A stretch of DNA of 64,000 nucleotides from Treponema sp. GTDB taxonomy: Bacteria > Spirochaetota > Spirochaetia > Treponematales > Breznakiellaceae. The position numbers were made by a program, and so were the translations under genes. Positions within the stretch are counted from its first letter, which is position 1; each line of letters starts with the position of its first letter. The stretch is from the NCBI GenBank assembly GCA_031266075.1, contig JAISBS010000094.1, positions 1 to 64,000 of the forward strand. The letters run 5' to 3'. The notes beneath the pieces were generated by a model. It ran no database searches. It saw only the letters and a list, made by a program, of their open reading frames with translations, and was not told the origin of the DNA. Below are positions 1 to 64,000 of this stretch, piece after piece.

Positions 1-166
1 ACCTCGCCCTAAAGGGACGAGGTATGTTGTTCTCATAAGGTATTAGACTCAGGGTACATACCCTTTATAACGCCCTAAAGCTCCCCCGCGCAAGCGGGCT
101 TTTGGGCATGTACCCTTCGCTACGAATCAACCCGCGGGCGAATAACCCCCAAAGGGCTGATAAGGC
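1..166. other. Intergenic leader side with hairpins, no gene seen
   Basis: No convincing reading frame. A hairpin (arms ACCTCG 1-6 and CGAGGT 18-23, with an inner CCCT/AGGG pair) sits at the window edge and could be the terminator of a gene to the left. A second short stem (CCCGC 85-89, GCGGG 94-98) is followed by CTTTT and also looks terminator-like. Confidence 0.4.
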
Positions 167-205
167 TTGAATTTTCCGCGAATATATCCTACAATTCATG
201 TAGGA
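167..205 (+). promoter_or_regulatory. Promoter with dyad over the -10, upstream of the trans-sulfuration operon
   Basis: TTGAAT (167-172), a 17-bp spacer and TACAAT (190-195) form a sigma-70-type promoter. The inverted repeat TCCTACA-attca-TGTAGGA (187-205) covers the -10, where a repressor would block RNA polymerase. The two Rrf2 regulators encoded in the same operon are the obvious candidates, but the motif was not matched to a known IscR or CymR site. The leader to the first gene is about 135 nt and contains a weak CCCC/GGGG stem; it does not resemble a SAM-I riboswitch. Confidence 0.55.
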
Positions 206-336
206 ATTGATACCCCCCGGCATAAGGGGTTTCAGGGCTTTCCGGGAACCGCAAACCCCCGGTACGAGGTTGCTTTTCGGACAGCCCGTCCGGTCTAACA
301 TCCGCGGCGCTGCCGCCGTTTTTTACAGGAGTATCC

Positions 337-1470
337 ATGAAGCTGGGCACACTGCTCATCCACAGCGGCCATGAAACCGACCCCGCCACCGGGGCGCTGG
401 GGGTTCCGGTCTTTCAAACTTCCACCTTTGATCAGGGGGATCTGTCAAAAGAGCGGGAGTTTGATTACGCCCGGTCGGGAAACCCCACCCGGAAAGCCCT
501 GGAAGAAACCATCGCAGCCCTGGAAGGGGGGGGGCGGGGCTATGCCTTTGGCAGCGGCATCGCGGCGATTTCCTCGGCGCTGGGGATCTTTTCCGCCGGG
601 GATCACATTGTCGCCGCCGGGGACATTTACGGGGGCAGCTACCGGCTCCTTAACACCTTTTATAAGCGCTGGGGGCTTGAACACACGGCGGTGGACACCG
701 GCGACCCGGAGAATATCCGCCGGGCCATACAGCCGAACACCAGGGCGGTGTTTCTGGAAACCCCCTCCAACCCCCTGCTTAAAATCACCGACCTCCGCGC
801 CTGCGCCGCCGTCGCAAAGGAAACGGGGCTCCTCACCATCGTAGACAATACTTTTATGACCCCCCTGCTCCAGCGGCCCATCGAACTGGGGGCGGACATT
901 GTGATTCATTCGGCGACCAAATTCCTGGGGGGCCACAGCGATGTGATCTCCGGCCTGGCGGTATGCGCCACCGAAGCGCTGGGGAAACGGGTCTACGCGG
1001 TACAAAACGGCTTCGGCGCGATACCGGGGCCCTGGGATATATGGCTGGTGATCCGGGGAATCAAAACCCTGAAAGTGCGGCTGGAGGCCCAGCAAAAAAC
1101 CGCCGGGATTTTAAGCCGGAGGCTGCGGGAACACCCCCATGTGGAAGCGGTGTATTATCCGGGGCTGGAGGATCATCCCGGCAAGGCCATTCACGACGCC
1201 CAGGCTTCCGGGGCGGGGGCGGTTTTTTCCTTTAAGACCAAAACCCGTGAACAGGCTCTCCGGTTTTTGGGAACCGTAAAGTACGCCGCCGCCGCGGTAA
1301 GCCTGGGCGGGGTGGAGACCATCGCGTCCTACCCCGTGCGGATGAGCCACGCATCCATCCCCCCCGCGGAACGGGAGCGGCTGGGCATCACCGATACGCT
1401 GATCCGGATCTCCACGGGACTTGAGGAAGCTGAAGACCTTATCGAAGATTTTGAAAATGCCCTGGCCTAA
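337..1470 (+). CDS. PLP-dependent trans-sulfuration enzyme (cystathionine gamma-lyase/synthase family)
   Basis: A 377-residue member of the Cys/Met metabolism PLP family. Such enzymes make or cleave cystathionine or homocysteine in the cytoplasm. Visible hallmarks are YARSGNPTR (44-52), the cofactor-binding aspartate in VDNTF (D170) and the Schiff-base lysine K195 in HSATKFLGGHSD. The C-terminal ISTGLEEAEDLIEDF is typical. The sequence feels closest to MccB-type lyases, but synthase, beta-lyase and gamma-lyase cannot be separated by eye. ATG 337 follows AGGAG (327-331). It heads a run with a second paralogue and two Rrf2 genes, under the dyad-bearing promoter at 167-205. Confidence 0.9.
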   Translation: MKLGTLLIHSGHETDPATGALGVPVFQTSTFDQGDLSKEREFDYARSGNPTRKALEETIAALEGGGRGYAFGSGIAAISSALGIFSAGDHIVAAGDIYGGSYRLLNTFYKRWGLEHTAVDTGDPENIRRAIQPNTRAVFLETPSNPLLKITDLRACAAVAKETGLLTIVDNTFMTPLLQRPIELGADIVIHSATKFLGGHSDVISGLAVCATEALGKRVYAVQNGFGAIPGPWDIWLVIRGIKTLKVRLEAQQKTAGILSRRLREHPHVEAVYYPGLEDHPGKAIHDAQASGAGAVFSFKTKTREQALRFLGTVKYAAAAVSLGGVETIASYPVRMSHASIPPAERERLGITDTLIRISTGLEEAEDLIEDFENALA

Positions 1471-1532
1471 AGAGGTAAAGGCGGGGACGGCAATTGTTCC
1501 ACATAAACAGAGGGAAGGAGTATATTTAAACT

Positions 1533-2741
1533 ATGGCCGACAGCGTTTCGGATTGTAAAAGCACCCATCCAGGCCCGGCGGGCTTTTCCCTTGATACCAT
1601 GCTGGTTCACGGGACGGTCCCTTTTGATCCGGTAACCGGAGCCGTCAGTACCCCCATCTACCAAAGTTCCACCTTCCGGCATCCAGGTCTGGGCCAAAGT
1701 ACCGGGTACGACTATGGCAGGGTGGTAAACCCTACCCGCAGCGAACTGGAGCGGACGGTCGCCCTTATCGAACACGGAAAATACGGCCTGGCCTTTGCCA
1801 CCGGCATGGGGGCTATTTCAACCCTGATCAAGTTATACCAGCCGGGGGATCATATCATCGTTTCCGAAGACCTCTACGGCGGCACCTACCGCCTTTTCCA
1901 CGATTATTATGAACCCTGCGGTTATGCGTTTTCGTGGATCGACACCAGCGATCTCGCGCTCACCGCCGCCGCCCTGAGGCCGGAAACCAAAGCCATTTTC
2001 GTGGAAACCCCCTCGAACCCTATGATGAAGGTAACGGACATCCGCACCTGTGCGGAGCTTATCCACCGGCGGGGAGGCCATCTGGTCGTGGACAACACCT
2101 TTCTTTCACCCTGGTTCCAGAACCCCCTGGATCTGGGGGCCGACATCGTGGTTCACAGCGGCACCAAGTACCTGGCGGGTCACAACGACGCGCTGGCGGG
2201 CTTTATCGTCCATTCCGATGAGAGGCTGGAAGAAGCCCTGCGGAACGTACAGAAAAGCGAAGGGGCGGCGCTGGCCCCCTTTGACGCATGGCTGGTCTTG
2301 CGGGGGATCAAAACCCTGGCCCTGCGGATGGAACGGCATGAGCAAAACGCCCTCTCCATCGCCCGGTGGCTCCGGGCGCACCGGCGGGTGGAAACGGTCT
2401 TCTACCCCGGTTTTGAGGATCATCCCCAGTACGCGCTTTCCCGGGCCCAGAGCCGGGGCTTCGGCGGGATGATTTCGTTTTATGTCAAAAAACCCGCCGA
2501 TGCGGCGGTATTGCTGAAAAACCTGTCCCTCGTCCTCTTTGCCGAAAGTCTGGGGGGCGTAGAATCCCTGATCACCTATCCCCTGGTTCAGACCCATGGA
2601 GCCATACCGGAACCCATGCGGCTTGCCGCCGGAGTTACCGAAAAACTGCTCCGGCTCTCGGTGGGCATTGAAAACGTGGAAGACCTTATCGGCGATTTGG
2701 ACCGGGCATTTGCACACTGCGAGAAGGAAAACGGATTATGA
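1533..2741 (+). CDS. Second PLP-dependent trans-sulfuration enzyme (MetI/MetC-like)
   Basis: A 402-residue paralogue of the preceding gene. It has YGRVVNPTR, D187 in VDNTF and PLP lysine K212 in HSGTKYLAGHND. The phrase STFRHPGLGQSTGYDYGR and the AGHND variant after the lysine recall cystathionine gamma-synthase/beta-lyase MetI/MetC rather than MccB. The pair may therefore run cysteine and homocysteine interconversion in both directions, which is an inference. About 20 N-terminal residues precede the conserved start of the fold. An AAGGAG lies near 1515. Its TGA overlaps the next ATG by 4 nt, indicating translational coupling to the regulators. Confidence 0.88.
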   Translation: MADSVSDCKSTHPGPAGFSLDTMLVHGTVPFDPVTGAVSTPIYQSSTFRHPGLGQSTGYDYGRVVNPTRSELERTVALIEHGKYGLAFATGMGAISTLIKLYQPGDHIIVSEDLYGGTYRLFHDYYEPCGYAFSWIDTSDLALTAAALRPETKAIFVETPSNPMMKVTDIRTCAELIHRRGGHLVVDNTFLSPWFQNPLDLGADIVVHSGTKYLAGHNDALAGFIVHSDERLEEALRNVQKSEGAALAPFDAWLVLRGIKTLALRMERHEQNALSIARWLRAHRRVETVFYPGFEDHPQYALSRAQSRGFGGMISFYVKKPADAAVLLKNLSLVLFAESLGGVESLITYPLVQTHGAIPEPMRLAAGVTEKLLRLSVGIENVEDLIGDLDRAFAHCEKENGL

Positions 2742-3169
2742 GAATTTCAACCAAAGGACGCTATTCGCTGGAGGCCCTCCTTTACATGGCCCTGCTCCCG
2801 GAAGGCGAATTTGCCAGTACCCGGATCATTGCGGAATACACCGGCATATCGGACGGGTATCTGGAACAGCTTTTTATCCCCCTGCGAAAAGCGGGGCTCA
2901 TTCAGGGCATCCGGGGGCCCCTGGGGGGCTATCTTCCGGGGAAAAAGCCGGAGGACATCAGCGCGGGGGATGTGCTGCGGGCGGTGGAAGGCTCGCTGGA
3001 ACCGGTGGACTGCGTCAATTCCCGGCTGTGCCCCATTGAGGATCAGTGCCGCTCCCAGCATACCTGGCGGGAACTGTATAAGGAAATTTCCACCTGCGTC
3101 GATTCCATCAGCCTGCGGGATCTGGTGGAAGCGTATCACAAGCTGGATCAGATGGAGTATGCGATATGA
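2738..3169 (+). CDS. Rrf2-family regulator, IscR-like with three conserved cysteines
   Basis: A 143-residue winged-helix Rrf2 protein (MRISTKGRYSLEALLYMA, then YLEQLFIPLRKAGLI and GPLGGY of the DNA-binding domain). It carries C92, C98 and C104 in a C-x5-C-x5-C array followed by H108. E. coli IscR uses cysteines with the same numbering plus H107 to hold [2Fe-2S], so a redox- or iron-sulfur-sensing role is likely. The last residues are EYAI, with a terminal isoleucine. Start and stop both overlap neighbours by 4 nt (ATGA), so it is translated with the PLP enzymes. It probably controls the sulfur genes around it, perhaps through the dyad at 187-205. Confidence 0.85.
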   Translation: MRISTKGRYSLEALLYMALLPEGEFASTRIIAEYTGISDGYLEQLFIPLRKAGLIQGIRGPLGGYLPGKKPEDISAGDVLRAVEGSLEPVDCVNSRLCPIEDQCRSQHTWRELYKEISTCVDSISLRDLVEAYHKLDQMEYAI

Positions 3170-3600
3170 AAATTTCCACCAGGGGACGTTACGGCACCCG
3201 GCTGTTGATCGATCTGGCCGAACATATCCGGGAAGATCATATATCGCTGGCCAGCATTGCGGAACGGCAGGCCATTTCGATCCGGTACCTTGAACAGGTG
3301 GCGGTGATCCTCCGGCGGGCCGGTTTTATCCGCTCCGTCAAGGGCGCGTCCGGCGGTTATGCGCTGGCAAAAAAGCCCGAGGATATTATCATCGGCGACG
3401 CCCTGCGGATGCTGGAAGGGGATATGCTGGTAGTGGATCCCCCCCTTCCCAACACCAAAGAGACACGGCTCCAGCGCTGCATCCGCCTGACGGTTTTTGA
3501 CCGCCTGAACGACCGGATCGCCGCGGTGATTGACCGAAAAACCCTGGCCTCCATGATAGGGACGGTTGACCCGGATGAATCCTACATGTATTTTATATGA
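3166..3600 (+). CDS. Rrf2-family regulator, CymR-like
   Basis: A 144-residue Rrf2 protein beginning MKISTRGRYGTRLLIDLA, with the wing sequence GASGGY. Unlike its upstream neighbour it lacks the cysteine triad (single C near residue 105), so it should not hold a cluster there. The C-terminus, DESYMYFI, resembles as I recall it the end of Bacillus CymR, the cysteine-metabolism repressor that works in complex with CysK. CysK is encoded 3.2 kb downstream. A CymR-like cysteine sensor is the best reading, and the CysK partnership is an inference. The start overlaps the previous stop by 4 nt. Confidence 0.82.
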   Translation: MKISTRGRYGTRLLIDLAEHIREDHISLASIAERQAISIRYLEQVAVILRRAGFIRSVKGASGGYALAKKPEDIIIGDALRMLEGDMLVVDPPLPNTKETRLQRCIRLTVFDRLNDRIAAVIDRKTLASMIGTVDPDESYMYFI

Positions 3601-3605
3601 ATGAG

Positions 3606-3721
3606 GCTGTTCCAAAACTTCAATTTTTGGAACAGCAACCTTAGATTTATATGGAAAAGCGGCCAAATGTCCGCTTTTCCAAGAGGTTGTTTCAAAACCA
3701 ACCGGGTTTTGGAACAACCTC
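3606..3721. repeat. Three consecutive intergenic hairpins
   Basis: The gap between the second Rrf2 gene and the peroxiredoxin holds three stems in a row. They are GCTGTTCCAAAA/TTTTTGGAACAGC (3606-3636), a perfect 10-bp stem GGAAAAGCGG/CCGCTTTTCC (3653-3662 and 3671-3680), and GAGGTTGTTTCAAAACC with its complement (3683-3721). The first and third belong to the hairpin family seen throughout the window. None has a clean T tract, so simple termination is not the whole explanation. Confidence 0.7.
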
Positions 3722-3743
3722 GAGTAATAAGGAGAATTCCAAA

Positions 3744-4307
3744 ATGTCGTTAATTAACAAGGAAGTAAGAGATTTTTCTGTCTGGGCTTTTCAGGACAGC
3801 AGCTTCAAAACCGTCAGCAAGGCGGACATTGTAGGCAAATGGTCGGTGTTTTTCTTTTACCCCGCGGATTTTACCTTTGTGTGCCCCACGGAACTGGAGG
3901 ATCTCGCGGAATGTTACGACCGCTTCAAGGCCGCCGGCTGCGAGGTCTACTCAGTTTCCTGCGATACCCACTTTGTCCACAAGGCATGGCACGATATGTC
4001 CAGGGCGATCCAGAAAATCCAGTACCCCATGCTGGCGGACCCCACCATGGTGCTGGCCCGGGATTTTGACGTGTTGATTGAAGAGGACGGCATTACCGAC
4101 CGGGCCAGCTTCATCGTCAACCCGGAGGCGAAAATTGTCGCCTACGAGGTACTGGCCGGCAATGTGGGCCGCAACGCCGATGAACTGCTCCGCCGGGTGG
4201 AAGCCTCCCAGTATGTGGCCAAACACACAGATCAGGTCTGCCCCGCCCGCTGGAAGCCCGGCGCAAAAACCTTGACCCCCGGCCCGGATCTGGTAGGTTC
4301 CCTGTAA
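3744..4307 (+). CDS. ahpC: Typical 2-Cys peroxiredoxin (AhpC)
   Basis: A 187-residue thiol peroxidase that reduces H2O2 and organic peroxides in the cytoplasm. The peroxidatic cysteine is C47 in FVCPTE and the resolving cysteine C166 in DQVCPARWKPG; the length matches AhpC exactly. The start was placed at ATG 3744, preceded by AAGGAG (3729-3734). A longer in-frame extension runs back into the hairpins and is unlikely to be translated. No ahpF reductase lies nearby, so reduction must come from another thioredoxin or AhpF encoded elsewhere. Its position behind two Rrf2 regulators links it to thiol/redox control. Confidence 0.93.
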   Translation: MSLINKEVRDFSVWAFQDSSFKTVSKADIVGKWSVFFFYPADFTFVCPTELEDLAECYDRFKAAGCEVYSVSCDTHFVHKAWHDMSRAIQKIQYPMLADPTMVLARDFDVLIEEDGITDRASFIVNPEAKIVAYEVLAGNVGRNADELLRRVEASQYVAKHTDQVCPARWKPGAKTLTPGPDLVGSL

Positions 4308-4316
4308 GGATTACAA

Positions 4317-4355
4317 GAGCCTTTTCCAAAACCAACCGGATTTTGGAACAAGCTC
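4317..4355. terminator. Hairpin between convergent ahpC and ABC operon
   Basis: Stem GAGC-cTTTTCCAAAA / TTTTGGAA-caa-GCTC (4317-4355) around the loop CCAACCGG. It lies exactly between convergent genes and touches the stop of the minus-strand ATPase gene. It belongs to the window-wide hairpin family and may act as a bidirectional terminator. Confidence 0.6.
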
Positions 4356-5112
4356 ACAGGACGCTCTGCAAAAACTGGCGGGTCCGGTCGTTCCGGGGAT
4401 TGCTGAACATCTGTTCCGGCGCGCCGGTTTCGAGAATTGCCCCGTCGAACATAAAGACCACCTGATCCGCGGCTTCCCGGGCAAAGCCTATTTCGTGGGT
4501 TACCACCAGCATGGTCATCCCCGCAGCGGCAAGCTGCTTCATTACCGCCAGAACCTCGCCCACCAGTTCCGGGTCCAGCGCCGAGGTGGGCTCGTCAAAG
4601 AGCATGATCCGGGGTTCCATGGCCAGGGCCCGGGCAATGGCTACCCGCTGCTGCTGGCCCCCGGAAAGCTGGCTGGGCCACGTGTCGATCTTGTCCCCCA
4701 GGCCCACCCGTTCAAGCATCAGTCTGGCCTTTTCCCGGGCCTCGTCCGCCGGAATCCTCCGCACATGAACCGGGGCCATCATCACGTTCTCAATCGCCGT
4801 TTTGTGGGGGAAAAGGTTGAACCGCTGGAACACCATCCCCACTTCCCGCAGGGCCCTGTTCCGTTCCTCCGGGTGCATCTTCACGCTGTTCACCCCGTTT
4901 TTGCAGTCAAACAGGAGCTTGTCTTCGATATAAATTTGGCCGTCGTCAATCCGCTCCAGCCGGTTCAGGGATCGCAGGTACGTGGACTTCCCCGCCCCCG
5001 AAGGGCCGATGATGCAGACCACTTCCTTCTGTTCTACCGTAAGGGAAACTTCCTTCAACACCCTGATATGCCCAAAGGATTTGTTGACCCCAAGGGTCTT
5101 GATCATTGACAT
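4354..5112 (-). CDS. Polar amino-acid ABC transporter ATP-binding protein
   Basis: A 252-residue ATPase of the GlnQ/TcyC class that powers import on the cytoplasmic face. Walker A is GPSGAGKST (36-44), the signature is [14 protein letters not shown], and Walker B is [14 protein letters not shown] followed by the switch histidine in VVTHE. It is the last gene of a binding protein-permease-ATPase operon (gaps of 9-12 nt). The sulfur neighbourhood makes cystine a plausible substrate, though glutamine, histidine and arginine systems look alike. The start has GAAGGGCC upstream. Confidence 0.92.
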
Positions 5113-5121
5113 GGCGGCCCT

Positions 5122-5781
5122 TCATTCATAGACGGAATACTTTTTTTCCAGTTTGTGGAAAATGTAGGTAAACACCGCGGTAATGATGAGGTAGAGGATC
5201 ATGGCCGGGATATACACCAGGGCGGAACGGGTGGAAGATTCGATATTCCGGGTGGCCTTGGTAATGTCCGTCAGGGCGATCATCGACACCAGGGAAGCGT
5301 CCTTCAACATCATAATAAATTCATTCCCCACCGGAGGGATAAGCCGCCGGATCGACTGGGGGATGACCACCAGCCGCATGGTCTGGGCGTAGGAAAGCCC
5401 CAGGGCCCGGGAAGCCTCGAACTGGCCCTTGTCGATGCTCTGGATCGCCGCCCGGATGATCTCCGCGCAGTAGGCCGCGGAGTTCAGGCTAAAGGCGATA
5501 AAGGCGGCGAAAAAACGGTTGTTGATCGTCAAAAACGGGGTGATCATGGGCAGGGCGTAGTAAATAAAGTAAAGCTGCATGAGCAGCGGGGTGCCCCGGA
5601 AAAAAAATATATAGGCGCTGCATAGCTTGTTGAGCGCCGTAATTTTCGACATTTTCCCCAGGGCCAGAAAAAGACTCAAAACCACCCCGGCGGAAACCGC
5701 CAGGATGGTCAGGGAGATAGTAACCCGGGCTCCGGCCAAAAGCTGGGGTATCCAGGTTAGTATGGTTTCGAACTTGGACAT
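5122..5781 (-). CDS. Polar amino-acid ABC transporter permease
   Basis: A 219-residue inner-membrane permease of the HisM/GlnP/TcyB family with about five hydrophobic segments. It contains FFRGTPLLMQLYFIYYALP near residues 59-77 and the cytoplasmic EAA-type loop EASRALGLSYAQTMRLVVIPQSIRR that docks on the ATPase. It lies between the binding protein and ATPase genes. A single permease gene suggests a homodimeric pore. No substrate can be assigned from sequence alone. Confidence 0.9.
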   Translation of the reverse strand: MSKFETILTWIPQLLAGARVTISLTILAVSAGVVLSLFLALGKMSKITALNKLCSAYIFFFRGTPLLMQLYFIYYALPMITPFLTINNRFFAAFIAFSLNSAAYCAEIIRAAIQSIDKGQFEASRALGLSYAQTMRLVVIPQSIRRLIPPVGNEFIMMLKDASLVSMIALTDITKATRNIESSTRSALVYIPAMILYLIITAVFTYIFHKLEKKYSVYE

Positions 5782-5793
5782 CTGCCTCTGCGG

Positions 5794-6600
5794 TTAGGGC
5801 CGGGCCGCGGAAACCAGGTCTTTTTTGAAGGTGTCCTGGGAAAATTTCAGCATGGTTCCGTCGGCGAACAGTTCGTCCAGGGCCTTGTCCAGCGCTTCTG
5901 TGAGGGCGTCGTTGCCTTTTTTCAGGCAGACGGCGAAAACCTCGTCCGCCGTGCCCTGCCAGACGATCTCAAAGGGCGTGTCCTCGGGGGCCACATAATC
6001 TACCGCCACCAGGATGTCGCAGACAATGGCGTCCACCCGGCCCAGCCGGAGTTCGTCAAAGCAGTTTATCACCTTGTCGTATTCACGGGGGGTAAATTTC
6101 AAACCCCCTTCCGCCAGTTTGGCCATGAAAATGTCCGAGGTGGTTTCCGCCTGATAAGCCACATCGAGCCCCCCCAGTTCCTCCGGGCTGCGGGCTTTTA
6201 CCGCGGAACCTTTCAGAAGCACCAGAGCCTGGGAGTTGCCGATATAGGGCCGGGTAAAGTTATGGGCCGCCAGTCGTTCTTCGGTAATCGTTACCGAGGA
6301 GATGATGCAGTCATATTTGTTGGTATTAACCCCGGCAAAAATCCCGTCCCAGGCAGTATCAACGAATTTTACCCCCAGGCCGAGTTTTTCCGCCAGCGCC
6401 GTGGCCATGGTTACGTCAAAGCCGACGGGGGTTTTCCCGTCCTCATCCAGGTACTCCATGGGCGGGTAGCCGATTTCCATACCGACGGTCAGAACCCCCG
6501 GTTCCAGGGTAAGATTGCCGGAACCCTGCGTTTTTGCGCAGGAAATACCGGTCAGCGCAAGGACGCAAAGCGCCGCAAAAGCCAATTTCCTCATTGTCAT
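5794..6600 (-). CDS. Amino-acid-binding lipoprotein of ABC transporter (family 3)
   Basis: A 268-residue family-3 solute-binding protein. The signal peptide ends in a lipobox (LTGISC), so the mature protein is probably lipid-anchored in the periplasm. Family features are LTVGMEIGYPPMEYLDEDGKTPVGFDVTM split over residues 36-65, then VDTAWDGIFAGVNTNKYDCIISSVTIT. ATG 6600 follows AGGAGG at good spacing; ATG 6594 is an in-frame alternative. It is the first gene of the operon under the strong promoter at 6628-6656. Cystine is a reasonable guess from context only. Confidence 0.9.
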   Translation of the reverse strand: MTMRKLAFAALCVLALTGISCAKTQGSGNLTLEPGVLTVGMEIGYPPMEYLDEDGKTPVGFDVTMATALAEKLGLGVKFVDTAWDGIFAGVNTNKYDCIISSVTITEERLAAHNFTRPYIGNSQALVLLKGSAVKARSPEELGGLDVAYQAETTSDIFMAKLAEGGLKFTPREYDKVINCFDELRLGRVDAIVCDILVAVDYVAPEDTPFEIVWQGTADEVFAVCLKKGNDALTEALDKALDELFADGTMLKFSQDTFKKDLVSAARP

Positions 6601-6627
6601 AGATTTCCTCCTAAAAAAGCTGGGGGA

Positions 6628-6656
6628 AGTATAACGGTTTACCCTTTTTCCGTCAA
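6628..6656 (-). promoter_or_regulatory. Promoter of the amino-acid ABC operon
   Basis: Read on the minus strand: TTGACG (6656-6651), 17-bp spacer, TATACT (6633-6628). The predicted start near 6621 leaves a leader of about 20 nt carrying the AGGAGG of the binding-protein gene. Confidence 0.7.
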
Positions 6657-6675
6657 TGAACCGCCATAAAGAACA

Positions 6676-6738
6676 AAGGCCAAAAACTCAGGCCTTTTTA
6701 CCATTTTGAACTTGTTCCAAAAACTGAAGTTTCGGAAC
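6676..6738. repeat. Two hairpins in a divergent intergenic region
   Basis: AAGGCC-aaaaactca-GGCCTTTTT (6676-6699) looks like a terminator, and GTTCCaAAAACT-ga-AGTTTcGGAAC (6714-6738) is a family hairpin. Both lie between divergently transcribed genes (ABC operon to the left, cysK to the right), where no terminator is needed. They may come from an earlier arrangement or have another role. Confidence 0.6.
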
Positions 6739-6771
6739 AGCCTCGTTTTTGAAAAAAATCGTCCGGAACCC

Positions 6772-6823
6772 TTGACATTTTGCTTTTTATATTATAACAT
6801 CTATATTAATACTAAGAATTAAT
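6772..6823 (+). promoter_or_regulatory. cysK promoter with downstream ATTAAT repeat
   Basis: A perfect TTGACA (6772-6777) precedes TATAAC (6793-6798, spacer 15) or TAACAT (6795-6800, spacer 17). The palindromic hexamer ATTAAT occurs at 6805-6810 and 6818-6823, forming a dyad just past the predicted start. That is a plausible operator, but it does not match the dyad at 187-205. Confidence 0.6.
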
Positions 6824-6846
6824 GTGTGATTTTCATGGAGGTTTTT

Positions 6847-7767
6847 ATGGCACGGGCCGAAAAAATTACGGATTTGATTGGGAACACGCCCCTGGTCAAA
6901 ATCAACAAAATCAACGAGGGGGACGCCGTCGTATATGTCAAACTGGAAAGCTTTAACCCCCTCCACAGCGTCAAGGATCGGATAGCCCTGGCGATGATCG
7001 AAGCCGCGGAAAAGGCCGGCAAGCTGAAAAAGGGCACGGTGATCATCGAACCAACCAGCGGCAATACCGGTATCGGGCTGGCCTTTGTGGCGGCGGTCAA
7101 AGGCTACCGGATCATCCTGACCATGCCGGAAACCATGAGCGTTGAGCGGCGGAAGCTCCTCAAAGCCCTGGGCGCGGAACTGGAACTGACCGAAGGCGCC
7201 AGGGGCATGAAAGGAGCCATTGCCAGGGCGGAAGAACTGGCCGCGTCGATTCCCAATTCCTTTATCCCCCAGCAGTTTGACAACCCCGCCAACCCCACGG
7301 TCCATGAAAAAACCACGGGCCCCGAAATCTGGGCCGATACGGACGGCAAGATCGACATTCTCATCGGCGGGGTGGGCACCGGGGGTACAGTTACCGGTGC
7401 GGGCAAATACCTCAAGTCGAAAAAACCGTCGGTCAAGGTGATCGCCGTGGAGCCCTCCGCGTCTCCGGTGCTTTCCGGCGGCCAGCCGGGGCCCCACAAA
7501 ATCCAGGGCATCGGCGCCGGTTTCCAGCCCACGGTCTACGATCCCAAAATCGTGGACGAAATCTACCAGACCGACGATGTGAAGGCGGGAAGCGCCGCCC
7601 GGCGGCTGGCCAAGGAAGAAGGCATCCTGGTGGGCATCTCCTCCGGCTCCGCCCTTGAAGCGGCCCTGACCGTGAGCAAACGCCCCGAAAACAAAGGCAA
7701 AACCATCGTCGCCGTCCTTCCCGACACCGGTGAGCGGTACTTGTCCACCTGGCTCTGGGAAGAATAG
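6847..7767 (+). CDS. cysK: Cysteine synthase (O-acetylserine sulfhydrylase)
   Basis: A 306-residue PLP enzyme that makes cysteine from O-acetylserine and sulfide. It has the Schiff-base lysine K43 in SVKDRI, the substrate loop [12 protein letters not shown], the phosphate-binding [11 protein letters not shown] and the C-terminal serine motif [10 protein letters not shown] 6847 was chosen because GGAGG (6837-6841) lies 5 nt upstream; GTG 6826 and ATG 6835 are worse. In other bacteria CysK also binds the C-terminal isoleucine of serine acetyltransferase and partners CymR. Both Rrf2 proteins here end in isoleucine. No serine acetyltransferase gene is in the window. Confidence 0.95.
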
Positions 7768-7796
7768 GAGGGTGTCCGGGAAGCGCGAACTTTCGG

Positions 7797-7978
7797 TTCG
7801 AGGTTACTTCCCGGACAGCCCGCTACGGGCTGCCTTCGCGCACGGCGCGCAGGGCGGCCTAAAGACCGCCGGCCCTTGGTACGTGCGGGGGCTTTTGGTA
7901 TGCGCCGGGCGTGTGCTGCCGGCGCCTGGCAATCAGCCCGCTACGGGCTGCCTTCACGCGCCGGCGCAACAGGAAAAT
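7797..7978. repeat. Dispersed repeat region downstream of cysK
   Basis: No gene seen. Bases 7846-7926 are one copy of an 80-bp GC-rich repeat whose second copy is at 9068-9146. A short stem GCCCG-cta-CGGGC occurs twice (within 7817-7838 and 7936-7957). The stretch 7797-7828 (CGAGGTT, CGGACAGCCCG) also resembles 262-292 upstream of the first gene. Confidence 0.7.
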
Positions 7979-8308
7979 TCAGAGGCCTTCGTATTTTTTG
8001 ATAATTTCGTCTATTTCCTTCATCAACTTTTGTTTAATCCGGGTTAATTCCTGAACCATCCTGCTCTGTTCCGCCCCATCCGGCCCGTCCACCGGGTATT
8101 CCAGAAAAAGCTGATAGGGAAAAATACCCAGGCCGTCGGCGATATTTTGCAGCACCTCGGGCGAGGGGAAATTTTTGCCGTTTTCCACAGCGTTCAGGTA
8201 GTTGGGCGAAATATTGATCATCTCGGAAAATTCAAGCTGACTGAATCGTTTCTTTTTGCGAAAAAAACGGAGATTTCTGATAAATGCCGCCTGTAAGGGG
8301 GTCATCAT
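7979..8308 (-). CDS. XRE-family HTH transcriptional regulator
   Basis: A 109-residue protein with a Cro/CI-type helix-turn-helix over residues 9-65 (SQLEFSEMINISPNYLNAVENGK) and a lysine-rich helical tail (TRIKQKLMKEIDEIIKKYEG) that could dimerise. It is divergent from a lipoprotein gene, with a perfect 6-3-6 palindrome in the shared AT-rich gap, so autoregulation plus control of the lipoprotein is likely. No clear Shine-Dalgarno precedes ATG 8308 (ATG 8305 also in frame). It resembles the second XRE gene at 16134-16484 in sequence and arrangement. Confidence 0.85.
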   Translation of the reverse strand: MMTPLQAAFIRNLRFFRKKKRFSQLEFSEMINISPNYLNAVENGKNFPSPEVLQNIADGLGIFPYQLFLEYPVDGPDGAEQSRMVQELTRIKQKLMKEIDEIIKKYEGL

Positions 8309-8360
8309 TCAATAAAATAAACATTTTTGAATTCTGAAAACACTGCATTAGTGTTATTTT

Positions 8361-8401
8361 AACGGTAAAACCGTTGACTTTTTATTTTTTTATGATAAAA
8401 T
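8361..8401 (+). promoter_or_regulatory. Lipoprotein promoter with 6-3-6 operator palindrome
   Basis: TTGACT (8374-8379), 16-bp spacer, TAAAAT (8396-8401). The perfect palindrome AACGGT-aaa-ACCGTT (8361-8375) touches the -35 and lies between the XRE gene and the lipoprotein it probably controls. Confidence 0.6.
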
Positions 8402-8475
8402 GATGGCCATACTATGATTTTCCATGTATTACCCTGTCTTTTGGCCGGGTAAAAATCAAACAGGAGGCTATTTTG

Positions 8476-8934
8476 ATGAAGAAAACAGGTATTTTGGTAA
8501 TTATCGCTTCGACGATAATCGGGGTATCGGTTATGGGCTGCGCGACCAATGTGGCAACAACGAAAAACACCGCTTTGGACAAGAAGCCGATAGAGATTGC
8601 CCAGGGCAGGCAGTATGAAGTGCTGGGCCCGGTAACGCTGAAAAAAGCGTGGTTTGGCGTGTTGGGCACCCACATTGACGGGGGCGCGTTTTGGTCCCCC
8701 GTGGATGCGTTTCTTTACCAGAGCGGCGGGATAACCTATGTTGATCTGCTTGAGGAAGCGCAAAAAAAGTTCCCCGGAGCGGATGCGGTCATAGATCTGA
8801 ATATTGACTATGAGGGGAGCTTCTACGCCGTATTTTATGCAAAGCGGACCAATATTGTATCGGGCATTGCCATAAAATATGCCCGGGCCGCGGCGGCGCC
8901 CGGCAACCCAACCCTGGAATTAAAAGTCAGGTGA
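8476..8934 (+). CDS. Small lipoprotein of unknown function (paralogue of 13547-14017)
   Basis: A 152-residue protein with a signal peptide ending in the lipobox VMGC. I recognise no named family. The segment ITYVDLLEEAQKKFPGADAV matches ITYADLLSKAAELGADDIV in the lipoprotein at 13547-14017, so the two are diverged paralogues. The pattern Y-x-LL-x-x-A-x(4-6)-GAD-x-(V/I) recalls small alpha/beta periplasmic domains. ATG 8476 follows AGGAGG (8462-8467); TTG 8473 is less likely. The divergent XRE gene is its probable regulator. Confidence 0.75.
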   Translation: MKKTGILVIIASTIIGVSVMGCATNVATTKNTALDKKPIEIAQGRQYEVLGPVTLKKAWFGVLGTHIDGGAFWSPVDAFLYQSGGITYVDLLEEAQKKFPGADAVIDLNIDYEGSFYAVFYAKRTNIVSGIAIKYARAAAAPGNPTLELKVR

Positions 8935-8980
8935 GGTTGTTCCAAACCCCCGGTTGGTTTTGAAAAAAACTGATGTATAG

Positions 8981-9007
8981 GCCGCGCCTCCCGGCGCGGC
9001 TTTTTTT
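8981..9007 (+). terminator. Rho-independent terminator after the lipoprotein gene
   Basis: A perfect GC stem GCCGCGCC-tccc-GGCGCGGC (8981-9000) followed by seven T. A weaker family hairpin (8939-8962) precedes it. Confidence 0.9.
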
Positions 9008-9067
9008 GTGCCGCCTAAAGCCCTGATACAGCGGCATCCTTGCCCGGATTACCGGCGCGCAGGGCGA

Positions 9068-9146
9068 CGCGCAGGGCGGCCTAAATACCGCCGCCTTTGG
9101 TACGCGCGGGGGCTTTTGGTATGCGCCGGGCCTGTGCTGCCGGCGC
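9068..9146. repeat. Second copy of the 80-bp dispersed repeat
   Basis: Matches 7846-7926 with only scattered differences and in the same orientation. The two copies bracket the XRE/lipoprotein module, as expected if that block was inserted or duplicated by recombination between repeats. Confidence 0.75.
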
Positions 9147-9152
9147 GCCGGC

Positions 9153-10184
9153 CTATTCCGTCACCGGGCCGCTGTAAGAAGTTCCCGCCTCGTCCCGGAA
9201 GGGAATGAAGCTGACCCGCAGGCCGTTGTATACGTCCCGCCGGCTCAGAATAATGGAGCCGTCTTCGGCCACTTCCTTCTTCACTTCCATAATGTACTGG
9301 CGGCCCGGCGGCCCCAGGGGCAGAACCATGACGCCCCCCGGTTTGAGTTGCCGGAGCAGGGGCGGCGGAATGTGGTCGATAGCGCAGGTTACGATGATCT
9401 GGTCAAAGGGAGCGTATTTTTCCCAGCCGTAGTAGCCGTCCCCCAGTTTCCGGTTGATGGAACCGTAGGCGGGGTAGAATTTTTCCAAATCCCGGTAGAG
9501 GCTGTCGGTCTCGATGAACAGGGGCTTGATGATCTCGATGGTGTAGACCTCGCTGGTCAGATAGGACAGGATCGACGACTGGTAGCCCGATCCGGTGCCG
9601 ATTTCCAGCACCTTGTCGCCGGGGTTGATGTTCAGGGTAGTGGTCATCATGGCCACCACATCGGGATCCGTGATGGTGGCCCCGTAGCCGATGGGGAGCC
9701 AGGTGTCGGCGTATTCAAGTCCCTTGTTCCGGGCCCGGACAAAATGTTCCCGGGGGGCCAGCAAAAAGGCACGGGCATCTTCGGGGCGCTTCAGTTCCGA
9801 GGAAAGGACAAAGTCCTGGGCCAGGTTCCAGCGGTCCTCCAGAAAAGCGGGGGCGTCGTTCCGGTTGTTCCGCATCCAGGACAGCCATACTTCTTTGGTT
9901 TCGATGGGCATGGACCGGGCCAGGCCGGGGCCGTCGTATTTGCGGGCCCCCGGCAGGGTTTCGTAGGCCAGGCCGTATTCGGGGCTGTCCGCCCCGGCTT
10001 CAAGGGCAGCCTGGGCCGCTTCTTCCACCGCGAGCCGGGCCACCGCTTCCTCATAGGGAACCACCTGCTCCAACTGCGCCGAAACCAGCAGGGGAAGGGT
10101 CAGGCCGGAGACCAATCCGCTTATCCATCCGGCGGCCAGAATGACAATGATAAACGCGGGGACAGAAGTTTGAAAAATTTTCAC
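9153..10184 (-). CDS. Protein-L-isoaspartate methyltransferase-like protein with N-terminal membrane segment
   Basis: About 343 residues. The C-terminal half is a PCMT-type SAM methyltransferase (motif I VLEIGTGSGYQSSIL, then VYTIEIIKPLF and LKPGGVMVLPLG), a family that repairs isoaspartyl residues. The N-terminus carries a hydrophobic signal or anchor (FIIVILAAGWISGLVSGLTLPLL) and roughly 130 extra residues, so it may act outside the cytoplasm, which is unusual for this fold. The start was placed at GTG 10184, just before the signal sequence. A longer frame to TTG 10271 would run through an intergenic hairpin and put 30 odd residues before the signal. Confidence 0.75.
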   Translation of the reverse strand: MKIFQTSVPAFIIVILAAGWISGLVSGLTLPLLVSAQLEQVVPYEEAVARLAVEEAAQAALEAGADSPEYGLAYETLPGARKYDGPGLARSMPIETKEVWLSWMRNNRNDAPAFLEDRWNLAQDFVLSSELKRPEDARAFLLAPREHFVRARNKGLEYADTWLPIGYGATITDPDVVAMMTTTLNINPGDKVLEIGTGSGYQSSILSYLTSEVYTIEIIKPLFIETDSLYRDLEKFYPAYGSINRKLGDGYYGWEKYAPFDQIIVTCAIDHIPPPLLRQLKPGGVMVLPLGPPGRQYIMEVKKEVAEDGSIILSRRDVYNGLRVSFIPFRDEAGTSYSGPVTE

Positions 10185-10433
10185 CTGTTTACACCAATAG
10201 AAAAAAGAGACTTGCGGGAGCCGCTGGAATCCCAGCCGGGGCTTCCAGGGTTTCCCTTGTTCAGGAACCAACCGGGTTACTAAACAACTCCAGTGTAGGA
10301 AAAATCCCCGCCGCTGTCAACGCGCGCGCCATCAATCCGGCATCCATGCCGCGCATCCAGGCCCCCCGGCAGGCGGGAGGCTTTTGTCCTGGGTGGAAAA
10401 TAAAGTAACGGGTTCGGAAACAGCCCTGCTCTA

Positions 10434-10463
10434 TTGTAAATCCCGGCGCTTTTTTATTATACT
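10434..10463 (+). promoter_or_regulatory. Promoter giving a near-leaderless transcript
   Basis: TTGTAA (10434-10439), 18-bp spacer, TATACT (10458-10463). The ATG at 10473 lies 10 nt past the -10 and has no proper Shine-Dalgarno, so transcript and gene may start together. Confidence 0.5.
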
Positions 10464-10472
10464 GGACGTTAT

Positions 10473-12977
10473 ATGAAAAACACCAAGCTGATCGCCCTGT
10501 TTTTTGTTTCCGTGGCGGGGATTTCCTATGAACTGTATGTGATGCGGATCTTTTCCGTCGGCGGCTGGTCCAATTTTGGCTCGCTGGTCATTTCCACCGC
10601 CCTGCTGGGCATCGGCCTTTCGGGAATCATCCTCACCTTTCTGGAAAAATGGGTCAATGAACGGGCCGATATGATCCTCTCGATCTGCGCCATAAGCCTG
10701 CCCCTGCTGATGACGCTGGCGCTTATCGCCGCCCAGATGGTGCCCTTTAACCCCGTGTTTCTGGCCTCCGATTCCCGGCAGCTCTGGTTCATCGGGGCCT
10801 ATTACATCATCTACGGCCTGCCGTTTTTTGCGGTCGCCACCTTTACGGGGGTGGCCTTTATGTCGCTGCGGGACGAAATCCAGAAGGTCTATTTCTGGAA
10901 TATGATCGGCTCCGGGGTGGGAGGCTTTTTCATCATTGTTTTTATGTTTCTGCTACCCCCTCAGTACCTGATCCTTCCCATTCTGGCCCTGGCTGTGGCG
11001 GCGGCCCTCTTTACCACCGTGGTCCGGGACGGGCCGGGGGGAAAATACGGGTTTCCCGGCCTCCAGTTGCTGGCCCTGTCCCTTTCGGTCCTCTGTTCAA
11101 TCTGCTTTGTGTTTTTCTGGGGGAATATCCGGATCTCCGATTACAAGGCCATCAGCTATGTGCGGAAGTACCCCGATTCCAGTCTGGTCCACCATTCTTA
11201 CGGCCCCGGCGGGGAGTACCATGTCTACGATTCCCGGTATTTCCACTTTGCGCCGGGACTCTCGGACAACGCGGCTCTGCGGATTCCCGCCATGCCGGAA
11301 CAGCCCTATTGGGGGCTTTTTGTGGACGGTGAGGGGCCCATCGGGATCATGGGGAAGCTCCGGGAAAACGAGCAGGTTTACATGGATTACCTGCCCATGG
11401 CGGCTCCCTACACGATGATCGCCAACCCCGAAGTGCTGCTGGTCAACCTGAGCGGGGGCATCAACGCCCAGATCGCCCGGTACAAGGGGGCCCGGAGCAT
11501 AGACATTGTGGAGCCCTCGCAGGAGATGATCCGCCTGCTCCGGGACGATTCAAATGTCTCCCGGTTTACCGGACGGCTTCTGGATTCCGGTGAAATCCGG
11601 CTGATTCAGGGGGAAGGCCGGGCATGGTGCATGGATCATGAAAAAACCTACGATCTTATCGAAATAAGCCTGGTGGATTCCATCGGCCTTTCCGATTCCG
11701 GGGGCTATGCGGTTCATGAGGATTACAAATACACCGTGGAAGCCGTCAAGGAATACCTGAAAAGCCTGAAAGACGAGGGGGTTCTATCCATCACGGTCTG
11801 GGACCGGCTGAATCCTCCCCGGAACGTACTCCGGCTCCTCAACACGGTGATCACCGCCATGGAAGAGTCGGGAATGGCTGCGCCGGAGCAGAGCCTCTAC
11901 TCCTTCGGCCTCTTTATGTCCACCTCTACTATTCTGGTAAAAAACGGCCCCTTTACCGAGGGGGAACTCTACGACCTCAACAACTTTGTACGGACCCGGT
12001 CTTTTGAATTCCTCTATGTCCCCGGCGCGGAACTGCCCCAGCGGGACATTAACATCCTTATGGGGGCCTACCGCAACCACTTTGAGGATCATAGGGAAGA
12101 AGCGGCGGTGGAAAGTTTTACCAACGCCGATATGTACCGGGCGGCGATTCTGGCCTTTTTTGATGGCCGGGGGGCGGAGATCCAAAAGCAGTATGTCTTT
12201 GACGTCCGGCCCATCCGGGATTCCCGGCCCTATTATTCGGGCTTTTTGAAGCTGCGGAACCTGCCCATCTATCTGGATCAGATGGAGGACATTTCCGAGG
12301 AATGGGGCTACCTCCTCCTTTTGGCAATGCTGGTTCAGGCCTGTCTCTTCGGCCTTATCGTCATCCTTATCCCCGTGGCGGGCCGCTGGAAAAGCCTCTT
12401 TACCAATCGCCGGGGCGCGGCGGGGGTTATCTGCTACTACGCCGGGCTGGGGCTGGGATATATGCTGATCGAGATATTTCTTATCCAGCGGCTGGGGGTC
12501 TTCCTTTCCAACCCCACCTATTCGGCCAGCATCGTGATCACCGTTATGCTGATCTGCTCGGCGCTGGGGAACCTTGCCAGCGGCCTCCTCAAACGGTTCC
12601 GGCTGGTGGTGGTGGCGGTTTCCTGCGCTCTTATCGCCGGGGGCCTGTGCTTTTACATCTTCGGCCTTGACGGGTTTCTGGACCAGTTCCGATCCGCGGG
12701 CCTTTTAACCCGGGTTTTCGCCGCCACCCTGATCATTGCCCCGGTGGCCTTCTTCATGGGGGTTCCCTACCCCAACGGCCTGGACAGCCTTCAGGAACAC
12801 CGCCCCCACCTTTTACCCTGGGCCTGGGGCATGAACGGCGGCCTTTCGGTGGCGGGAAGCGCCCTGGCCCGGATTCTCGCGGTCTCCAGCGGTTTCCCGG
12901 TTCTTTTGACGGTGGGGGCGCTGGTCTACGTCATGGTGGGAGCCCTGTTCTTCGTCAACCAGGGCGATCGCCGCTAA
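10473..12977 (+). CDS. Membrane-embedded spermidine-synthase-like protein
   Basis: An 834-residue protein with three parts. About seven N-terminal transmembrane segments are followed by a soluble Rossmann domain like that of polyamine aminopropyltransferases (VLLVNLSGGINAQIARYKGA, IDIVEPSQEMIRLL, near residues 320-450), then about six C-terminal membrane segments. Large fused membrane/spermidine-synthase-like proteins of this type are known but functionally undefined. The usual DTDP-type aminopropyl motif is not obvious, so polyamine synthesis should not be assumed. No polyamine genes flank it. A leaderless start is likely. Confidence 0.75.
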   Translation: MKNTKLIALFFVSVAGISYELYVMRIFSVGGWSNFGSLVISTALLGIGLSGIILTFLEKWVNERADMILSICAISLPLLMTLALIAAQMVPFNPVFLASDSRQLWFIGAYYIIYGLPFFAVATFTGVAFMSLRDEIQKVYFWNMIGSGVGGFFIIVFMFLLPPQYLILPILALAVAAALFTTVVRDGPGGKYGFPGLQLLALSLSVLCSICFVFFWGNIRISDYKAISYVRKYPDSSLVHHSYGPGGEYHVYDSRYFHFAPGLSDNAALRIPAMPEQPYWGLFVDGEGPIGIMGKLRENEQVYMDYLPMAAPYTMIANPEVLLVNLSGGINAQIARYKGARSIDIVEPSQEMIRLLRDDSNVSRFTGRLLDSGEIRLIQGEGRAWCMDHEKTYDLIEISLVDSIGLSDSGGYAVHEDYKYTVEAVKEYLKSLKDEGVLSITVWDRLNPPRNVLRLLNTVITAMEESGMAAPEQSLYSFGLFMSTSTILVKNGPFTEGELYDLNNFVRTRSFEFLYVPGAELPQRDINILMGAYRNHFEDHREEAAVESFTNADMYRAAILAFFDGRGAEIQKQYVFDVRPIRDSRPYYSGFLKLRNLPIYLDQMEDISEEWGYLLLLAMLVQACLFGLIVILIPVAGRWKSLFTNRRGAAGVICYYAGLGLGYMLIEIFLIQRLGVFLSNPTYSASIVITVMLICSALGNLASGLLKRFRLVVVAVSCALIAGGLCFYIFGLDGFLDQFRSAGLLTRVFAATLIIAPVAFFMGVPYPNGLDSLQEHRPHLLPWAWGMNGGLSVAGSALARILAVSSGFPVLLTVGALVYVMVGALFFVNQGDRR

Positions 12978-13019
12978 ACGCGCCGCGGGGCGTGAGTTGC
13001 CGAAATTTATTTTTTTTAC

Positions 13020-13049
13020 TTGACGCCGGCTCTAAAGGGCTGTCATAGT
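13020..13049 (+). promoter_or_regulatory. Promoter of the cyclic-nucleotide-domain gene (leaderless candidate)
   Basis: TTGACG (13020-13025), 18-bp spacer, CATAGT (13044-13049). The ATG at 13056 sits 7 nt after the -10, exactly at the expected transcription start. The TTG at 13020 is the -35, not a start codon. Confidence 0.55.
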
Positions 13050-13055
13050 AGTTAT

Positions 13056-13487
13056 ATGGTAGAACCTTCGGCGTTGCAGAAATATTCCCTCTTCGGCGGC
13101 CTCATGGAGGATCAGATTGTGCGCCTGCTCCCCCTGATGGAACAGGAGCGTTACCAGCCGGGGGACATTATTATGACCGAAGGGGAGCTGAACGACCGAA
13201 TCCACTTTATCCTTTCGGGCCGGGTGGATGTCTACAAGGGGGACGTGAACCTGACCGAGTTCAAAGAGGGGGACTTTTTTGGCGAAATGGAGGTGCTGGA
13301 CGTGATGCCCACCGCGGCGACCATCAAGGCGCTGTGCCCCGTGGAGCTTATGTCCATCTCCAACCGGTCCCTCCGGGAGATTTACAAGACCGACGCGAAA
13401 ATCTTTTCCATGATTATCATGAACCTGGCCCGGGATCTTTCCCGGCGGCTCAGGCGCATGGACGACCGGGTCCTTGACCATTCATAG
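13056..13487 (+). CDS. Cyclic nucleotide-binding (CRP-like) domain protein without HTH
   Basis: A 143-residue protein made of one cNMP-binding beta-roll: YSLFGGLMEDQIVRLLPLM, then YQPGDIIMTEGELNDRIHFILSGRVDVY, and the phosphate-binding cassette EGDFFGEMEVLDVMPTAATIKA. The canonical cassette arginine (R-[ST]-A-[ST]) is replaced by T-A-A-T, so cyclic-nucleotide binding may be altered or lost. The C-terminal helix (LARDLSRRLRRMDDRVL) has no DNA-binding domain. It is probably a small regulatory module with an unknown partner. The start at ATG 13056 fits the predicted leaderless transcript. Confidence 0.8.
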   Translation: MVEPSALQKYSLFGGLMEDQIVRLLPLMEQERYQPGDIIMTEGELNDRIHFILSGRVDVYKGDVNLTEFKEGDFFGEMEVLDVMPTAATIKALCPVELMSISNRSLREIYKTDAKIFSMIIMNLARDLSRRLRRMDDRVLDHS

Positions 13488-13502
13488 CCGGTTTGGTAGT
13501 AT
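13474..13502 (+). promoter_or_regulatory. Promoter of the second small lipoprotein gene
   Basis: TTGACC (13474-13479), 17-bp spacer, TAGTAT (13497-13502), overlapping the end of the cyclic-nucleotide-domain gene. The leader is about 38 nt. Confidence 0.65.
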
Positions 13503-13546
13503 CTTTAACACTATTAGCATTTTCATTAACAAAGGAGCGAAAGGTT

Positions 13547-14017
13547 ATGAAAAAAATACGCCTTATCTCTGGACTTGTCATGCTGGCTCTGCTGGTGGGG
13601 TGTTCGTCAACCCAGTTTTCCAACGAACTGGCCGGGCGGACCGACTATGTGAATATGGCGGTCAAGGATTTTACCGGGCTGGGGATTATTTTTGTGGAAT
13701 CCGTAGAGGAATTTACCGCCGGGCCCCTGGGATTTAAAAGGACCCACACCGGATCACAGATAACCTATGCGGACCTCCTGTCCAAGGCCGCGGAACTGGG
13801 GGCCGATGATATTGTCAACATCCGCATTGATATTACCACCGATCACGAAAAAAACAACTTTGTCGATTTTTTCCGGGGTTATAAACGGACCTACACCTAC
13901 CGGGGTACGGCTCTGGCGGTCAAATATACCGCCGCGGTAAACGTCAACCCCGGCGAGCGGAACAGCCTCGGGCCCGATGACATCAAGCAGGCGGTTGTCA
14001 ACCAGCTCGCCCGGTAA
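13547..14017 (+). CDS. Small lipoprotein of unknown function (paralogue of 8476-8934)
   Basis: A 156-residue lipoprotein (signal peptide LVMLALLVGCSS). It shares the ITYADLLSKAAELGADDIVNIRID block and a terminal LAVKYTA strand with the lipoprotein at 8476-8934, so they form a small family in this genome. Function is unknown; the fold may be a compact alpha/beta domain. ATG 13547 has AAAGGAG (13531-13537) upstream; an earlier in-frame start at 13493 lies before the promoter start point. No XRE gene accompanies this copy. Confidence 0.78.
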   Translation: MKKIRLISGLVMLALLVGCSSTQFSNELAGRTDYVNMAVKDFTGLGIIFVESVEEFTAGPLGFKRTHTGSQITYADLLSKAAELGADDIVNIRIDITTDHEKNNFVDFFRGYKRTYTYRGTALAVKYTAAVNVNPGERNSLGPDDIKQAVVNQLAR

Positions 14018-14031
14018 GGAACCATCCTGAA

Positions 14032-14070
14032 AAAAAGACCGCCGGGCGCTTAAGTCCCCGCGGTCTTTTT
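14032..14070. terminator. Bidirectional terminator between lipoprotein and pckG
   Basis: AAAAAGACCGC and GCGGTCTTTTT arms around a 16-nt loop, with A tract and T tract on either side, so it can stop transcription from both convergent genes. A family hairpin (AAAACCC/GGGTTTT, about 14096-14120) follows. Confidence 0.85.
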
Positions 14071-14126
14071 AACCGTAAAATGTTCAAGGAAAAACCGGAA
14101 AACCCCGGTTGGGTTTTCGGAAGCTC

Positions 14127-15947
14127 CTAAACCCCCAGCCGCTTTTCTATGGCGTCCAGTTCCGCCGCCAGTTCCCCGGGAAGCTTGTCCCCAAATTTGG
14201 GATAGTGGTTTTCCCGGACATCGGCGATTTCCTTTTTCCAGCCTTCGGTGTCCACCGAGCAGATTTCCTTCATGTCCGCTTCGCTCACCCCGCCGGGCCG
14301 GGAAATGGCGTCCGGTTTGGGCAGGTTGCCGATGGCGGTTTCCACATAGTTGTCCGCGCCGTTGCAACGGTCAAAGATCCAGGCCAGAACCCGGCTGTTG
14401 TCCCCGTAGCCGGGCCAGATAAATTTGCCCGCCTCGTTTTTACGGAACCAGTTAACAAAGAAAATTTTCGGGAGCCTGGACTCGTCGTGGCTCTGGCCGA
14501 TTTTGATCCAGTGTTTGAAGTAGTCCCCCATGTGGTAGCCGCAGAAAGGCAGCATGGCAAAAGGGTCCCGCCGGATAGTACCGGCCTTGAGATCCAGGGC
14601 CGCGGCGGTAACTTCGGAACCCACGATGGAGCCCATGAAGACCCCGTGGATCCAGCTTTTTGCCTGATTCACCAGGGGGATGGTCTTGGGCCGCCGGCCC
14701 CCGAAGAGGAAGGCGCTGATGGGCACCCCTCTGGGGTCTTCCCATTCTTGGGCGATCACCGGGCACTGTTTGGCGGGGGCGGTGAAACGGCTGTTCGGAT
14801 GGGCCGCAGGTTTCTGTTCCTTGTTGTTCTTGTCCTGAACCCACTCGTTGCCGTTCCAGTCGATAAGTTTCCCCGGCGCATCGCTGCCGATCATCTCCCA
14901 CCAGACATCCTTGTCTTCCGTCAGGGCCACATTGGTGTAGATAGTGTTTTTCTTGATGGTCAGCATGGCGTTGGGGTTGGATTCCATATTGGTTCCGGGA
15001 GCCACGCCGAAAAAGCCCGCCTCGGGGTTGATGGCGTAGAGCCTGCCGTCGGCGCCGAATTTCATCCAGGCAATGTCGTCCCCCACGGTTTCAACCTTCC
15101 AGCCGGGCAGTTTGGGAACCAGCATGGCCAGGTTGGTCTTGCCGCAGGCCGAAGGGAAGGCCCCGGTGATGTATTTGACCTCCCCCTGGGGGTTGGTGAT
15201 TTTGAGGATCAGCATGTGTTCCGCGAGCCAGCCCTCGTCCCGGGCCAGGACGCTGGCGATCCGCAGGGCCAGGCACTTTTTGCCCAAAAGGGCGTTGCCG
15301 CCGTAGCCGGAGCCGTAGGACCAGATTTCCCGGGTTTCCGGGAAGTGGGAGATGTATTTTTTGTCCAGCGGGGCGCAGGGCCACGTGCCGCCGTCCTGTT
15401 TGCCGGGCTCCAGGGGTTTCCCCACCGAATGGAAACAGGGCACGTAGTACCCGCCGGAACCAAGGACATCCAGCACTTTGGCCCCCACCCGGGTCATAAT
15501 GTGCATATTCGCCACCACGTAAGGGGAATCGGTAATCTCCACCCCGATTTTGGCAATATCCGAGCCCACGGGCCCCATGGAGAAGGGGATCACGTACATG
15601 GTCCGGCCCTTCATGCTGCCCCGGTACAGTTCGGTCATAGTTTTTTTCAGCTCCGCCGGGTCTACCCAGTTGTTGGTAGGCCCCGCGTCTTCCTGCTTTT
15701 CGCTGGCAATATAGGTGCGGTTTTCCACCCTGGCCACATCGGAGGGGTCGGAGCGGAACAGCACGCAGCCCGGCAATTTTTGGGGGTTCAGGGGAGTAGC
15801 CAGCCCCGCGTCGATGGTCAATTGGATCATCCGGTCGTATTCGGCCTGGCTGCCGTCGCAGACCTCCACCGAATCGGGGCCCATCAGGGCAACGGCGTCC
15901 TCAATCCATTGCTTTAATCCGGTATGTTTTAATTCGCCTATGTTCAT
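14127..15947 (-). CDS. pckG: Phosphoenolpyruvate carboxykinase (GTP)
   Basis: A 606-residue GTP-type PEPCK interconverting oxaloacetate and PEP. It has the P-loop with the catalytic cysteine FPSACGKTN (C268, K270), the substrate loop [14 protein letters not shown], and [12 protein letters not shown] near residues 115-126. Length is normal for the family. ATG 15947 was chosen because AAAGGAG lies 5 nt upstream; ATG 15962 would use no Shine-Dalgarno. In fermentative bacteria the enzyme may run in the CO2-fixing direction toward succinate. It has its own promoter at 16041-16069 and a long leader containing a nested hairpin. Confidence 0.96.
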
Positions 15948-15978
15948 GGGAACTCCTTTCATATCAGTATGAGTGTTG

Positions 15979-16018
15979 TTCGATAACCAACAACGAACCG
16001 GAGGTTCGGGTTATTGAA
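15979..16018 (-). repeat. Nested hairpin in the pckG leader
   Basis: Inner perfect stem CGAACC-gga-GGTTCG (15994-16008) inside an outer TTCGATAACC/GGTTATTGAA pairing. It belongs to the window-wide hairpin family but lies in the predicted 5' leader, about 30 nt before the pckG ribosome-binding site, so it could affect translation or mRNA stability rather than termination. Confidence 0.6.
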
Positions 16019-16040
16019 TAAGTCCTTTGGCTTTACCCTT

Positions 16041-16069
16041 ATACTATTGGATAGGCGCGTAAAACACAA
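16041..16069 (-). promoter_or_regulatory. pckG promoter
   Basis: On the minus strand: TTGTGT (16069-16064), 17-bp spacer, TAGTAT (16046-16041). The predicted leader is close to 90 nt. Confidence 0.55.
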
Positions 16070-16133
16070 GGGATTTTTCCGTCCGTCCGCCGTTTTTTAC
16101 GAATATATTGGACTTGCTCAATAACCCAGTTGG

Positions 16134-16484
16134 TTACCGGCTTAGGCTGGATTTGCGGTATTTGCAGCGGAGCTTTTCCAGAGCCTGGGCGACGGCGTCC
16201 ACCGTAAGCGCCGCCGCTTCCCGGGAATATTTTTCCATAAAAAATTCAGTGTCGCCGGAAAGGGGGAAATCCGGCTTGAGCAGTTCATAAGCCGCAATGT
16301 CCAGCGTATCCGACAAATTGACCAGGGTGTCTGACGACAGCCAGCGTTTGCCATTTTCAAGATCGCTGACAAAATTGGGAGAAATATCGAGCTTTTCCGC
16401 CAGTTTTGCCTGGGTCAGGCCCCGAAAATTCCGGTAATAGCGTAAATTTGCCCCCAAAACAGCCCGCAATTCGCTCTCAGTCAT
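16134..16484 (-). CDS. XRE-family HTH transcriptional regulator
   Basis: A 116-residue regulator with the HTH near residues 10-66 (LTQAKLAEKLDISPNFVSDLENGK). It aligns with the XRE protein at 7979-8308 along NLR(F/Y)(F/Y)R, ISPN and ENGK, so the two are related. It is divergent from the outer-membrane protein gene at 16607, with a perfect 6-3-6 palindrome between them, mirroring the first XRE locus. No strong Shine-Dalgarno is visible. It is likely a local repressor of itself and the barrel gene. Confidence 0.85.
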   Translation of the reverse strand: MTESELRAVLGANLRYYRNFRGLTQAKLAEKLDISPNFVSDLENGKRWLSSDTLVNLSDTLDIAAYELLKPDFPLSGDTEFFMEKYSREAAALTVDAVAQALEKLRCKYRKSSLSR

Positions 16485-16504
16485 GGAAACAATTAACTAT
16501 TATA

Positions 16505-16557
16505 TTGACAACCCCGTCAAACAGCAAATAGTATGAGTCAACATCGCTATAAGCGAT
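16505..16557 (+). promoter_or_regulatory. Barrel-gene promoter with 6-3-6 operator palindrome
   Basis: TTGACA (16505-16510), 18-bp spacer, TAGTAT (16529-16534). The perfect palindrome ATCGCT-ata-AGCGAT (16543-16557) starts at the expected transcription start. A second dyad TTGAC/GTCAA (16505-16520) covers the -35. Confidence 0.6.
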
Positions 16558-16606
16558 ATGTTGCGGAATATGAACACCGCACGTAAACCAGTAAAAGGAG
16601 TAACAG

Positions 16607-17308
16607 ATGATGAAAAAGATCTTTGCGGTTTTGGTTCTGGCGGCCTTTGCCACGGGAAGCCTGGCGGCCCAGGTAAGCATCGGCGCAGGCGGCTATATGG
16701 GCGGCGACTTCGGCGGGGGGGCGGAAGTCTCAACATCAAGCAGCCTCGCCAGCTTTGACGCCTTACAAACAATGCCGTATTTCGGGGGCGGCGGCTATCT
16801 GTTTTTTGACGCGCGGTATGTGGAACTTTCCCTTGGCCTTTTTGCCGGCGGCGGGACATCAGAAGCCTCGACAACCATGACAGTACTTAGTATACCTATA
16901 ATCGAGGCATCAACTGATACAAACACAGGCTACACCATGCTCACCATCGGGGCCCTGGCTAAATACCCCTTTTCCCTGGGTAAAAACCTCTCGATTTTCC
17001 CCCTCATCGGCGTTGAATACGACATTATGATCTCCTCAAAAAACAAGGACACCGGGATAGAAGATGAGAATTCCGGAGATCTCAACGCCCTTTGGTTCAA
17101 ACTGGGAGGCGGCCTGGATTTTTCCCTGACTGGCCCGCTCTACCTCCGCTTTGGCGCTCTCTATGGCCTGCGGTTCGTCAACCAGGCTGAAAAAGACATA
17201 GTAGCGGATATGGCGGATATTATAAGCTCGTCCGGACTCAGCGGAGTTGCAAAATCCCGGCTGGGGCATGGCGTAACAGTAAAACTGGCGCTGGGCTACA
17301 GGTTCTAG
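16607..17308 (+). CDS. Outer-membrane beta-barrel protein
   Basis: A 233-residue protein with a cleavable signal peptide (AFATGSLAAQ) and alternating amphipathic strands rich in glycine and aromatic residues. It ends in VTVKLALGYRF, a terminal phenylalanine strand as recognised by the BAM machinery. Eight to ten strands fit the length. Function is unknown: porin, adhesin or OmpW/OmpA-like barrel. ATG 16607 follows AAAAGGAG; ATG 16610 is an alternative. Upstream DNA is AT-rich compared with neighbours. Its end overlaps the convergent livF gene by 4 nt. Confidence 0.8.
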   Translation: MMKKIFAVLVLAAFATGSLAAQVSIGAGGYMGGDFGGGAEVSTSSSLASFDALQTMPYFGGGGYLFFDARYVELSLGLFAGGGTSEASTTMTVLSIPIIEASTDTNTGYTMLTIGALAKYPFSLGKNLSIFPLIGVEYDIMISSKNKDTGIEDENSGDLNALWFKLGGGLDFSLTGPLYLRFGALYGLRFVNQAEKDIVADMADIISSSGLSGVAKSRLGHGVTVKLALGYRF

Positions 17309-18045
17309 CCCCCCAGATAGGCTTTTTTTACGCCGGGGTCCGCCGTCAGGTCTTCCGATGCGCCCCCGGCGATAATTTCCCCCGTTTTCAGGACATAGCC
17401 CCGGCTGGCAAATTCCAGGGCTACTTTGGCGTTTTGTTCTACCACCAGAATAGTGGTATGTTTTACCGAGTTAAGGCGTTTGAGGGCCCGGAACATTTCG
17501 TACATCAGTTTTGGGGCCAGGCCCATGGACGGCTCGTCCAGCATGATACAATCGCTGCCGGTCATCAGGGCCCGGCCCACCGCCAGCATCTGCTGTTCCC
17601 CGCCGCTTAACAATTCCCCCCGCTGCTTCCGCCGCTCATGGAGCCGGGGGAAAAGGCCGTAGACCAGTTCCAGTATTTCCCCGGTAACCGCCGCCCGGTT
17701 CTTGTCGCGGTGGTGGGCGTAGGCCGCAATCTGGAGATTTTCCTGGACCGTCAGGTTCCCGAAGATATGCCGCCCTTCGGGAACCAGAACCATCATTTTT
17801 TTCTGGATCAGCGTATGGGGTTCGGTTTTCAGGATGCTCGCACCCTCATAGCGAATATCTCCTCCGGTAACCACCGGGGCTTCCGGCCGGGGGAGCCGGG
17901 CAAGGCTCAAGAGGGTCGAGGTTTTTCCCGCACCGTTGGCGCCGATGAGGGTAACGATCTCCCCCCGGTCAACATTAAAGGAGATGCCGTGGAGGGCTTC
18001 GATATTTCCGTAGGAAACCTTTAAATTCTGAACATCCAGCAGCAT
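17305..18045 (-). CDS. livF: Branched-chain amino-acid ABC transporter ATP-binding protein LivF
   Basis: A 246-residue ATPase with Walker A GANGAGKTS, signature LLSGGEQQMLAVGRAL, Walker B DCIMLDEPSMGLAPKL and the LivF-type ending. It partners LivG in energising hydrophobic amino-acid uptake. It is the last gene of livK-H-M-G-F, with 1-nt overlap to livG. The family also transports urea and short amides, so the substrate is assigned by family only. Confidence 0.93.
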   Translation of the reverse strand: MLLDVQNLKVSYGNIEALHGISFNVDRGEIVTLIGANGAGKTSTLLSLARLPRPEAPVVTGGDIRYEGASILKTEPHTLIQKKMMVLVPEGRHIFGNLTVQENLQIAAYAHHRDKNRAAVTGEILELVYGLFPRLHERRKQRGELLSGGEQQMLAVGRALMTGSDCIMLDEPSMGLAPKLMYEMFRALKRLNSVKHTTILVVEQNAKVALEFASRGYVLKTGEIIAGGASEDLTADPGVKKAYLGG

Positions 18046-18815
18046 TATATTTCCCCGTCCCCCAGATAGGCTTTAATCACCTCGTGGTTGGTTCGGATCT
18101 GTTCCGGCGTTCCTGACGCGATTTCTTTCCCGAAGTCGATCACCGAAATCCGTTTGCACAGGGTCATCACAACTTCCATCTGGTGTTCGATCATCCATAT
18201 CGTCAGTTTGAATTGATCGTGGATCCAGTAAATGTAATCGATAAGATTGGTAATGTCCGCGGTACTCAGGCCCGCGGCGGGTTCGTCCAGCAGCAGCAAT
18301 TCCGGCTGCAGCGAAAGGGCCCGGGCGATTTCCACCCGGCGCTGGATGCCGTAGGGGAGGTTCCTGGGGTACTCCCCCGCCAGATCCGCCAGATGGAACG
18401 CATCCAGCAGTTCCCGGGCGGAGCGGGTGATTTCCGCCTCCCGTTCCCGGTAGCGCCGGGTGCGGAAAAAAACGTCCGCCGCATTGTAGCCCAGCCGGTA
18501 ATGCTGGGAGATGCGGATGTTGTCCAGAACCGTCATCTCGTTCCAGAGCCTGATATTTTGAAAAGTCCTGCCGATCTTCATAGCGGCGATTTCGTGGGGC
18601 TTCATGGCGTTGATCCGCACCCCGCCGACGACAATGTCCCCCTCGGAGGGGATATAGAACCCGCTGACCAGATTAAACACCGTGGTTTTGCCCGCGCCGT
18701 TGGGGCCGATAAGCCCGGCTATTTCCCCACGGGAGAGGGCGATATTAATATCCGTCAGGGCCTGCAGGCCGCCGAACCGGTGGGTGAGCCGCCGGATTTC
18801 AAGATGCTTATCCAT
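18045..18815 (-). CDS. livG: Branched-chain amino-acid ABC transporter ATP-binding protein LivG
   Basis: A 256-residue ATPase: Walker A GPNGAGKTT, LivG-specific long insert (FQNIRLWNEMTVLDNI to the arginine-rich RTRRYREREAEI), signature LPYGIQRRVEIARAL in which the usual LSGGQ is replaced as is normal for LivG, and Walker B LLLLDEPAAGL. The start has GGAGG upstream and lies 8 nt inside the end of livM, consistent with coupled translation. Confidence 0.93.
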   Translation of the reverse strand: MDKHLEIRRLTHRFGGLQALTDINIALSRGEIAGLIGPNGAGKTTVFNLVSGFYIPSEGDIVVGGVRINAMKPHEIAAMKIGRTFQNIRLWNEMTVLDNIRISQHYRLGYNAADVFFRTRRYREREAEITRSARELLDAFHLADLAGEYPRNLPYGIQRRVEIARALSLQPELLLLDEPAAGLSTADITNLIDYIYWIHDQFKLTIWMIEHQMEVVMTLCKRISVIDFGKEIASGTPEQIRTNHEVIKAYLGDGEI

Positions 18816-19878
18816 GGAAACCTCCGCCGGAGCCGCCGGAGCTGTCGGGGCCGGAACCGCCTGAGCCCGGCGCTTTCCGTTTCCGGAAGAGGTCCGAAAG
18901 CTCCCGGTTCCCCAAAAACCCTTCGGGGCGGAACTGCATAAGCAGAATTAAAAGGAGGGGGATGAACACCCATTTGAGAATCTGGAGGGGCCTGAGCAGT
19001 TCCAGCAGGACGGTAAAAAACACCGCCGACAGGACGGATCCTGAAAGGGAACCCATGCCCCCCAGGTACACCATGACCATCCCTTCGGTGGACTTCATAA
19101 TGTTAAAGGAACCGGGGTTGATAAAACTCAACATATGGGCGAAAAGCCCCCCGGCGATTCCCGCCAGCCCCGAAGAAAACATGAAGGCCAAAAGTTTCAT
19201 CCGGTTGGTATCCACGCTCATAATCTCCGCGGAAATTTCATCGTAACGGATGGCGGAAATTCCCTTGCCCAGCACGGAACCCATGAGCCGTTTAATGGCG
19301 ATTACGCAGAGGACCGCGAAGAAGATGATCCACAGGAGCATCCAGGGCAGGGAGATCAGATTGTTCATGGCGGTGATGACGGATTTCATCCCCATAAGCC
19401 CCCGGCTTGCCCCCACCACTTCAAGGTTGTTGATGGCGGTGATAATGATATAATTTGCCGCAATCGTGATGATCGCCAGGTAATCATCCCGGGTTTTGAA
19501 CGACGGAATCGCCACCAGAAGCCCCGCAAAGGCCGCGGCAATTCCTCCGGCAATGATAATCAGGGGAAACAAAAACAGCGCCGCCTGGGGGGGCAACAGG
19601 GGCGCCCCGAATCTTCCGGTAAACAGCGCCAGCGAGATCACCGACGAGGTATAGGCCCCCACCGCCATGAACCCCGCATGGCCGCAGGAAAATTCCCCCA
19701 TGTATCCGTTTACGATATTCAGGCTGCTGGCAAAGATAATGTTGATCCCCACGGACATCAGCACGCTCTGGATATACTGGTTGATAAGGCCCCGGGCCGC
19801 CAGAATGACGATCAGGACAAGGCCCCCGGCGAGAATAGCCATGAGCCGCAGCTGGTAGTTTATTTTTTTGCCCTTCAT
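18808..19878 (-). CDS. livM: Branched-chain amino-acid ABC transporter permease LivM
   Basis: About 356 residues with eight to ten membrane segments. It has the LivM hallmarks NIVNGYMGEFSCGHAGFMAVGAY split near residues 55-80 and GKGISAIRYDEISAE (cytoplasmic coupling loop). The C-terminus adds a glycine/serine-rich tail (GSGGSGPDSSGGSGGG) that overlaps livG. ATG 19878 was preferred because GGGAG is 8 nt upstream; GTG 19887 is an alternative. Confidence 0.92.
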   Translation of the reverse strand: MKGKKINYQLRLMAILAGGLVLIVILAARGLINQYIQSVLMSVGINIIFASSLNIVNGYMGEFSCGHAGFMAVGAYTSSVISLALFTGRFGAPLLPPQAALFLFPLIIIAGGIAAAFAGLLVAIPSFKTRDDYLAIITIAANYIIITAINNLEVVGASRGLMGMKSVITAMNNLISLPWMLLWIIFFAVLCVIAIKRLMGSVLGKGISAIRYDEISAEIMSVDTNRMKLLAFMFSSGLAGIAGGLFAHMLSFINPGSFNIMKSTEGMVMVYLGGMGSLSGSVLSAVFFTVLLELLRPLQILKWVFIPLLLILLMQFRPEGFLGNRELSDLFRKRKAPGSGGSGPDSSGGSGGGFHG

Positions 19879-19902
19879 GTGAAACACTCCCTGCCCCCGG
19901 CC

Positions 19903-20811
19903 CTATATTTTGGCGCTCCGCGCCACGCCGAAAAACCCCGTCGGCTTGAGGACCAGTATGACCAGCAGGATCATGAAGGAAATGAGATCCTTGAAACTGG
20001 AGGGGAAAAAGGCGGTGATAAATATTTCGATGAAGCCCAGAATAAAGCCGCCGATAAAAGCCCCCTTAATATCCCCGATGCCCCCGACCACGGCGGCGAT
20101 AAAGGCCTTCCAGCCGATAATGGTTCCCATATAGGGGTCCAGCACCGGATAGGACATCCCGAATAAAATCCCCGCCACCGCAGCCAGGCCGGACCCCAGC
20201 GCAAAGGTAAAGGTAATGACATGGTTCACCGGAATCCCCATAAGGGGGATGGCGAACTTGTCATAGGAAATGGCCCGCATGGACATGCCGAAAACCGTTT
20301 TATGTACGATAAACTGGAGGATACCGAAGACCGTAAAGGCCGCCAGGATTACCAGCACTTTCAGATTGGTGATGGTTACCGGGCCGATCTGCCAGATTGT
20401 TTTTTCAAGAATATCGGGAAAACGCCGGGAACTGGCCCCCAGCACCGCCAAATTGCCGTTTTCCAGAATAAAGCCCACCATCAGGGCGGTGATAACCACA
20501 TAGAGCCGGTTCACCCCCTTTCGCCGCAGGGGGCGGTAGGCGACCCGTTCTATGGTAACGCCCAAAAGAGCGGCGCCGATCATGGTCAGCACCAGCGTAA
20601 GCGAAAAGACCACCGTCCCCGCGGGGAGGCCGCCCAAAAGGGCGGCGGCAATAAAAAACGCCAGGTAACAGGCGGTCATAAAAATATCACCGTGGGCGAA
20701 ATTAATCAGCCGGAGAACCCCGTAGACCAGACAGTAGCCCAGCGCGATCATTGAGTAGAAACTGCCCCACTGGAGGGCGTTGAAAATATTCTGCAGCAGG
20801 GCGGTCAACAC
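19903..20811 (-). CDS. livH: Branched-chain amino-acid ABC transporter permease LivH
   Basis: A 302-residue permease, about eight membrane segments, with LivH features YCLVYGVLRLINFAHGDIFM and SYDKFAIPLMGIPVNHVI. It starts with GTG 20811 behind AAGGAGG. It forms the translocation pore with LivM and lies directly upstream of it with a 24-nt gap. Confidence 0.92.
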   Translation of the reverse strand: MLTALLQNIFNALQWGSFYSMIALGYCLVYGVLRLINFAHGDIFMTACYLAFFIAAALLGGLPAGTVVFSLTLVLTMIGAALLGVTIERVAYRPLRRKGVNRLYVVITALMVGFILENGNLAVLGASSRRFPDILEKTIWQIGPVTITNLKVLVILAAFTVFGILQFIVHKTVFGMSMRAISYDKFAIPLMGIPVNHVITFTFALGSGLAAVAGILFGMSYPVLDPYMGTIIGWKAFIAAVVGGIGDIKGAFIGGFILGFIEIFITAFFPSSFKDLISFMILLVILVLKPTGFFGVARSAKI

Positions 20812-20889
20812 AGGCGCCTCCTTTTTTCAGTACGGAAAACCGGGAGTCCCATTGACGGCGGCCCCCGGTTCCACCAGCGCGATAGGCTC

Positions 20890-22062
20890 CTAGGGCTGCA
20901 AACTGGCTACATGGACAAATTCACCCTCGTCGCTAATCCGCACCACCACGGCGTCCTTGATCGGATCGCCTTCGGGAGTAAAGGTCATTTTCCCCGTAAT
21001 GCCTTCATAATCTTTTATGGAGGCAATGGCGTCCTTGATCGCATCCCGGTCTGTTGCCAGGTCTCCGGTGATTCCGGCTTCCTGAATTGCCTGTAACACA
21101 ATCATCACCGCGTCGCAGGAAAGGGCCCCTACATCGTCAGGAACATAGCCGTAGGCGGCGCTGTATTCGTCGATAAATTCCCTGGTCTTCCCCACCGCTC
21201 CGGCGGCGGCATAGTGGGTGGTAAAATAGTAGCCCGCCACCGCCCCCTTGCTGAGGGACACCAGATCCGCGGAACCCCAGGAATCACTGCCCATCACCGG
21301 CTTGTCCCAGCCCAGATCCTTCGCCTGCGGCACGAGAAGGGCCACATGGTTGTAGTAGCTGGGGGTATAAAGCAGTTCCGCGCCGGAATTGATGATCCTG
21401 GTCAGCTGGACGGAAAAATCCTGATCCTTCTGGCCAAAGGATTCAAAGGCCACCACCGTTCCGGGCCCGGCGGCCTGCGTCCAGTTGTCCCGGAAAAGTT
21501 CCGCCAGGGTTTTTGAATAATCGTCTTCCAGATTATACAGAATGGCAATGTTCTTTATCCCCGCAAATTGCTCCCGGGCAAATTTGACCGCCACCGGGGC
21601 CTGAAAGGGATCCAGAAAACAGGCCCGGAATACATAGGGCCGGTCCTTCGTTACCGCCGGATTGGTGGACCAGGGTGAAATCATGGGAGTCCGGTTGTCG
21701 TTACATACCTCCCCCGCGGGAATGGCCCGGCCCGAGCCGTCGGGCCCGACGATAGCCAGCACCCGGTCCTGTTCAATAAGCCGGTACGCCGCCTGAATCG
21801 CCGACTCCGGTTTTAACTCGTTGTCAACATAGATAAAATTCAGTTTGTATTTGACGCCTTGGACATCAAGCCCGCCGGCGGCGTTGATTTTCTTCCTGAC
21901 CAGTTCGGCGGCGAATTTTGAGCCCTCGCCGATCTTGGGGGAATCCCCGGTAAGCGGAATATTGAATCCGATTTTGATGGTTGCTTCCGTACCGCACCCG
22001 GCCAAAAATCCGGCTATCGCCAGCAGGGGCAAAAGTACGCGAAAAACAGGGGTCTTTTTCAT
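20890..22062 (-). CDS. livK: Branched-chain amino-acid-binding lipoprotein LivK-like
   Basis: A 390-residue periplasmic-binding protein of the Leu/Ile/Val class anchored through the lipobox FLAGC. Typical features are IKIGFNIPLTGDSPKIGEG near the mature N-terminus, then INAAGGLDVQGVKYKL and VLAIVGPDGSGRAIPAGEV. It provides substrate capture for the H-M-G-F genes that follow (79-nt gap). ATG 22062 follows AAAAGGAG. The true ligand could be another amino acid or amide. Confidence 0.92.
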   Translation of the reverse strand: MKKTPVFRVLLPLLAIAGFLAGCGTEATIKIGFNIPLTGDSPKIGEGSKFAAELVRKKINAAGGLDVQGVKYKLNFIYVDNELKPESAIQAAYRLIEQDRVLAIVGPDGSGRAIPAGEVCNDNRTPMISPWSTNPAVTKDRPYVFRACFLDPFQAPVAVKFAREQFAGIKNIAILYNLEDDYSKTLAELFRDNWTQAAGPGTVVAFESFGQKDQDFSVQLTRIINSGAELLYTPSYYNHVALLVPQAKDLGWDKPVMGSDSWGSADLVSLSKGAVAGYYFTTHYAAAGAVGKTREFIDEYSAAYGYVPDDVGALSCDAVMIVLQAIQEAGITGDLATDRDAIKDAIASIKDYEGITGKMTFTPEGDPIKDAVVVRISDEGEFVHVASLQP

Positions 22063-22183
22063 CCCACGCTCCTTTTGGGGAACCTTCCGGTTTCCCCTGA
22101 TTATTGGGCCCTCCCGCCAACCTGCGGCTAGCGGGCGCGCCTTGTGAATGGTAAGAAAAAAAACGGAATTTGGTCAAGGGAAT

Positions 22184-22269
22184 TCCCGGAACCCCCGGTT
22201 GGGTTTCCGGAGATTCCGGGGTACAAAAAATGTATAGGGAAACCCGACCGGGGTTTTCAAAGGTTCCCT
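22184..22269. repeat. Two family hairpins upstream of the liv operon
   Basis: CCGGAaCCC-ccggtt-gGGTtTCCGG (about 22187-22210) and AGGGAAaCCC with GGGTTTT...TTCCCT (22236-22269). They lie in the 231-bp gap between liv and the next upstream minus-strand gene. No other feature is seen in that gap. Confidence 0.6.
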
Positions 22270-22293
22270 GTATAGGCAGGAGGGGAAAGGGGC

Positions 22294-22683
22294 CTACACC
22301 GCCAGGCTGAAAACCACCCCCGGCCGGACAGGGGCGAAGCCGGGAGCCGCGGCGGCTTGGGCGGTGGCGGTCCGTATCTGGTTTTCGTACTGTTCGATCA
22401 TGGCGTTGATGCGCTCTTCGGAAACCGGGCCGGCGGGGCCGTAGGAAGGTTCGGGCCGCTGTTTCAGCCGGCCCAGCTGTTCGATCAGGGTGTCGAGAAT
22501 TTTCAGCTTGCTGACGGCCACGCCCTTCACCCCTTCGGGGGCCGGTACGCCGGACACATGGCGGAAATGGGAATAGATGTAGGCCGAGGGAGCCACGGGA
22601 AGGGACATTCTGCCCCCCCGGGACGCGCTGATGGCGTATCCAATGCTGGGAAAAGTTCCTGCCGGTATGGCCTCGATTTTCAC
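22294..22683 (-). CDS. Hypothetical protein, 129 aa
   Basis: A 129-residue soluble protein with no signal peptide and no family I recognise. It has a central helical part (SKLKILDTLIEQLGRLKQRP, then SEERINAMIEQYENQIRTATAQAAAA) and a proline/valine-rich end. It starts at GTG 22683 behind AAGGAG, with TACTAT as a possible -10 just upstream, so it probably has its own promoter. The arrangement of helix pairs suggests a structural or adaptor protein, but nothing firmer can be said. Confidence 0.6.
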   Translation of the reverse strand: MKIEAIPAGTFPSIGYAISASRGGRMSLPVAPSAYIYSHFRHVSGVPAPEGVKGVAVSKLKILDTLIEQLGRLKQRPEPSYGPAGPVSEERINAMIEQYENQIRTATAQAAAAPGFAPVRPGVVFSLAV

Positions 22684-22757
22684 GGCGCTACTCCTTATAG
22701 TAAGTATCGGCGGGAAAAAACCGGGGTTTTAGGGAAAAAGCAGGACCGGGAAAAGGG

Positions 22758-24008
22758 TTAATCCCGGCTCAGACGGCGCCAGTCGGCAATCCGGCGTTCC
22801 AGGGAATTTGGGTTCTCCTGGGCCGGGTAGTGTATTCGTTCATGGAGGTAGGGAAGGATGACCCTTTTCTTTACCGCGATCCATTGGGGCGGCAGGATAT
22901 TCGCCGGGGAAAGAAAATCTTCCGGGGGCATGTGTCCCAGCAGGCTGGGGTAAAACCGGGGGAAAATTTGCTCCGTCACGGAGCGCATGGCCGAAAAGCC
23001 CCCTCCAATGCCGAAAGATGTTTCTATCATCCGGTTATCCCGGCTTTTTTCCAGGATGAGCCGCTGGGTTTCGGCCTGAAAGAACCACCGGGTAAAGGCC
23101 GCGGCGGCTTTCCGGGCCCTGCCCCGCCGGGTAATGCCGTAATAAACGGTTTCCTCAATAACCGGGATGGCGTCTTTTTCCGCTATCCAACGAAAATCAA
23201 GGCTCGCCCGCCGTTCCTCCGCCAGGGTAAAGAGGCCGGCGCTGTCCATGTAGGCAAAAAGGATGCGGCCTGAAAGAACAAGTTTTACCGGCGGATCGTA
23301 CAGATATTTGAAGGTAAAGTCTTCTTCCGCCTGAATGCCGCCGTTCGCTTCCTGAATCCAGCCGCCGGTAAAGGCGATGCTCTGCTCCAGGGCCGCCGCA
23401 TCCCAGGCCAGGGGCGCGGCTTCCCGGAACGAGACGTTAAAGAGCCGGGCGATGATAAGGAAAAATTCATCGTCCCAGGCGGGGGAAAAGCCCATCCGAG
23501 TATAGGCGTCGTTTTGCTTCTGATTGTAGGCCCTTCCCAGAGTTTTTGCCTCGTCAAACCCGACGGTAAAGGGGTTTGAAAGCAGTTCCCCGGTGTCCTG
23601 GGCAAAAATCAGGGCGGGAATATTGAAGGACACCGGCAGGAGGTACTGTTTCCCGCCGATGTTTCCCATGTCAAAAAGGGGGGGATAAAAGGCTCTTCGC
23701 GCAATTTTGCCGCTTCGAAAAAAAGAATCCAGGGGTTTAAAAAAAGACCGGGTGGACGCGCTTTTCAGCCAGCTTCCCGCCACAATGTCCGGGGCTTCGG
23801 CGGCGGCGATCAACTGCCGGGCGGGGGATTCAAAATAGCGGGGTTCAATCTTGTACTGGCTTTGGCTGGCATTAAAATATTCCGCATAAAAGGCAAATTC
23901 GGGCCGGTCGGTCCAGAGAACCGCAGGTTTGGCCCCACCGGTAAAGCAGGAAGAAAAAAACAGGATTCCAGGCAGGAAGAAAAAAACAGAGCGGGGAAAA
24001 GAGCGCAT
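22758..24008 (-). CDS. Orphan extracellular solute-binding lipoprotein
   Basis: A 416-residue lipoprotein (lipobox FFSSC) with the layout of family-1 solute-binding proteins: APDIVAGSW near residue 75, YLLPVSFNIPALIFAQDTGEL near 120-140, and ITRRGRARKAAAAFTRWFF near 300, where such proteins carry the conserved A-x-x-F-x-x-(F/W) helix. Sugar or oligosaccharide binding would be usual, but no permease or ATPase gene is adjacent. It may serve a distant transporter or act as a sensor. A weak AGGAT precedes ATG 24008. Confidence 0.72.
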   Translation of the reverse strand: MRSFPRSVFFFLPGILFFSSCFTGGAKPAVLWTDRPEFAFYAEYFNASQSQYKIEPRYFESPARQLIAAAEAPDIVAGSWLKSASTRSFFKPLDSFFRSGKIARRAFYPPLFDMGNIGGKQYLLPVSFNIPALIFAQDTGELLSNPFTVGFDEAKTLGRAYNQKQNDAYTRMGFSPAWDDEFFLIIARLFNVSFREAAPLAWDAAALEQSIAFTGGWIQEANGGIQAEEDFTFKYLYDPPVKLVLSGRILFAYMDSAGLFTLAEERRASLDFRWIAEKDAIPVIEETVYYGITRRGRARKAAAAFTRWFFQAETQRLILEKSRDNRMIETSFGIGGGFSAMRSVTEQIFPRFYPSLLGHMPPEDFLSPANILPPQWIAVKKRVILPYLHERIHYPAQENPNSLERRIADWRRLSRD

Positions 24009-24035
24009 AAAGAATCCTAAATGGGGCTTTTGCGC

Positions 24036-24064
24036 TTGTCAATCCTGTGCAGACAGGATATGAT
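24036..24064 (+). promoter_or_regulatory. Promoter overlapping the apparent start codons (leaderless candidate)
   Basis: TTGTCA (24036-24041), 17-bp spacer, TATGAT (24059-24064). The run ATGATGATG overlaps the -10, so only the ATG at 24072, 8 nt past the -10, can be the start if this promoter is used. Confidence 0.5.
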
Positions 24065-24071
24065 GATGGCA

Positions 24072-24551
24072 ATGCAGATACGAGACGCCCAGGTTATCAG
24101 ATTAATCGAACGGATTGGCGAACACTACCGGACCAATATTTCCAACCGTTTTATCCGCCCCGCGCTGCTTCAGCTCCCCCTGGAAAAGCAGTCCTGGGAC
24201 TTGATCGAAATTCTGACGGAAAAAATCGAGCAGTACCAGTACCAGGGCTATCACCTGGACGAGCTGTACCGGCAAATCGCCGCCGCGGCCCGCTTTGTGG
24301 CCCTGACCAGGCGGGAGCTGGTGCCGACCCTGCGGAACCGTTTGGGCGGCGGCAGTTCCGGTCCCGACAAGGTGCTTCGGGACATGGCGGTAAATAATTT
24401 TGCCTCCAATCTCCAGCTTTTCGCCGATCTGGTCAACGAACTGTATATCAATCTGGTTGAACTGGACAAACTGGACGCCAAGGGCCGCCGCCCGCTCTAT
24501 ATGCAGCTGCCGGAAATGGCCGACATTGGCCGGATGCTGGTGGGCAGCTGA
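24072..24551 (+). CDS. Conserved-looking helical protein of unknown function
   Basis: About 159 residues, soluble, almost wholly alpha-helical (RDAQVIRLIERIGEHYR, KQSWDLIEILTEKIEQYQ, FASNLQLFADLVNELYINLVE). No family recognised. The start is uncertain: an in-frame ATG triplet at 24060-24068 overlaps the predicted -10, so ATG 24072 was chosen. It is 6 nt upstream of the aminotransferase gene and almost certainly co-transcribed with it. Confidence 0.6.
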   Translation: MQIRDAQVIRLIERIGEHYRTNISNRFIRPALLQLPLEKQSWDLIEILTEKIEQYQYQGYHLDELYRQIAAAARFVALTRRELVPTLRNRLGGGSSGPDKVLRDMAVNNFASNLQLFADLVNELYINLVELDKLDAKGRRPLYMQLPEMADIGRMLVGS

Positions 24552-24557
24552 GTCTAT

Positions 24558-25913
24558 ATGAATCCGCTGGCAGAAAAACTTAACTCCATTCTCGATGGAA
24601 CCGTGGCAGAACGGCTTCTGTCGAATCTGGGCCGCCGCCTTTTTTTTCCCCAGGGCATCATCGCCCAGTCCACGGAGGCAAAAAAATCTGCCTTTCTGGC
24701 CAACGGGACTATCGGTATGGCCTACAGCCAGGGGAAACCCTTGATCCTTTCCGCAATCGCCGGCAATATGGCGGCCCTGAAACCGGAAGAATCGGTGGCC
24801 TATGCCCCTACCGCGGGGGTGGAAAAAGCCCGGCAGGTCTGGAAAGACCTCATAATCCGGAAAAACCCCTCCCTGGACCCGGAACGGATTTCCCTGCCCG
24901 TGGTGGTCCCCGGCCTGACCGCGGGACTTTCCTACACCGCCGATATGTTCCTGGACCGGGGAAGCAGCCTCCTTGTCAGCGAGCCCTGCTGGGACAACTA
25001 CAGCCTTATTGCGGAGATCCGCCGGGAGGCCGGGATAACGGGGATACCGTTTTTCGGCAGCCCCGCCCTGAGTTCCTTTGGCAATCCCGGCGGCGGCTTG
25101 GATCTGGAAGAAATAAGCCGGGCCGTCAAAGGGGCCGCGAAAACCGGGGTAGTGCGGATACTGTTTAATTTCCCCAATAACCCATCGGGCTATTCCCCCA
25201 CCGGAGCCGAGAAGGAAGGGCTGGTGGACATTATCCGGGAGGCTGCCGCAGGCGGCGCCGATGTTCTGGCGATCTGCGACGACGCCTACTTCGGCCTTTT
25301 CTATGAAGAAACCATCAGCAGGGAATCCCTTTTTGCCCGCTTTGCCGATCTGCACGAGCGGGTTCTGGCGATCAAGGTGGACGGCCCCATCAAAGAAGAT
25401 TATGTCTGGGGGCTGCGGATGGGTTTCCTCACCTACGGTTCCCGCGGCCTGCGGCCCGAACACTACGACGCGCTGGTACGCAAATTGATGGGAGCCATCC
25501 GCTCTTCCGTGTCCTGCACCAACACCTCGGCCCAGCACCTGATGTTAAAGGCCCTGGAGGATCCGAGGACGCCGGGGGAAAAAGAGCGGTACCTTGAAAT
25601 GTTGCAGGGCCGTTACCGGGCGGTTAAATCTTTTATCACGGCCCACCCGGATCATCCGGTTTTGAAGCCGCTGCCCTTCAACTCCGGGTATTTTATGAGC
25701 TTCTACTGTTCCGGGGTGGACGCCGAGGCCCTGCGGCAGGAACTGCTGTTCAAACACGGAATCGGCGCCGTTTCCTTGGGGCCCCGTTACCTCCGCCTGG
25801 CCTTTTCCGGCATTGACGAAGACCTAATCGCCGGCGTGTACCAGGCCATCTACGATACGGCGGCCCGGATGGTGGACGGGGAAGGCGCTACCCGGCCACC
25901 GCCGGGGGCCTGA
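24558..25913 (+). CDS. Class I/II PLP-dependent aminotransferase
   Basis: A 451-residue fold-type I aminotransferase. It has the substrate-binding NFPNNPSGY, the cofactor aspartate in ICDDAYFGLFY and the region VLAIKVDGPIKEDYVWGLRMGF that should hold the Schiff-base lysine (K-E-D-Y is unusual; S-x-H-K is common), plus the C-terminal arginine strand YLRLAFS. The diverged lysine region and longer N-terminus suggest a specialised subfamily, so the substrate is not assigned. It overlaps the convergent msrA gene by 26 nt. Confidence 0.82.
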   Translation: MNPLAEKLNSILDGTVAERLLSNLGRRLFFPQGIIAQSTEAKKSAFLANGTIGMAYSQGKPLILSAIAGNMAALKPEESVAYAPTAGVEKARQVWKDLIIRKNPSLDPERISLPVVVPGLTAGLSYTADMFLDRGSSLLVSEPCWDNYSLIAEIRREAGITGIPFFGSPALSSFGNPGGGLDLEEISRAVKGAAKTGVVRILFNFPNNPSGYSPTGAEKEGLVDIIREAAAGGADVLAICDDAYFGLFYEETISRESLFARFADLHERVLAIKVDGPIKEDYVWGLRMGFLTYGSRGLRPEHYDALVRKLMGAIRSSVSCTNTSAQHLMLKALEDPRTPGEKERYLEMLQGRYRAVKSFITAHPDHPVLKPLPFNSGYFMSFYCSGVDAEALRQELLFKHGIGAVSLGPRYLRLAFSGIDEDLIAGVYQAIYDTAARMVDGEGATRPPPGA

Positions 25914-26406
25914 GCGCCGCAAAGGCCGCGGGGCCGATGTGGCAGTAGCCGCCGGGGTTTTTGTCCAGGTATTTTTGGTGGTCCTCCTCCGCGGAATAAT
26001 AATTTTTTAACGCTTCACACTCCAGGGCCAGGGATTTACCGTACCGCTTTTGCAGTTCCTCAAGGGAACGCCGTACCGCCGGCAGATCCGCTTCATCAAC
26101 ATAATAAATTCCCGTCCGATACTGGACGCCCCGGTCGGCGCCCTGGCGGTTTACCGAGGTGGGATCAATGACCCGGTAAAAAAAGGAGAGCAGGCGGGAA
26201 AGTTCCAGGGCCGCCGGATCGTATTCAACCTTTACCGTCTCCGCGTGGCCCGTGTCCCGGTAACAGACATCCTCGTAGGAGGGATTAACGGTCAGGCCGT
26301 TGGCGTAGCCAACTTCGGTGCGGAGTACGCCGGGAATCAGGGCCAGGTACTTTTCGGTTCCCCAAAAACAGCCCCCCGCGAGATAAATCTGTTTCACCAA
26401 CGGCAT
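25888..26406 (-). CDS. msrA: Peptide methionine sulfoxide reductase MsrA
   Basis: A 172-residue repair enzyme reducing methionine-S-sulfoxide. The catalytic motif GCFWG (C13) is near the N-terminus, followed by GYANG, the HAETVKVEYDP block and DPTSVNRQGADRGVQYRTGIYY. ATG 26406 follows GGGGG at 5 nt; ATG 26418 is an alternative. No resolving cysteine tail is present. It joins AhpC and the Rrf2 pair as oxidative-stress functions. Confidence 0.95.
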   Translation of the reverse strand: MPLVKQIYLAGGCFWGTEKYLALIPGVLRTEVGYANGLTVNPSYEDVCYRDTGHAETVKVEYDPAALELSRLLSFFYRVIDPTSVNRQGADRGVQYRTGIYYVDEADLPAVRRSLEELQKRYGKSLALECEALKNYYSAEEDHQKYLDKNPGGYCHIGPAAFAALRPPAVAG

Positions 26407-26545
26407 AAAAACCCCCATCCGGAACTGGTTTCAAAAACAGCCGGGTTTTGGAAAAACTCCGGCTTTTTTAAATTTAATGAAAAAAACACTTTTTGTCACC
26501 GGCGGGTGAAATTCAGAAACGGGAGGAAAAAACCGATAAATAACC

Positions 26546-27475
26546 ATGAAACGGATCATCTCTCCAGTATTTGCGGGGCTGCTTATCGCCCTGGTCAGCG
26601 CGCCCCGGATGAATGCCCAGGTTCAGCCGGAAAACGGGGGGCAAATATTCCGGCAGGAGGGAATCGCCTCCTGGTACGGAACAGAATTTGACGGGCGGCC
26701 CACCGCTTCGGGGGAAATTTTCAATTCCGCCCTTTTGACCGCCGCCCACCCTACCCTGCCCTTCGGCACAATTTTGAGCGTCACCAATACCCATAACAAC
26801 CGGAAAGTTACCGTTCGGGTGAACGACCGGGGGCCCTTTGTTTCGGCCCGGATCATTGACGTGTCCCGGGCTGCGGCGGAACAACTGGATATGCTGGCCA
26901 CCGGAACGGCCCCGGTTATTGTGGAAAGTTCCGGCCCGGTGGTTCTCCCCGCGGGAACGGAAACCGGCGGGGTCCCGGCGGTGGCTTCCGCGCCCGGCAG
27001 CGGGTCCGGCTTTATCGATCCGGGCTGGGCTACCGCCCCCGTGGAAGCCGCGCCGCCGCCGCCGCAGGCCGCGCCGCTTCCTCAGCAGGCCGCGCCGAGG
27101 CCCGCGGGCGAGACGATGGTTCCGGCCCAGGCCGCGCCGCCTCCCCAGCCGGCGGCCCCGCAGCCTGCGGCCATACCGGCGATCCCCGAATACAACGGGG
27201 CCGCGTATCCCCCGCAGACCGCGACACTGAAACCCGCCGTGCCCCCGGTTCCCGGCAAACGCTACCGGCTGCAGGTCGGCTCCTACCGGATCGCCCGAAA
27301 CGCGGTGGACGCCTTTGAAAAGCTGAAAAACGCCGGCCTGAGCCCGGCCTATGAACGGTACGGCGAATTCTTCCGGGTGGTACTTGCCGGAGTCCGGGGA
27401 GAAGAGGTACAATCGGTGGCAGAGAGACTGGGCGCCGCAGGTTTCCGGGAAGCCCTGATCCGCGAAGAGCCGTGA
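26546..27475 (+). CDS. rlpA: Septal ring lytic transglycosylase RlpA family (DPBB plus SPOR)
   Basis: A 309-residue exported protein: signal peptide, double-psi beta-barrel (GIASWYGTEFDGRPTASGE, LPFGTILSVTN, VNDRGPFVSARIIDVSRAAA, about 33-118), an Ala/Pro-rich linker (about 140-225), and a SPOR domain (RYRLQVGSYRIARNAVDAF) that binds denuded septal peptidoglycan. RlpA proteins cleave or organise glycan strands at division sites. The Shine-Dalgarno GGAGG (26522-26526) is about 20 nt from ATG 26546, unusually far. Confidence 0.9.
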   Translation: MKRIISPVFAGLLIALVSAPRMNAQVQPENGGQIFRQEGIASWYGTEFDGRPTASGEIFNSALLTAAHPTLPFGTILSVTNTHNNRKVTVRVNDRGPFVSARIIDVSRAAAEQLDMLATGTAPVIVESSGPVVLPAGTETGGVPAVASAPGSGSGFIDPGWATAPVEAAPPPPQAAPLPQQAAPRPAGETMVPAQAAPPPQPAAPQPAAIPAIPEYNGAAYPPQTATLKPAVPPVPGKRYRLQVGSYRIARNAVDAFEKLKNAGLSPAYERYGEFFRVVLAGVRGEEVQSVAERLGAAGFREALIREEP

Positions 27476-27519
27476 TCCGGCCCCGCCCGGCGGGCTTCCG
27501 TCTCCGGCAAGGAGTACTT

Positions 27520-27780
27520 ATGGCAAGGGGTTTAAGCCTGGTAAAAATCATCGGCATCCTGTTATTGGCCGCCGGGGTTGTGGCCCTGGCGATTGGCGTC
27601 TATCAATTTGTAGAATTCTACCAGTCCGTGGGGGGAAAACTCGCCGGGGAGGCCAACCGTCTCGCCCGGGCTTTCGGCGGTTCCGCCAAAATCGCCGGTG
27701 GTTACCAGCAGCCCCTTATCCTGATGATTAGCGGCGCGGTGGCCGCCCTGGCGGGACTCTTTATCTACCGCAGGGCTTAG
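27520..27780 (+). CDS. Small two-pass membrane protein (DUF3185-like)
   Basis: An 86-residue protein with two membrane helices (IIGILLLAAGVVALAIGVYQF and ILMISGAVAALAGLFIYRR) flanking a polar loop. It recalls the small DUF3185-type membrane proteins, but the match is by impression. ATG 27520 follows AAGGAG; earlier in-frame starts lack one. It is probably in an operon with rlpA, 44 nt upstream. Confidence 0.7.
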   Translation: MARGLSLVKIIGILLLAAGVVALAIGVYQFVEFYQSVGGKLAGEANRLARAFGGSAKIAGGYQQPLILMISGAVAALAGLFIYRRA

Positions 27781-27810
27781 TACCCCCGCCCGGTAAATGG
27801 CACTGGTGGG

Positions 27811-27845
27811 AAGCTCCGGAAACCCGGCCGGGATTTCCGGAGCTT
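27811..27845. terminator. Perfect 12-bp hairpin terminator
   Basis: AAGCTCCGGAAA (27811-27822) pairs perfectly with TTTCCGGAGCTT (27834-27845), followed by TTC. The same arms recur at 62896-62933 after the nucleoside-transporter operon. Confidence 0.8.
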
Positions 27846-27883
27846 TTCGCGGCCCAGAGGCCCGCCATTCAGGGGCCGGGGCT

Positions 27884-27912
27884 TTTTGCCCGCTCCCCTT
27901 TTCTGTTATTCT
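27884..27912 (+). promoter_or_regulatory. Weak promoter, leaderless candidate
   Basis: TTTTGC (27884-27889), 17-bp spacer, TATTCT (27907-27912). The ATG at 27919 is 7 nt past the -10 and has no Shine-Dalgarno. The -35 match is poor. Confidence 0.35.
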
Positions 27913-27918
27913 CTCCAC

Positions 27919-28935
27919 ATGAACACACGGGCCCTGCGAGCTGATATACTGCTTTTGCTGACGGCGGGCATTTGGGGCTTCGGGTTTGTGGCCCAGCGTT
28001 CCGGCATGGAATATGTGGGGCCCTTTGCCTTTAACGGCATCCGGTTCATTTTGGGGAGCCTTTCCCTGCTGCCCCTGATCCTGTTCAGGAGCCGGGAACG
28101 GAAAAACGGCGTTTTCGCCCGATCCGCCGGACCGGGCCGGTTTTTCCGTTATTCGCTGGCCGCAGGGGGCTGCCTGTTCACCGCTGTTACCCTCCAGCAA
28201 TTGGGGATCATGTTCACCACTGCGGGAAACGCCGGGTTTATTACCGGGCTCTATGTGGTATTAACCCCGATCTTCGGAATTTTTCTGGGCCGGAAAACGG
28301 GAAAGGCTACCTGGGCCGGCGCGGTCTTTACCCTGATGGGGCTTTATTTCGTCAGCGCCGCGGGGCATCTGGACCGGATCAACCCCGGCGACCTCATCAC
28401 TGCGGTCAGCGCCGTCTTCTGGGCCTTCCATGTGCTGCTCATTGACGCGCTGGCGCCGCGGCTCGACCCCATTGTGCTGTCCTCCGGCCAGTTCGGGGTC
28501 TGCGGCGCGCTCTCCCTGGCCGCCGCCTTTTTCATCGAGCCTTCCATCAGCACGCTGGCGGAACTGCTGCGACCCGGCCTGACCGAAACCGGGCTCTTCG
28601 GATGGACGGATCTTCCCGCCCTTATCAGGGGAATCGCCGGGGGCAGGGCCGGGGAACTGATCTCCCCGGACAGCGTTATCCCCATTCTCTACGGCGGCCT
28701 CGGATCGGTGGGCGTGGCCTATACCCTCCAGGTAGTGGCCCAACGGGACGCGCCCCCGGCCCACGCCACTATTATCCTCTGTCTGGAAGGCTGTTTCGCC
28801 GCTCTGGGCGGGGCATTGCTGCTGGCCGAACCGGTGGGCCGCTGGACCCTGCTGGGTTTCGTTTTAATGCTCTGCGGGATGCTGATAACCCAATGGGAGG
28901 TCATCGCCGGTGGGTTCCGCAAAAAAACCAGTTAA
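27919..28935 (+). CDS. EamA/DMT-family membrane transporter
   Basis: A 338-residue drug/metabolite-transporter-type exporter with ten predicted helices in two EamA repeats. The first repeat starts LLLLTAGIWGFGFVAQRSGMEYVGP in pieces near residues 8-33, and the second ends in LEGCFAALGGALLLAEPVGRWTLLGFVLM. Exporters of this family move amino acids, nucleotide sugars or small metabolites; the substrate is not predictable. ATG 27919 was chosen over TTG 27886, which is within the -35. Its end overlaps the next gene by 26 nt. Confidence 0.85.
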   Translation: MNTRALRADILLLLTAGIWGFGFVAQRSGMEYVGPFAFNGIRFILGSLSLLPLILFRSRERKNGVFARSAGPGRFFRYSLAAGGCLFTAVTLQQLGIMFTTAGNAGFITGLYVVLTPIFGIFLGRKTGKATWAGAVFTLMGLYFVSAAGHLDRINPGDLITAVSAVFWAFHVLLIDALAPRLDPIVLSSGQFGVCGALSLAAAFFIEPSISTLAELLRPGLTETGLFGWTDLPALIRGIAGGRAGELISPDSVIPILYGGLGSVGVAYTLQVVAQRDAPPAHATIILCLEGCFAALGGALLLAEPVGRWTLLGFVLMLCGMLITQWEVIAGGFRKKTS

Positions 28936-30247
28936 AACCGTCTCCCTTTTCAGAAACGATCTGGAGGCGGAGTTTGTCCGGCGGCCAAACCGCTTCCTCA
29001 TCATCGCACGGGCGGAGGGCCGGGAGATTCCCTGCCACTGCCCCAATCCGGGCCGGTTGATTGAATTTTTCGGCTTCCGGGACTGCGCCATTCCGGGCAT
29101 CGGCCTGATTCTGGAAAAGCGGGCCCCATCGGGAATCGCGGCGGCAGGCCCGGAGGCAAGGGCGGCGGCGGACAACTCAGGCTTGTCCCGGAAAAAGGCC
29201 GCGGGGCCGGCTGGGGCAAAAACCGGCTGGACTGTGGCGGCCCTCCGTTACCGGGGGGGCATCGTCCCCTTTTTTTCCGCCCGGGCGAACCGGGCCGCGG
29301 AGACGCTGATCCTGCCGGAGTTGATCCCCGGCCTCCGGGAAATTCATCCCGAATTCACCCTGGGGAATTCCCGCTTTGATTTTCTCTGCATTGGCAAACG
29401 GGGCGCGCGGCATCTGGTGGAGGTCAAGGCCTGTTCCCTCATCGAATACGGCACGGCCATGTTCCCCGACGCGCCCAGCGAACGGGCCCTGAAACATCTG
29501 GAAGAACTGGCGGCCCTCAGCGGCCAGGGCTATCAGTGCCATGTGCTTTTTGTCATCGTCCACGGAAAACCGGAAGTTTTTGTCCCCAACTTTCACACGG
29601 ACCCGTTGTTTGCGGCGGCGCTAAGTAAGTACGGCCATGCGGGTCCGCCGGACCCGTTGTTTGCAACCGCGTTAAGCAACCATGGTTATACGGCAGGCTC
29701 CGTTTCCGGGGGCCCGGTGGCAATTCACGCCAGCCTCCTCCGCTGCGACCCGGCGGGCAACGCGGCGCTGGCGGCCCTTTCGGTGCCGGTCGACCTTTCC
29801 CACGGGAAGCTGGCCGCGGGGGACGGCGGGAACTACCTGATCATTCTGGAACTGCCGGAATCCCGCGGGGTGGAAATTGGCGCCCTGGGAACACGGGCTT
29901 TCAAACGGGGCTGGTATGTCTACGCGGGTTCGGCCCGGAAGAACCTGTCCAAACGGATCAGCCGCCATCTGCGGATAACGGGGAAACAGCGGCACTGGCA
30001 TCTGGACTACCTCCGCCCCTTTGCCGCCGCCGTCAAAGCCCTGCCAATCTACAGCTACCAAAACCGGGAATGTGATCTGGCCGCGGCCCTGGCGGATTTA
30101 GGGGGAAAGGCGGTTCCGGGTTTCGGCTCTTCCGACTGCCGCTGCGGGAGCCACCTCTATTATTTCCGGGAGGATCCCCGGAAAAGCCGGGCTTTTGTGG
30201 ATATGCTTTTCCGCTTCCGCCATGTTGAGGGTCTGCGGCGGCCCTGA
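28910..30247 (+). CDS. SfsA fused to a DUF123 (GIY-YIG-like) domain
   Basis: A 445-residue fusion. Residues 1-235 are SfsA: PNRFLIIARAEGREIPCHCPNPGRL at the start, then the nuclease-like core LGNSRFDFLC and HLVEVKACSL, and AMFPDAPSERALKHLEEL. Residues 300-440 are DUF123: GNYLIILELPE, RGWYVYAGSARKNLSKRI, RHWHLDYLRPF, CDLAAAL and GSSDCRCGSHL. The linker carries a tandem 17-residue repeat (DPLFAAALSKYGHAG / DPLFATALSNHGYTAG, 29599-29700). Both halves look nuclease-like, suggesting a nucleic-acid role. It starts at GTG 28910 behind GGGAGG. Confidence 0.88.
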   Translation: MGSAKKPVKTVSLFRNDLEAEFVRRPNRFLIIARAEGREIPCHCPNPGRLIEFFGFRDCAIPGIGLILEKRAPSGIAAAGPEARAAADNSGLSRKKAAGPAGAKTGWTVAALRYRGGIVPFFSARANRAAETLILPELIPGLREIHPEFTLGNSRFDFLCIGKRGARHLVEVKACSLIEYGTAMFPDAPSERALKHLEELAALSGQGYQCHVLFVIVHGKPEVFVPNFHTDPLFAAALSKYGHAGPPDPLFATALSNHGYTAGSVSGGPVAIHASLLRCDPAGNAALAALSVPVDLSHGKLAAGDGGNYLIILELPESRGVEIGALGTRAFKRGWYVYAGSARKNLSKRISRHLRITGKQRHWHLDYLRPFAAAVKALPIYSYQNRECDLAAALADLGGKAVPGFGSSDCRCGSHLYYFREDPRKSRAFVDMLFRFRHVEGLRRP

Positions 30248-30316
30248 GGCCGGGAGCCTTTGCGCCCGCGCCTTTTGCGCCACCCGGCGCCGCAAAAGCC
30301 ACAATTGCCGGGCCCC

Positions 30317-31519
30317 TTACGCGGTCTTGGGTTTCCGGTCTTTGCCGAGAAAGGCCCGGACGATGCGGCCCAGAGCCCGGAACCAGAGGGGTTCCATCCG
30401 CCGCCGCACATCTCCCAGGTTTTTGATGACCGGCAGGTGCTGGGGGCAGTGCTGTTCGCATTTCCCGCATTTGATACAGAGGCCAGGGCTGCCTGAACGC
30501 TCGGAGGTAAGTCCGGTGCTGGTAACAAACTGCTGCATCCCCGCCACAAAGCCGATGGAAAACGAGGTGTTGTAGGCGGCGAAACTGCCGGGGATGTTGA
30601 CCCCCCTGGGGCAGGGCATACAGTAGTTACAGCCGGTGCAGCGGATCCGGTAGGCCCGGTTCAGGGATTCAAGCGCCCGGCGATACACGTCCATATCTTC
30701 CGGGCCCAGCATCCCCGGCAGGGCCTTGTCCGCCAGGGCCAGGTTTTCTTCAAGCTGTTTATCCTCGTTCATCCCCGAAAGGAGCAGGCATACTTCCTCC
30801 TGATTCCACACCCAGTTCAGGCCCCAGGCCGCGGGGGACCATTCGGGCCGGGCCTTTTGGAAAATTCCCGCCGCCTCACGGGGAAGGCTCCCGGCAAGCT
30901 TCCCCCCCAGCAGGGGCTCCATGATCACCACGGGCATTTTTTCCGCGGCCTTCTTCAGGCCCTTCACCCCGGCCTGAAAATTTTCATCCGCATAGTTGTA
31001 CTGGATCTGGCAAAATTCCCAGGGGTAGTCGTCAACGATGCCCAGAAAACCGTCCAGGCTCCCATGGTAGGAAAACCCGATCTGCCGGATCCCGCCGGCC
31101 TGTTTTTTTTCGGCGATCCATTGCTCAATACCCCAGGACTTGAGTTTTTCCCAGAGGTCCAGATCCGTGAGCATATGCATAAGGTAATAATCAAGGTATG
31201 AAGTCCTCAGCCGTTCCAGGGTCTGGTTAAAATACTTGTCAAAATCGGCGGGGCCCCTGAGGTACACCACCGGGAGCTTCGTGGCGATAAAGACCTTGTC
31301 CCGGACCTGGTTTTTTTCCAGAATCTTCCCCAGAAGCTCTTCGCTCCCCGGATAAATCCAGGCGGTGTCGAAATAGTTGACCCCGCCCCTGAGGGCCTTC
31401 ATAATCAGATCTTCGGTCTTGCGGGGATCAATGACCCCCAGGGTCCGGGGGAACCGCATACAGCCGAAACCCAATATGGACAAACGGTTCCCCGATTTTT
31501 TATCAAGCCGGTATAACAT
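30317..31519 (-). CDS. Aldo/keto reductase with C-terminal 4Fe-4S domain
   Basis: A 400-residue predicted oxidoreductase. An AKR TIM barrel (FDTAWIYPGSEELLG, VFIATKLP, residues 1-280) is followed by two cysteine clusters: CTGCNYCMPCP (C-x2-C-x2-C-x2-C) and CIKCGKCEQHCP (C-x2-C-x2-C-x3-C), enough for one or two [4Fe-4S] centres. This architecture is common in anaerobes and has no settled reaction. ATG 31519 follows GGAGGG. It is transcribed alone. Confidence 0.88.
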   Translation of the reverse strand: MLYRLDKKSGNRLSILGFGCMRFPRTLGVIDPRKTEDLIMKALRGGVNYFDTAWIYPGSEELLGKILEKNQVRDKVFIATKLPVVYLRGPADFDKYFNQTLERLRTSYLDYYLMHMLTDLDLWEKLKSWGIEQWIAEKKQAGGIRQIGFSYHGSLDGFLGIVDDYPWEFCQIQYNYADENFQAGVKGLKKAAEKMPVVIMEPLLGGKLAGSLPREAAGIFQKARPEWSPAAWGLNWVWNQEEVCLLLSGMNEDKQLEENLALADKALPGMLGPEDMDVYRRALESLNRAYRIRCTGCNYCMPCPRGVNIPGSFAAYNTSFSIGFVAGMQQFVTSTGLTSERSGSPGLCIKCGKCEQHCPQHLPVIKNLGDVRRRMEPLWFRALGRIVRAFLGKDRKPKTA

Positions 31520-31619
31520 AGACCCTCCGCTTCATATCCGGTAAAATATTACCGGAGCCTACCGTGCCATGGTATGTCCCAGGCGCGGCAAACTCATGGT
31601 ACCATACAAGGAAAGTTAT

Positions 31620-31820
31620 ATGAAGACCACGTTAAAAATCAGCGGAATGTCCTGCGAGCATTGCGTCAAACACGTTACCGGGGCGCTGGAGGGGATCAAC
31701 GGCGTTGTGTCCGCCAAAGTCAGCCTGGAACACAACAGCGCCGAGGTGGAACACACGGACCGTGTAAGCCCTGAAGCCATGAAAGCCGCCATTGTGGAAG
31801 CGGGCTACGAAGTTATTTGA
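31620..31820 (+). CDS. Heavy-metal-associated (CopZ-like) protein
   Basis: A 66-residue HMA-domain protein with the metal-binding MSCEHC motif (C12 and C15) and the usual beta-alpha-beta-beta-alpha-beta pattern, ending EAGYEVI. It probably binds Cu(I) or another soft metal in the cytoplasm. No copper ATPase or CsoR lies near, so its partner is elsewhere. ATG 31620 follows AAGGAAAG; an upstream in-frame ATG at 31569 gives a basic tail unlike the family. Confidence 0.85.
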   Translation: MKTTLKISGMSCEHCVKHVTGALEGINGVVSAKVSLEHNSAEVEHTDRVSPEAMKAAIVEAGYEVI

Positions 31821-31852
31821 ACCCCTAAACCTAAACCCTCACCGCGAAGGAA

Positions 31853-32485
31853 CTACCAGTCCCAGGTTGCGAGCCGCCGCCCCAGGGCTTCTGTCAGGAG
31901 GGAGGTGAGGGAGGCTTTAAGGCGGCCCAGGGAGGCCCCGTCCAGGTTATAGCGCAAAAGCTGCCGGGGCTCCAGATTCTCCACCGCCGCCAGCCAGTTC
32001 CGGGCCCCGGCGTCCAGGGGGAGCGGGGATTCGGGCCGCAGGCCCAGAATGTCCAGCCAGTTCCAGAAAAAGTGCAGCAGAATCGGAAGACAGTGCCGTT
32101 CCCCCGCCGCTTCCAGGGCGTCCAGGGAACCGCCGGCCAGCGAAAAAGCGGCGCCCCAGTTTCCGCCGCCGCCGTGGGATTTCAGGATCGTTTCCGCCAG
32201 GGCGTCCGCCGCCATAGTCCGCTCGTATTGTTCCCGAATGCCGGGCCGCCAGCAGTGCACATCAAAATCCGTAACCTTCCGGGAATTCCGCACCGGGTCG
32301 CGGTATATCCACAGGGGCCCGGAATGAAAAGGGGCCACATGGGCGCGGAGCCTGCTTTTGGGACCGCCAAACACCGTGGCCTGGCAGAGTCCTTCTTCGG
32401 CGGTGAGAAACCAGGCTTCCCGGTTCGACTCTCCCGAAGGGCGGGTCCGCAGAACCAGCGCGGTGAGGGTAAAAGTTCGGGGCAT
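31853..32485 (-). CDS. recO: DNA repair protein RecO
   Basis: A 210-residue RecO: N-terminal OB fold (TLTALVLRTRPSGESNREAWFLTAEEG, ATVFGGPKSRLRA) and a helical C-terminal part (PILLHFFWNWLDILGLRPE). RecO loads RecA on SSB-coated gaps with RecR. The cysteine cluster found in many RecO proteins after the GLRP segment is missing, so this is a zinc-free, shortened version. ATG 32485 lies 6 nt past a perfect TATAAT (32496-32491, minus strand) with no Shine-Dalgarno, suggesting leaderless translation. Confidence 0.85.
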   Translation of the reverse strand: MPRTFTLTALVLRTRPSGESNREAWFLTAEEGLCQATVFGGPKSRLRAHVAPFHSGPLWIYRDPVRNSRKVTDFDVHCWRPGIREQYERTMAADALAETILKSHGGGGNWGAAFSLAGGSLDALEAAGERHCLPILLHFFWNWLDILGLRPESPLPLDAGARNWLAAVENLEPRQLLRYNLDGASLGRLKASLTSLLTEALGRRLATWDW

Positions 32486-32573
32486 GGGGCATTATACCGG
32501 GTGGCGTCAAAAGTTGGAACAGCCTCACCAATCGGCGATTTTGGAGATTTTATGCGCGATGCGCAACAAACCG

Positions 32574-33383
32574 CTAGCGCATGAATATCAGGAAAGGATC
32601 GGATTCTTCCTCCGGCCCGGATTCCGGTTCTGTTTTGGTCTCCGGCGGCGGCGTTTTTTTCCGGGGCTTTATCCAGGGAACGGCATTGGAAAGCTTTCTG
32701 CTGTACCGGACGCCAAAATCAACCTGGTACTGGTAGGCCACGTCAAAGGGCTCCATGCGCCAGTTGCCGCCCAGGTTGCCGTTATCCAGGGACGCGATGC
32801 CGTTTATCAAAATGGTCCAGCCCCGTGTCAGGGGCAGTTCCACCCCCGCCCGCCCGGCGATGCCCAGGTTCAGATAATTCCAGCGATCCGAATTGAGGAA
32901 AAACAGGTGCAGGCCCGGCGTCAGGCTAATGCGGACATACTCCAGCTGGTCTATCTGAAAAGCGGCGCCCCCAAAAAAATCCGCCCCATAGTGCAGCGGG
33001 GTCTTGGACGCCTGGGGATATTTATTAAAGGTGGAACGCAGCGGGTAATACGCGGTCAGGCGGATCGCCGGGGTAACGTATTTGACATTCGTCAGGGCCA
33101 TGCCGAAGTAGAGGCCGGCCAGAAAATCTTCGTAGACAAAATTGCTCCGGCCCGTTTGTTTGATGATCCGGGTCAGCCAGGATGCGCTCAGGCCCTCGTG
33201 ATACACGATAAAGGGCCTGCCGGTTTGAGCCGCAGGCTCCTCCGCTGCCGCAGGGGTTTCCGCCGGAGCCGCGACTTCCGCCGGAACCGCGGGTTCTGCC
33301 GCCGCCGCGGGTTCCTCCGCCATGACATTCCCGCCCATGAACAGCAGGCAAAGGATCGCGCAAAAAACAGAATGCTTTATCAT
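32574..33383 (-). CDS. Exported envelope protein with Ala/Pro linker, probable beta-barrel
   Basis: About 269 residues: signal peptide (IKHSVFCAILCLLFMGGNVMAEE), a low-complexity Ala/Pro/Glu linker (about 24-60), then about 180 residues of amphipathic strands (FYEDFLAGLYFGMALTNVKYV-like pattern, RLTAYYPLRSTF, YVRISLTPGLHLFFLN) typical of an outer-membrane barrel. It ends in an acidic tail with KKTPPP and DPFLIFMR, not the usual aromatic strand. The start was moved to ATG 33383 (AAAGGA 8 nt upstream). It is the last gene of the surface operon. Confidence 0.7.
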   Translation of the reverse strand: MIKHSVFCAILCLLFMGGNVMAEEPAAAAEPAVPAEVAAPAETPAAAEEPAAQTGRPFIVYHEGLSASWLTRIIKQTGRSNFVYEDFLAGLYFGMALTNVKYVTPAIRLTAYYPLRSTFNKYPQASKTPLHYGADFFGGAAFQIDQLEYVRISLTPGLHLFFLNSDRWNYLNLGIAGRAGVELPLTRGWTILINGIASLDNGNLGGNWRMEPFDVAYQYQVDFGVRYSRKLSNAVPWIKPRKKTPPPETKTEPESGPEEESDPFLIFMR

Positions 33384-33418
33384 ATCAACAGTCCTTTGGG
33401 CATAAAACAACAGCCGCC

Positions 33419-33829
33419 CTAGCCGGAAATCTTATACAGGGTAAGGGCGATGTCTCCGTTTCCGTCCGGCCAGGTCAGGTACAGCACATTTCCCCGGAGA
33501 TCCCATTCGGTCATGATCCGCCTGCCGTCGCCGGCATTATTCAGGGTAAGGATGTTCTGCATCACCACATAGGTCCCGCTGTAGGGCTGTGAATCGCCAT
33601 TGCCGTCCAGAATTTTGGCGTTAAAGCTTTCATCGTCAAAAAGCGAGAGGTTGTTCCCGTGATTGTCCGCCCAGGTTCCGTAAAGGGGTATTGGCTCAAC
33701 ACAGGCTGCCAGCAGCGGTATGAGCAGGGCCGCGCACAGAAGCGCCGCCCCGGCGGCAAGAAGGGCGCCGCGCCCCCGCCGGATCGGCGGCAGCGCAGGC
33801 CCGGTGATTTGTTTTGTTGTCTGCTTCAT
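33419..33829 (-). CDS. Small lipocalin-like lipoprotein
   Basis: About 136 residues. An unusually long, arginine-containing N-terminus precedes the hydrophobic core and lipobox LLAAC (about residue 45). The mature part begins IPLYGTWADNHGNNLSLFDD and continues with repeated beta strands ending ALTLYKISG, a pattern of small lipocalin-like lipoproteins (G-T-W start). AGGAG precedes ATG 33829. It is the third gene of the surface operon, 8 nt after the second Fn3 lipoprotein. Confidence 0.7.
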   Translation of the reverse strand: MKQTTKQITGPALPPIRRGRGALLAAGAALLCAALLIPLLAACVEPIPLYGTWADNHGNNLSLFDDESFNAKILDGNGDSQPYSGTYVVMQNILTLNNAGDGRRIMTEWDLRGNVLYLTWPDGNGDIALTLYKISG

Positions 33830-33837
33830 CATCACTC

Positions 33838-36087
33838 CTACCTTTTTCCCAATTCCCAGCTTACCGCTGCCGTGCCGCCGCCAGCAGGTGTAACCGCGTA
33901 GGTCCCGCCCCGGGCTTCCTGGCTTACAATGCTAATACTACCGTATCCGACCGTACCGGGGTACATACCGGTGGCTGTTACGGTGCCGTTCATGGATCCG
34001 CTGCCGGTCAGACCGTTCACCGTTGTATTACTGTTCCCGTTGAGGATAAAATACCGGCCCGCAAGACCAAGGGAGCTGTCGTTGCCGATGTAGAATTCCG
34101 CGTAGTTACTGTATTCGATATAGATGGTAAAAGTCCCAGCGGCCTCCCCTGCACTGTCTGGGCTGTCATAAGAAATGGTGCCGCTGATGCCGCCGCTTTT
34201 TGTTTCATCCCCCAGTTTGTCCAGGGCGTTGGGCTTGTTCATATTGACCAGCCGGGTCAGGGACTTGTTGACGGTCTTGATATACTCCTTGAACCAGGCC
34301 TCGTGGGTCAGGGCCCCGTAGCCCTGCCGGGTCTCCGAATAGTGCCTGCCCTTGTCCAGGGCGTTCAGGGAAAGAACCCGGTAGTAGTAATAGACCCCGG
34401 GCTTCATGGTAACGTCTTCATCAAGCCAGGTAAATTCCCCGCCCGTCTCCGCCGCGGCGGGAACAGGACTTGAGGTAAGGGCCCGGAACCCCGAATCGGG
34501 CGCGGTGGACCGGTACACATGATAGGCGGCGGGAACTTCCCCTCCGGGTTTTTCCCAGGTGATTTTTACCGGATAGACGCCGACCGCGCTGTCATTGGGT
34601 GTCGTGTCCGGAATATATTCCCGCGCGGTGGCATAGAGATTCACCGCGGCTTTGGCAAAGGGGGCAAACTCCGTCCCCGGATCGCTTTGAACCAGGCCTT
34701 TTTTCGTTACAATGTAATAAAAGGGCCAGGCCGGCACGTTACCGGCGTGAATGTACCCGTCGGCCTGCGCGGACGCGGGGGCGGAAACCGTCTGAACCAG
34801 GGAGTAGGGGCCCCCATAGCTGGAGGCGCCGTGGATTTCGTAGGAATAGACGGCCTGTTCCGCGGTTCCGCCCAGGGCGGGGAACCACTTTATGGCGACC
34901 GTGCCGCCGTCCTCCTGATCCGCTTCCGCGTTCCGGGGCGGGCCCAGGATAAAGGCTTCTATCTGGCTGTCGGAAAAAGCGCCCTTCACCAGAACGCCCT
35001 CCGCCTCTACGATGGCCTGGACTTTGTAGTAATAATAGACCTGGGCTTTCAGCAAGTACGTATCGGTAAAGGAAGTCCCGGCCGGTTCGCCCAGCTTGAC
35101 CAGGGCGTTATCTTCATTGGTATACCGGTATACAACGTAGTTGATCGCGCCAGGTACGGCGCTCCAGGTAATTGAAATTTCGGTGGTGCTGTCTCCCTGG
35201 CCCGAACCCGGCGCCAGGCCCGCATTGCCCGGCTTGGGCGGCGCGCCCTCCGCCAGGCTGTAGCCCATGGCCAGGCCGCTTGGAATCGAGACCCCGGCGC
35301 TGTTCACCGCCTTCACAAAATAGTAAAAGTCCCTGCCCCGGTCCGTCCCGGTAACCGTATCCCGGTATTTGATACCGGAAATCCGTCCGCGGAGCAGGGC
35401 GGAAGCGCCGTCATTACTATCGGAGCGGTATACATCGTAGGCCGAAGCCCGGTCCGCCCCCTGCCACTCCAGTTCGATAATCTCGTTAAAGTCACCGCCG
35501 CTGGCCCTGACATTCCGGGGCGGGGCAAAAAGCCCCCCCCACTGGGCGGCGGTGGCGTTACTGGGCTCCAGCCGGGCCGCCGCGTTTTCCGACCGGATCC
35601 GGTAATAATACCGGTTCTGGTATTCGGGGGAAGTATATACCGGATCGTTGCCGGTCCCAAAAATTTCGTCGGTATAGGAATAGACGGATACCTGGTCGTC
35701 CAGTATTTCAAAGTCCTCGTCCGCCGGCGGCGGGTACGCAACTGTCCCGGAACCGTCCACCTGCGGCTCCACCACCGCCCGCTCCACGATATAGGTGGAA
35801 GCCCCGGTAACCTTCGACCAGGACAGGCGGATGTGCCGGGGCGAATCCCCGGTTCCGACAAAAAACTGGCCCGGCGGCAGGAGTTTTTCAATAGCCGCCG
35901 CCCGGGGAGGATTGATCAGGGTTTCCAGGGAGCCGCTCCTGCCGGCCTGCATGGGGACCCGGTCCTGGAAAAAATCCGCGCAGCCCCCCAAAAACAGAAC
36001 CAGGAGCGCCGGGACGAAACAACATCCGCCCGCAAAGCCGCGCGCCTTGCGGATAGATTCAAAATATACCGCCGTTGTTTTTTTCAT
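33838..36087 (-). CDS. Large fibronectin-III-like lipoprotein
   Basis: A 749-residue surface-type lipoprotein. The signal peptide ends FLGGC. At least five Fn3-like domains follow, each with a W near the start (IRLSWSKV, IELEWQGA, ISITWSAV, VAIKWFPA, VKITWEKP) and a later (Y/F)YY-x-V strand. Residues about 600-749 form a different beta-rich domain (GISGTISYDSP, FTIYIEYSNYAEFYIG, YAVTPAGGGTAAVSWELGK). Likely roles are adhesion or polysaccharide binding, but no catalytic domain is visible. AAGGAGG precedes ATG 36087, 11 nt after the upstream gene. Confidence 0.78.
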   Translation of the reverse strand: MKKTTAVYFESIRKARGFAGGCCFVPALLVLFLGGCADFFQDRVPMQAGRSGSLETLINPPRAAAIEKLLPPGQFFVGTGDSPRHIRLSWSKVTGASTYIVERAVVEPQVDGSGTVAYPPPADEDFEILDDQVSVYSYTDEIFGTGNDPVYTSPEYQNRYYYRIRSENAAARLEPSNATAAQWGGLFAPPRNVRASGGDFNEIIELEWQGADRASAYDVYRSDSNDGASALLRGRISGIKYRDTVTGTDRGRDFYYFVKAVNSAGVSIPSGLAMGYSLAEGAPPKPGNAGLAPGSGQGDSTTEISITWSAVPGAINYVVYRYTNEDNALVKLGEPAGTSFTDTYLLKAQVYYYYKVQAIVEAEGVLVKGAFSDSQIEAFILGPPRNAEADQEDGGTVAIKWFPALGGTAEQAVYSYEIHGASSYGGPYSLVQTVSAPASAQADGYIHAGNVPAWPFYYIVTKKGLVQSDPGTEFAPFAKAAVNLYATAREYIPDTTPNDSAVGVYPVKITWEKPGGEVPAAYHVYRSTAPDSGFRALTSSPVPAAAETGGEFTWLDEDVTMKPGVYYYYRVLSLNALDKGRHYSETRQGYGALTHEAWFKEYIKTVNKSLTRLVNMNKPNALDKLGDETKSGGISGTISYDSPDSAGEAAGTFTIYIEYSNYAEFYIGNDSSLGLAGRYFILNGNSNTTVNGLTGSGSMNGTVTATGMYPGTVGYGSISIVSQEARGGTYAVTPAGGGTAAVSWELGKR

Positions 36088-36098
36088 GATTTTCCTCC

Positions 36099-39000
36099 TT
36101 ATTGCCAGCCGTTGGTTTCATTCCAAGAGAGACCGATGCATTCGTTGAATTTTCCCTTTCTCGTTGCGCCGGCTACAGCCTCTACAAGTCCATAAGGAAA
36201 TGAGGCAAAAGTAAAGGGCCGGACGACGAATTGAAGGGGAATTTGACCAGCGGCGCCCTGATAGTTTATCTCGTAGGTTCCGCTGGCGGCTTTCAAATTG
36301 GTGATCTTCACCGTGCCGTTGTAGTTAAAATCCGTAACCCCCGGAAGGCTGGAACTAAAAATCAAAGAACCTGCCGTATAGGAATCAATGGAGGCAACGT
36401 ATTGAACGAATAGCGCGTACCGTTTTATGGTAACATCCACGGTTAATGTTCCGGTTACCTTCTGAAAAGACGGCTCATCGCTTAAGCTGAGATTTTGAGG
36501 GTCGCTTGATTCGCTTGGCAACGTCCCCCCTGAATAGCGATAGAGGGCGTTCCCGATGGTCAGGGAACTCAGGGCGGCAAATTCTCTGGCCGTTATCGGA
36601 CGGGCCCCCCACTTTACCCAGTCATTTTCCGCCCCGTCCAGGCCGGGGTTTTGCGGTTCCTGGCTGGGACAGGAGGCGGTGTAAAAGGCCCGGATCCGGA
36701 AGTAGTGGCGGTAATAATGAAGCACGTTGAGGTGGCCGGCGGCATTGTTGTACGCGTTATAGGTCCATTCGGTTTTGGTCCGGTCTCCTTCGCTTATATA
36801 CACCGTATCAATGGTCTGCCAGGCCCGCGGATTGTCCTGATCCAGCACCTGTATGTGGTAGCCCGCAAGACCCCGGTTTTTGTTGTCCGCCCCCGCACGG
36901 TCGCGGTCAATCCCCGAGGCGTTCCACGAGACAACTTCGTAATAACCGGCGGCTTCGCTGCCGTTGACCGTCCGGGAAGCGGAGATCATGGCGGGCGCGG
37001 GCAGGACAAAGCCGGTCATGCGCTGTTCCCCGGCAAATTCCTCATCCGGGATGCTCCGGCTCCAGCCGATAAACCGGGCGTTGTCCTGGGGCGCGGATTC
37101 AACAGGCGCACCGCCGGGCTGAAAAGAGACGCCCACCAGATATTCGTAGGCCCGCCCCGGCTCCGGCCCGTTTCCGCCCGGCGCGTCATGGTAAGACGTG
37201 CCGGAGAGGGCCGAGGCGTTCACGCGGATCCAGTTCGACGGAATATCGGCGCCGGCCTCCGGCTTGCGGAACAGGAAGTAGCTCACATTGTCGGAAGCGG
37301 CAAAGTGAACCGGCTTTTCCCATTCTATGGCGATCCCGTCGTTCCAGTCCCCCCCCTGCGAGGCATTCCCCTTGGCGGCCCGGACGCCGGCGGCAAAGCC
37401 GACAGTCCGCCCGGTTCTTTCCAGGGCCGCTATGCCGGCTTTCTGATACGTTACCCCGCCCAGGGCCAGGGGAGCGTCATCCTCAAAGACCGGCGTATGG
37501 GCTTCGGAAAGCACGGGAACCACCAGATACCGGTAGGGATAGCCCCAGGGCATATCGTTTTGTTCACCGGCATAGACGCCAAAGGCGTTTTTTTTCACCG
37601 CATAGTCCGCGTCCGTCAGGGCCTTGTCTTTCAGGGTATAGGTTCCGCCTGCCAGGGTAAGTTCCGCGGAAACATCCGCGCTGTCGTTAAGCACATTGTC
37701 TTCGTCTTTCCAGATACCTTTGCCCGTGATGCCCCCCGCGGCGTCCACATAGTATTTTACCGCCGTACCGGCAGGGACAGTGCCGGTTGCCAAATCGTAC
37801 TGCCGGCGGATCACATAATACCCCGCCGCGTTCTCCACCTTGTTCCAGGCAAGGGTTATGCTGTCCGCCGATGAGTGCTTCGTAACCGTAATGGCCCCCG
37901 GCTGTTCCAGGCCCGCGGGTCCAAAGATGCGGGCGCCGCTTATCATGGCGGAGACAGTCTTTACCTCGGCGCTGCCGTCAGTCTGCCGCCGGGTTTCGTT
38001 CAGGGCCTCGACAATAATCTCCATGGTTTTTCCCGCCCTGGCGGCGTCAATATTGCTGCTGCCCAGCGGTTTGAAGGGGTATACGCATTTCCCCGCCTGG
38101 ACAGGCACCGCCGCCGCGGGAATAAGCGGGACGGCGCTAAAGTCCGGTTCCCCCGTATAACGGTACCGCACCCGGTAATTGTCCGCTTTTTGAACCGGAG
38201 TCCAGGTAAGGCGTATGGTGTCGTAGGACAGGGCTCCGGTAAGGCCCAGATCCGGCGTGCCCAGGGTTTGAACCGCCGGGGAATAGGCTGTATCCCCCTC
38301 GTTGTTTTCACCGTCAATAGCCCGGATAAAGAAGTACCGGGTCAGGCCGGATTCCTGGCCGCCGAGGGTATAGGTGTAGGCGGCATCGGCGGCCCCGGCG
38401 GAAACGTCCGTCATGGGCGTCCGGGCGCCCGAGGGGGAGGCGGCCCAGGCCAGTTCGTAGCGCAGATCCGCCTCTTTTTTCCAGACCAGGACGAACTGGT
38501 CCGGGTATCCGTCCCTGACGGTAAAATTTTCAACCCGGAGGTGATCAAGGTTCTGTTCAAAAACGCGCCGCTCTTCCAGGGCGGGAATGTTTTCAATAAG
38601 CGCGGCGTCATCCCGCAGCCGGATGTCTACCGAATAACGGTATATGCCCCGGCCCCGGTGGACGCCGCTGGTTTGCCCGTTCAGATCAATGGCAACAGCG
38701 TAGGCTTCCAGATCCGCCAGGCTCAGGGGGCCGTCTTCCCGGAGAACAGGGACCGCCGCGTCATTGGCATGGCCGTCATACAGGGGCGTTATGCTTTCGT
38801 AGAGTACATAGTCGTAGGCCACTCCCCGGTCATCATGGGAGAACGCCAGGGGAAGCGCCGCCGCCACCCGGACGCCCTCTTCCACCGTGTAGACCGGAAC
38901 CCCCAGGGAGATTACCGGCTGCGCCATGGCCCAGCCGGTAATCTGCGCAATGGAAGAGGGCGCGGTCAACGGGTTATCGCCGTCCGCATAGGACTGAACC

Positions 39001-40031
39001 CGGTATTCATATTTTTGCCCCCGGTCGGCCGTCGTATCCGTCCAGGAAACGGCGGCTCCCTGTGTGTAGGGGCCGGGAATCAGATTGCCGGGCGAAGCCT
39101 TGTCCGGATCGGTTCCCAGATAGGCGCAGAGGGTTTCAAAAGAACCGGCAGACCCTTCAACGCGGCGGGAAACGGCAAAAAACAGGGCCTGGCGCACGTA
39201 TCCCCCGCCGAAATCCGGCACTTCCACTTTTTCGGGCAGTTTAAAGGAAAGAGTTACCTGCGTACTCCCGCCGGGAACGGTTTCAAGGTCAACAGGTTTG
39301 GCAGGGGTCGTCCGCCGGGCGGTTTCCACATCGCTCAGGGCGCTGCGCTCCACGGCGGCGTCATCGTCCACCAGCCGGGCTTCCACGAGAAAGGTGTAGG
39401 TCCGGTTGCCGAAAAGGCCGGAGACATCGAAAAAGGGATATTTTTCCGGGGAATGGCCCACATCGATTTGGTACTGTTCCACCGAATCTTCGTAACAGTA
39501 CAGGGTATACCGGATTTTTTCTTCGTAGGTACCGGGCTCCAGGTTGTTCATGGCCCAGGAGACGCGGACAATGCCGGAGGGATCGTCCTTGTCCAGGCCA
39601 ATATAGTAGATGTGGGGCCGGGCAAGAGTTGTGCCCCTGACCCAGGCGCTGTGGGGCGTCCGCTCACCCCGCTTGTTCTGGGCCCTCACCTGGTAATAAA
39701 ACTCGGAGCCCGGCAGTTCTTCCGCCGTGTAGCTGGCGCCGTCCAGGGCTTCCCCGCAGGGACTAAAGCTCTCGGCGGGGGTTCTGGCCTTGTAGATGAT
39801 GTACCGGTCCGCCCCCTGCACGGGCTTCCAGTTAAGGACGATGACTCCGCTTTTCCCCTGGGTAGCGGTGAGGTCCTGGGGGGCGCCCCAGGCGCTGATT
39901 GTCCCGTCCCGCAGAACGGACCGGGCGGCAATGGGCTCGGGCAGAAACTGGTTCTTGCAAGAGCCCAGAACCAGGGCCAGTACAAGAATCCCGGAGAAAA
40001 AACACGCGCTTTCTATCCTTTTCGCCCCCAT
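36099..40031 (-). CDS. Giant fibronectin-III-like lipoprotein
   Basis: About 1310 residues, the largest protein in the window. Lipobox VLGSC, then roughly nine to ten Fn3-like units (VIVLNWKPVQGADRYIIY, VRVSWAMN, IRLTWTPVQKADNYRVRYRY, ITLAWNKVENAAGYYVI) with a C-terminal beta domain of different type (TGTLTVDVTIKRYALFVQYV, FNYNGTVKITNL). It shares layout with the 749-residue neighbour and likely arose by duplication. ATG 40031 was chosen, just before the signal peptide; a TTG at 40061 lies inside an operator-like palindrome. The strong, dyad-covered promoter implies tight control. Confidence 0.78.
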   Translation of the reverse strand: MGAKRIESACFFSGILVLALVLGSCKNQFLPEPIAARSVLRDGTISAWGAPQDLTATQGKSGVIVLNWKPVQGADRYIIYKARTPAESFSPCGEALDGASYTAEELPGSEFYYQVRAQNKRGERTPHSAWVRGTTLARPHIYYIGLDKDDPSGIVRVSWAMNNLEPGTYEEKIRYTLYCYEDSVEQYQIDVGHSPEKYPFFDVSGLFGNRTYTFLVEARLVDDDAAVERSALSDVETARRTTPAKPVDLETVPGGSTQVTLSFKLPEKVEVPDFGGGYVRQALFFAVSRRVEGSAGSFETLCAYLGTDPDKASPGNLIPGPYTQGAAVSWTDTTADRGQKYEYRVQSYADGDNPLTAPSSIAQITGWAMAQPVISLGVPVYTVEEGVRVAAALPLAFSHDDRGVAYDYVLYESITPLYDGHANDAAVPVLREDGPLSLADLEAYAVAIDLNGQTSGVHRGRGIYRYSVDIRLRDDAALIENIPALEERRVFEQNLDHLRVENFTVRDGYPDQFVLVWKKEADLRYELAWAASPSGARTPMTDVSAGAADAAYTYTLGGQESGLTRYFFIRAIDGENNEGDTAYSPAVQTLGTPDLGLTGALSYDTIRLTWTPVQKADNYRVRYRYTGEPDFSAVPLIPAAAVPVQAGKCVYPFKPLGSSNIDAARAGKTMEIIVEALNETRRQTDGSAEVKTVSAMISGARIFGPAGLEQPGAITVTKHSSADSITLAWNKVENAAGYYVIRRQYDLATGTVPAGTAVKYYVDAAGGITGKGIWKDEDNVLNDSADVSAELTLAGGTYTLKDKALTDADYAVKKNAFGVYAGEQNDMPWGYPYRYLVVPVLSEAHTPVFEDDAPLALGGVTYQKAGIAALERTGRTVGFAAGVRAAKGNASQGGDWNDGIAIEWEKPVHFAASDNVSYFLFRKPEAGADIPSNWIRVNASALSGTSYHDAPGGNGPEPGRAYEYLVGVSFQPGGAPVESAPQDNARFIGWSRSIPDEEFAGEQRMTGFVLPAPAMISASRTVNGSEAAGYYEVVSWNASGIDRDRAGADNKNRGLAGYHIQVLDQDNPRAWQTIDTVYISEGDRTKTEWTYNAYNNAAGHLNVLHYYRHYFRIRAFYTASCPSQEPQNPGLDGAENDWVKWGARPITAREFAALSSLTIGNALYRYSGGTLPSESSDPQNLSLSDEPSFQKVTGTLTVDVTIKRYALFVQYVASIDSYTAGSLIFSSSLPGVTDFNYNGTVKITNLKAASGTYEINYQGAAGQIPLQFVVRPFTFASFPYGLVEAVAGATRKGKFNECIGLSWNETNGWQ

Positions 40032-40045
40032 TTTCGCACCCCCGC

Positions 40046-40099
40046 TGACCGAATCGGTCAATGCGTCTAATTATTAGACAGTTTGTCTCATTTTGTCAA
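40046..40099 (-). promoter_or_regulatory. Surface-operon promoter with two palindromes
   Basis: Minus strand: perfect TTGACA (40099-40094), 17-bp spacer, TAATAA (40076-40071). The palindrome GTCTAAT-t-ATTAGAC (40065-40079) covers the -10, and TGACCGA-a-TCGGTCA (40046-40060) lies in the early transcribed region. Both are perfect 7-1-7 dyads, a common form for TetR- or MarR-type operators. No regulator gene is adjacent. Confidence 0.7.
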
Positions 40100-40171
40100 G
40101 TCTTGGTTTCATACAAAAGGGAAGCACCGGAAACGCCGGCTTGGTTTGAACAAACCCGTAACTCCGGGGAC

Positions 40172-40201
40172 GCTGTTCTAAAAACCGAAGTTTTGAACAG
40201 C
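40172..40201. repeat. Family hairpin between divergent promoters
   Basis: GCTGTTC-taaaaac-cga-agttttGAACAGC (40172-40201), the same stem as at 3606-3636 and 63014-63050. It sits between the divergent promoters of the surface operon and the EIIA gene, where termination is not needed. Confidence 0.65.
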
Positions 40202-40230
40202 TTCATCTGAAAACTCCTTTTAATTAAAAC

Positions 40231-40259
40231 TTGACTTTTTGGAATTTGGGCCGTACACT
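40231..40259 (+). promoter_or_regulatory. EIIA gene promoter (leaderless candidate)
   Basis: TTGACT (40231-40236), 17-bp spacer, TACACT (40254-40259). The ATG at 40266 falls 7 nt past the -10, where transcription should begin. Confidence 0.6.
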
Positions 40260-40265
40260 GATCCT

Positions 40266-40712
40266 ATGAACCTCAAAACAGTACTCACGGTAGAAACGAT
40301 CAGCCGCCATTTGAAAGGAACGTCAAAGGAGGAAATCATCAATGAACTGCTTGATATCCTTGTGGCGGCCAAAAAAATACCGGACCGGGAGGCCGCTTTC
40401 AGCGCGGTGATGGACCGGGAACAGAAGATGTCCACCGGGATGAAACACGGCATCGCCATTCCCCACGGAAAAAGCGCCACGATCCACGACCTGGTGGCCT
40501 GCATCGGCATTTCGGATAAACCGGTGGATTTTGACTCGCTGGATCACGAGCCCTGCCGGCTCTTTATTATGACCCTCTCGCCGGTAGAAAAAACGGGGCC
40601 CCACCTTCAGTTTCTGGCGGAAATCAGCCTGCTGTTCAAAAGCGCGGAAAAGCGTCAGGAAATTCTCAATGCGCCCTCGGCAGAGGCGATCCTGAAAATT
40701 CTCTCGGAATAA
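40266..40712 (+). CDS. PTS EIIA domain protein, PtsN-like
   Basis: A 148-residue fructose/nitrogen-type EIIA. The phosphoacceptor histidine is H67 in GIAIPHGKS, and MDREQKMSTGMKHGIAIPHGK is the family signature in split form. As a stand-alone domain without EIIB or EIIC it is probably regulatory, receiving phosphate from HPr (encoded at 49990-50256) rather than moving sugar. ATG 40266 was chosen; TTG 40239 is inside the promoter spacer. There is no Shine-Dalgarno. Confidence 0.85.
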   Translation: MNLKTVLTVETISRHLKGTSKEEIINELLDILVAAKKIPDREAAFSAVMDREQKMSTGMKHGIAIPHGKSATIHDLVACIGISDKPVDFDSLDHEPCRLFIMTLSPVEKTGPHLQFLAEISLLFKSAEKRQEILNAPSAEAILKILSE

Positions 40713-40820
40713 ATCCCCCCCGCCCCAAGGCGGGGTATAAAACCCTCACCGCACATGAACAACCGCACGGCGGAACCCGAAACGAAAGTTTCCGGGGTAT
40801 GAAACCCTCGCCGCAAAAAA

Positions 40821-40851
40821 AACCTCTGAAAACCGGGGGTTTTCAGAGGTT
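40821..40851. terminator. Perfect 14-bp hairpin between convergent genes
   Basis: AACCTCTGAAAACC-ggg-GGTTTTCAGAGGTT (40821-40851), preceded by a shorter CCCCGCC/GGCGGGG stem near 40718-40735. It serves the convergent EIIA and HEAT-protein genes. Confidence 0.75.
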
Positions 40852-40882
40852 CTCCAATATCTTTACCGTCCCTTCTCCCAGG

Positions 40883-42067
40883 CTACTTGATATTTTGCAA
40901 CGCTTCCCTGGCCAGCTCTTTCACCGCCGGGGTCCAGTCCAGGGCGGTAACGGAACTCAGGGCGGGCCGGGCAATGGCGCGCCCGGTTTTCCCCAGGGCG
41001 GGAATGATTTCCCGGATCAGGTCTTCGTCCTTCCGGGTGTGGGCGCCGCTCTGGAGCTTCCGGTTTATGTCCATCAGAAAGGCCGAAAGCCGCCGGGCGG
41101 ATTCATCCGTGCCCAGGGCCGCCAGGGTAACAATGGCGTCCAGGGCCTCGTCCCGGTCGCCGTCCACCCGCTCGGCAAACTGTTTGTAGGACCGTTCCAG
41201 CAGCAGGTAAACCGCCTCGTCTTCGGTCTTGTAACGGTTGATCATGTTAATCGCCAGTTTCCGCATCTGGTTCAGCGCCGTCCGCTGGGCCACCACATTG
41301 GTAGAAGCCCGGTGGCCTTCGCTTAAGGCCGCCAGCGCCACGGCGGACTTGGAATCCTCGGAGGCCGTGGAAGCTTCCATGCTTTGCAGGGCCGTCAGCT
41401 TCACCGTGTAGGCATAGCCGCCGCTTTGAATAATCTGGGTCATGTATTCCGTCGGATCCGCGGAAATAAGGACCAGGGATTTTCCTGCCTGGCTTTTAAT
41501 CCGATCCGAGTACCAGCCCACGGAGGCAAAGTAGACGGGGAAGTAGCCCGAAGGATCCTGGTATTTTTCCAGGGCGACAACCGCCCCAAAGGCAATCCGC
41601 TCGCCCGTCAGACGATCCGGGGTGGAGGTGGCGTTCAGGTCCGACAGCAGTTTGACCACCTGGGGGAGGAAGGCCGTGGCCCGCATCTTTCCCAGGGACA
41701 TGAGGGCTTCGGCCTTGACCAGGGGGTCGGCAAAGGTTTCCACCGTCCGCCAGAGATCCGGCGCCGCGGCTGTGTATTTTTCAATCCCCAAAAGCCCGGC
41801 CAAAAGCATGGCCTGTTGGTCGGCGGCGCTCCGCTCCGTTACGTTCCTGATGTTCCGATAGTTCGTCACCAGGCGGCGGAGGGCCCCGGCGTAAAATTCC
41901 CCCGCGCCGTTTACTTTGAGTTCCGCCACATTCTGCAAAATCGCCAGCTGTTCGGAGTTGGTCTGGGCGCCGTCATACAGATAGCTATAAATCTCCAGTT
42001 CCTCGGTCCCGGCAAAACCAAAGGCCGCAACCGCCGTCAGCAATACAATGGTAATAACGCGCTTCAT
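40883..42067 (-). CDS. Exported HEAT-like repeat protein
   Basis: A 394-residue protein with a signal peptide (VITIVLLTAVAAFGFAG) and a body of helical pairs like HEAT/armadillo repeats: ADPLVKAEALMSLGKM, TPAVKELAREALQNI, DALDAIVTLAALGTDESARRLSAFL. Such proteins usually scaffold others; this one should act in the periplasm. It shares one base with the upstream lipoprotein's stop (TAATG), so the two are made together. Confidence 0.75.
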   Translation of the reverse strand: MKRVITIVLLTAVAAFGFAGTEELEIYSYLYDGAQTNSEQLAILQNVAELKVNGAGEFYAGALRRLVTNYRNIRNVTERSAADQQAMLLAGLLGIEKYTAAAPDLWRTVETFADPLVKAEALMSLGKMRATAFLPQVVKLLSDLNATSTPDRLTGERIAFGAVVALEKYQDPSGYFPVYFASVGWYSDRIKSQAGKSLVLISADPTEYMTQIIQSGGYAYTVKLTALQSMEASTASEDSKSAVALAALSEGHRASTNVVAQRTALNQMRKLAINMINRYKTEDEAVYLLLERSYKQFAERVDGDRDEALDAIVTLAALGTDESARRLSAFLMDINRKLQSGAHTRKDEDLIREIIPALGKTGRAIARPALSSVTALDWTPAVKELAREALQNIK

Positions 42068-42900
42068 TATTTTCCCCCCTCCTGGCCCGGCCTGGGTGTG
42101 TATTCGTATTCCATAATCCGGGTGGACTCGCCCTGGAAATCTTCGATAGTTTTGCGGGTCATTTGGCCGTCCCGGTTGTATTCGCTGGTAATCCGGAGCT
42201 GAACCGCGCCGTCCTGTCCCTTCTGTTCATTTTCCACTTCCACGCCGTCCCGCCATACCGCGCTGATAACCGTGATCAGTTCCCCGTTTCCGTTGTATAT
42301 CTTCTGGTCGATCAGGTTTCCCCGGGAATCGTACTGGTTTTCGGTGGAATTGATCTTTTTGCCGGCGCCGTCCCTGGTCTCCGAGGCAATGACCGCCCCG
42401 GCGTCGTTAAACGTATAGAGCGTTTCCGCCAGTTTTACATCGGCGCCGTTTTTGATGATCCGGGATACGCGGTTCCCCGCGCTGTCGTAACCGTATTCGT
42501 AGGATGAAACAGTTTTGCCCACCTGGTTCGTCAAAAACTCTTTCCACAAAAGGCCCTGCTCGTTGTATTGATATACGATCCGGTTTTTCAGCCGGTCTTC
42601 CACATCCCGCGTCAGCCTGGTGGTCAGCCAGCCCTGTTCATCCTGATAGGCGAATTCTACTTTTTCCAGCAGAGCCCCGGAGGCGGAATACCGGCTCTGG
42701 CCCAGCATATTGGTAAATGAGGGATCGTACTCCAGGGTAGTGTACTCATCCAGAGACCCGTCGGCAAAGAGAACCGCCTCCCTGGTCTCCACCATGGCCT
42801 GTCCGGTTCTGCCGGAACCGCCCCGCGATCCTTTCTGGCCTGTGGCACAGGAAGAAAAAACCAGCGCCAGCGCGCTTATGAGCATTACGATTATCTTCAT
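42067..42900 (-). CDS. Lipoprotein with RHS/YD-like repeats
   Basis: A 277-residue lipoprotein (lipobox VFSSC) with repeated strand-turn units of the type Y-x-YNEQG, Y-x-YDSAGN, YTFNDAGAV, YDSRGN and YNRDGQM, which match the YD/RHS or antitoxin-like WXXh repeat pattern. No toxin domain is visible; it is likely a surface or periplasmic binding protein. GAGGGAG precedes ATG 42900. It forms a two-gene operon with the HEAT-like protein. Confidence 0.75.
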   Translation of the reverse strand: MKIIVMLISALALVFSSCATGQKGSRGGSGRTGQAMVETREAVLFADGSLDEYTTLEYDPSFTNMLGQSRYSASGALLEKVEFAYQDEQGWLTTRLTRDVEDRLKNRIVYQYNEQGLLWKEFLTNQVGKTVSSYEYGYDSAGNRVSRIIKNGADVKLAETLYTFNDAGAVIASETRDGAGKKINSTENQYDSRGNLIDQKIYNGNGELITVISAVWRDGVEVENEQKGQDGAVQLRITSEYNRDGQMTRKTIEDFQGESTRIMEYEYTPRPGQEGGK

Positions 42901-42965
42901 ACCAATTTCTCCCTCCTTTATAGTATGCTACAATTAAAAGATAAACAAGAGAAAAAGGAGCGGCG

Positions 42966-44891
42966 ATGCGCATTTTTCAGAACCGGATTCTCGACGACCA
43001 GGGGAGAACCCTGATCCTCCGGGGGGTGAACCTGGGGGGCGGTTCCAAAAACCCCATGGGGCCGCCGGGCTCGGCCTTTTCGGCGGAATCTCTGAAAAAC
43101 CCGGAGGAGGTCTCCTTTACGGGACGGCCCTTCCCCCTGGAAGAAGCGGAGTCCCATTTTGAACGGCTGGCCGGGGCGGGTTTTACCTTCCTCCGGCTGG
43201 TGATCACCTGGGAGGCGCTGGAACATCAGGGGCCGGGGCTCTACGACGAGGCATATCTGGCCTATCTGCGGAAAATCCTTCTGGCCGCGGAAAAATGGGG
43301 GATTTCGGTCTTTATCGACCCGCATCAGGATGTATGGAGCCGCTGGACCGGCGGCGACGGGGCTCCGGCCTGGACGCTGGAAAAGCTGGGCATGGACCTG
43401 GAAAAGCTGGATGCCACGGGGTCGGCCATTACCCGGCAGCGCTACGCCGAATTCCACGGGGGCCGGCCCCTGCCCCGGATGGCCTGGCCGGGGAACTACA
43501 ACCGCTATGCGGCGGCGACCCTGTTCACCCTTTTTTTTGCCGGAACCGCCTACGCGCCGGGCTTTGAGATAGAGGGCCGGCCCGTTCAGGACTGGCTCCA
43601 GGGTCATTATATCGCCGCCATGCGGCACTGTTACCGCCGCCTGAAAAACTGCGCCGCCATTGCGGGCTGGGGGACGATGAACGAGCCCCACCACGGTTTT
43701 GCCGGGCATCAGGATCTGGGGAGGCCGGAAAACCCGGTGATTCCGGTGGGCCCCAGTCCCAGCCCCTTTCAGACCATGGCGGCGGCATCGGGCCATCCGG
43801 TGAATATCGCCGTGTACGGCGTGGGTCCCGAAAAGCTCCGGCGCCGGGGCCGGGAAACCCTCAACCCCCAGGGGCTTTCCCTGTTTCGGGAGGGCTTTAG
43901 CTGCCCCTGGAAGCAGGCCGGGGTCTGGACCGATGAGGGGGGGGAGCCCCGACTCCTGAAAAAAGACCATTTTGCCCGGTACCAGGGACGGCCCGCCCGT
44001 TTTACTGGCGATTTTCTCAAGCCCTTTATGATCCGGTTTATCGAAACCCTGCGGGAGGTCAACGGGCGGGCCTTTTTCTTTATCGAGGGGGTGCCGGGGG
44101 AGGGACATCCCTCCTGGCAGGAAGGCGACCCTCCCGGCACGGTGAACGCCTTTCACTGGTACGACGGCCTCGCCCTTTTTACCAAGAGTTTCCGGCCCTG
44201 GTTTTCGGTGCGCACGGATACGGCCAAAATCCTGCTGGGCCGAAACCGGGTGCTGGCCTATTTCCGGCAGGCGCTGGCGAAGGGCGTCGCCTGGACCAGG
44301 GAACAAATGGGGAATATGCCCTGCCTTTTGGGAGAATTCGGCCTGCCCTTTGACCTGAATGGCCGGCGGGCCTATAAGACCGGGGACTATTCGATCCATG
44401 AAGAGGCCCTTTCCATGTATTATGACGCGGTGGACGCCAACTTCCTCCATTCCACCCTCTGGAACTACACGGCGGACAACACCCCGGAGGCCGGAGACGG
44501 CTGGAACGATGAGGATTTGTCAATTTTTTCAGCCGGAAAAGAGCGGGCCGCCGCCGGATGGAAGCGGCCCTACCCCATGGCTGTCGCGGGGGACCTTGTG
44601 TCCTTCCGCTGGGACCGGAAACAGGGGCTCTTTACCTGCCGCTTCCGGGCGGATCCGGTCATTGAGGCTCCAACGGAGATTTTTCTGCCCGGATTCGGGG
44701 CGGACCCGGAGATTACGGTGAGTGGCGATCCTGCCGGAATCAGCTGGGAATACCGGCAGGACATTCAGCGGCTGTACCTCCGGCACAGGGGCCGGGAGGA
44801 AGAGGTCGAACTCCGGGTCCGGGTCAACGGTTCCCTGAAAGGGGGGTCAGGCGGACCAGCCAGGGCCGGGGCGGTTTCGCCGCGGCGATAA
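42966..44891 (+). CDS. Glycoside hydrolase, GH5 (endoglycosylceramidase-like)
   Basis: A 641-residue TIM-barrel glycosidase. RILDDQGRTLILRGVNLGG starts the barrel, HQDVWSRWTGG (about 120-130) recalls endoglycosylceramidases, E240 in GWGTMNEPHH is the acid/base and E457 in CLLGEFGLP the nucleophile. A C-terminal beta-sandwich follows. No signal peptide is present, so it is predicted cytoplasmic, acting on imported glycosides. AAAAAGGAG precedes ATG 42966. Its last 68 bp overlap the convergent transglycosylase gene, a long overlap for two real genes. Confidence 0.85.
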   Translation: MRIFQNRILDDQGRTLILRGVNLGGGSKNPMGPPGSAFSAESLKNPEEVSFTGRPFPLEEAESHFERLAGAGFTFLRLVITWEALEHQGPGLYDEAYLAYLRKILLAAEKWGISVFIDPHQDVWSRWTGGDGAPAWTLEKLGMDLEKLDATGSAITRQRYAEFHGGRPLPRMAWPGNYNRYAAATLFTLFFAGTAYAPGFEIEGRPVQDWLQGHYIAAMRHCYRRLKNCAAIAGWGTMNEPHHGFAGHQDLGRPENPVIPVGPSPSPFQTMAAASGHPVNIAVYGVGPEKLRRRGRETLNPQGLSLFREGFSCPWKQAGVWTDEGGEPRLLKKDHFARYQGRPARFTGDFLKPFMIRFIETLREVNGRAFFFIEGVPGEGHPSWQEGDPPGTVNAFHWYDGLALFTKSFRPWFSVRTDTAKILLGRNRVLAYFRQALAKGVAWTREQMGNMPCLLGEFGLPFDLNGRRAYKTGDYSIHEEALSMYYDAVDANFLHSTLWNYTADNTPEAGDGWNDEDLSIFSAGKERAAAGWKRPYPMAVAGDLVSFRWDRKQGLFTCRFRADPVIEAPTEIFLPGFGADPEITVSGDPAGISWEYRQDIQRLYLRHRGREEEVELRVRVNGSLKGGSGGPARAGAVSPRR

Positions 44892-45675
44892 CCGGAGCCA
44901 GCCCCGGCTTCTCCACAGCGGTCTCCGTTTTCCCCGGCGCTCCGGCCTGTCCGGGCCCGCCCGCCAGGGGGGAAGAACCGCGCAGGGGGAACTCCGCCGC
45001 AAAGATCGCTTCGATTTTTTGGCGGGATTCCAGAATCCGGTGGATGTAATCCAGGGTCATTTTCGGGGTTCCCTGGGTCTGAACCCGCCCGGTTCCCGCG
45101 TTATATATGGCCAGCGCGGCGATTTCCGAGCCCCCCGCGTCCAGGCAGAACCGCAGATGGCCCATGCCGTACCAGGCGTTTATACTGGGGTTGAAAAAAT
45201 CAGCCTCCGCCACATTCGGGAACGAACGGTTGTTCAACTGAAACAGGCCCCGGTCTATGCTTTCGTTCCGGTTTTTCCGGTTCACCGCCCGGGGGTTGTA
45301 GCGGCTTTCCTCCCAGCACAGGGCAAAGGCCAGGCCCGGCGGCACTTTAAAGGCGTCCGCGTTGGACAAAATGACCGAAGCCACCGGCCGGGAACCGCAA
45401 AGGGCGGCGAAAAATTCCACTACCTGCTCCCGCCGCACGGGGTTCCGGTACTGTTCCAGAATCCGGTCTCCTGCGGGTTTTCCGGGGGACAGAAAGGCGG
45501 CCCGGACGGAATATTCCGGGGAATCAAGCGCTCCGGCGCCTTCCGCAAGGGCGGACTGGGCCCTGGTCAATTTACCGGGCCCGCAGGCGGCAATCAGGGC
45601 GCAGACGAACAGGGAGCCAAGGATGCCGAAAAGCACCGGCAGGGCTCCGTCAATTTTTAAAGAAAAAACACGCAC
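44824..45675 (-). CDS. Lytic transglycosylase lipoprotein (SLT domain)
   Basis: A 283-residue peptidoglycan lyase. Lipobox LIAAC (C31), then an SLT domain with catalytic E123 in CWEESRYNP, RGLFQLNNRSFP, WYGMGHLRFCLD and ALAIYNAGTGRV. The C-terminal 60 residues are Pro/Ala/Gly-rich. The start is GTG 45675 with no Shine-Dalgarno, 6 nt after the serA stop, so it likely relies on ribosomes finishing serA. Finding a cell-wall enzyme in the rex-ser operon is unexpected. Confidence 0.85.
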   Translation of the reverse strand: MRVFSLKIDGALPVLFGILGSLFVCALIAACGPGKLTRAQSALAEGAGALDSPEYSVRAAFLSPGKPAGDRILEQYRNPVRREQVVEFFAALCGSRPVASVILSNADAFKVPPGLAFALCWEESRYNPRAVNRKNRNESIDRGLFQLNNRSFPNVAEADFFNPSINAWYGMGHLRFCLDAGGSEIAALAIYNAGTGRVQTQGTPKMTLDYIHRILESRQKIEAIFAAEFPLRGSSPLAGGPGQAGAPGKTETAVEKPGLAPVIAAAKPPRPWLVRLTPLSGNR

Positions 45676-45681
45676 TTTTTT

Positions 45682-46860
45682 TTAATAAACTCCTCTTTCT
45701 ATAGTTCTGACGCGGATAATCCCCTCCACCTGTTCCAGCTGCTCTAACGCGGCGTGAGGGACTTTCTGCTCAATATCGATTATATTATAGGCGAATTCAT
45801 CCCGGTGGTGGTTAATCAGATCCAGGATATTTATGCCCGCCGATGCCAGTATGGTCGTGATCTGCCCCACCATGTTAGGGATGTTCCGGTTTACCACCAG
45901 CAGCCGGAAAGGGGCCTGCTGTTCCAAACGGCAGCGGGGGAAATTTACCGAATTCCGGACGGCCCCGGATTCCAGATATTCCATGAGTTGCCGAACCGCC
46001 ATGACCGCGCAGTTGTCCTCCGCTTCCGGGGTGGAAGCCCCCAAATGGGGGATGCAAATCACCTGGGGGCAGGCCAAAAGCTCGGCGGAGGGAAAATCGG
46101 TGATATAGGCGGAGAGTTTTTCCGCGCCCAGCGCGGTGATGATGTCCGCCTCGTTTACCAGTCCCCCCCTGGCCAGGTTGATGATCCGGGCGCCCTTCTT
46201 CATAAAGCGGAATTTTTCCCCATTCAGGAGCCCCCTGGTGGCGTCCCCCAGCGGGATATGGAGGCTAACATAGTCCGCTTTGGACAAAAGCCCCTCCAGC
46301 GTATCGGCCCGGATTACCTCCCGGGAGAGGTTCCACGCGGCGTCCACGGAAATAAAGGGATCGTAGCCCACTACCTCCATGTCCAGCGCGATGGCGGCGT
46401 TGGCTACCATGACCCCGATGGCCCCAAGGCCGATGATCCCCAGGGTTTTACCCCGGAGTTCCGGCCCTTCAAAACGGGATTTTTCCTTTTCCACCAGATC
46501 CGGCACTTCGTCGGCCTGGCCGGCAATGCTTTTCCCCCAGGAAATGCCCCCCAGAATGTCCCGGGAGGCGAGGAGCAGAGCGGCGATGACCAGTTCCTTG
46601 ACGGCGTTGGCGTTGCCGCCGGGGGTATTGAAAACCACCACTCCCCGGTCGCTGCATCGGGCTACGGGGATATTATTCACCCCCGCCCCGGCCCGGGCAA
46701 TGGCCAGCACCGATTCGGGAATCTCCAGGCCGTGGAGATCCGCGCTCCGGACCAGTATGGCGTCGGGGTGGGGAATCTCGCTGGCCACCTCGTAGCGATC
46801 CCGGGGGAACAGTTCCAGCCCCCGGGGTGAAATTTTATTCATCGTTTGTATGCGAAACAT
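45682..46860 (-). CDS. serA: D-3-phosphoglycerate dehydrogenase
   Basis: A 392-residue NAD-dependent enzyme, first step of serine synthesis. It has GLGAIGVMVANAA (Rossmann), the catalytic histidine in IPHLGASTPEAEDN, and a C-terminal ACT domain (NIPNMVGQITTILASAGINI) for serine feedback. GAGGA precedes ATG 46860. It is 9 nt after serC, under the Rex-dyad promoter. Serine feeds the cysteine synthase encoded at 6847-7767. Confidence 0.95.
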   Translation of the reverse strand: MFRIQTMNKISPRGLELFPRDRYEVASEIPHPDAILVRSADLHGLEIPESVLAIARAGAGVNNIPVARCSDRGVVVFNTPGGNANAVKELVIAALLLASRDILGGISWGKSIAGQADEVPDLVEKEKSRFEGPELRGKTLGIIGLGAIGVMVANAAIALDMEVVGYDPFISVDAAWNLSREVIRADTLEGLLSKADYVSLHIPLGDATRGLLNGEKFRFMKKGARIINLARGGLVNEADIITALGAEKLSAYITDFPSAELLACPQVICIPHLGASTPEAEDNCAVMAVRQLMEYLESGAVRNSVNFPRCRLEQQAPFRLLVVNRNIPNMVGQITTILASAGINILDLINHHRDEFAYNIIDIEQKVPHAALEQLEQVEGIIRVRTIERGVY

Positions 46861-46869
46861 AATCCGTCC

Positions 46870-47991
46870 TCATTTGCCGTTGGTTTTTTCAAATTGTTCC
46901 ATGAATTGAATCAGGGCCCGGACGCCCTCAATGGGCATGGCGTTGTAGATGCTGGCCCTCATGCCCCCTACCAGGCGGTGCCCCGCCAGATTCACCAGTC
47001 CCTGGGCCGCAGCCTCTTTGACAAACCGGGTTTCCAGTTCCTCCCGGCGGGCGGGATCGGCTTCGGTACAGACAAAGGGGATGTTCATCAGGCTCCGGCA
47101 GGATTTTTCCACCGGGGAACGGAACAGGCGCGACTGCTCCAGATACCGGTAGAAGAGGCCCGCTTTTTCCTGATTGAGCCGGGTGATGGCCGGAAGCCCC
47201 CCCAGGTTTTTGAGCCACTCCAGCACCAGCCCCATGATGTAGATGCCGTAGCAGGGGGGGGTGTTATACATGGAGCCTTCCCCGGCGTGGATGTCGTAGC
47301 GGAGCAGAGCCGGAACCCAGGAGGGGGCATGGCCGATGAGGTCTTCCCGGATGATCACCACCGTCAGCCCCGCGGGGCCGAGGTTTTTCTGGGCCCCCGC
47401 GTAGAGGACGCCGAATTTGGCGACCTCCAGCGGCTCCGAGAGGATACAACTGGAAATATCCGCCGCCAGCGGAACCGGGCCCGTATCGGGCAGTCCGGCC
47501 CATTTGGTTCCCACGATCGTATTGTTCAGGGTGATGTGGTAATAGGCGTCCCCCGGTTCCGGGGCCGGGGCGGCGGGGATGTAGGTGTAGGCCCGGTCTT
47601 TTGAGCTTGCCGGGACAGAGACATCCACAAATTTCGCGGCCTCGGCGGCGGCTTTTTTCGCCCAGATCCCGGTTTCGATATAGACGGCCTTTTTTCCCGG
47701 AGCCTCCGGGCCGGCCTGTTCCCCCGATGCCAGGTTCAGGGGGATCATGGAGAACTGGAGGGACGCGCCCCCCTGGAGAAACAGAACCCGGTAATTGGGA
47801 GGAATCCCCATGAGTTCCCGGAGAAGGGCTTCGGCCCCTTCGATGATGGGCTTAAAATCCTTTGACCGGTGGCTCATTTCCATCACCGACTGGCCGGCGC
47901 CGTTGGCATCGGTCATTTCCGCCGCGGCCCGTTCCAGTACCGGCAGGGGCAGGACCGAGGGCCCCGGAGAAAAGTTATACACGCGCTTCAT
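46870..47991 (-). CDS. serC: Phosphoserine aminotransferase
   Basis: A 373-residue PLP enzyme, second step of serine synthesis. It has the N-terminal NFSPGPSVLP, FLQGGASLQFSMIPLNL, the lysine motif VLYAGAQKNLGPAGLTVVII and the C-terminal RASIYNAMPIEGVRALIQFM. The ATG overlaps the rex stop by 4 nt (ATGA). A serB phosphatase is not in the window. Confidence 0.95.
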   Translation of the reverse strand: MKRVYNFSPGPSVLPLPVLERAAAEMTDANGAGQSVMEMSHRSKDFKPIIEGAEALLRELMGIPPNYRVLFLQGGASLQFSMIPLNLASGEQAGPEAPGKKAVYIETGIWAKKAAAEAAKFVDVSVPASSKDRAYTYIPAAPAPEPGDAYYHITLNNTIVGTKWAGLPDTGPVPLAADISSCILSEPLEVAKFGVLYAGAQKNLGPAGLTVVIIREDLIGHAPSWVPALLRYDIHAGEGSMYNTPPCYGIYIMGLVLEWLKNLGGLPAITRLNQEKAGLFYRYLEQSRLFRSPVEKSCRSLMNIPFVCTEADPARREELETRFVKEAAAQGLVNLAGHRLVGGMRASIYNAMPIEGVRALIQFMEQFEKTNGK

Positions 47992-48629
47992 TCAATACTC
48001 CTTATGCATATTGCCAATTCCCGCAATTCATCCGCCACATAGACATTCCTGACCGCCATGTCCGGCGGCAGTTTCAAAACTACCGGGGCAAAATTTACGA
48101 TGCCCCGGATGCCGGCGGCGGCCAGTTTTTCCGCCGCCCCCTGCGCCGCCTCCGGGGGGACGCAGAGGAGGGCCATTTCTATGGAAAAGCGACGGATCAC
48201 TTCTCCCATTTTATAGGCCGGGTACAGGGGGGCCGGGGACTTCAAAATCTCCACCCGGTTCACATTGGTGTCGAACCCCGCGGCCAGTTCGAATTCCTCC
48301 TCCCCCGAGGGGCCGAAGTCAAAAGACTGGTCGTTCAGATAGGCCGATCCCAGCCGGCCCAGCCCCACGACACAAAACCGGCGCCGCCGGTCCAGCCCCA
48401 GGGCCTTTTTGATCGCCGGGATCAGGGCTGCCGGGGCATAGCCGTTACTGCTCCCCACCGCATGCCCGCCGTCCCCCAGGAAGGAAATATCCTTTCGGAT
48501 GGTATGGCTCGGCCAGCCCGTCATCTGTTCCACCTGGGCGGAAGTTACCGGGGCCTCGCCGCTTTTTTCAAGGATCCGCATAAGCCGCAAAAGCCGCTCC
48601 CGTGCCGGCCCGGAGATACTATTCACCAT
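47988..48629 (-). CDS. rex: Redox-sensing transcriptional repressor Rex
   Basis: A 213-residue NADH/NAD+ sensor. The winged-helix part contains WPSHTIRKDISFLG and the Rossmann part FCVVGLGRLGSAYL, then AAGFDTNVNRVE and the C-terminal VYVADELRELAI. High NADH releases Rex from DNA. The start was placed at ATG 48629 (ATG 48632 adjacent, AGAGG upstream); the longer frame to 48674 runs into a tandem repeat. A perfect Rex-type operator (48852-48869) covers its own predicted start point, so it should repress itself and the serC-serA genes behind it. Confidence 0.93.
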   Translation of the reverse strand: MVNSISGPARERLLRLMRILEKSGEAPVTSAQVEQMTGWPSHTIRKDISFLGDGGHAVGSSNGYAPAALIPAIKKALGLDRRRRFCVVGLGRLGSAYLNDQSFDFGPSGEEEFELAAGFDTNVNRVEILKSPAPLYPAYKMGEVIRRFSIEMALLCVPPEAAQGAAEKLAAAGIRGIVNFAPVVLKLPPDMAVRNVYVADELRELAICIRSIE

Positions 48630-48726
48630 CATGGCCTCTATTGGGCCTAGGCCGTGCCGCCTTTTTCCACACACCCGCCTGCGCGGGATGAAATCGGGCC
48701 GGCCCGAAGATGTTATTCACCATCAT
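48619..48726 (-). CDS. Upstream ORF 2 in the rex leader (35 aa, speculative)
   Basis: Created by the tandem repeat. It reads from ATG 48726 to TAG 48619 and begins MMVNNIFGPARF, copying the first residues of Rex (MMVNSISGPAR). Its end overlaps the rex start by 14 nt in another frame. It has no strong Shine-Dalgarno. Translation is unproven. Confidence 0.3.
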   Translation of the reverse strand: MMVNNIFGPARFHPAQAGVWKKAARPRPNRGHDGE

Positions 48727-48814
48727 GGCTTCTATTGGGCCTAGGCCGTGCTGCCTTTTTCCACATACCCGCCTGCGCGGGATGAAATCGGGCCGGCCCG
48801 GGTATACTATTCAT
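48713..48814 (-). CDS. Upstream ORF 1 in the rex leader (33 aa, speculative)
   Basis: From ATG 48814 to TAA 48713, in the same repeat context. It encodes a peptide very like uORF 2 (FHPAQAGMWKKAARPRPNR core) and overlaps the uORF 2 start by 14 nt. It may be chance coding created by duplication. Confidence 0.3.
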   Translation of the reverse strand: MNSIPGPARFHPAQAGMWKKAARPRPNRSHDGE

Positions 48815-48851
48815 AATCGTAGTCTCTTGCGGCGCACATTACAACCCCTTG

Positions 48852-48900
48852 CTGTGAAATATTTCACAGTGACTATGACAAAAAGTTAAATTTGTGTCAA
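48852..48900 (-). promoter_or_regulatory. rex operon promoter with Rex operator
   Basis: Minus strand: TTGACA (48900-48895), 17-bp spacer, CATAGT (48877-48872), predicted start near 48865. The perfect 18-bp palindrome CTGTGAAAT-ATTTCACAG (48852-48869) lies over the start and matches the known Rex consensus TTGTGAA-N4-TTCACAA in all but the outermost bases. Confidence 0.85.
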
Positions 48901-48948
48901 TAGCTGCCGCCTCCCCGGCGCGCCGCTCCCGGAAGCCCCGCGGATGCC

Positions 48949-48977
48949 TTGCCATCGGCCCCGCCATCTTCTATGAT
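48949..48977 (+). promoter_or_regulatory. hprK promoter (leaderless candidate)
   Basis: TTGCCA (48949-48954), 17-bp spacer, TATGAT (48972-48977). ATG 48985 lies 8 nt past the -10. The apparent ORF start at 48949 is the -35 itself. Confidence 0.6.
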
Positions 48978-48984
48978 AATGTTT

Positions 48985-49974
48985 ATGGCCGAGCGGCGTT
49001 TTACGGTTTTGGATCTCATTGACATTGATCTCAAAGAACATAACAGCCTGAACCTGCACTGTATCGGGGGGCGGAAAGGCCTGACCCAGGAAATCAATAT
49101 TCCCGACCTGAACAGGCCGGGCCTGGCCCTGGCGGGGTTCTACGAGTCCTTCGCCCATCAACGGATACAGCTTTTTGGCCGGGGGGAATTCGCCTACCTC
49201 CGCAAGCTGGAAAAAGAGGGCGAGGACGCCACGATCCGGCGGATGTTCAGCTATTCCATCCCCTGCTGTATTTTTACCCATAACCTGAGCCCTCACCGGG
49301 ATTTTTTCGAGGCCGCGGAAAAGGCCCAGTGCCCCATCCTCCAGACCGATCTGGGAAGCGCGGAATTTTCCGCCCGGATCACGCGGATTCTGACGGAGAT
49401 TTTTGCACCCCGGCAGAGCATCCACGGGGTGCTGGTGGAAGTCTACGGTCTGGGGATTTTGATTCTGGGCGATTCGGGAGTGGGGAAAAGCGAAACCGCC
49501 CTGGAACTGATCAAGCAGGGCCACCGGCTGGTGGCGGACGATGTGGTGGATATTCACTGTGTCAACGGCAACATTCTTATGGGCGCCGGGGCGAACAAGA
49601 TCATCGGCCACCACATGGAAATCCGGGGGCTGGGAATCATCAACGTTACCCACCTGTTCGGCGTTGGGGCGATCCGGGACCGGAAGCAGATTCAACTGGT
49701 AGTGGTGCTGGAAGAATGGGATTCCGCCAAAACCTACGACCGGCTGGGGACGGAGGAAAAGGTGATGGAATTTCTGGGGGTCAGCATCCCCAAGCTGGAG
49801 ATTCCCGTAAAGCCGGGGCGGAACATTCCCACCATCATCGAGACCGCGGCGATGAACGAGCGGCTGAAAAAAATGGGCTACAACGCCGCCAGGGAATTTA
49901 ATCAAAATATACTCAAATGGATCGAAAGCGACGCCGCCCGATCGGTGTACTTCGGCAGCGATGATATTATTTAG
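48985..49974 (+). CDS. hprK: HPr kinase/phosphorylase
   Basis: A 329-residue enzyme that phosphorylates and dephosphorylates HPr on Ser46. It has the P-loop GDSGVGKS (162-169), the catalytic histidine in SIHGVLVEVYG (H147), ADDVVDIHC and the signature EIRGLGIINVTHLFGVGAIRD in two parts. ATG 48985 suits the promoter; ATG 48979 is in frame but overlaps it. It is followed by HPr after 15 nt. In spirochaetes this pair commonly persists without full PTS transport. Confidence 0.95.
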   Translation: MAERRFTVLDLIDIDLKEHNSLNLHCIGGRKGLTQEINIPDLNRPGLALAGFYESFAHQRIQLFGRGEFAYLRKLEKEGEDATIRRMFSYSIPCCIFTHNLSPHRDFFEAAEKAQCPILQTDLGSAEFSARITRILTEIFAPRQSIHGVLVEVYGLGILILGDSGVGKSETALELIKQGHRLVADDVVDIHCVNGNILMGAGANKIIGHHMEIRGLGIINVTHLFGVGAIRDRKQIQLVVVLEEWDSAKTYDRLGTEEKVMEFLGVSIPKLEIPVKPGRNIPTIIETAAMNERLKKMGYNAAREFNQNILKWIESDAARSVYFGSDDII

Positions 49975-49989
49975 TTCAAGGGACTGAAC

Positions 49990-50256
49990 ATGACGGAACA
50001 AACGATTACCATAAAAAACCGGGCCGGAATTCACGCCCGCCCGGCGGCCATGCTGGTACAGACCACCAAGGATTTCAAATCTACCATTTTTTTTGAAAAG
50101 GGCAACGACCGGATCAACGCAAAATCGATCATGGGGATCATCACCCTGGGCGCCGCCTACGGGGCGGAAATAAAAATCTCCGCCGAGGGCGAGGATGAGG
50201 AAACGGCGGTAGCGGCCCTGGTCCGTCTTTTTGAATCAAAGTTCGAAGAAGAATAG
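49990..50256 (+). CDS. ptsH: Phosphocarrier protein HPr
   Basis: An 88-residue HPr with both regulatory sites intact: H15 in AGIHARPAA (phosphorylated by enzyme I) and S46 in NAKSIMGI (target of HprK). A slightly acidic tail (SKFEEE) ends it. It is co-transcribed with hprK. Possible partners are the PtsN-like EIIA at 40266 and transcription regulators encoded elsewhere; enzyme I is not in the window. Confidence 0.95.
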   Translation: MTEQTITIKNRAGIHARPAAMLVQTTKDFKSTIFFEKGNDRINAKSIMGIITLGAAYGAEIKISAEGEDEETAVAALVRLFESKFEEE

Positions 50257-50438
50257 AGTTGTTTAAAAACTTCAGTTTTTGAACAACTCCGCTTAAAAGC
50301 AGCAAAAATGCGGAGCATTGAAACCCGCAGGGTTTCTTGCGAGACTTGCAAGCTAACCTTTGGTTAGCCGATAACCAACCGGGTTATTGAACAAGTCCAA
50401 TGAGCTTTTTTCAAACCCGGCGGTTTTGAAAAAAGCTC
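50256..50438. repeat. Cluster of hairpins between HPr and the NtrY gene
   Basis: In order: GAGTTGTT-taaaaacttcagtttttg-AACAACTC (50256-50289); GCTAACC-ttt-GGTTAGC (50352-50368); GATAACC/GGGTTAT (about 50369-50390); and GAGCTTTTTTCAAA with TTTTGAAAAAAGCTC (50402-50438). The first is a likely HPr terminator; the others may form an attenuator ahead of the two-component operon. Confidence 0.65.
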
Positions 50439-50490
50439 CCGGAAAAGCCGGGCCCGATCCGGTTTTTCCGCGAACCAAAAGGAATGACTC

Positions 50491-52284
50491 ATGAAAAGTG
50501 TTCGGACCCGGCCCAAATATTCAATCATCAATATCCGGGGACTTATCCTTATCTATTTTCTCCTCTGCGTCCTCACCGTCCTCTTTTCCCGGAACTTCTT
50601 TACCAGCACCCTGGCGGAAGGCCGCCTGCCGGGGCTGCTGAATCTGGTGGTGTTTTTCACTATCCCTGCGGTGCTGCTGGTTTTTCTGGGGGCCTCGATC
50701 GTGGGCCTGTTCCGGGACATAATCGCCCGGCGGACGGGGAGCAAATTCAAGGCCCGGCTGCTGGCCTACTTTATCGTCATTGTGGTTTTCGCCGCAGCCC
50801 CGGTAACTATCATCACGACTATTTCCATCAACGAACTGGTGCGGTTCTGGCGATCCATCGACACCGGGGCCGCCATGGAGGCCAGCCAGAGTTTCGCCCT
50901 TGACAGCTATGCGGGCCACATCGAGCGGTTTGACCGCCTGATCCGGGAGACCGATTTCGACTCCCTGCTGGCCGGGCCGGGGGGCCGGCTGCCCGCCGGA
51001 ATCGCCGCGGCCCAGGACTTTACGCCGGGCCCCGGCGGATGGATCCCCGGCGCTTTTACAGGGGACGAGGCCCGCCGGCTCTCCTACCCCCCTTCGACCC
51101 AGCAGGGCTATGCCCCCAGAGAAATGCCCCGGGATCTGGGCCTGATTCACCATGTGAGCTATCCGGCAAAAAACCGGCTCCGGGTCATCAGCTATAGCCT
51201 GGGAGAAAATTTTGACCAGGCGGTGGCGGCCATTGACAACGAAAAAAACCATTTTGAAATTATTGAATCCCTGCGGACCAATTTTCGGATCCTCTTTGTT
51301 TTTTATTATGGGGTCTTTTTTTTCCCCACTCTGCTGATGACCCTGATTATCGCCATCTCCTTTACCCGGCGGGTAACCCAGCCCATTGTGGAACTGACCG
51401 AGGCGACCCGGCGGGTGGCGGAGGGGGATTTTTCCATCCAGATCCTCGCCCGCCGGGGAGACGAACTGGGGCTGTTGATCCGCTCCTTTAACGCCATGGT
51501 TCAGGATCTGGAAAAATCCCGGGCGGCGCTGGTGAAGGCGGAAAAAATTTCGATCTGGCAGAACATGGCCCAGCAGCTGGCCCACGAAATCAAAAACCCC
51601 CTGACCCCCATCAAACTTTCAGCGGAACGGGTGCTGCGGCGCTGGCAGAACAGACCGGAAGAGATCGGGGAAATTCTGGAAAGCTCCATGCTGGCGATCA
51701 TTCAGGAGACCGAAGGACTTTCCCGGCTGCTGACCGAATTCCGCACCCTCTCCAAACCCATGGAGCCTTCCCAGTCATGGACAAAACTGCGGGAAACGGT
51801 GGAAGAGGCCGCCGCCCCCTACCGGAGTTCCCACCCGGCGGTTGATTTTGATCTGAGCCATACGGGGGACGGCATTTCCGTCAAGATCGACAAGCACCGC
51901 CTGTCCCAGGTGCTGACGAACCTGATCATCAACGCCATCGACGCGATGAACGGCAAAGGGCTCATCGAAATCCGGGCCGATCTTGTCAAAAAACGGGAGA
52001 GCCGTTACTGTAGATTGAGCGTCCGGGACACCGGCAAGGGGATCGCCAAACAGGAAGGGAGCCTTATCTTTACCCCCTACTTCACCACCAAGGAATCCGG
52101 TACGGGCCTGGGGCTTCCGATTGTGGAACGGATCGTCAACGACCACGGCGGTTCTATCTGGTTTAATTCGGCGGAGGGTATGGGAACGACTTTTTTTATT
52201 GATCTGCCCATTGACGATGCCCCTCAAACCGCAGGTCCCGCGCAGGAGGAATTCTCCGTGCCGCGGATCCCGGAGCAGGGCTGA
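50491..52284 (+). CDS. NtrY-like sensor histidine kinase
   Basis: A 597-residue membrane kinase: three hydrophobic segments in the first 110 residues, a periplasmic region, another helix near 265-290, HAMP (RRVAEGDFSIQILARRGDELG), HisKA with the phosphohistidine in AQQLAHEIKNPLTPIKLSAE, and HATPase (DTGKGIAKQEG, TGLGLPIVERIV). NtrY-type kinases sense nitrogen, redox or envelope state. AAGGA precedes ATG 50491. Its TGA overlaps the ATG of the response regulator by one base (TGATG). Confidence 0.92.
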   Translation: MKSVRTRPKYSIINIRGLILIYFLLCVLTVLFSRNFFTSTLAEGRLPGLLNLVVFFTIPAVLLVFLGASIVGLFRDIIARRTGSKFKARLLAYFIVIVVFAAAPVTIITTISINELVRFWRSIDTGAAMEASQSFALDSYAGHIERFDRLIRETDFDSLLAGPGGRLPAGIAAAQDFTPGPGGWIPGAFTGDEARRLSYPPSTQQGYAPREMPRDLGLIHHVSYPAKNRLRVISYSLGENFDQAVAAIDNEKNHFEIIESLRTNFRILFVFYYGVFFFPTLLMTLIIAISFTRRVTQPIVELTEATRRVAEGDFSIQILARRGDELGLLIRSFNAMVQDLEKSRAALVKAEKISIWQNMAQQLAHEIKNPLTPIKLSAERVLRRWQNRPEEIGEILESSMLAIIQETEGLSRLLTEFRTLSKPMEPSQSWTKLRETVEEAAAPYRSSHPAVDFDLSHTGDGISVKIDKHRLSQVLTNLIINAIDAMNGKGLIEIRADLVKKRESRYCRLSVRDTGKGIAKQEGSLIFTPYFTTKESGTGLGLPIVERIVNDHGGSIWFNSAEGMGTTFFIDLPIDDAPQTAGPAQEEFSVPRIPEQG

Positions 52285-53705
52285 TGGCAAACATTCTGAT
52301 TATCGACGATGAGCCGGGAATCCGCCAAACCCTGGCCTCGATTCTGGAAGACGAAAAATACCGGGTCTTCACCGCCGAAGACGCTTTGGCGGGTATCGAG
52401 ATTCTGGGCCGGGAAGACATCGACCTGATCTTCCTTGACGTGCTGCTTCCCAAACTGGGAGGCATCGAGGCGCTGGAACGGATCCGCCGGGAATGGCCGC
52501 GGATTGAAACGGCGGTTATTTCCGGCCATGCCAATGTGGATATGGCCGTCCGGGCGGTCAAGCTGGGGGCTTTTGATTTCCTGGAAAAGCCCCTTTCGCT
52601 GGACAAGGTCCTGACCATTTGCCGCAACGCGCTGATCCTACGGAAGCTCCGGGAAGAAAACCAGGCCCTGAAACGGAACAACTCCCCGGCGGACGAGATC
52701 ATCGGCACCAGCGCCGGAATCAACCGGGTGAAGGCCCTGATCAAACAGGCCGCCGCCAGCGACGCCCGGATTCTTATTACCGGGGAGAATGGCACGGGCA
52801 AGGAAATGGCGGCCCGGGCGATCCACCGGGGTTCTTCCCGGGCGGACCGGGCCTTTGTGGAACTGAACTGCGCGGCGATTCCCGATACCCTTATCGAAAG
52901 CGAACTCTTCGGCCATGAGAAAGGAGCCTTTACCGACGCGGCGTCGACCCGCAAAGGCCGCTTCGAGATGGCCCACGGGGGCACCCTTTTTCTGGATGAA
53001 ATCGGCGATATGTCCCTGCAGGCCCAGTCCAAGGTACTCAGGGCCATCCAGGAACAGAAAATCGAGCGGCTGGGAGGGGAAAAAACCATCTGCACCGATG
53101 TACGGATCGTGGCGGCGACTAACAAAGACCTGGAGGGGGAATGTGCGGCGGGCCGGTTCCGGCAGGATCTCTACTTCCGCCTTAACGTGATCCCCATCCG
53201 CATCCCCCCGCTCCGGGAGCGGCCCGAAGACGCGCCCCTGCTGCTCTTCCACTTTCTCAAAACCCTGGGACTGGAAAACGCCGATTTTGATCAGGAGGCG
53301 CTGGGCGTTCTGGCCGCCCATGACTGGCCGGGAAACGTCCGGGAACTGCGGAACCTGGCGGAGCGGATAGCGGTGATGCACCGGGGCGGGCCGGTTGACG
53401 GTGGAACCGTGGCCGACCTTCTTCAAAAGAACCCCGAAGCCTTTGGGGGCCCGAAAAACCCGGAGAGCGCCGGCCCGGCCCGTCCGGGGAACAGCGCCCC
53501 TCCGGCCCCCTTCCCGGAGATACTGGATTTGAATTATACTCATGCCAGGGAATCTTTTGAAAAGCGGTACCTGGAGTTTCAACTTTCAAAAAATCATGGT
53601 ATCATATCAAGGACTGCGGAGGCCATCGGGATGTACCCCAGCAACCTGCACGCAAAATTGAGGAAATACCATATTACTATTCCAAATGGAAAGGAAGAAC
53701 GATGA
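52284..53705 (+). CDS. NtrX-like sigma-54-dependent response regulator
   Basis: A 473-residue activator: receiver with phosphoacceptor D52 (LIFLDVLLPK), AAA+ domain with Walker A GENGTGKE and Walker B GTLFLDEIGD, and a C-terminal Fis-type HTH (IISRTAEAIGMYPSNLHAKLRKY). The sigma-54 contact loop reads GAFTDA instead of GAFTGA. Promoters of this class need RpoN, so -24/-12 targets should exist. It is coupled to the kinase and overlaps lexA by 4 nt. Confidence 0.92.
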   Translation: MANILIIDDEPGIRQTLASILEDEKYRVFTAEDALAGIEILGREDIDLIFLDVLLPKLGGIEALERIRREWPRIETAVISGHANVDMAVRAVKLGAFDFLEKPLSLDKVLTICRNALILRKLREENQALKRNNSPADEIIGTSAGINRVKALIKQAAASDARILITGENGTGKEMAARAIHRGSSRADRAFVELNCAAIPDTLIESELFGHEKGAFTDAASTRKGRFEMAHGGTLFLDEIGDMSLQAQSKVLRAIQEQKIERLGGEKTICTDVRIVAATNKDLEGECAAGRFRQDLYFRLNVIPIRIPPLRERPEDAPLLLFHFLKTLGLENADFDQEALGVLAAHDWPGNVRELRNLAERIAVMHRGGPVDGGTVADLLQKNPEAFGGPKNPESAGPARPGNSAPPAPFPEILDLNYTHARESFEKRYLEFQLSKNHGIISRTAEAIGMYPSNLHAKLRKYHITIPNGKEER

Positions 53706-54301
53706 AAGAGTTAACAGCACGTCAAAAGGAAGTGTTATCCTTCATCGCGGAGTACATCAGAAATCATTCGTATCCGCCGACTATCCGTGATGTGGCGGAA
53801 CATTTTTCTATCTCCGTAAAGGGCGCCCACGATCATATTGTGGCCCTGAAAAGGAAAGGCAGTCTGAGGCAGTCGGACCGGCGGTCCCGAACCATGGAAC
53901 TGGTGGGGAACCACGGGCCGGCAGGCTGCGTTGAAGTCCCCCTGCTGGGGACTGTGGCCGCGGGGCAGCCGATTCTTTCGGAGGAAAACTGGGACGGCTC
54001 CATTACCCTGCACCAGTCCCTGTTAAAGAAAAACAAAAACTACTTTGCCCTGAAAGTCCGGGGGGATTCTATGTCCGGGGCGGGCATTATGGACGGCGAC
54101 ACGGCGATTATCGAAAAGCAGAACACCATCCGCAACGGGGAGATCGCCGTGGCGGTAGTAGATGAAGCGGTAACGCTGAAACGGATCTACCGCGAAAGCA
54201 CCCGTATCCGGCTCCAGCCGGAAAACCCGGCCTACAAGCCGATATACAGCCGAAACGTCAAAGTGCTGGGCCGGCTTGCCCGGATCCTCCGCGCGTACTA
54301 G
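53702..54301 (+). CDS. lexA: LexA repressor
   Basis: A 199-residue SOS repressor: winged HTH (TARQKEVLSFIAEYIRNH, PPTIRDVAEHFSISVKGAHDHI), cleavage site A87-G88 in VAAGQP, catalytic S123 in RGDSMSGAG and K160 in VTLKRIY. It self-cleaves when RecA is activated. It is unusual in starting 4 nt inside ntrX with no promoter visible just upstream, so its level would follow the two-component operon. Confidence 0.95.
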   Translation: MKELTARQKEVLSFIAEYIRNHSYPPTIRDVAEHFSISVKGAHDHIVALKRKGSLRQSDRRSRTMELVGNHGPAGCVEVPLLGTVAAGQPILSEENWDGSITLHQSLLKKNKNYFALKVRGDSMSGAGIMDGDTAIIEKQNTIRNGEIAVAVVDEAVTLKRIYRESTRIRLQPENPAYKPIYSRNVKVLGRLARILRAY

Positions 54302-54315
54302 GGGCGGAAAGCGCG

Positions 54316-55293
54316 GTGGCCGCCGGATACTGCTGCCTTTTTCTCGGGCCGGAACTGGGAAAAAAACAGGACGCCCTGAACGAACTCCGGCAGCGCCTTG
54401 CCAAAGCGAAGGCCCCCGGCGCTCCTCCCGAAGAAACGGTTTTTTATGCCGGGGAGACCGGCGTCCCCGAAATGACCGCTACATTCAGGAACGGCTCCCT
54501 CTTTGCGGACTCCCGGCTTTTTCTGGTAAAAAACGCCGAGACGATCAAAAAAAAGGAAGAAGTGGAACTTTTGGCCTCCTATATGGCCGTCCCCCAGGAC
54601 GATACGGTGCTGGTGCTTTTTTCCGAAGCCACCAGTCTGGCCAGAGGGCTGGAAAACGGGGTCAGCCGGGAAAACCGGAAAGTTTTTTACGAACTTTTTG
54701 AGAGCCAAAAAACCCAGTGGGTGGCCGATTTCTTCCGGCGGGAAGGGTTCCGCATCGATGCCGGAGCCGTTGAAACCGTTCTGGAACTGGTGGAAAACAA
54801 CACCGAGGCCCTGCGGCGGGAATGTTCCCGGCTCACGCTGTTTCTGGACAAAAACCGCCCGGTGGGGGCCGGGGATGTGGAGAAGTGGCTTTCCCACAGC
54901 CGGGAGGAATCCAGCTTTACCCTGTTTTCCCGGATCGCCGGGGGCGATTTTTCCCGGGCCCTTGAATCCCTCCATACCCTGCTGGCCGCCAGGGAAACGC
55001 CGCCGGGAATTTTTGCCGGTCTGGTCTGGTGTTTCAGGAAACTCAGGGACTATCTCTTTCTGGCGGCCTCCGGAACCCTGAGCGATTTTGAACTGCGGAA
55101 GATCGGGCTTTCGGCCCCCAAAGCCCGGGACGATTACGCCAGGGCCGCCCGGCGCTATGATCCGGCGGGGGCGGACGCCTGCCTTGCCCTGACCGCGGAA
55201 TACGACATTCTCCTTCGTTCCGCGGGGGCGCCCTTTGAATCCATATTGATGGATCTATACCTGTATAAAATTTTCGGGGCCGCAAAAGCATGA
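54316..55293 (+). CDS. holA: DNA polymerase III delta subunit
   Basis: A 325-residue clamp-loader subunit. N-terminal region YCCLFLGPELGKKQDAL, then FADSRLFLVKNAETI, the alpha-helical lid NNTEALRRECSRLTLFL and the C-terminal ILMDLYLYKIF. The sequence is diverged, as HolA usually is. It starts at GTG 54316, 14 nt after lexA, and overlaps the next gene by 4 nt. Confidence 0.85.
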   Translation: MAAGYCCLFLGPELGKKQDALNELRQRLAKAKAPGAPPEETVFYAGETGVPEMTATFRNGSLFADSRLFLVKNAETIKKKEEVELLASYMAVPQDDTVLVLFSEATSLARGLENGVSRENRKVFYELFESQKTQWVADFFRREGFRIDAGAVETVLELVENNTEALRRECSRLTLFLDKNRPVGAGDVEKWLSHSREESSFTLFSRIAGGDFSRALESLHTLLAARETPPGIFAGLVWCFRKLRDYLFLAASGTLSDFELRKIGLSAPKARDDYARAARRYDPAGADACLALTAEYDILLRSAGAPFESILMDLYLYKIFGAAKA

Positions 55294-56612
55294 GGGGCCC
55301 ATACACCGTTCCGGCGGCGGGAAGCGTCGGGCCGGCTCCGGCGGCGGTTTTGATCGCTTTACTCCTGCTGGGTTCCTGCGGCACTTTTTCCTACTCCGTT
55401 CCCGGGGCCCGGCTTATTCCTGAAGATTATTTCGGCGTCCATCCCAGCAACCGCGAAGGCCCGCCGGAAAAACTCTACGAATTTCTTGACGAGATGGGAG
55501 TGGTATGGCTGCGGGAAACGTTTAACTGGAACAGCATTGAACGGGAACAGGATCTGTGGGATTTTTCCGGGTACGACGAATTGGTTGAAAACAGCGCCGC
55601 CGCGGGAAAAAAGATACTCGCCATTTTGGCCTATGATGTCTTCTGGATCCATGCGGACAACAAAAGCCGCCGTTCCATAGGCCCGGATCAATTGCCCTTC
55701 TACCTCCGGTATGTGGAAGAAGTTGTCCGCCACTACCGGGGAAAGATCCATGCTTACGAAATATGGAATGAACCGAACTGGCTTTTCTGGAAGGGTAATA
55801 AAAAAGATTTTTATGATCTTACCCGGGCGGCGGCGATAAAAATCCGGGAGACCGATCCGGATGCGCTCATTGTGGCGGGCGCCTTTAACCGGGTTCCCCA
55901 AAAATTTATCCGGGAAATGTTCCGGGCCGGGGCCCTGGAAAATGTTGATGCCCTTTCCTTCCACCCATACGACCTGGGCCCCCGGGGCGCCCTGCGGCTT
56001 TATGACCGGTTCAGGAACACCCTGGCCGCGGAAGGTTATACCGGGGACATCTGGGTTACCGAGGTTGGGTATCCCACCGGGGGCTGGTACCCCACACGGG
56101 TAAGCGAAAACCGGTTCCCCGGTCATGTGGTAAAAACCCTGGCGGGCCTTGCGGTCCGGGGAGCGAAAATTTGCTGCTGGTATCAGCTTTTTAACTCCCA
56201 TAACCGGGAGGCGTCCCAATCCTCTCTGGATTCGGAACGTTACTTTGGCCTGGCTTATCCCGACTACACCCGCAAAAAAGGCGCCGCCGCCTACGCCCTC
56301 TGCGGACGCTATCTGGCCGGAACCGAGTACCGGCCCGAATTCCCGGTACGAAACCGGATTCCTTCATCGGTAGAGAGTCTCTATTTTCGCGGGAAGGATC
56401 AACGGAACACCTTGATCATGTGGAACCGGGGCATCTTCCCCGTCCGGTTAAAGCTCAGGCTCCCCGGAACCGGGCAACAAATCCACGACATTGTTTCCGG
56501 CCAGGGGCGGGTTCTGGAAGAAACAACGGAACTTACCGCCGCCGCCGGCCCGGTGATCATCACCTGGACTTCCGGGGAAACCGGGGAAGGCCCGGCGCTG
56601 TCCAGGCCCTGA
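55290..56612 (+). CDS. Glycosidase lipoprotein (GH39/GH5-like TIM barrel)
   Basis: A 440-residue lipoprotein (lipobox LLGSC, C30). The barrel carries acid/base E161 in YEIWNEPNW and nucleophile E258 in WVTEVGYPTGG, features of clan A (GH5, GH39, GH53) enzymes. It should act at the cell surface or periplasm on plant or host glycans, or on the cell's own glycans. It overlaps holA by 4 nt and ends the ntrY operon, followed by a hairpin at 56651-56682. Confidence 0.85.
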   Translation: MRGPYTVPAAGSVGPAPAAVLIALLLLGSCGTFSYSVPGARLIPEDYFGVHPSNREGPPEKLYEFLDEMGVVWLRETFNWNSIEREQDLWDFSGYDELVENSAAAGKKILAILAYDVFWIHADNKSRRSIGPDQLPFYLRYVEEVVRHYRGKIHAYEIWNEPNWLFWKGNKKDFYDLTRAAAIKIRETDPDALIVAGAFNRVPQKFIREMFRAGALENVDALSFHPYDLGPRGALRLYDRFRNTLAAEGYTGDIWVTEVGYPTGGWYPTRVSENRFPGHVVKTLAGLAVRGAKICCWYQLFNSHNREASQSSLDSERYFGLAYPDYTRKKGAAAYALCGRYLAGTEYRPEFPVRNRIPSSVESLYFRGKDQRNTLIMWNRGIFPVRLKLRLPGTGQQIHDIVSGQGRVLEETTELTAAAGPVIITWTSGETGEGPALSRP

Positions 56613-56650
56613 CCGCAGTGCCGGCGCCAGGCTGAATGAACGGCTAGAGG

Positions 56651-56682
56651 AACCCGCTAAAAACTTCAGTTTTCAGCGGGTT
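56651..56682. terminator. Terminator of the ntrY-to-glycosidase operon
   Basis: AACCCGCT-aaaaacttcagttttc-AGCGGGTT (56651-56682) followed by TTCG. Its loop contains the CTTCAG core common to the hairpin family. Confidence 0.75.
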
Positions 56683-56726
56683 TTCGTATCCTATGCGAAC
56701 CGGGAATTTTATCGTAGACTGATATA

Positions 56727-57386
56727 ATGCTCCCGGTTATTCTTATCGGTCTTTCCCTTTCCATGGACGCCTTCGCCGTTTCGGTAAGTTCCGGCATTTG
56801 CATCCCCGGTCTCAGGCCCTTTCATGCGATCCGGGCCAGTCTTTCCTTCGGCATTTTTCAGTTCATCATGCCCCTGGCGGGCTGGTATCTGGGCAGCGCC
56901 TTTGCCGCATATATCAACGCCGTGGATCACTGGATCGCCTTTGGCCTTTTGGCCCTGATCGGCGGAAAAGAACTGTGGGAGGCCCTGACGGAAAAGGCCG
57001 CCGCGGGCCCCTGCGGGCCGGACGAAGCCCCCGGTGAAGGCGGCAGCGCGGCGCGGGAACCCGGAGCGCCGGAACCCGGAGCGCGGGAGCATGAAACACG
57101 GGGGCCGAAAAAATCCGCCGACATACGGAACACGCTGACCCTCCTCAACCTTTCGGTGGCCACCAGCATCGACGCCCTGGCGGTGGGAATCTCCCTCAGC
57201 ATCATGGGGCATAATATCTGGCTCAGCGCGGCGGTCATCGGAGGCGTTACCTTTTTGGTCTGTCTTTCCGGCTTCGAGTTTGGCCGCCGGCTCGGCGGCT
57301 TGTTCAGGAAGGGCGCCCGGATAGCCGGCGGCCTTATCCTTATTGGCATCGGGGTAAAAATTCTGGCGGAACACCTGTTCCGCTGA
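56727..57386 (+). CDS. mntP: Manganese efflux pump MntP
   Basis: A 219-residue six-helix exporter with the paired aspartate motifs SMDAFAVS (D14) and SIDALAVG in two inverted repeats and a long, charged central loop (GEGGSAAREPGAPEPGAREH). It exports Mn(II). ATG 56727 has no Shine-Dalgarno and lies 7 nt past TAGACT (56715-56720), so leaderless initiation is possible, though no good -35 was seen. No yybP-ykoY manganese riboswitch is visible upstream. Confidence 0.9.
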   Translation: MLPVILIGLSLSMDAFAVSVSSGICIPGLRPFHAIRASLSFGIFQFIMPLAGWYLGSAFAAYINAVDHWIAFGLLALIGGKELWEALTEKAAAGPCGPDEAPGEGGSAAREPGAPEPGAREHETRGPKKSADIRNTLTLLNLSVATSIDALAVGISLSIMGHNIWLSAAVIGGVTFLVCLSGFEFGRRLGGLFRKGARIAGGLILIGIGVKILAEHLFR

Positions 57387-57486
57387 ACAGAACCCCGGCC
57401 CCTCCCCTCACCGGTAATCGTGGACTTACCCTTTGGGCCTTCTCGTGCGACCTGGGGGTTTTTTGGGTTGGCGGGGCTTCAATTTG

Positions 57487-57556
57487 CCGGGGCCGCAAAA
57501 ACCCTTCGATTCCGCCGTTATCGTTTTCTATTGCTTTTAGGCGCCGAACGGAATCG
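57487..57556. repeat. Duplicated tRNA-Cys 3' end, copy A
   Basis: A 70-bp block identical at 68 of 70 positions to 57652-57721 and in the same orientation. Its right end carries the last 18 nt of the tRNA-Cys gene. The remaining parts of 57387-57703 hold no gene that I can support. Confidence 0.85.
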
Positions 57557-57651
57557 CCTTCCAGCGTCCCGATCCCGCCGGGACGCTTCCAGGCCGGGGT
57601 TTCCGCTAAACGCCCCTCCCTGGGCGTTTGCCCCTTCAAACCTTCGGTTCT

Positions 57652-57721
57652 CCGGGGCCGCAAAAACCCTTCGATTCCGCCATTGTCGTTTTCTATTGCT
57701 TTTAGGCGCCGAACGGAATCG
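57652..57721. repeat. Duplicated tRNA-Cys 3' end, copy B
   Basis: The second copy, 165 bp from copy A, overlapping the 3' 18 nt of the intact tRNA-Cys gene (57704-57721) and extending downstream of it (minus strand). The GCAATAGAAAACGA segment next to the tRNA end is part of both copies. Confidence 0.85.
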
Positions 57722-57775
57722 AACCGTTGCATAAAGGTTTTGCAGACCTCTCCCTTACCGCTTGGGTACGGCGCC
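57704..57775 (-). tRNA. tRNA-Cys (GCA)
   Basis: A full cloverleaf on the minus strand. The acceptor stem GGCGCCG/CGGCGCC is perfect, the D stem is CCC/GGG, the anticodon loop CTGCAAA gives anticodon GCA, the T stem is AACGG/CCGTT with loop TTCGATT, and the discriminator is U, as expected for Cys. CCA is not encoded (TAAA follows). The length is 72 nt. Confidence 0.95.
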
Positions 57776-57813
57776 AGAGGGGGCCAAAACGTCGTTTTGG
57801 GAACCCCAGGGTA

Positions 57814-57842
57814 ACTCTAGCAGAAACGCGGGGGCTTGTCCA
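57814..57842 (-). promoter_or_regulatory. Probable tRNA-Cys promoter
   Basis: Minus strand: TGGACA (57842-57837), 17-bp spacer, TAGAGT (57819-57814), about 30 nt before the tRNA 5' end. Confidence 0.5.
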
Positions 57843-57910
57843 CCGGCGCGCCGTCAATCCGGTATCCATGCCGGATCGATAAGCGGGGGCCGGTTGTCGT
57901 TTGAATGGCG

Positions 57911-57939
57911 TTGACGTTTCTTTCGGCGGGGTTTATGCT
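57911..57939 (+). promoter_or_regulatory. Promoter of the nucleoside ABC operon
   Basis: TTGACG (57911-57916), 17-bp spacer, TATGCT (57934-57939). The leader of about 105 nt contains the hairpin GAGGC-tg-TTCCGGA / TCCGGA-gcc-GCCTC (57996-58031), which ends 9 nt before the Shine-Dalgarno. No purine-riboswitch core is visible. Confidence 0.6.
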
Positions 57940-58051
57940 GGTACAAGGCGGGTTTTGGGGCAAATTCCGGGCCCACCGTAATACCCAAAAAGATTGAGGC
58001 TGTTCCGGACCTGAAAATCCGGAGCCGCCTCGCCCACGAGAGGAGGAAATT

Positions 58052-59161
58052 GTGAAAAAAACATTGATGCGGGCGGCTTTGGCCACGGCGGCCCTTTTGC
58101 TGGCGGCAGCGGGCTGCGCCCGGCAGCAGGCAGACGGGGCCGGGGCCGACGTAACGGTACGGCTGCTGACGGACGCCACGGGAATTGACGACAAGTCTTT
58201 CAACGCGGCGGCCTGGCGGGGAATTCTGGAGTTCTACGGGGACACCTGGAACAATACCAGGCTCCGGGGCAGGGCCTACGATGTAGTTACCGCCCAGACC
58301 CAGGATATGTATATCCCCAATCTGCGGCAGGCCACGGACGAAGGCTACGACCTTATCGTTCCCACCGGCTTTACCTTTGTCGACGCCCTGCGGGAAGTTG
58401 CTTCGGGGAACCCGGACCAGAACTACCTGATCGTTGACGTGAACGAGGTGGTCCTTCCCAATGTGATGCAGACCGTGTATGCCGAACATGAGGGCTCGTA
58501 CCTCGCGGGAGCCGCGGCGGCCCTGAAAGCCCAGGCCGGCAATGTCCAAAACCCCCGTTTCGGTTTTATCGGCGGGATTCCCGGCGCCACCATCACCAAA
58601 TTTGAGGTGGGCTTTATCCAGGGGGTTCTTTCGATACTCCCCGATGCGGAAATCGTGGACTACTACGTGAACAGTTGGGGTGAAGCGGGGCTGGCCAAAA
58701 CCCAGGCGAAAAACTGGTACGACGCCGGGGTATACGCCATCTATTCCGCCGCCGGGAGCAGCGGAAACGGAACCATCGCCCAGGCCAAGGAATACCGGGC
58801 CGCGGGACGGGATGTCTGGGCCATCGGCGTGGATTCGGATCAGCATGAAGAAGGGCTCTACAACGACACCGAGTCCGCGGTGCTGACCTCCATGCTCAAA
58901 AAAGTGGAAACGAGCCTGGTATACGGTCTTAACGCGGTGAAAAACGGAACCTTCCGGGGCGAAGTGATCACCTTCGACCTCAAGGCCGACGGGGTGGGCT
59001 ACTCCACTTCAAATCCCGCCCTGACCCAGGACATTATTGTCCAGCTTGAAGAGATTAAAAACAAAATCGTCAACGGCGAAATTCTGGTGGCGGCCACCTA
59101 TGGGGAGGCGAAAAAACTCCCCGGCTTTCCCCAGAACCTGAAAGCCCTGGACAACAATTAG
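58052..59161 (+). CDS. BMP-family nucleoside-binding lipoprotein (PnrA/TmpC-like)
   Basis: A 369-residue lipoprotein (C22 in AAAGC). BMP-family features are TDATGIDDKSFNAAAWRGI near residues 46-64, FGFIGGIPGATITKFEVGF, YAIYSAAGSSGNGTI and AIGVDSDQ. In Treponema pallidum the family member PnrA binds purine nucleosides, so nucleoside capture for the downstream ABC genes is likely. GTG 58052 follows AGGAGG. Confidence 0.92.
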   Translation: MKKTLMRAALATAALLLAAAGCARQQADGAGADVTVRLLTDATGIDDKSFNAAAWRGILEFYGDTWNNTRLRGRAYDVVTAQTQDMYIPNLRQATDEGYDLIVPTGFTFVDALREVASGNPDQNYLIVDVNEVVLPNVMQTVYAEHEGSYLAGAAAALKAQAGNVQNPRFGFIGGIPGATITKFEVGFIQGVLSILPDAEIVDYYVNSWGEAGLAKTQAKNWYDAGVYAIYSAAGSSGNGTIAQAKEYRAAGRDVWAIGVDSDQHEEGLYNDTESAVLTSMLKKVETSLVYGLNAVKNGTFRGEVITFDLKADGVGYSTSNPALTQDIIVQLEEIKNKIVNGEILVAATYGEAKKLPGFPQNLKALDNN

Positions 59162-59218
59162 GGTTGATTGAAGGGGGCGGCGCTTTCGCCTGCTCCCTTT
59201 GTTTTTTCGCGGACACAA

Positions 59219-59259
59219 GGGAAGCTCTGGGAATCCTGGTTGGGTTTTCAGAGCTTCCC
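59219..59259 (+). repeat. Hairpin between binding protein and ATPase genes
   Basis: GGGAAGCTCTG / CAGAGCTTCCC arms (59219-59259) around a 19-nt loop. Lying within the operon right before an AAGGAGG, it could reduce read-through or protect the upstream mRNA, giving more binding protein than ATPase. Confidence 0.65.
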
Positions 59260-59276
59260 ATGAATAAGGAGGAGCC

Positions 59277-60797
59277 ATGCCGGATCCGGCTATTGAAATG
59301 ATCGGCATTACCAAGGTGTTCCCCGGCGTTATTGCCAACGACGGGGTAGACCTTCGGGTGGAGCAGGGGGAAATTCACGCCCTACTGGGGGAAAACGGGG
59401 CCGGAAAATCGACGCTTATGTCGATCCTCTTCGGGCTCTACGAACCGGACAGCGGGATCATCAAAATCCGGGGGGAAGAAGTAAAAATCCGCAGCCCCAA
59501 CGATGCCACGGCCCTGCGGATCGGCATGGTTCACCAACACTTTAAGCTGGTTCACAATTTTACCGTTACCGAAAACATTGTTCTGGGACTGGAGCCCCGC
59601 AAACCCTGGGGCAATCTGGACACCGGGAACGCCGAAAAGCGGGTGGCGGAGCTTTCCGAAACTTACGGCCTGGCGGTTGACCCCCGGGCCCGGATTGAAA
59701 ATATCACGGTGGGGATGCAGCAGCGCGTGGAGATCCTCAAAATCCTCTACCGGAATGCGGACATCCTGATCTTTGACGAGCCCACCGCGGTGCTGACCCC
59801 CCAGGAAATCGACGAACTTTTGATCATCTTCCGCCGTCTTAAAGCGGAGGGAAAAACCATCATATTTATCACCCACAAGCTCCGGGAAATAAAAGCCGCC
59901 GCGGCCCGCTGTACGGTGCTGCGCCGGGGCCGGTATATTGACACCGTGGACGTAAGCGCCGCCACCGAAAGCGAGCTGGCGGAAAAAATGGTGGGCCGGG
60001 CGGTCAGCTTCCGGATCGAAAAAAAGCCCGCCAAGCCGGGGGAACTGGTTCTGAAAATCGACAACCTGACGGTGATGGGCGCACGGGGGGTTCCCGCGGT
60101 CAGCGGCCTGTCGCTGGAAGTCCGGGCCGGGGAAGTAGTGGGGATTGCGGGGGTAGACGGCAACGGCCAGTCGGAACTGGTGGCCGCGATTGCGGGCCTT
60201 CTCCCGGTGAAGTCTGGCGGCATCTTCCTCAAAGGCAGGGACATTTGCCGGGAAAAAATCAAGGTCAGGAACGAAAGCGGCATGGGGCTGGTGCCCGAAG
60301 ACCGCCACAAACACGGGCTGGTTCTTGATTTCCGGGTGGATGAAAACCTTATCCTGAAAAATTTCCGGCGGCGGCCCTATTCAAACCCGGCGGGGTTTCT
60401 CCGGTTTCGCGCCATTACCCGGCACGCCCAGGACCTTATCGCCGAATTTGACATCCGGGCGGGAAACGGCCCCGCCACCCCCGCCAAATCCATGTCCGGC
60501 GGGAACCAGCAGAAAGTAGTTATCGCCCGGGAGATCGATTTTTCCCCGGAACTGCTGATCGTGGCCCAGCCCACCCGGGGCCTGGATGTGGGAGCCATCG
60601 AATATATCCACCGCCGGATCATCGCGGAACGGGACAAAGGCCGGGCGGTGCTGCTGATTTCCTTTGAACTGGATGAAATTCTGGGCCTCTGCGACCGGAT
60701 CGCCGCGGTTTCCAAGGGGCAGATTGTGGGAATCCTCCCGGTAGAAGAGGCGGATGAACGGCGGATCGGCGCCATGATGGGAGGAGTCCATGGTTAA
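59277..60797 (+). CDS. Nucleoside ABC transporter ATP-binding protein (two ABC domains)
   Basis: A 506-residue double ATPase. The first domain has Walker A GENGAGKST, a lysine-containing signature-like segment ITVGMQQRVEILK and DEPTAVLTPQE. The second has a degenerate P-loop (GVDGNGQSEL, no Lys) and the signature MSGGNQQKVVIAREI, as is usual for nucleoside and sugar importers of this class. AAGGAGG precedes ATG 59277. It overlaps the first permease gene by 8 nt. Confidence 0.93.
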   Translation: MPDPAIEMIGITKVFPGVIANDGVDLRVEQGEIHALLGENGAGKSTLMSILFGLYEPDSGIIKIRGEEVKIRSPNDATALRIGMVHQHFKLVHNFTVTENIVLGLEPRKPWGNLDTGNAEKRVAELSETYGLAVDPRARIENITVGMQQRVEILKILYRNADILIFDEPTAVLTPQEIDELLIIFRRLKAEGKTIIFITHKLREIKAAAARCTVLRRGRYIDTVDVSAATESELAEKMVGRAVSFRIEKKPAKPGELVLKIDNLTVMGARGVPAVSGLSLEVRAGEVVGIAGVDGNGQSELVAAIAGLLPVKSGGIFLKGRDICREKIKVRNESGMGLVPEDRHKHGLVLDFRVDENLILKNFRRRPYSNPAGFLRFRAITRHAQDLIAEFDIRAGNGPATPAKSMSGGNQQKVVIAREIDFSPELLIVAQPTRGLDVGAIEYIHRRIIAERDKGRAVLLISFELDEILGLCDRIAAVSKGQIVGILPVEEADERRIGAMMGGVHG

Positions 60798-61974
60798 AAA
60801 GAAGATTCTCGAAGTCTTTACCGGGTCCAACGGACTGGTTTCGCTGGCGGTGGTACTGCTGGGATTCCTCGTAGCCACGCTCCTCATCGTCCTGACCGGA
60901 AGGAACCCCGCCGGAATGTACCAGGCGATCCTTCAAGTCATAAGCGGCCTGTCCCAGGGCCGGCATGGCGAATGGATACAGAATGTCCGGTATATCGGGG
61001 AATGGCTGGTCAGTTCCATCCCCCTAATCCTCTGCGGTTTTTCCATGGCCTTTGCGGCCCGGACGGGCCTTTTTAACATCGGCGCCGAGGGCCAGTACAT
61101 TGCGGGGCTTACGGCGGCCCAGTTCACGGCGCTCTACTTCCCCCCGATACCGGTTCTTCACTGGGTTGCCGCGGTTTTGGCCGCCATCGCCGCCGGAGCG
61201 CTCTGGGGGGGCATTGTGGGCTTTTTCAAGGCCCGGTTCAAGGTGTCCGAAGTAGTGGCGACAATCATGATGAACTATATCGCCCTCTACAGTTCCCGGT
61301 ATCTTACCATGCTGATTCCCGGAACCAACACTTTCAAAACCCAGAATTTTCCCGCCACCGCCCGGCTTTCCAGCCCCCTGCTGGAGGCCCTCACCAACGG
61401 TTCCCGGCTGAACTACAGTCTCTGGCTGACCATCGGGGCCATTGTATTCTACTGGGTAGCGATGAATAAAACCCGGCTGGGTTATTCCCTGCGGGCCACG
61501 GGGCTGAACAAGGAAGCGGCCCGCTACGGGGGAATCAGCGTGAACATCAGCATCACGGCGGCCATGGCTATTGCCGGGGCCTTTGCGGGGCTGGCGGGGG
61601 CCGCGGTTTCCCTGGGGGTTTTCCCCAGCGGGCGGGTGCTGTCGGTGCAGGACGGCTATGGCTTTGACGGCATCGCCGTGGCGCTGGTGGGAAACTCCAC
61701 CGCCATCGGCACTACGCTGGCGGGGCTGCTCTTCGGTATGCTGAAATCCGCCCAGCCCCTGATGCAGGCCCGCCAGATTCCCAAGGAGATTACCGCCATT
61801 ATCATGGGACTGGTGGTGGTCTTTATCTCCCTGCGGGCGGGGGTGCGGATCCTCGTTGAGTGGCAGATGAAGGAAAAGGCAAAAGCCAGGGAAGGGGTCG
61901 AACAGCCCCCGGCCCCGGAGACCCACGAGGCCCCGGATGCCGCCGCGGCGAAAAGCGGGAGGATAGAAAAATGA
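60790..61974 (+). CDS. Nucleoside ABC transporter permease 1
   Basis: A 394-residue membrane protein, about nine helices, of the BPD_transp_2 family: GLFNIGAEGQYIAGL, VSEVVATIMMNYIAL, GYSLRATGLNKEAARYGGI and VALVGNSTAIGTTLAGLLFG. The C-terminal 35 residues are soluble and Pro/Ala-rich. It pairs with the next gene to form the pore; the two overlap by 4 nt (ATGA). Confidence 0.93.
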   Translation: MVKKKILEVFTGSNGLVSLAVVLLGFLVATLLIVLTGRNPAGMYQAILQVISGLSQGRHGEWIQNVRYIGEWLVSSIPLILCGFSMAFAARTGLFNIGAEGQYIAGLTAAQFTALYFPPIPVLHWVAAVLAAIAAGALWGGIVGFFKARFKVSEVVATIMMNYIALYSSRYLTMLIPGTNTFKTQNFPATARLSSPLLEALTNGSRLNYSLWLTIGAIVFYWVAMNKTRLGYSLRATGLNKEAARYGGISVNISITAAMAIAGAFAGLAGAAVSLGVFPSGRVLSVQDGYGFDGIAVALVGNSTAIGTTLAGLLFGMLKSAQPLMQARQIPKEITAIIMGLVVVFISLRAGVRILVEWQMKEKAKAREGVEQPPAPETHEAPDAAAAKSGRIEK

Positions 61975-62885
61975 TCGATTTTTTCCAGGTTCTGTTCAAT
62001 ATGCTCCCCTCGACCTTTATGATCGTTTCCCCCATCCTGATCGCCGCCACCGGGGGGATGATCTGCGAGCGGGCCGGGGTAGTAAACATTGCGCTGGAGG
62101 GGCTTATGGCTATCGGGGCCATGACCGCGGCGACCACCCACTTTTTTCTGGAACCCGCCACGGGGCTTTCCATACCCACGGCCCTGCTCCTTTCGGCGGT
62201 CATGGGCAGCCTTTTTTCCCTGATCCATGCCTATGCGTCCATCACCCTCCGGGCGGATCAGGTGATCTCCGGTACGGGGATCAATCTGCTGGCCAGCGGC
62301 ATTACCGTGTTTTTCTGCCAGCTCCTGTTCCGCATGGAACGGACCCAAAACTACCGGATGAGTATGCCGTCCTGGTTCGGCGGCATCTACCCCACCCTGT
62401 ATCTGGCCCTGATCATCCTGGCGGTAAGCTGGTTTGTGCTGTATAAACGGCCCTGGGGACTGCGGCTCCGGGCCTGCGGGGAACACCCCCAGGCGCTGGC
62501 TTCCGCGGGGGTGAACGTCCTCAAAATCCGGTACATCGCCGTATTGATTTCCGGGGCCCTGGCCGGGCTGGCGGGGGGCTGTATCGTCCTGACGCAGGAT
62601 ATTCAGTACACGGTCAGCACGATAAACGGCAAGGGCTTTATCGCCCTGGCGGCGGTCTCCTTTGGCCGCTGGCTCCCCCTGGGGATTCTGGGCTCCAGCT
62701 TCCTGTTCGGCTTTTCCTCCGCCCTGGCGGTGAATATCATCAACATCGAGAAGCTCAAATTCCTGCCGCCGGAATTTTTTAACGCCCTCCCCTACATCAT
62801 CACCCTGGTAACGCTGGTGGTTTTCAGCGGCAAGGATTACGCGCCCCGCGCCTCGGGGCAGCCCTACGAAAAAGGGAAGAGTTAG
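61971..62885 (+). CDS. Nucleoside ABC transporter permease 2
   Basis: A 304-residue permease of the same family: ICERAGVVNIALEGLMAIGAM, ADQVISGTGINLLASGITVF, WGLRLRACGEHPQALASAGV and LAGLAGGCIVLTQ. ATG 61971 follows GGGAGG and overlaps the previous stop; the longer frame from 61860 is translated as permease 1 in another frame. It is the last gene of the operon. Confidence 0.93.
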   Translation: MIDFFQVLFNMLPSTFMIVSPILIAATGGMICERAGVVNIALEGLMAIGAMTAATTHFFLEPATGLSIPTALLLSAVMGSLFSLIHAYASITLRADQVISGTGINLLASGITVFFCQLLFRMERTQNYRMSMPSWFGGIYPTLYLALIILAVSWFVLYKRPWGLRLRACGEHPQALASAGVNVLKIRYIAVLISGALAGLAGGCIVLTQDIQYTVSTINGKGFIALAAVSFGRWLPLGILGSSFLFGFSSALAVNIINIEKLKFLPPEFFNALPYIITLVTLVVFSGKDYAPRASGQPYEKGKS

Positions 62886-62895
62886 GGAAAAAGAA

Positions 62896-62933
62896 AAGCT
62901 CCGGAAACCCGTTTAGGCAGGTTTCCGGAGCTT
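62896..62933. terminator. Terminator of the nucleoside ABC operon
   Basis: AAGCTCCGGAAACC / GGTTTCCGGAGCTT perfect 14-bp stem (62896-62933). The outer 12 bp are the same as in the hairpin at 27811-27845. Confidence 0.8.
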
Positions 62934-63013
62934 CCGGGTATGAAAACCGGTGAAGGCCCGGTTTTTCCCCTTCAATAATAAAGCGGCGTTCCCAAAACGC
63001 GAAGCGCCGGTTC

Positions 63014-63050
63014 AAGGCTGTTCCAAAACCTCCAGTTTTGGAACAGCCTT
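63014..63050. terminator. Strong hairpin between convergent genes
   Basis: AAGGCTGTTCCAAAAC-ctcca-GTTTTGGAACAGCCTT, a perfect 16-bp stem with a T run to the right. It is the most regular member of the window-wide hairpin family. Confidence 0.85.
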
Positions 63051-63055
63051 TTTTG

Positions 63056-64000
63056 TTAGAAAATATTCATCCGGGCGCCAATGGCGCAGCGGAAGATGGT
63101 CTCGGCCTGCACGTCCGAAGAGGCTATCCACCAGACAGGCTCCAGATACAGGGCAAAAGACCGGGCGTACTTCCAGTTGGGGACAAGCCGGGAAAAGTCC
63201 AGCCGGGCGAATTCCCACTGGCCCAGGATGGCGCCCATGAACATGGAAGGCCGACGGGGAGGTTCCATGGTAAAGAACGAGAAGTTGGCCCCCAAAGCAA
63301 AGGACATGGAGAAGAAGGACCAGTCGGGCCCCAGGAAATAATCAAAGGGCAGATAGACGATATTGGCCAGCAGCTTGATGCCGGCGGTCAGTCCCACAAA
63401 ACGGCCCCGTTCCCCGGAAAAGGGATCCAGCAGGGGGGCCTGGCCGACCTGGGCCTGGAGCTTCACATTGTCCTTGAAGAAGCTCAGTCCTATCCCGCCG
63501 TCCACTAAAGTGGCGCCCAGGAAGTTGGCGTCCAGGTAGAGCCCCTGGATGAACTGGGGCACCGAATACCCGGCCTTGTCGCCGGGACGGAGGCTTACTT
63601 CCACGGCTCCCAGGGTCATATTGTCGGAAGCGGAGCCAAAGACCACGATGGAGTCCCGGTGGATGCTGTCCTCCGGGGGATCCAGCGTTTCCACCGCCGG
63701 CGCATTGGTATCCACATTCAGAACCAGGCGGCGGACAGCGGTCCGTCCGTCGTTAAAAACGGCCCGGATCAGGATAGGCAAATTCCCCAGGGGGAAGTCG
63801 CCGGTCTCCAGGCGGAACTTCCATTTTTCCCGGCCCGAAGCCTGTTCAAAGGAGCGGCCATTGTCAAAGCTGATTAACACTTCTTTGACGGCAATATCCC
63901 GCCGTTCTTTCCGGGTCATGTTCACTTCTTTCAGGGGAGACACGGCGGTTCCCGCCTGGCCGGAAAGCCAGGGCCGTCCGGCGATCACCTCCCCGTCCCG
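63056..64000 (-). CDS. C-terminal part of a large envelope protein (runs off the window)
   Basis: The frame is open to the right edge, so at least 314 residues of a longer protein are seen. An Ig-like segment comes first (LISFDNGRSFEQA, FPLGNLPILIRAVFNDGRTA, VETLDPPEDSIHRDSIVVFGSASDN). A barrel-like C-terminal part follows, with alternating strands (VGLTAGIKLLANIVYLPFDYF, FFSMSFALGANFSFF) and the terminal FRCAIGARMNIF ending in phenylalanine, as outer-membrane proteins do. The N-terminus and any signal peptide are outside the window. Confidence 0.75.
   Translation of the reverse strand, partial: RDGEVIAGRPWLSGQAGTAVSPLKEVNMTRKERRDIAVKEVLISFDNGRSFEQASGREKWKFRLETGDFPLGNLPILIRAVFNDGRTAVRRLVLNVDTNAPAVETLDPPEDSIHRDSIVVFGSASDNMTLGAVEVSLRPGDKAGYSVPQFIQGLYLDANFLGATLVDGGIGLSFFKDNVKLQAQVGQAPLLDPFSGERGRFVGLTAGIKLLANIVYLPFDYFLGPDWSFFSMSFALGANFSFFTMEPPRRPSMFMGAILGQWEFARLDFSRLVPNWKYARSFALYLEPVWWIASSDVQAETIFRCAIGARMNIF

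Follow-up and report, generated by a model that had tools for sequence, protein, structure and literature searches.

Analysis of the rex leader in a Treponema genome indicates that two head-to-tail copies of a mobile hairpin element of termite-gut Treponema were very probably inserted in rex. The window, by which we mean the whole 64,000-nt stretch of DNA analysed, comes from a genome of the family Breznakiellaceae (PMC13067680) designated G000 in our genome set. Among relatives that carry a name, the closest is 'Treponema sp. isolate Gx481_bin158', one contig of which encodes a Rex with 87% identity.

The rex locus and its tandem leader

The rex product was assigned as Rex by a curated model (NCBIfam NF003995, 127.9 bits, cutoff 126) and by its best PDB matches, which are Rex proteins (E 1.5e-26). 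The gene shares an ATGA overlap with serC, and a serA-like gene follows serC. Most relatives preserve the order rex then serC, which ties serine synthesis to NADH sensing. In the window, rex, serC and the serA-like gene form a compact run behind the Rex operator (45682-48632). A second, distant Rex-like gene (32% identity) is located at G000:C90:43591-44118 and is also present in many relatives. The operator core TGTGAAATATTTCACA is a perfect palindrome (48853-48868) directly behind the TTGACA-17-CATAGT promoter, and only 0.06 operator-type sites with three or fewer mismatches are expected by chance in the window. The placement of this operator over the predicted transcription start, first described in a sequence-only reading of the window, was borne out, and the same arrangement occurs in relatives. 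The features of the locus are as follows.

48949..49974, plus strand: hprK, divergent neighbour of rex
48872..48900, minus strand: sigma-70-type promoter of rex, TTGACA-17-CATAGT, in the same register in 13 relatives
48852..48869, minus strand: Rex operator CTGTGAAATATTTCACAG over the predicted transcription start
48789..48827, minus strand: native rex start region (ribosome-binding site, ATG 48814, codons MNSIPGPAR); coincides with the partial third copy of the repeat and agrees with the N-terminus of Rex in relatives
48713..48814, minus strand: uORF1, 33 aa, in which reading from the native rex start passes out of frame into the element
48699..48789, minus strand: element copy A, the upstream full unit (54.0 bits with covariance model R2)
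48768..48781, minus strand: hairpin CCCGC-GCAG-GCGGG of copy A
48619..48726, minus strand: uORF2, 35 aa
48605..48695, minus strand: element copy B, the downstream full unit, with the rex frame open through it (54.9 bits with R2)
48674..48687, minus strand: hairpin CCCGC-GCAG-GCGGG of copy B
47988..48632, minus strand: rex; likely start at the tandem ATG 48632/48629 with AGAGG upstream, alternatively at GTG 48674
46870..47991, minus strand: serC

TRF detected a 94-bp period with 2.2 copies at 48604-48813 (score 357), by far the strongest of the ten arrays in the window. The two full copies (48601-48694 and 48695-48788) differ at 7 of 94 sites (93% identity) and the partial third copy (48789-48827) is 79% identical over 39 nt, which confirms the two full units and partial third unit originally reported. 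The two upstream open reading frames (uORFs) likewise have the coordinates and lengths first assigned to them (48814-48713, 33 aa, and 48726-48619, 35 aa). Each was said to overlap the next start by 14 nt. This is correct for uORF1 and the start of uORF2; for uORF2 and rex it is correct with respect to the first tandem ATG (48632), but the overlap is 11 nt for 48629, the start that had been named. Followed upstream, the rex frame remains open across the last copy, in the HGVGP frame (..IPRRRVCGKRRHGLGPIEAMMVNSIS..), and present rex begins MMVNSISGPARERLL.

The ancestral start of rex

Rex leaders were compared in about 20 other genera. Under a strict pattern, promoter hexamers and a TGTGA-N6-CACA operator were found in the same register in the 13 relatives listed above. 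The distance from the operator to the first aligned Rex residues is 27 to 94 nt in relatives (one locus, aligned only from residue 59 onward, is excluded) versus 239 nt in the window. Rex proteins of relatives commonly begin with forms of IPxPA(K/R)ERLL, and uORF1, which opens with MNSIPGPAR, is spaced from the operator as expected. When the 188 bp of the two units were removed in silico, the Rex N-terminus of the family was recovered (MNSIPGPARERLL), the empty site reading MNSIPGPARERLLRL. On this sequence comparison the uORF1 ATG (48814) is the ancestral rex start, very probably cut off by element insertion near codon 8-9.

The persistence of the repeat and of its peptide frame in related leaders had been proposed as a check on the original reading. 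The uORFs are absent from all relatives of other genera with an assembled rex leader, and the operator-to-start distance is short in all of these relatives. The only same-genus genome (G001) has an assembly gap exactly at the rex leader, with one contig ending 30 nt before the hprK match and the other beginning exactly at GGGCCGGC, rex codon 7. Since element copies often sit at contig ends, G001 may carry the element at rex. A partial element copy, cut by a contig end, was observed upstream of the rex operator in a genome of another genus (G019, L043:1-74).

A dispersed hairpin-forming element

Comparison with relatives identifies each 94-bp unit as a copy of a dispersed, hairpin-forming element of about 97 nt. 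Searches of the own genome and of relatives with the leader DNA gave weak short matches, some of which were the first sign of the element. With the 94-bp unit as DNA query, weak, short matches came from 14 further family genomes, including four from a single genome; except for a few chance matches in coding sequence, the matched places share a hairpin followed by GGCRSCAcGGCSTAGGCCCAATAAA. Matches within coding sequence in G002 (26 bp, L020) and at L078/L096 and L098 were taken as chance. The pattern RWWAAGGCRSCAVGGCSTAGG, with one mismatch allowed, occurs 18 times in G093, 13 times in G137 and 5 times in G124, and the reversed control pattern gave no match in these three genomes.

A first covariance model (R1) was built from the element and then rebuilt without the window rows to avoid circularity (R2). 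Both window copies were recovered by R2 with E about 1e-18, and the next best match in the window scored 8 bits. The fit of the 94-bp unit to the family is only moderate in its 3' third, which derives from rex. At E<=0.01, R1 detected copies in 124 of the 200 termite-gut "Treponema" genomes that represent the window's family. The R1 scan scored 20 candidates per genome and many genomes came near that number, so the copy counts are minima: at E<=0.01 there are at least 15 in the own genome and at least 8 in G001. With more candidates scored, 33 and 26 matches, respectively, were found at E<=1. The single-contig genome G168 holds 23 copies. In 23 genomes of sister families only five borderline matches were found (best E 0.0017), and the Rfam search of the element and leader gave no family match. 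Integron attC sites were considered and rejected, as a consistent core-site pair was not seen by eye.

The 5' hairpin stem varies among copies yet stays paired (90.5% of cells). Covariation is strong, with 26 cells changed on both sides versus 5.5 in shuffles; none of 500 shuffles was as high, a count that is no formal probability because the copies are related. Slid controls were far lower, and the first alignment gave a similar outcome. The window copies keep the stem core and not the outer pair. A second, longer-range helix is likely, with pairings such as GGCCC/GGGCC, GGGGCC/GGCCCC and GCGCAC/GTGCGC; in a permutation test 0 of 5000 reached the observed value, with a modest mean difference among related copies.

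Element copies in spacers, tandem arrays and conserved genes

Element copies avoid long open reading frames: 35% are covered by a frame of at least 200 aa versus 81% of control positions at the same loci. One copy in the own genome (L166, G000:C93:41639-41731) begins where an upstream reading frame ends (..RETRVVEYAR*), apparently providing that frame with its stop codon. Tandem arrays with a period of about 100 bp were found in G208, G124, G206, G127 (four units) and G168 (five units, 102 bp apart). Since such arrays recur in other genomes, the 94-bp tandem of the window is typical of the element family. The possibility that the element is simply a coding sequence was rejected, as stop-free frames over all copies (sense 11-46%, antisense 46-62%, shuffled expectation 32%) are not clearly enriched.

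Several copies keep the reading frame of the conserved genes they occupy, and at dnaE and hisA-hisI relatives provide empty sites. The dnaE gene of the own genome carries the element in frame (L168, G000:C20:2755-2854; 38.2 bits with R2), reading PREAREPVSASSQAMPRGESPGKSGGTEFMSQG. At 162 bp this segment exceeds its 63-bp counterpart in the same-genus sister by 99 bp, or 33 codons. The site is a short loop in nearly all other relatives, the exceptions being an unrelated-looking low-complexity stretch in G017 and a moderate one in G015. The HisA-HisI linker of G207 carries the element as DNSTRTGERVDEQMQHGVGQEKAAVTIKFEGP; the linker is short in most congeners of G207 and has other extra residues in a few. 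At this same site, the hisA-hisI linker of G201 (L243) holds a different in-frame palindrome pair, GGAGTTTGCGAAGCAAACTCC and GATGAAAATCCGCAGGGATGCGGATTTTCATC, which suggests further families of protein-coding palindromes. In ileS the element sits between two matched stretches of known IleRS structures; residues 206-258 of a DegT-type aminotransferase separate two stretches for which the spacing in ArnB is 10 residues. An antisense copy interrupts the C-terminal domain match (Pfam) of fmt, and another occurs in a UvrD-like helicase of G001. Sense-direction translation of the element yields related peptides repeatedly (TRTGERVDEQMQHGVGQEKAAVT, TRNIERVDEQTPHGVGPLNAVVT and others). The rex copies are not an in-frame insertion of this kind: their 188 bp shift the frame from the native ATG, and only the last copy is open into rex. 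Neither the ends of the element nor its target duplications are sharply defined, with no clear target duplication at dnaE and 22-39 bp duplicated at rex. The element is probably non-autonomous and mobile.

Origin of the rex leader

To account for the present leader, we propose that the element entered rex at about codon 8-9. The unit would then have taken in duplicated rex start sequence, 22 bp or more (TGAATAGTAT..CGGGCCGGC), or 39 bp if weaker upstream similarity counts, before being doubled into two full copies. A rex duplication of 22-39 bp is longer than usual target duplications, and another route, such as slippage or unequal recombination, must therefore contribute. The 188 bp are not divisible by 3, which puts the native ATG (48814) out of frame, where it reads uORF1; the next copy of the start reads uORF2. 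The gene would have been rescued by the last start copy, at ATG 48632/48629 with AGAGG just upstream. This AGAGG-ATG ATG stretch may come from the element or be a modified form of the native sequence.

The uORFs look like by-products of these events, and a regulatory role seems to be lacking. The sequence-only reading had advanced a selected reinitiation relay, in which the uORFs tune Rex synthesis downstream of NADH-controlled transcription, and had allowed that they might equally be passive products of duplication. The 14-nt overlap with the next start would permit translational coupling, and a plausible ribosome-binding site precedes each start. The codons that differ between uORF1 and uORF2 comprise four nonsynonymous, two synonymous and one stop-to-stop difference, however, so that the amino acid changes at four of the six sense codons that differ, a pattern giving no hint of selection on the peptide. 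Together with the absence of the uORFs from relatives of other genera, and with the match of the array to a dispersed family showing the same tandem habit at unrelated sites, this makes the relay improbable. The by-product reading fitted best, although its cause appears to be insertion of a dispersed palindromic element and not plain local duplication.

The element could instead be a structured RNA regulator of rex, an attenuator or something resembling a riboswitch, given that its hairpin covaries and that the leader folds more stably than shuffles (z = -2.37). The occurrence of copies at unrelated loci and within coding genes in both orientations, together with the lack of an Rfam match, makes this very unlikely. 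The predicted accessibility of the three starts with the element (0.52-0.68) is moreover similar to that of the native start in the in-silico empty site (0.62). Plain local tandem duplication of the rex leader, with no mobile element involved, would explain why rex start sequence is found in every copy of the unit, and the claim that the repeat duplicates part of the rex start is indeed supported. The interior of the unit, however, is not rex sequence and belongs to the family found in the 124 genomes, so that the R2 matches contradict this explanation and leave it hardly any probability. An assembly artefact, for which the fragmented, 70%-complete genome and the frequent element copies at contig ends might speak, is just as implausible, as the units differ from one another, the array lies inside a 95.6-kb contig and similar arrays occur in the single-contig genome G168.

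Comparison with known systems

Bacterial control by uORFs and leader peptides resembles the rex leader in its short upstream frames with overlapping start and stop; the rex uORFs differ in not being conserved and in showing no signs of peptide selection. Palindromes of the REP or GTAG-tagged type, associated with RAYTs (PMC3733652), are likewise dispersed, mostly intergenic and sometimes genic, and the element core often contains GTAG. REPs are 20-40 bp long with the tag at one end, whereas the Treponema element is about 97 nt long with GTAG in the middle (CTAG in the window copies) and is thus not a 20-40 bp palindrome with a terminal GTAG. MITEs (ERIC, Correia, BOX and others; PMC10969869) are similarly short, non-coding, probably mobilised in trans and occasionally fused in frame, but the clear terminal inverted repeats or short target duplications of MITEs were not recognised in the Treponema element. 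Treponema is mentioned neither in a survey of GTAG and CGTC repeats (PMC3733652) nor in a 2025 survey of REPs covering other spirochaetes (PMC12306157). Among open-licence papers we found no description of this repeat family or of RPE-like behaviour in spirochaetes.

The closest likeness is to the Rickettsia palindromic elements (RPEs; Ogata et al. 2000, 2002), in-frame palindromic repeats summarised in PMC10969869. As described, RPEs too are short (about 100-150 bp), hairpin-forming repeats with many copies, located between genes and in frame in unrelated conserved genes, where they add a recurring peptide to host proteins. The Treponema element differs in belonging to another phylum, in also forming tandem arrays of about 100 bp, and in breaking the frame at rex, where a start is re-supplied. 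By this described behaviour the Treponema element appears to work like RPEs, and it is filed outside the RPE families. An RPE-like process in other prokaryotes was considered only "conceivable" in a 2024 review (PMC10969869).

It seems reasonably likely that termite-gut spirochaetes have their own, independently evolved protein-invading palindromes, which occupy spacers, tandem arrays and, in frame, essential genes (dnaE, ileS, his genes), and which at rex, having cut the original start off, brought in a replacement ribosome-binding site and start codon. Seeming uORFs and tandem leaders in these genomes may, as a caution, be element debris. Empty sites in close relatives make it testable over hundreds of genomes how such elements travel, why tolerant loops are where they settle, and whether new protein sequence or gene starts arise from them. 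Mobile palindromes within genes have been a striking feature of Rickettsia, and the Treponema element would provide a second, abundant case in a different phylum.
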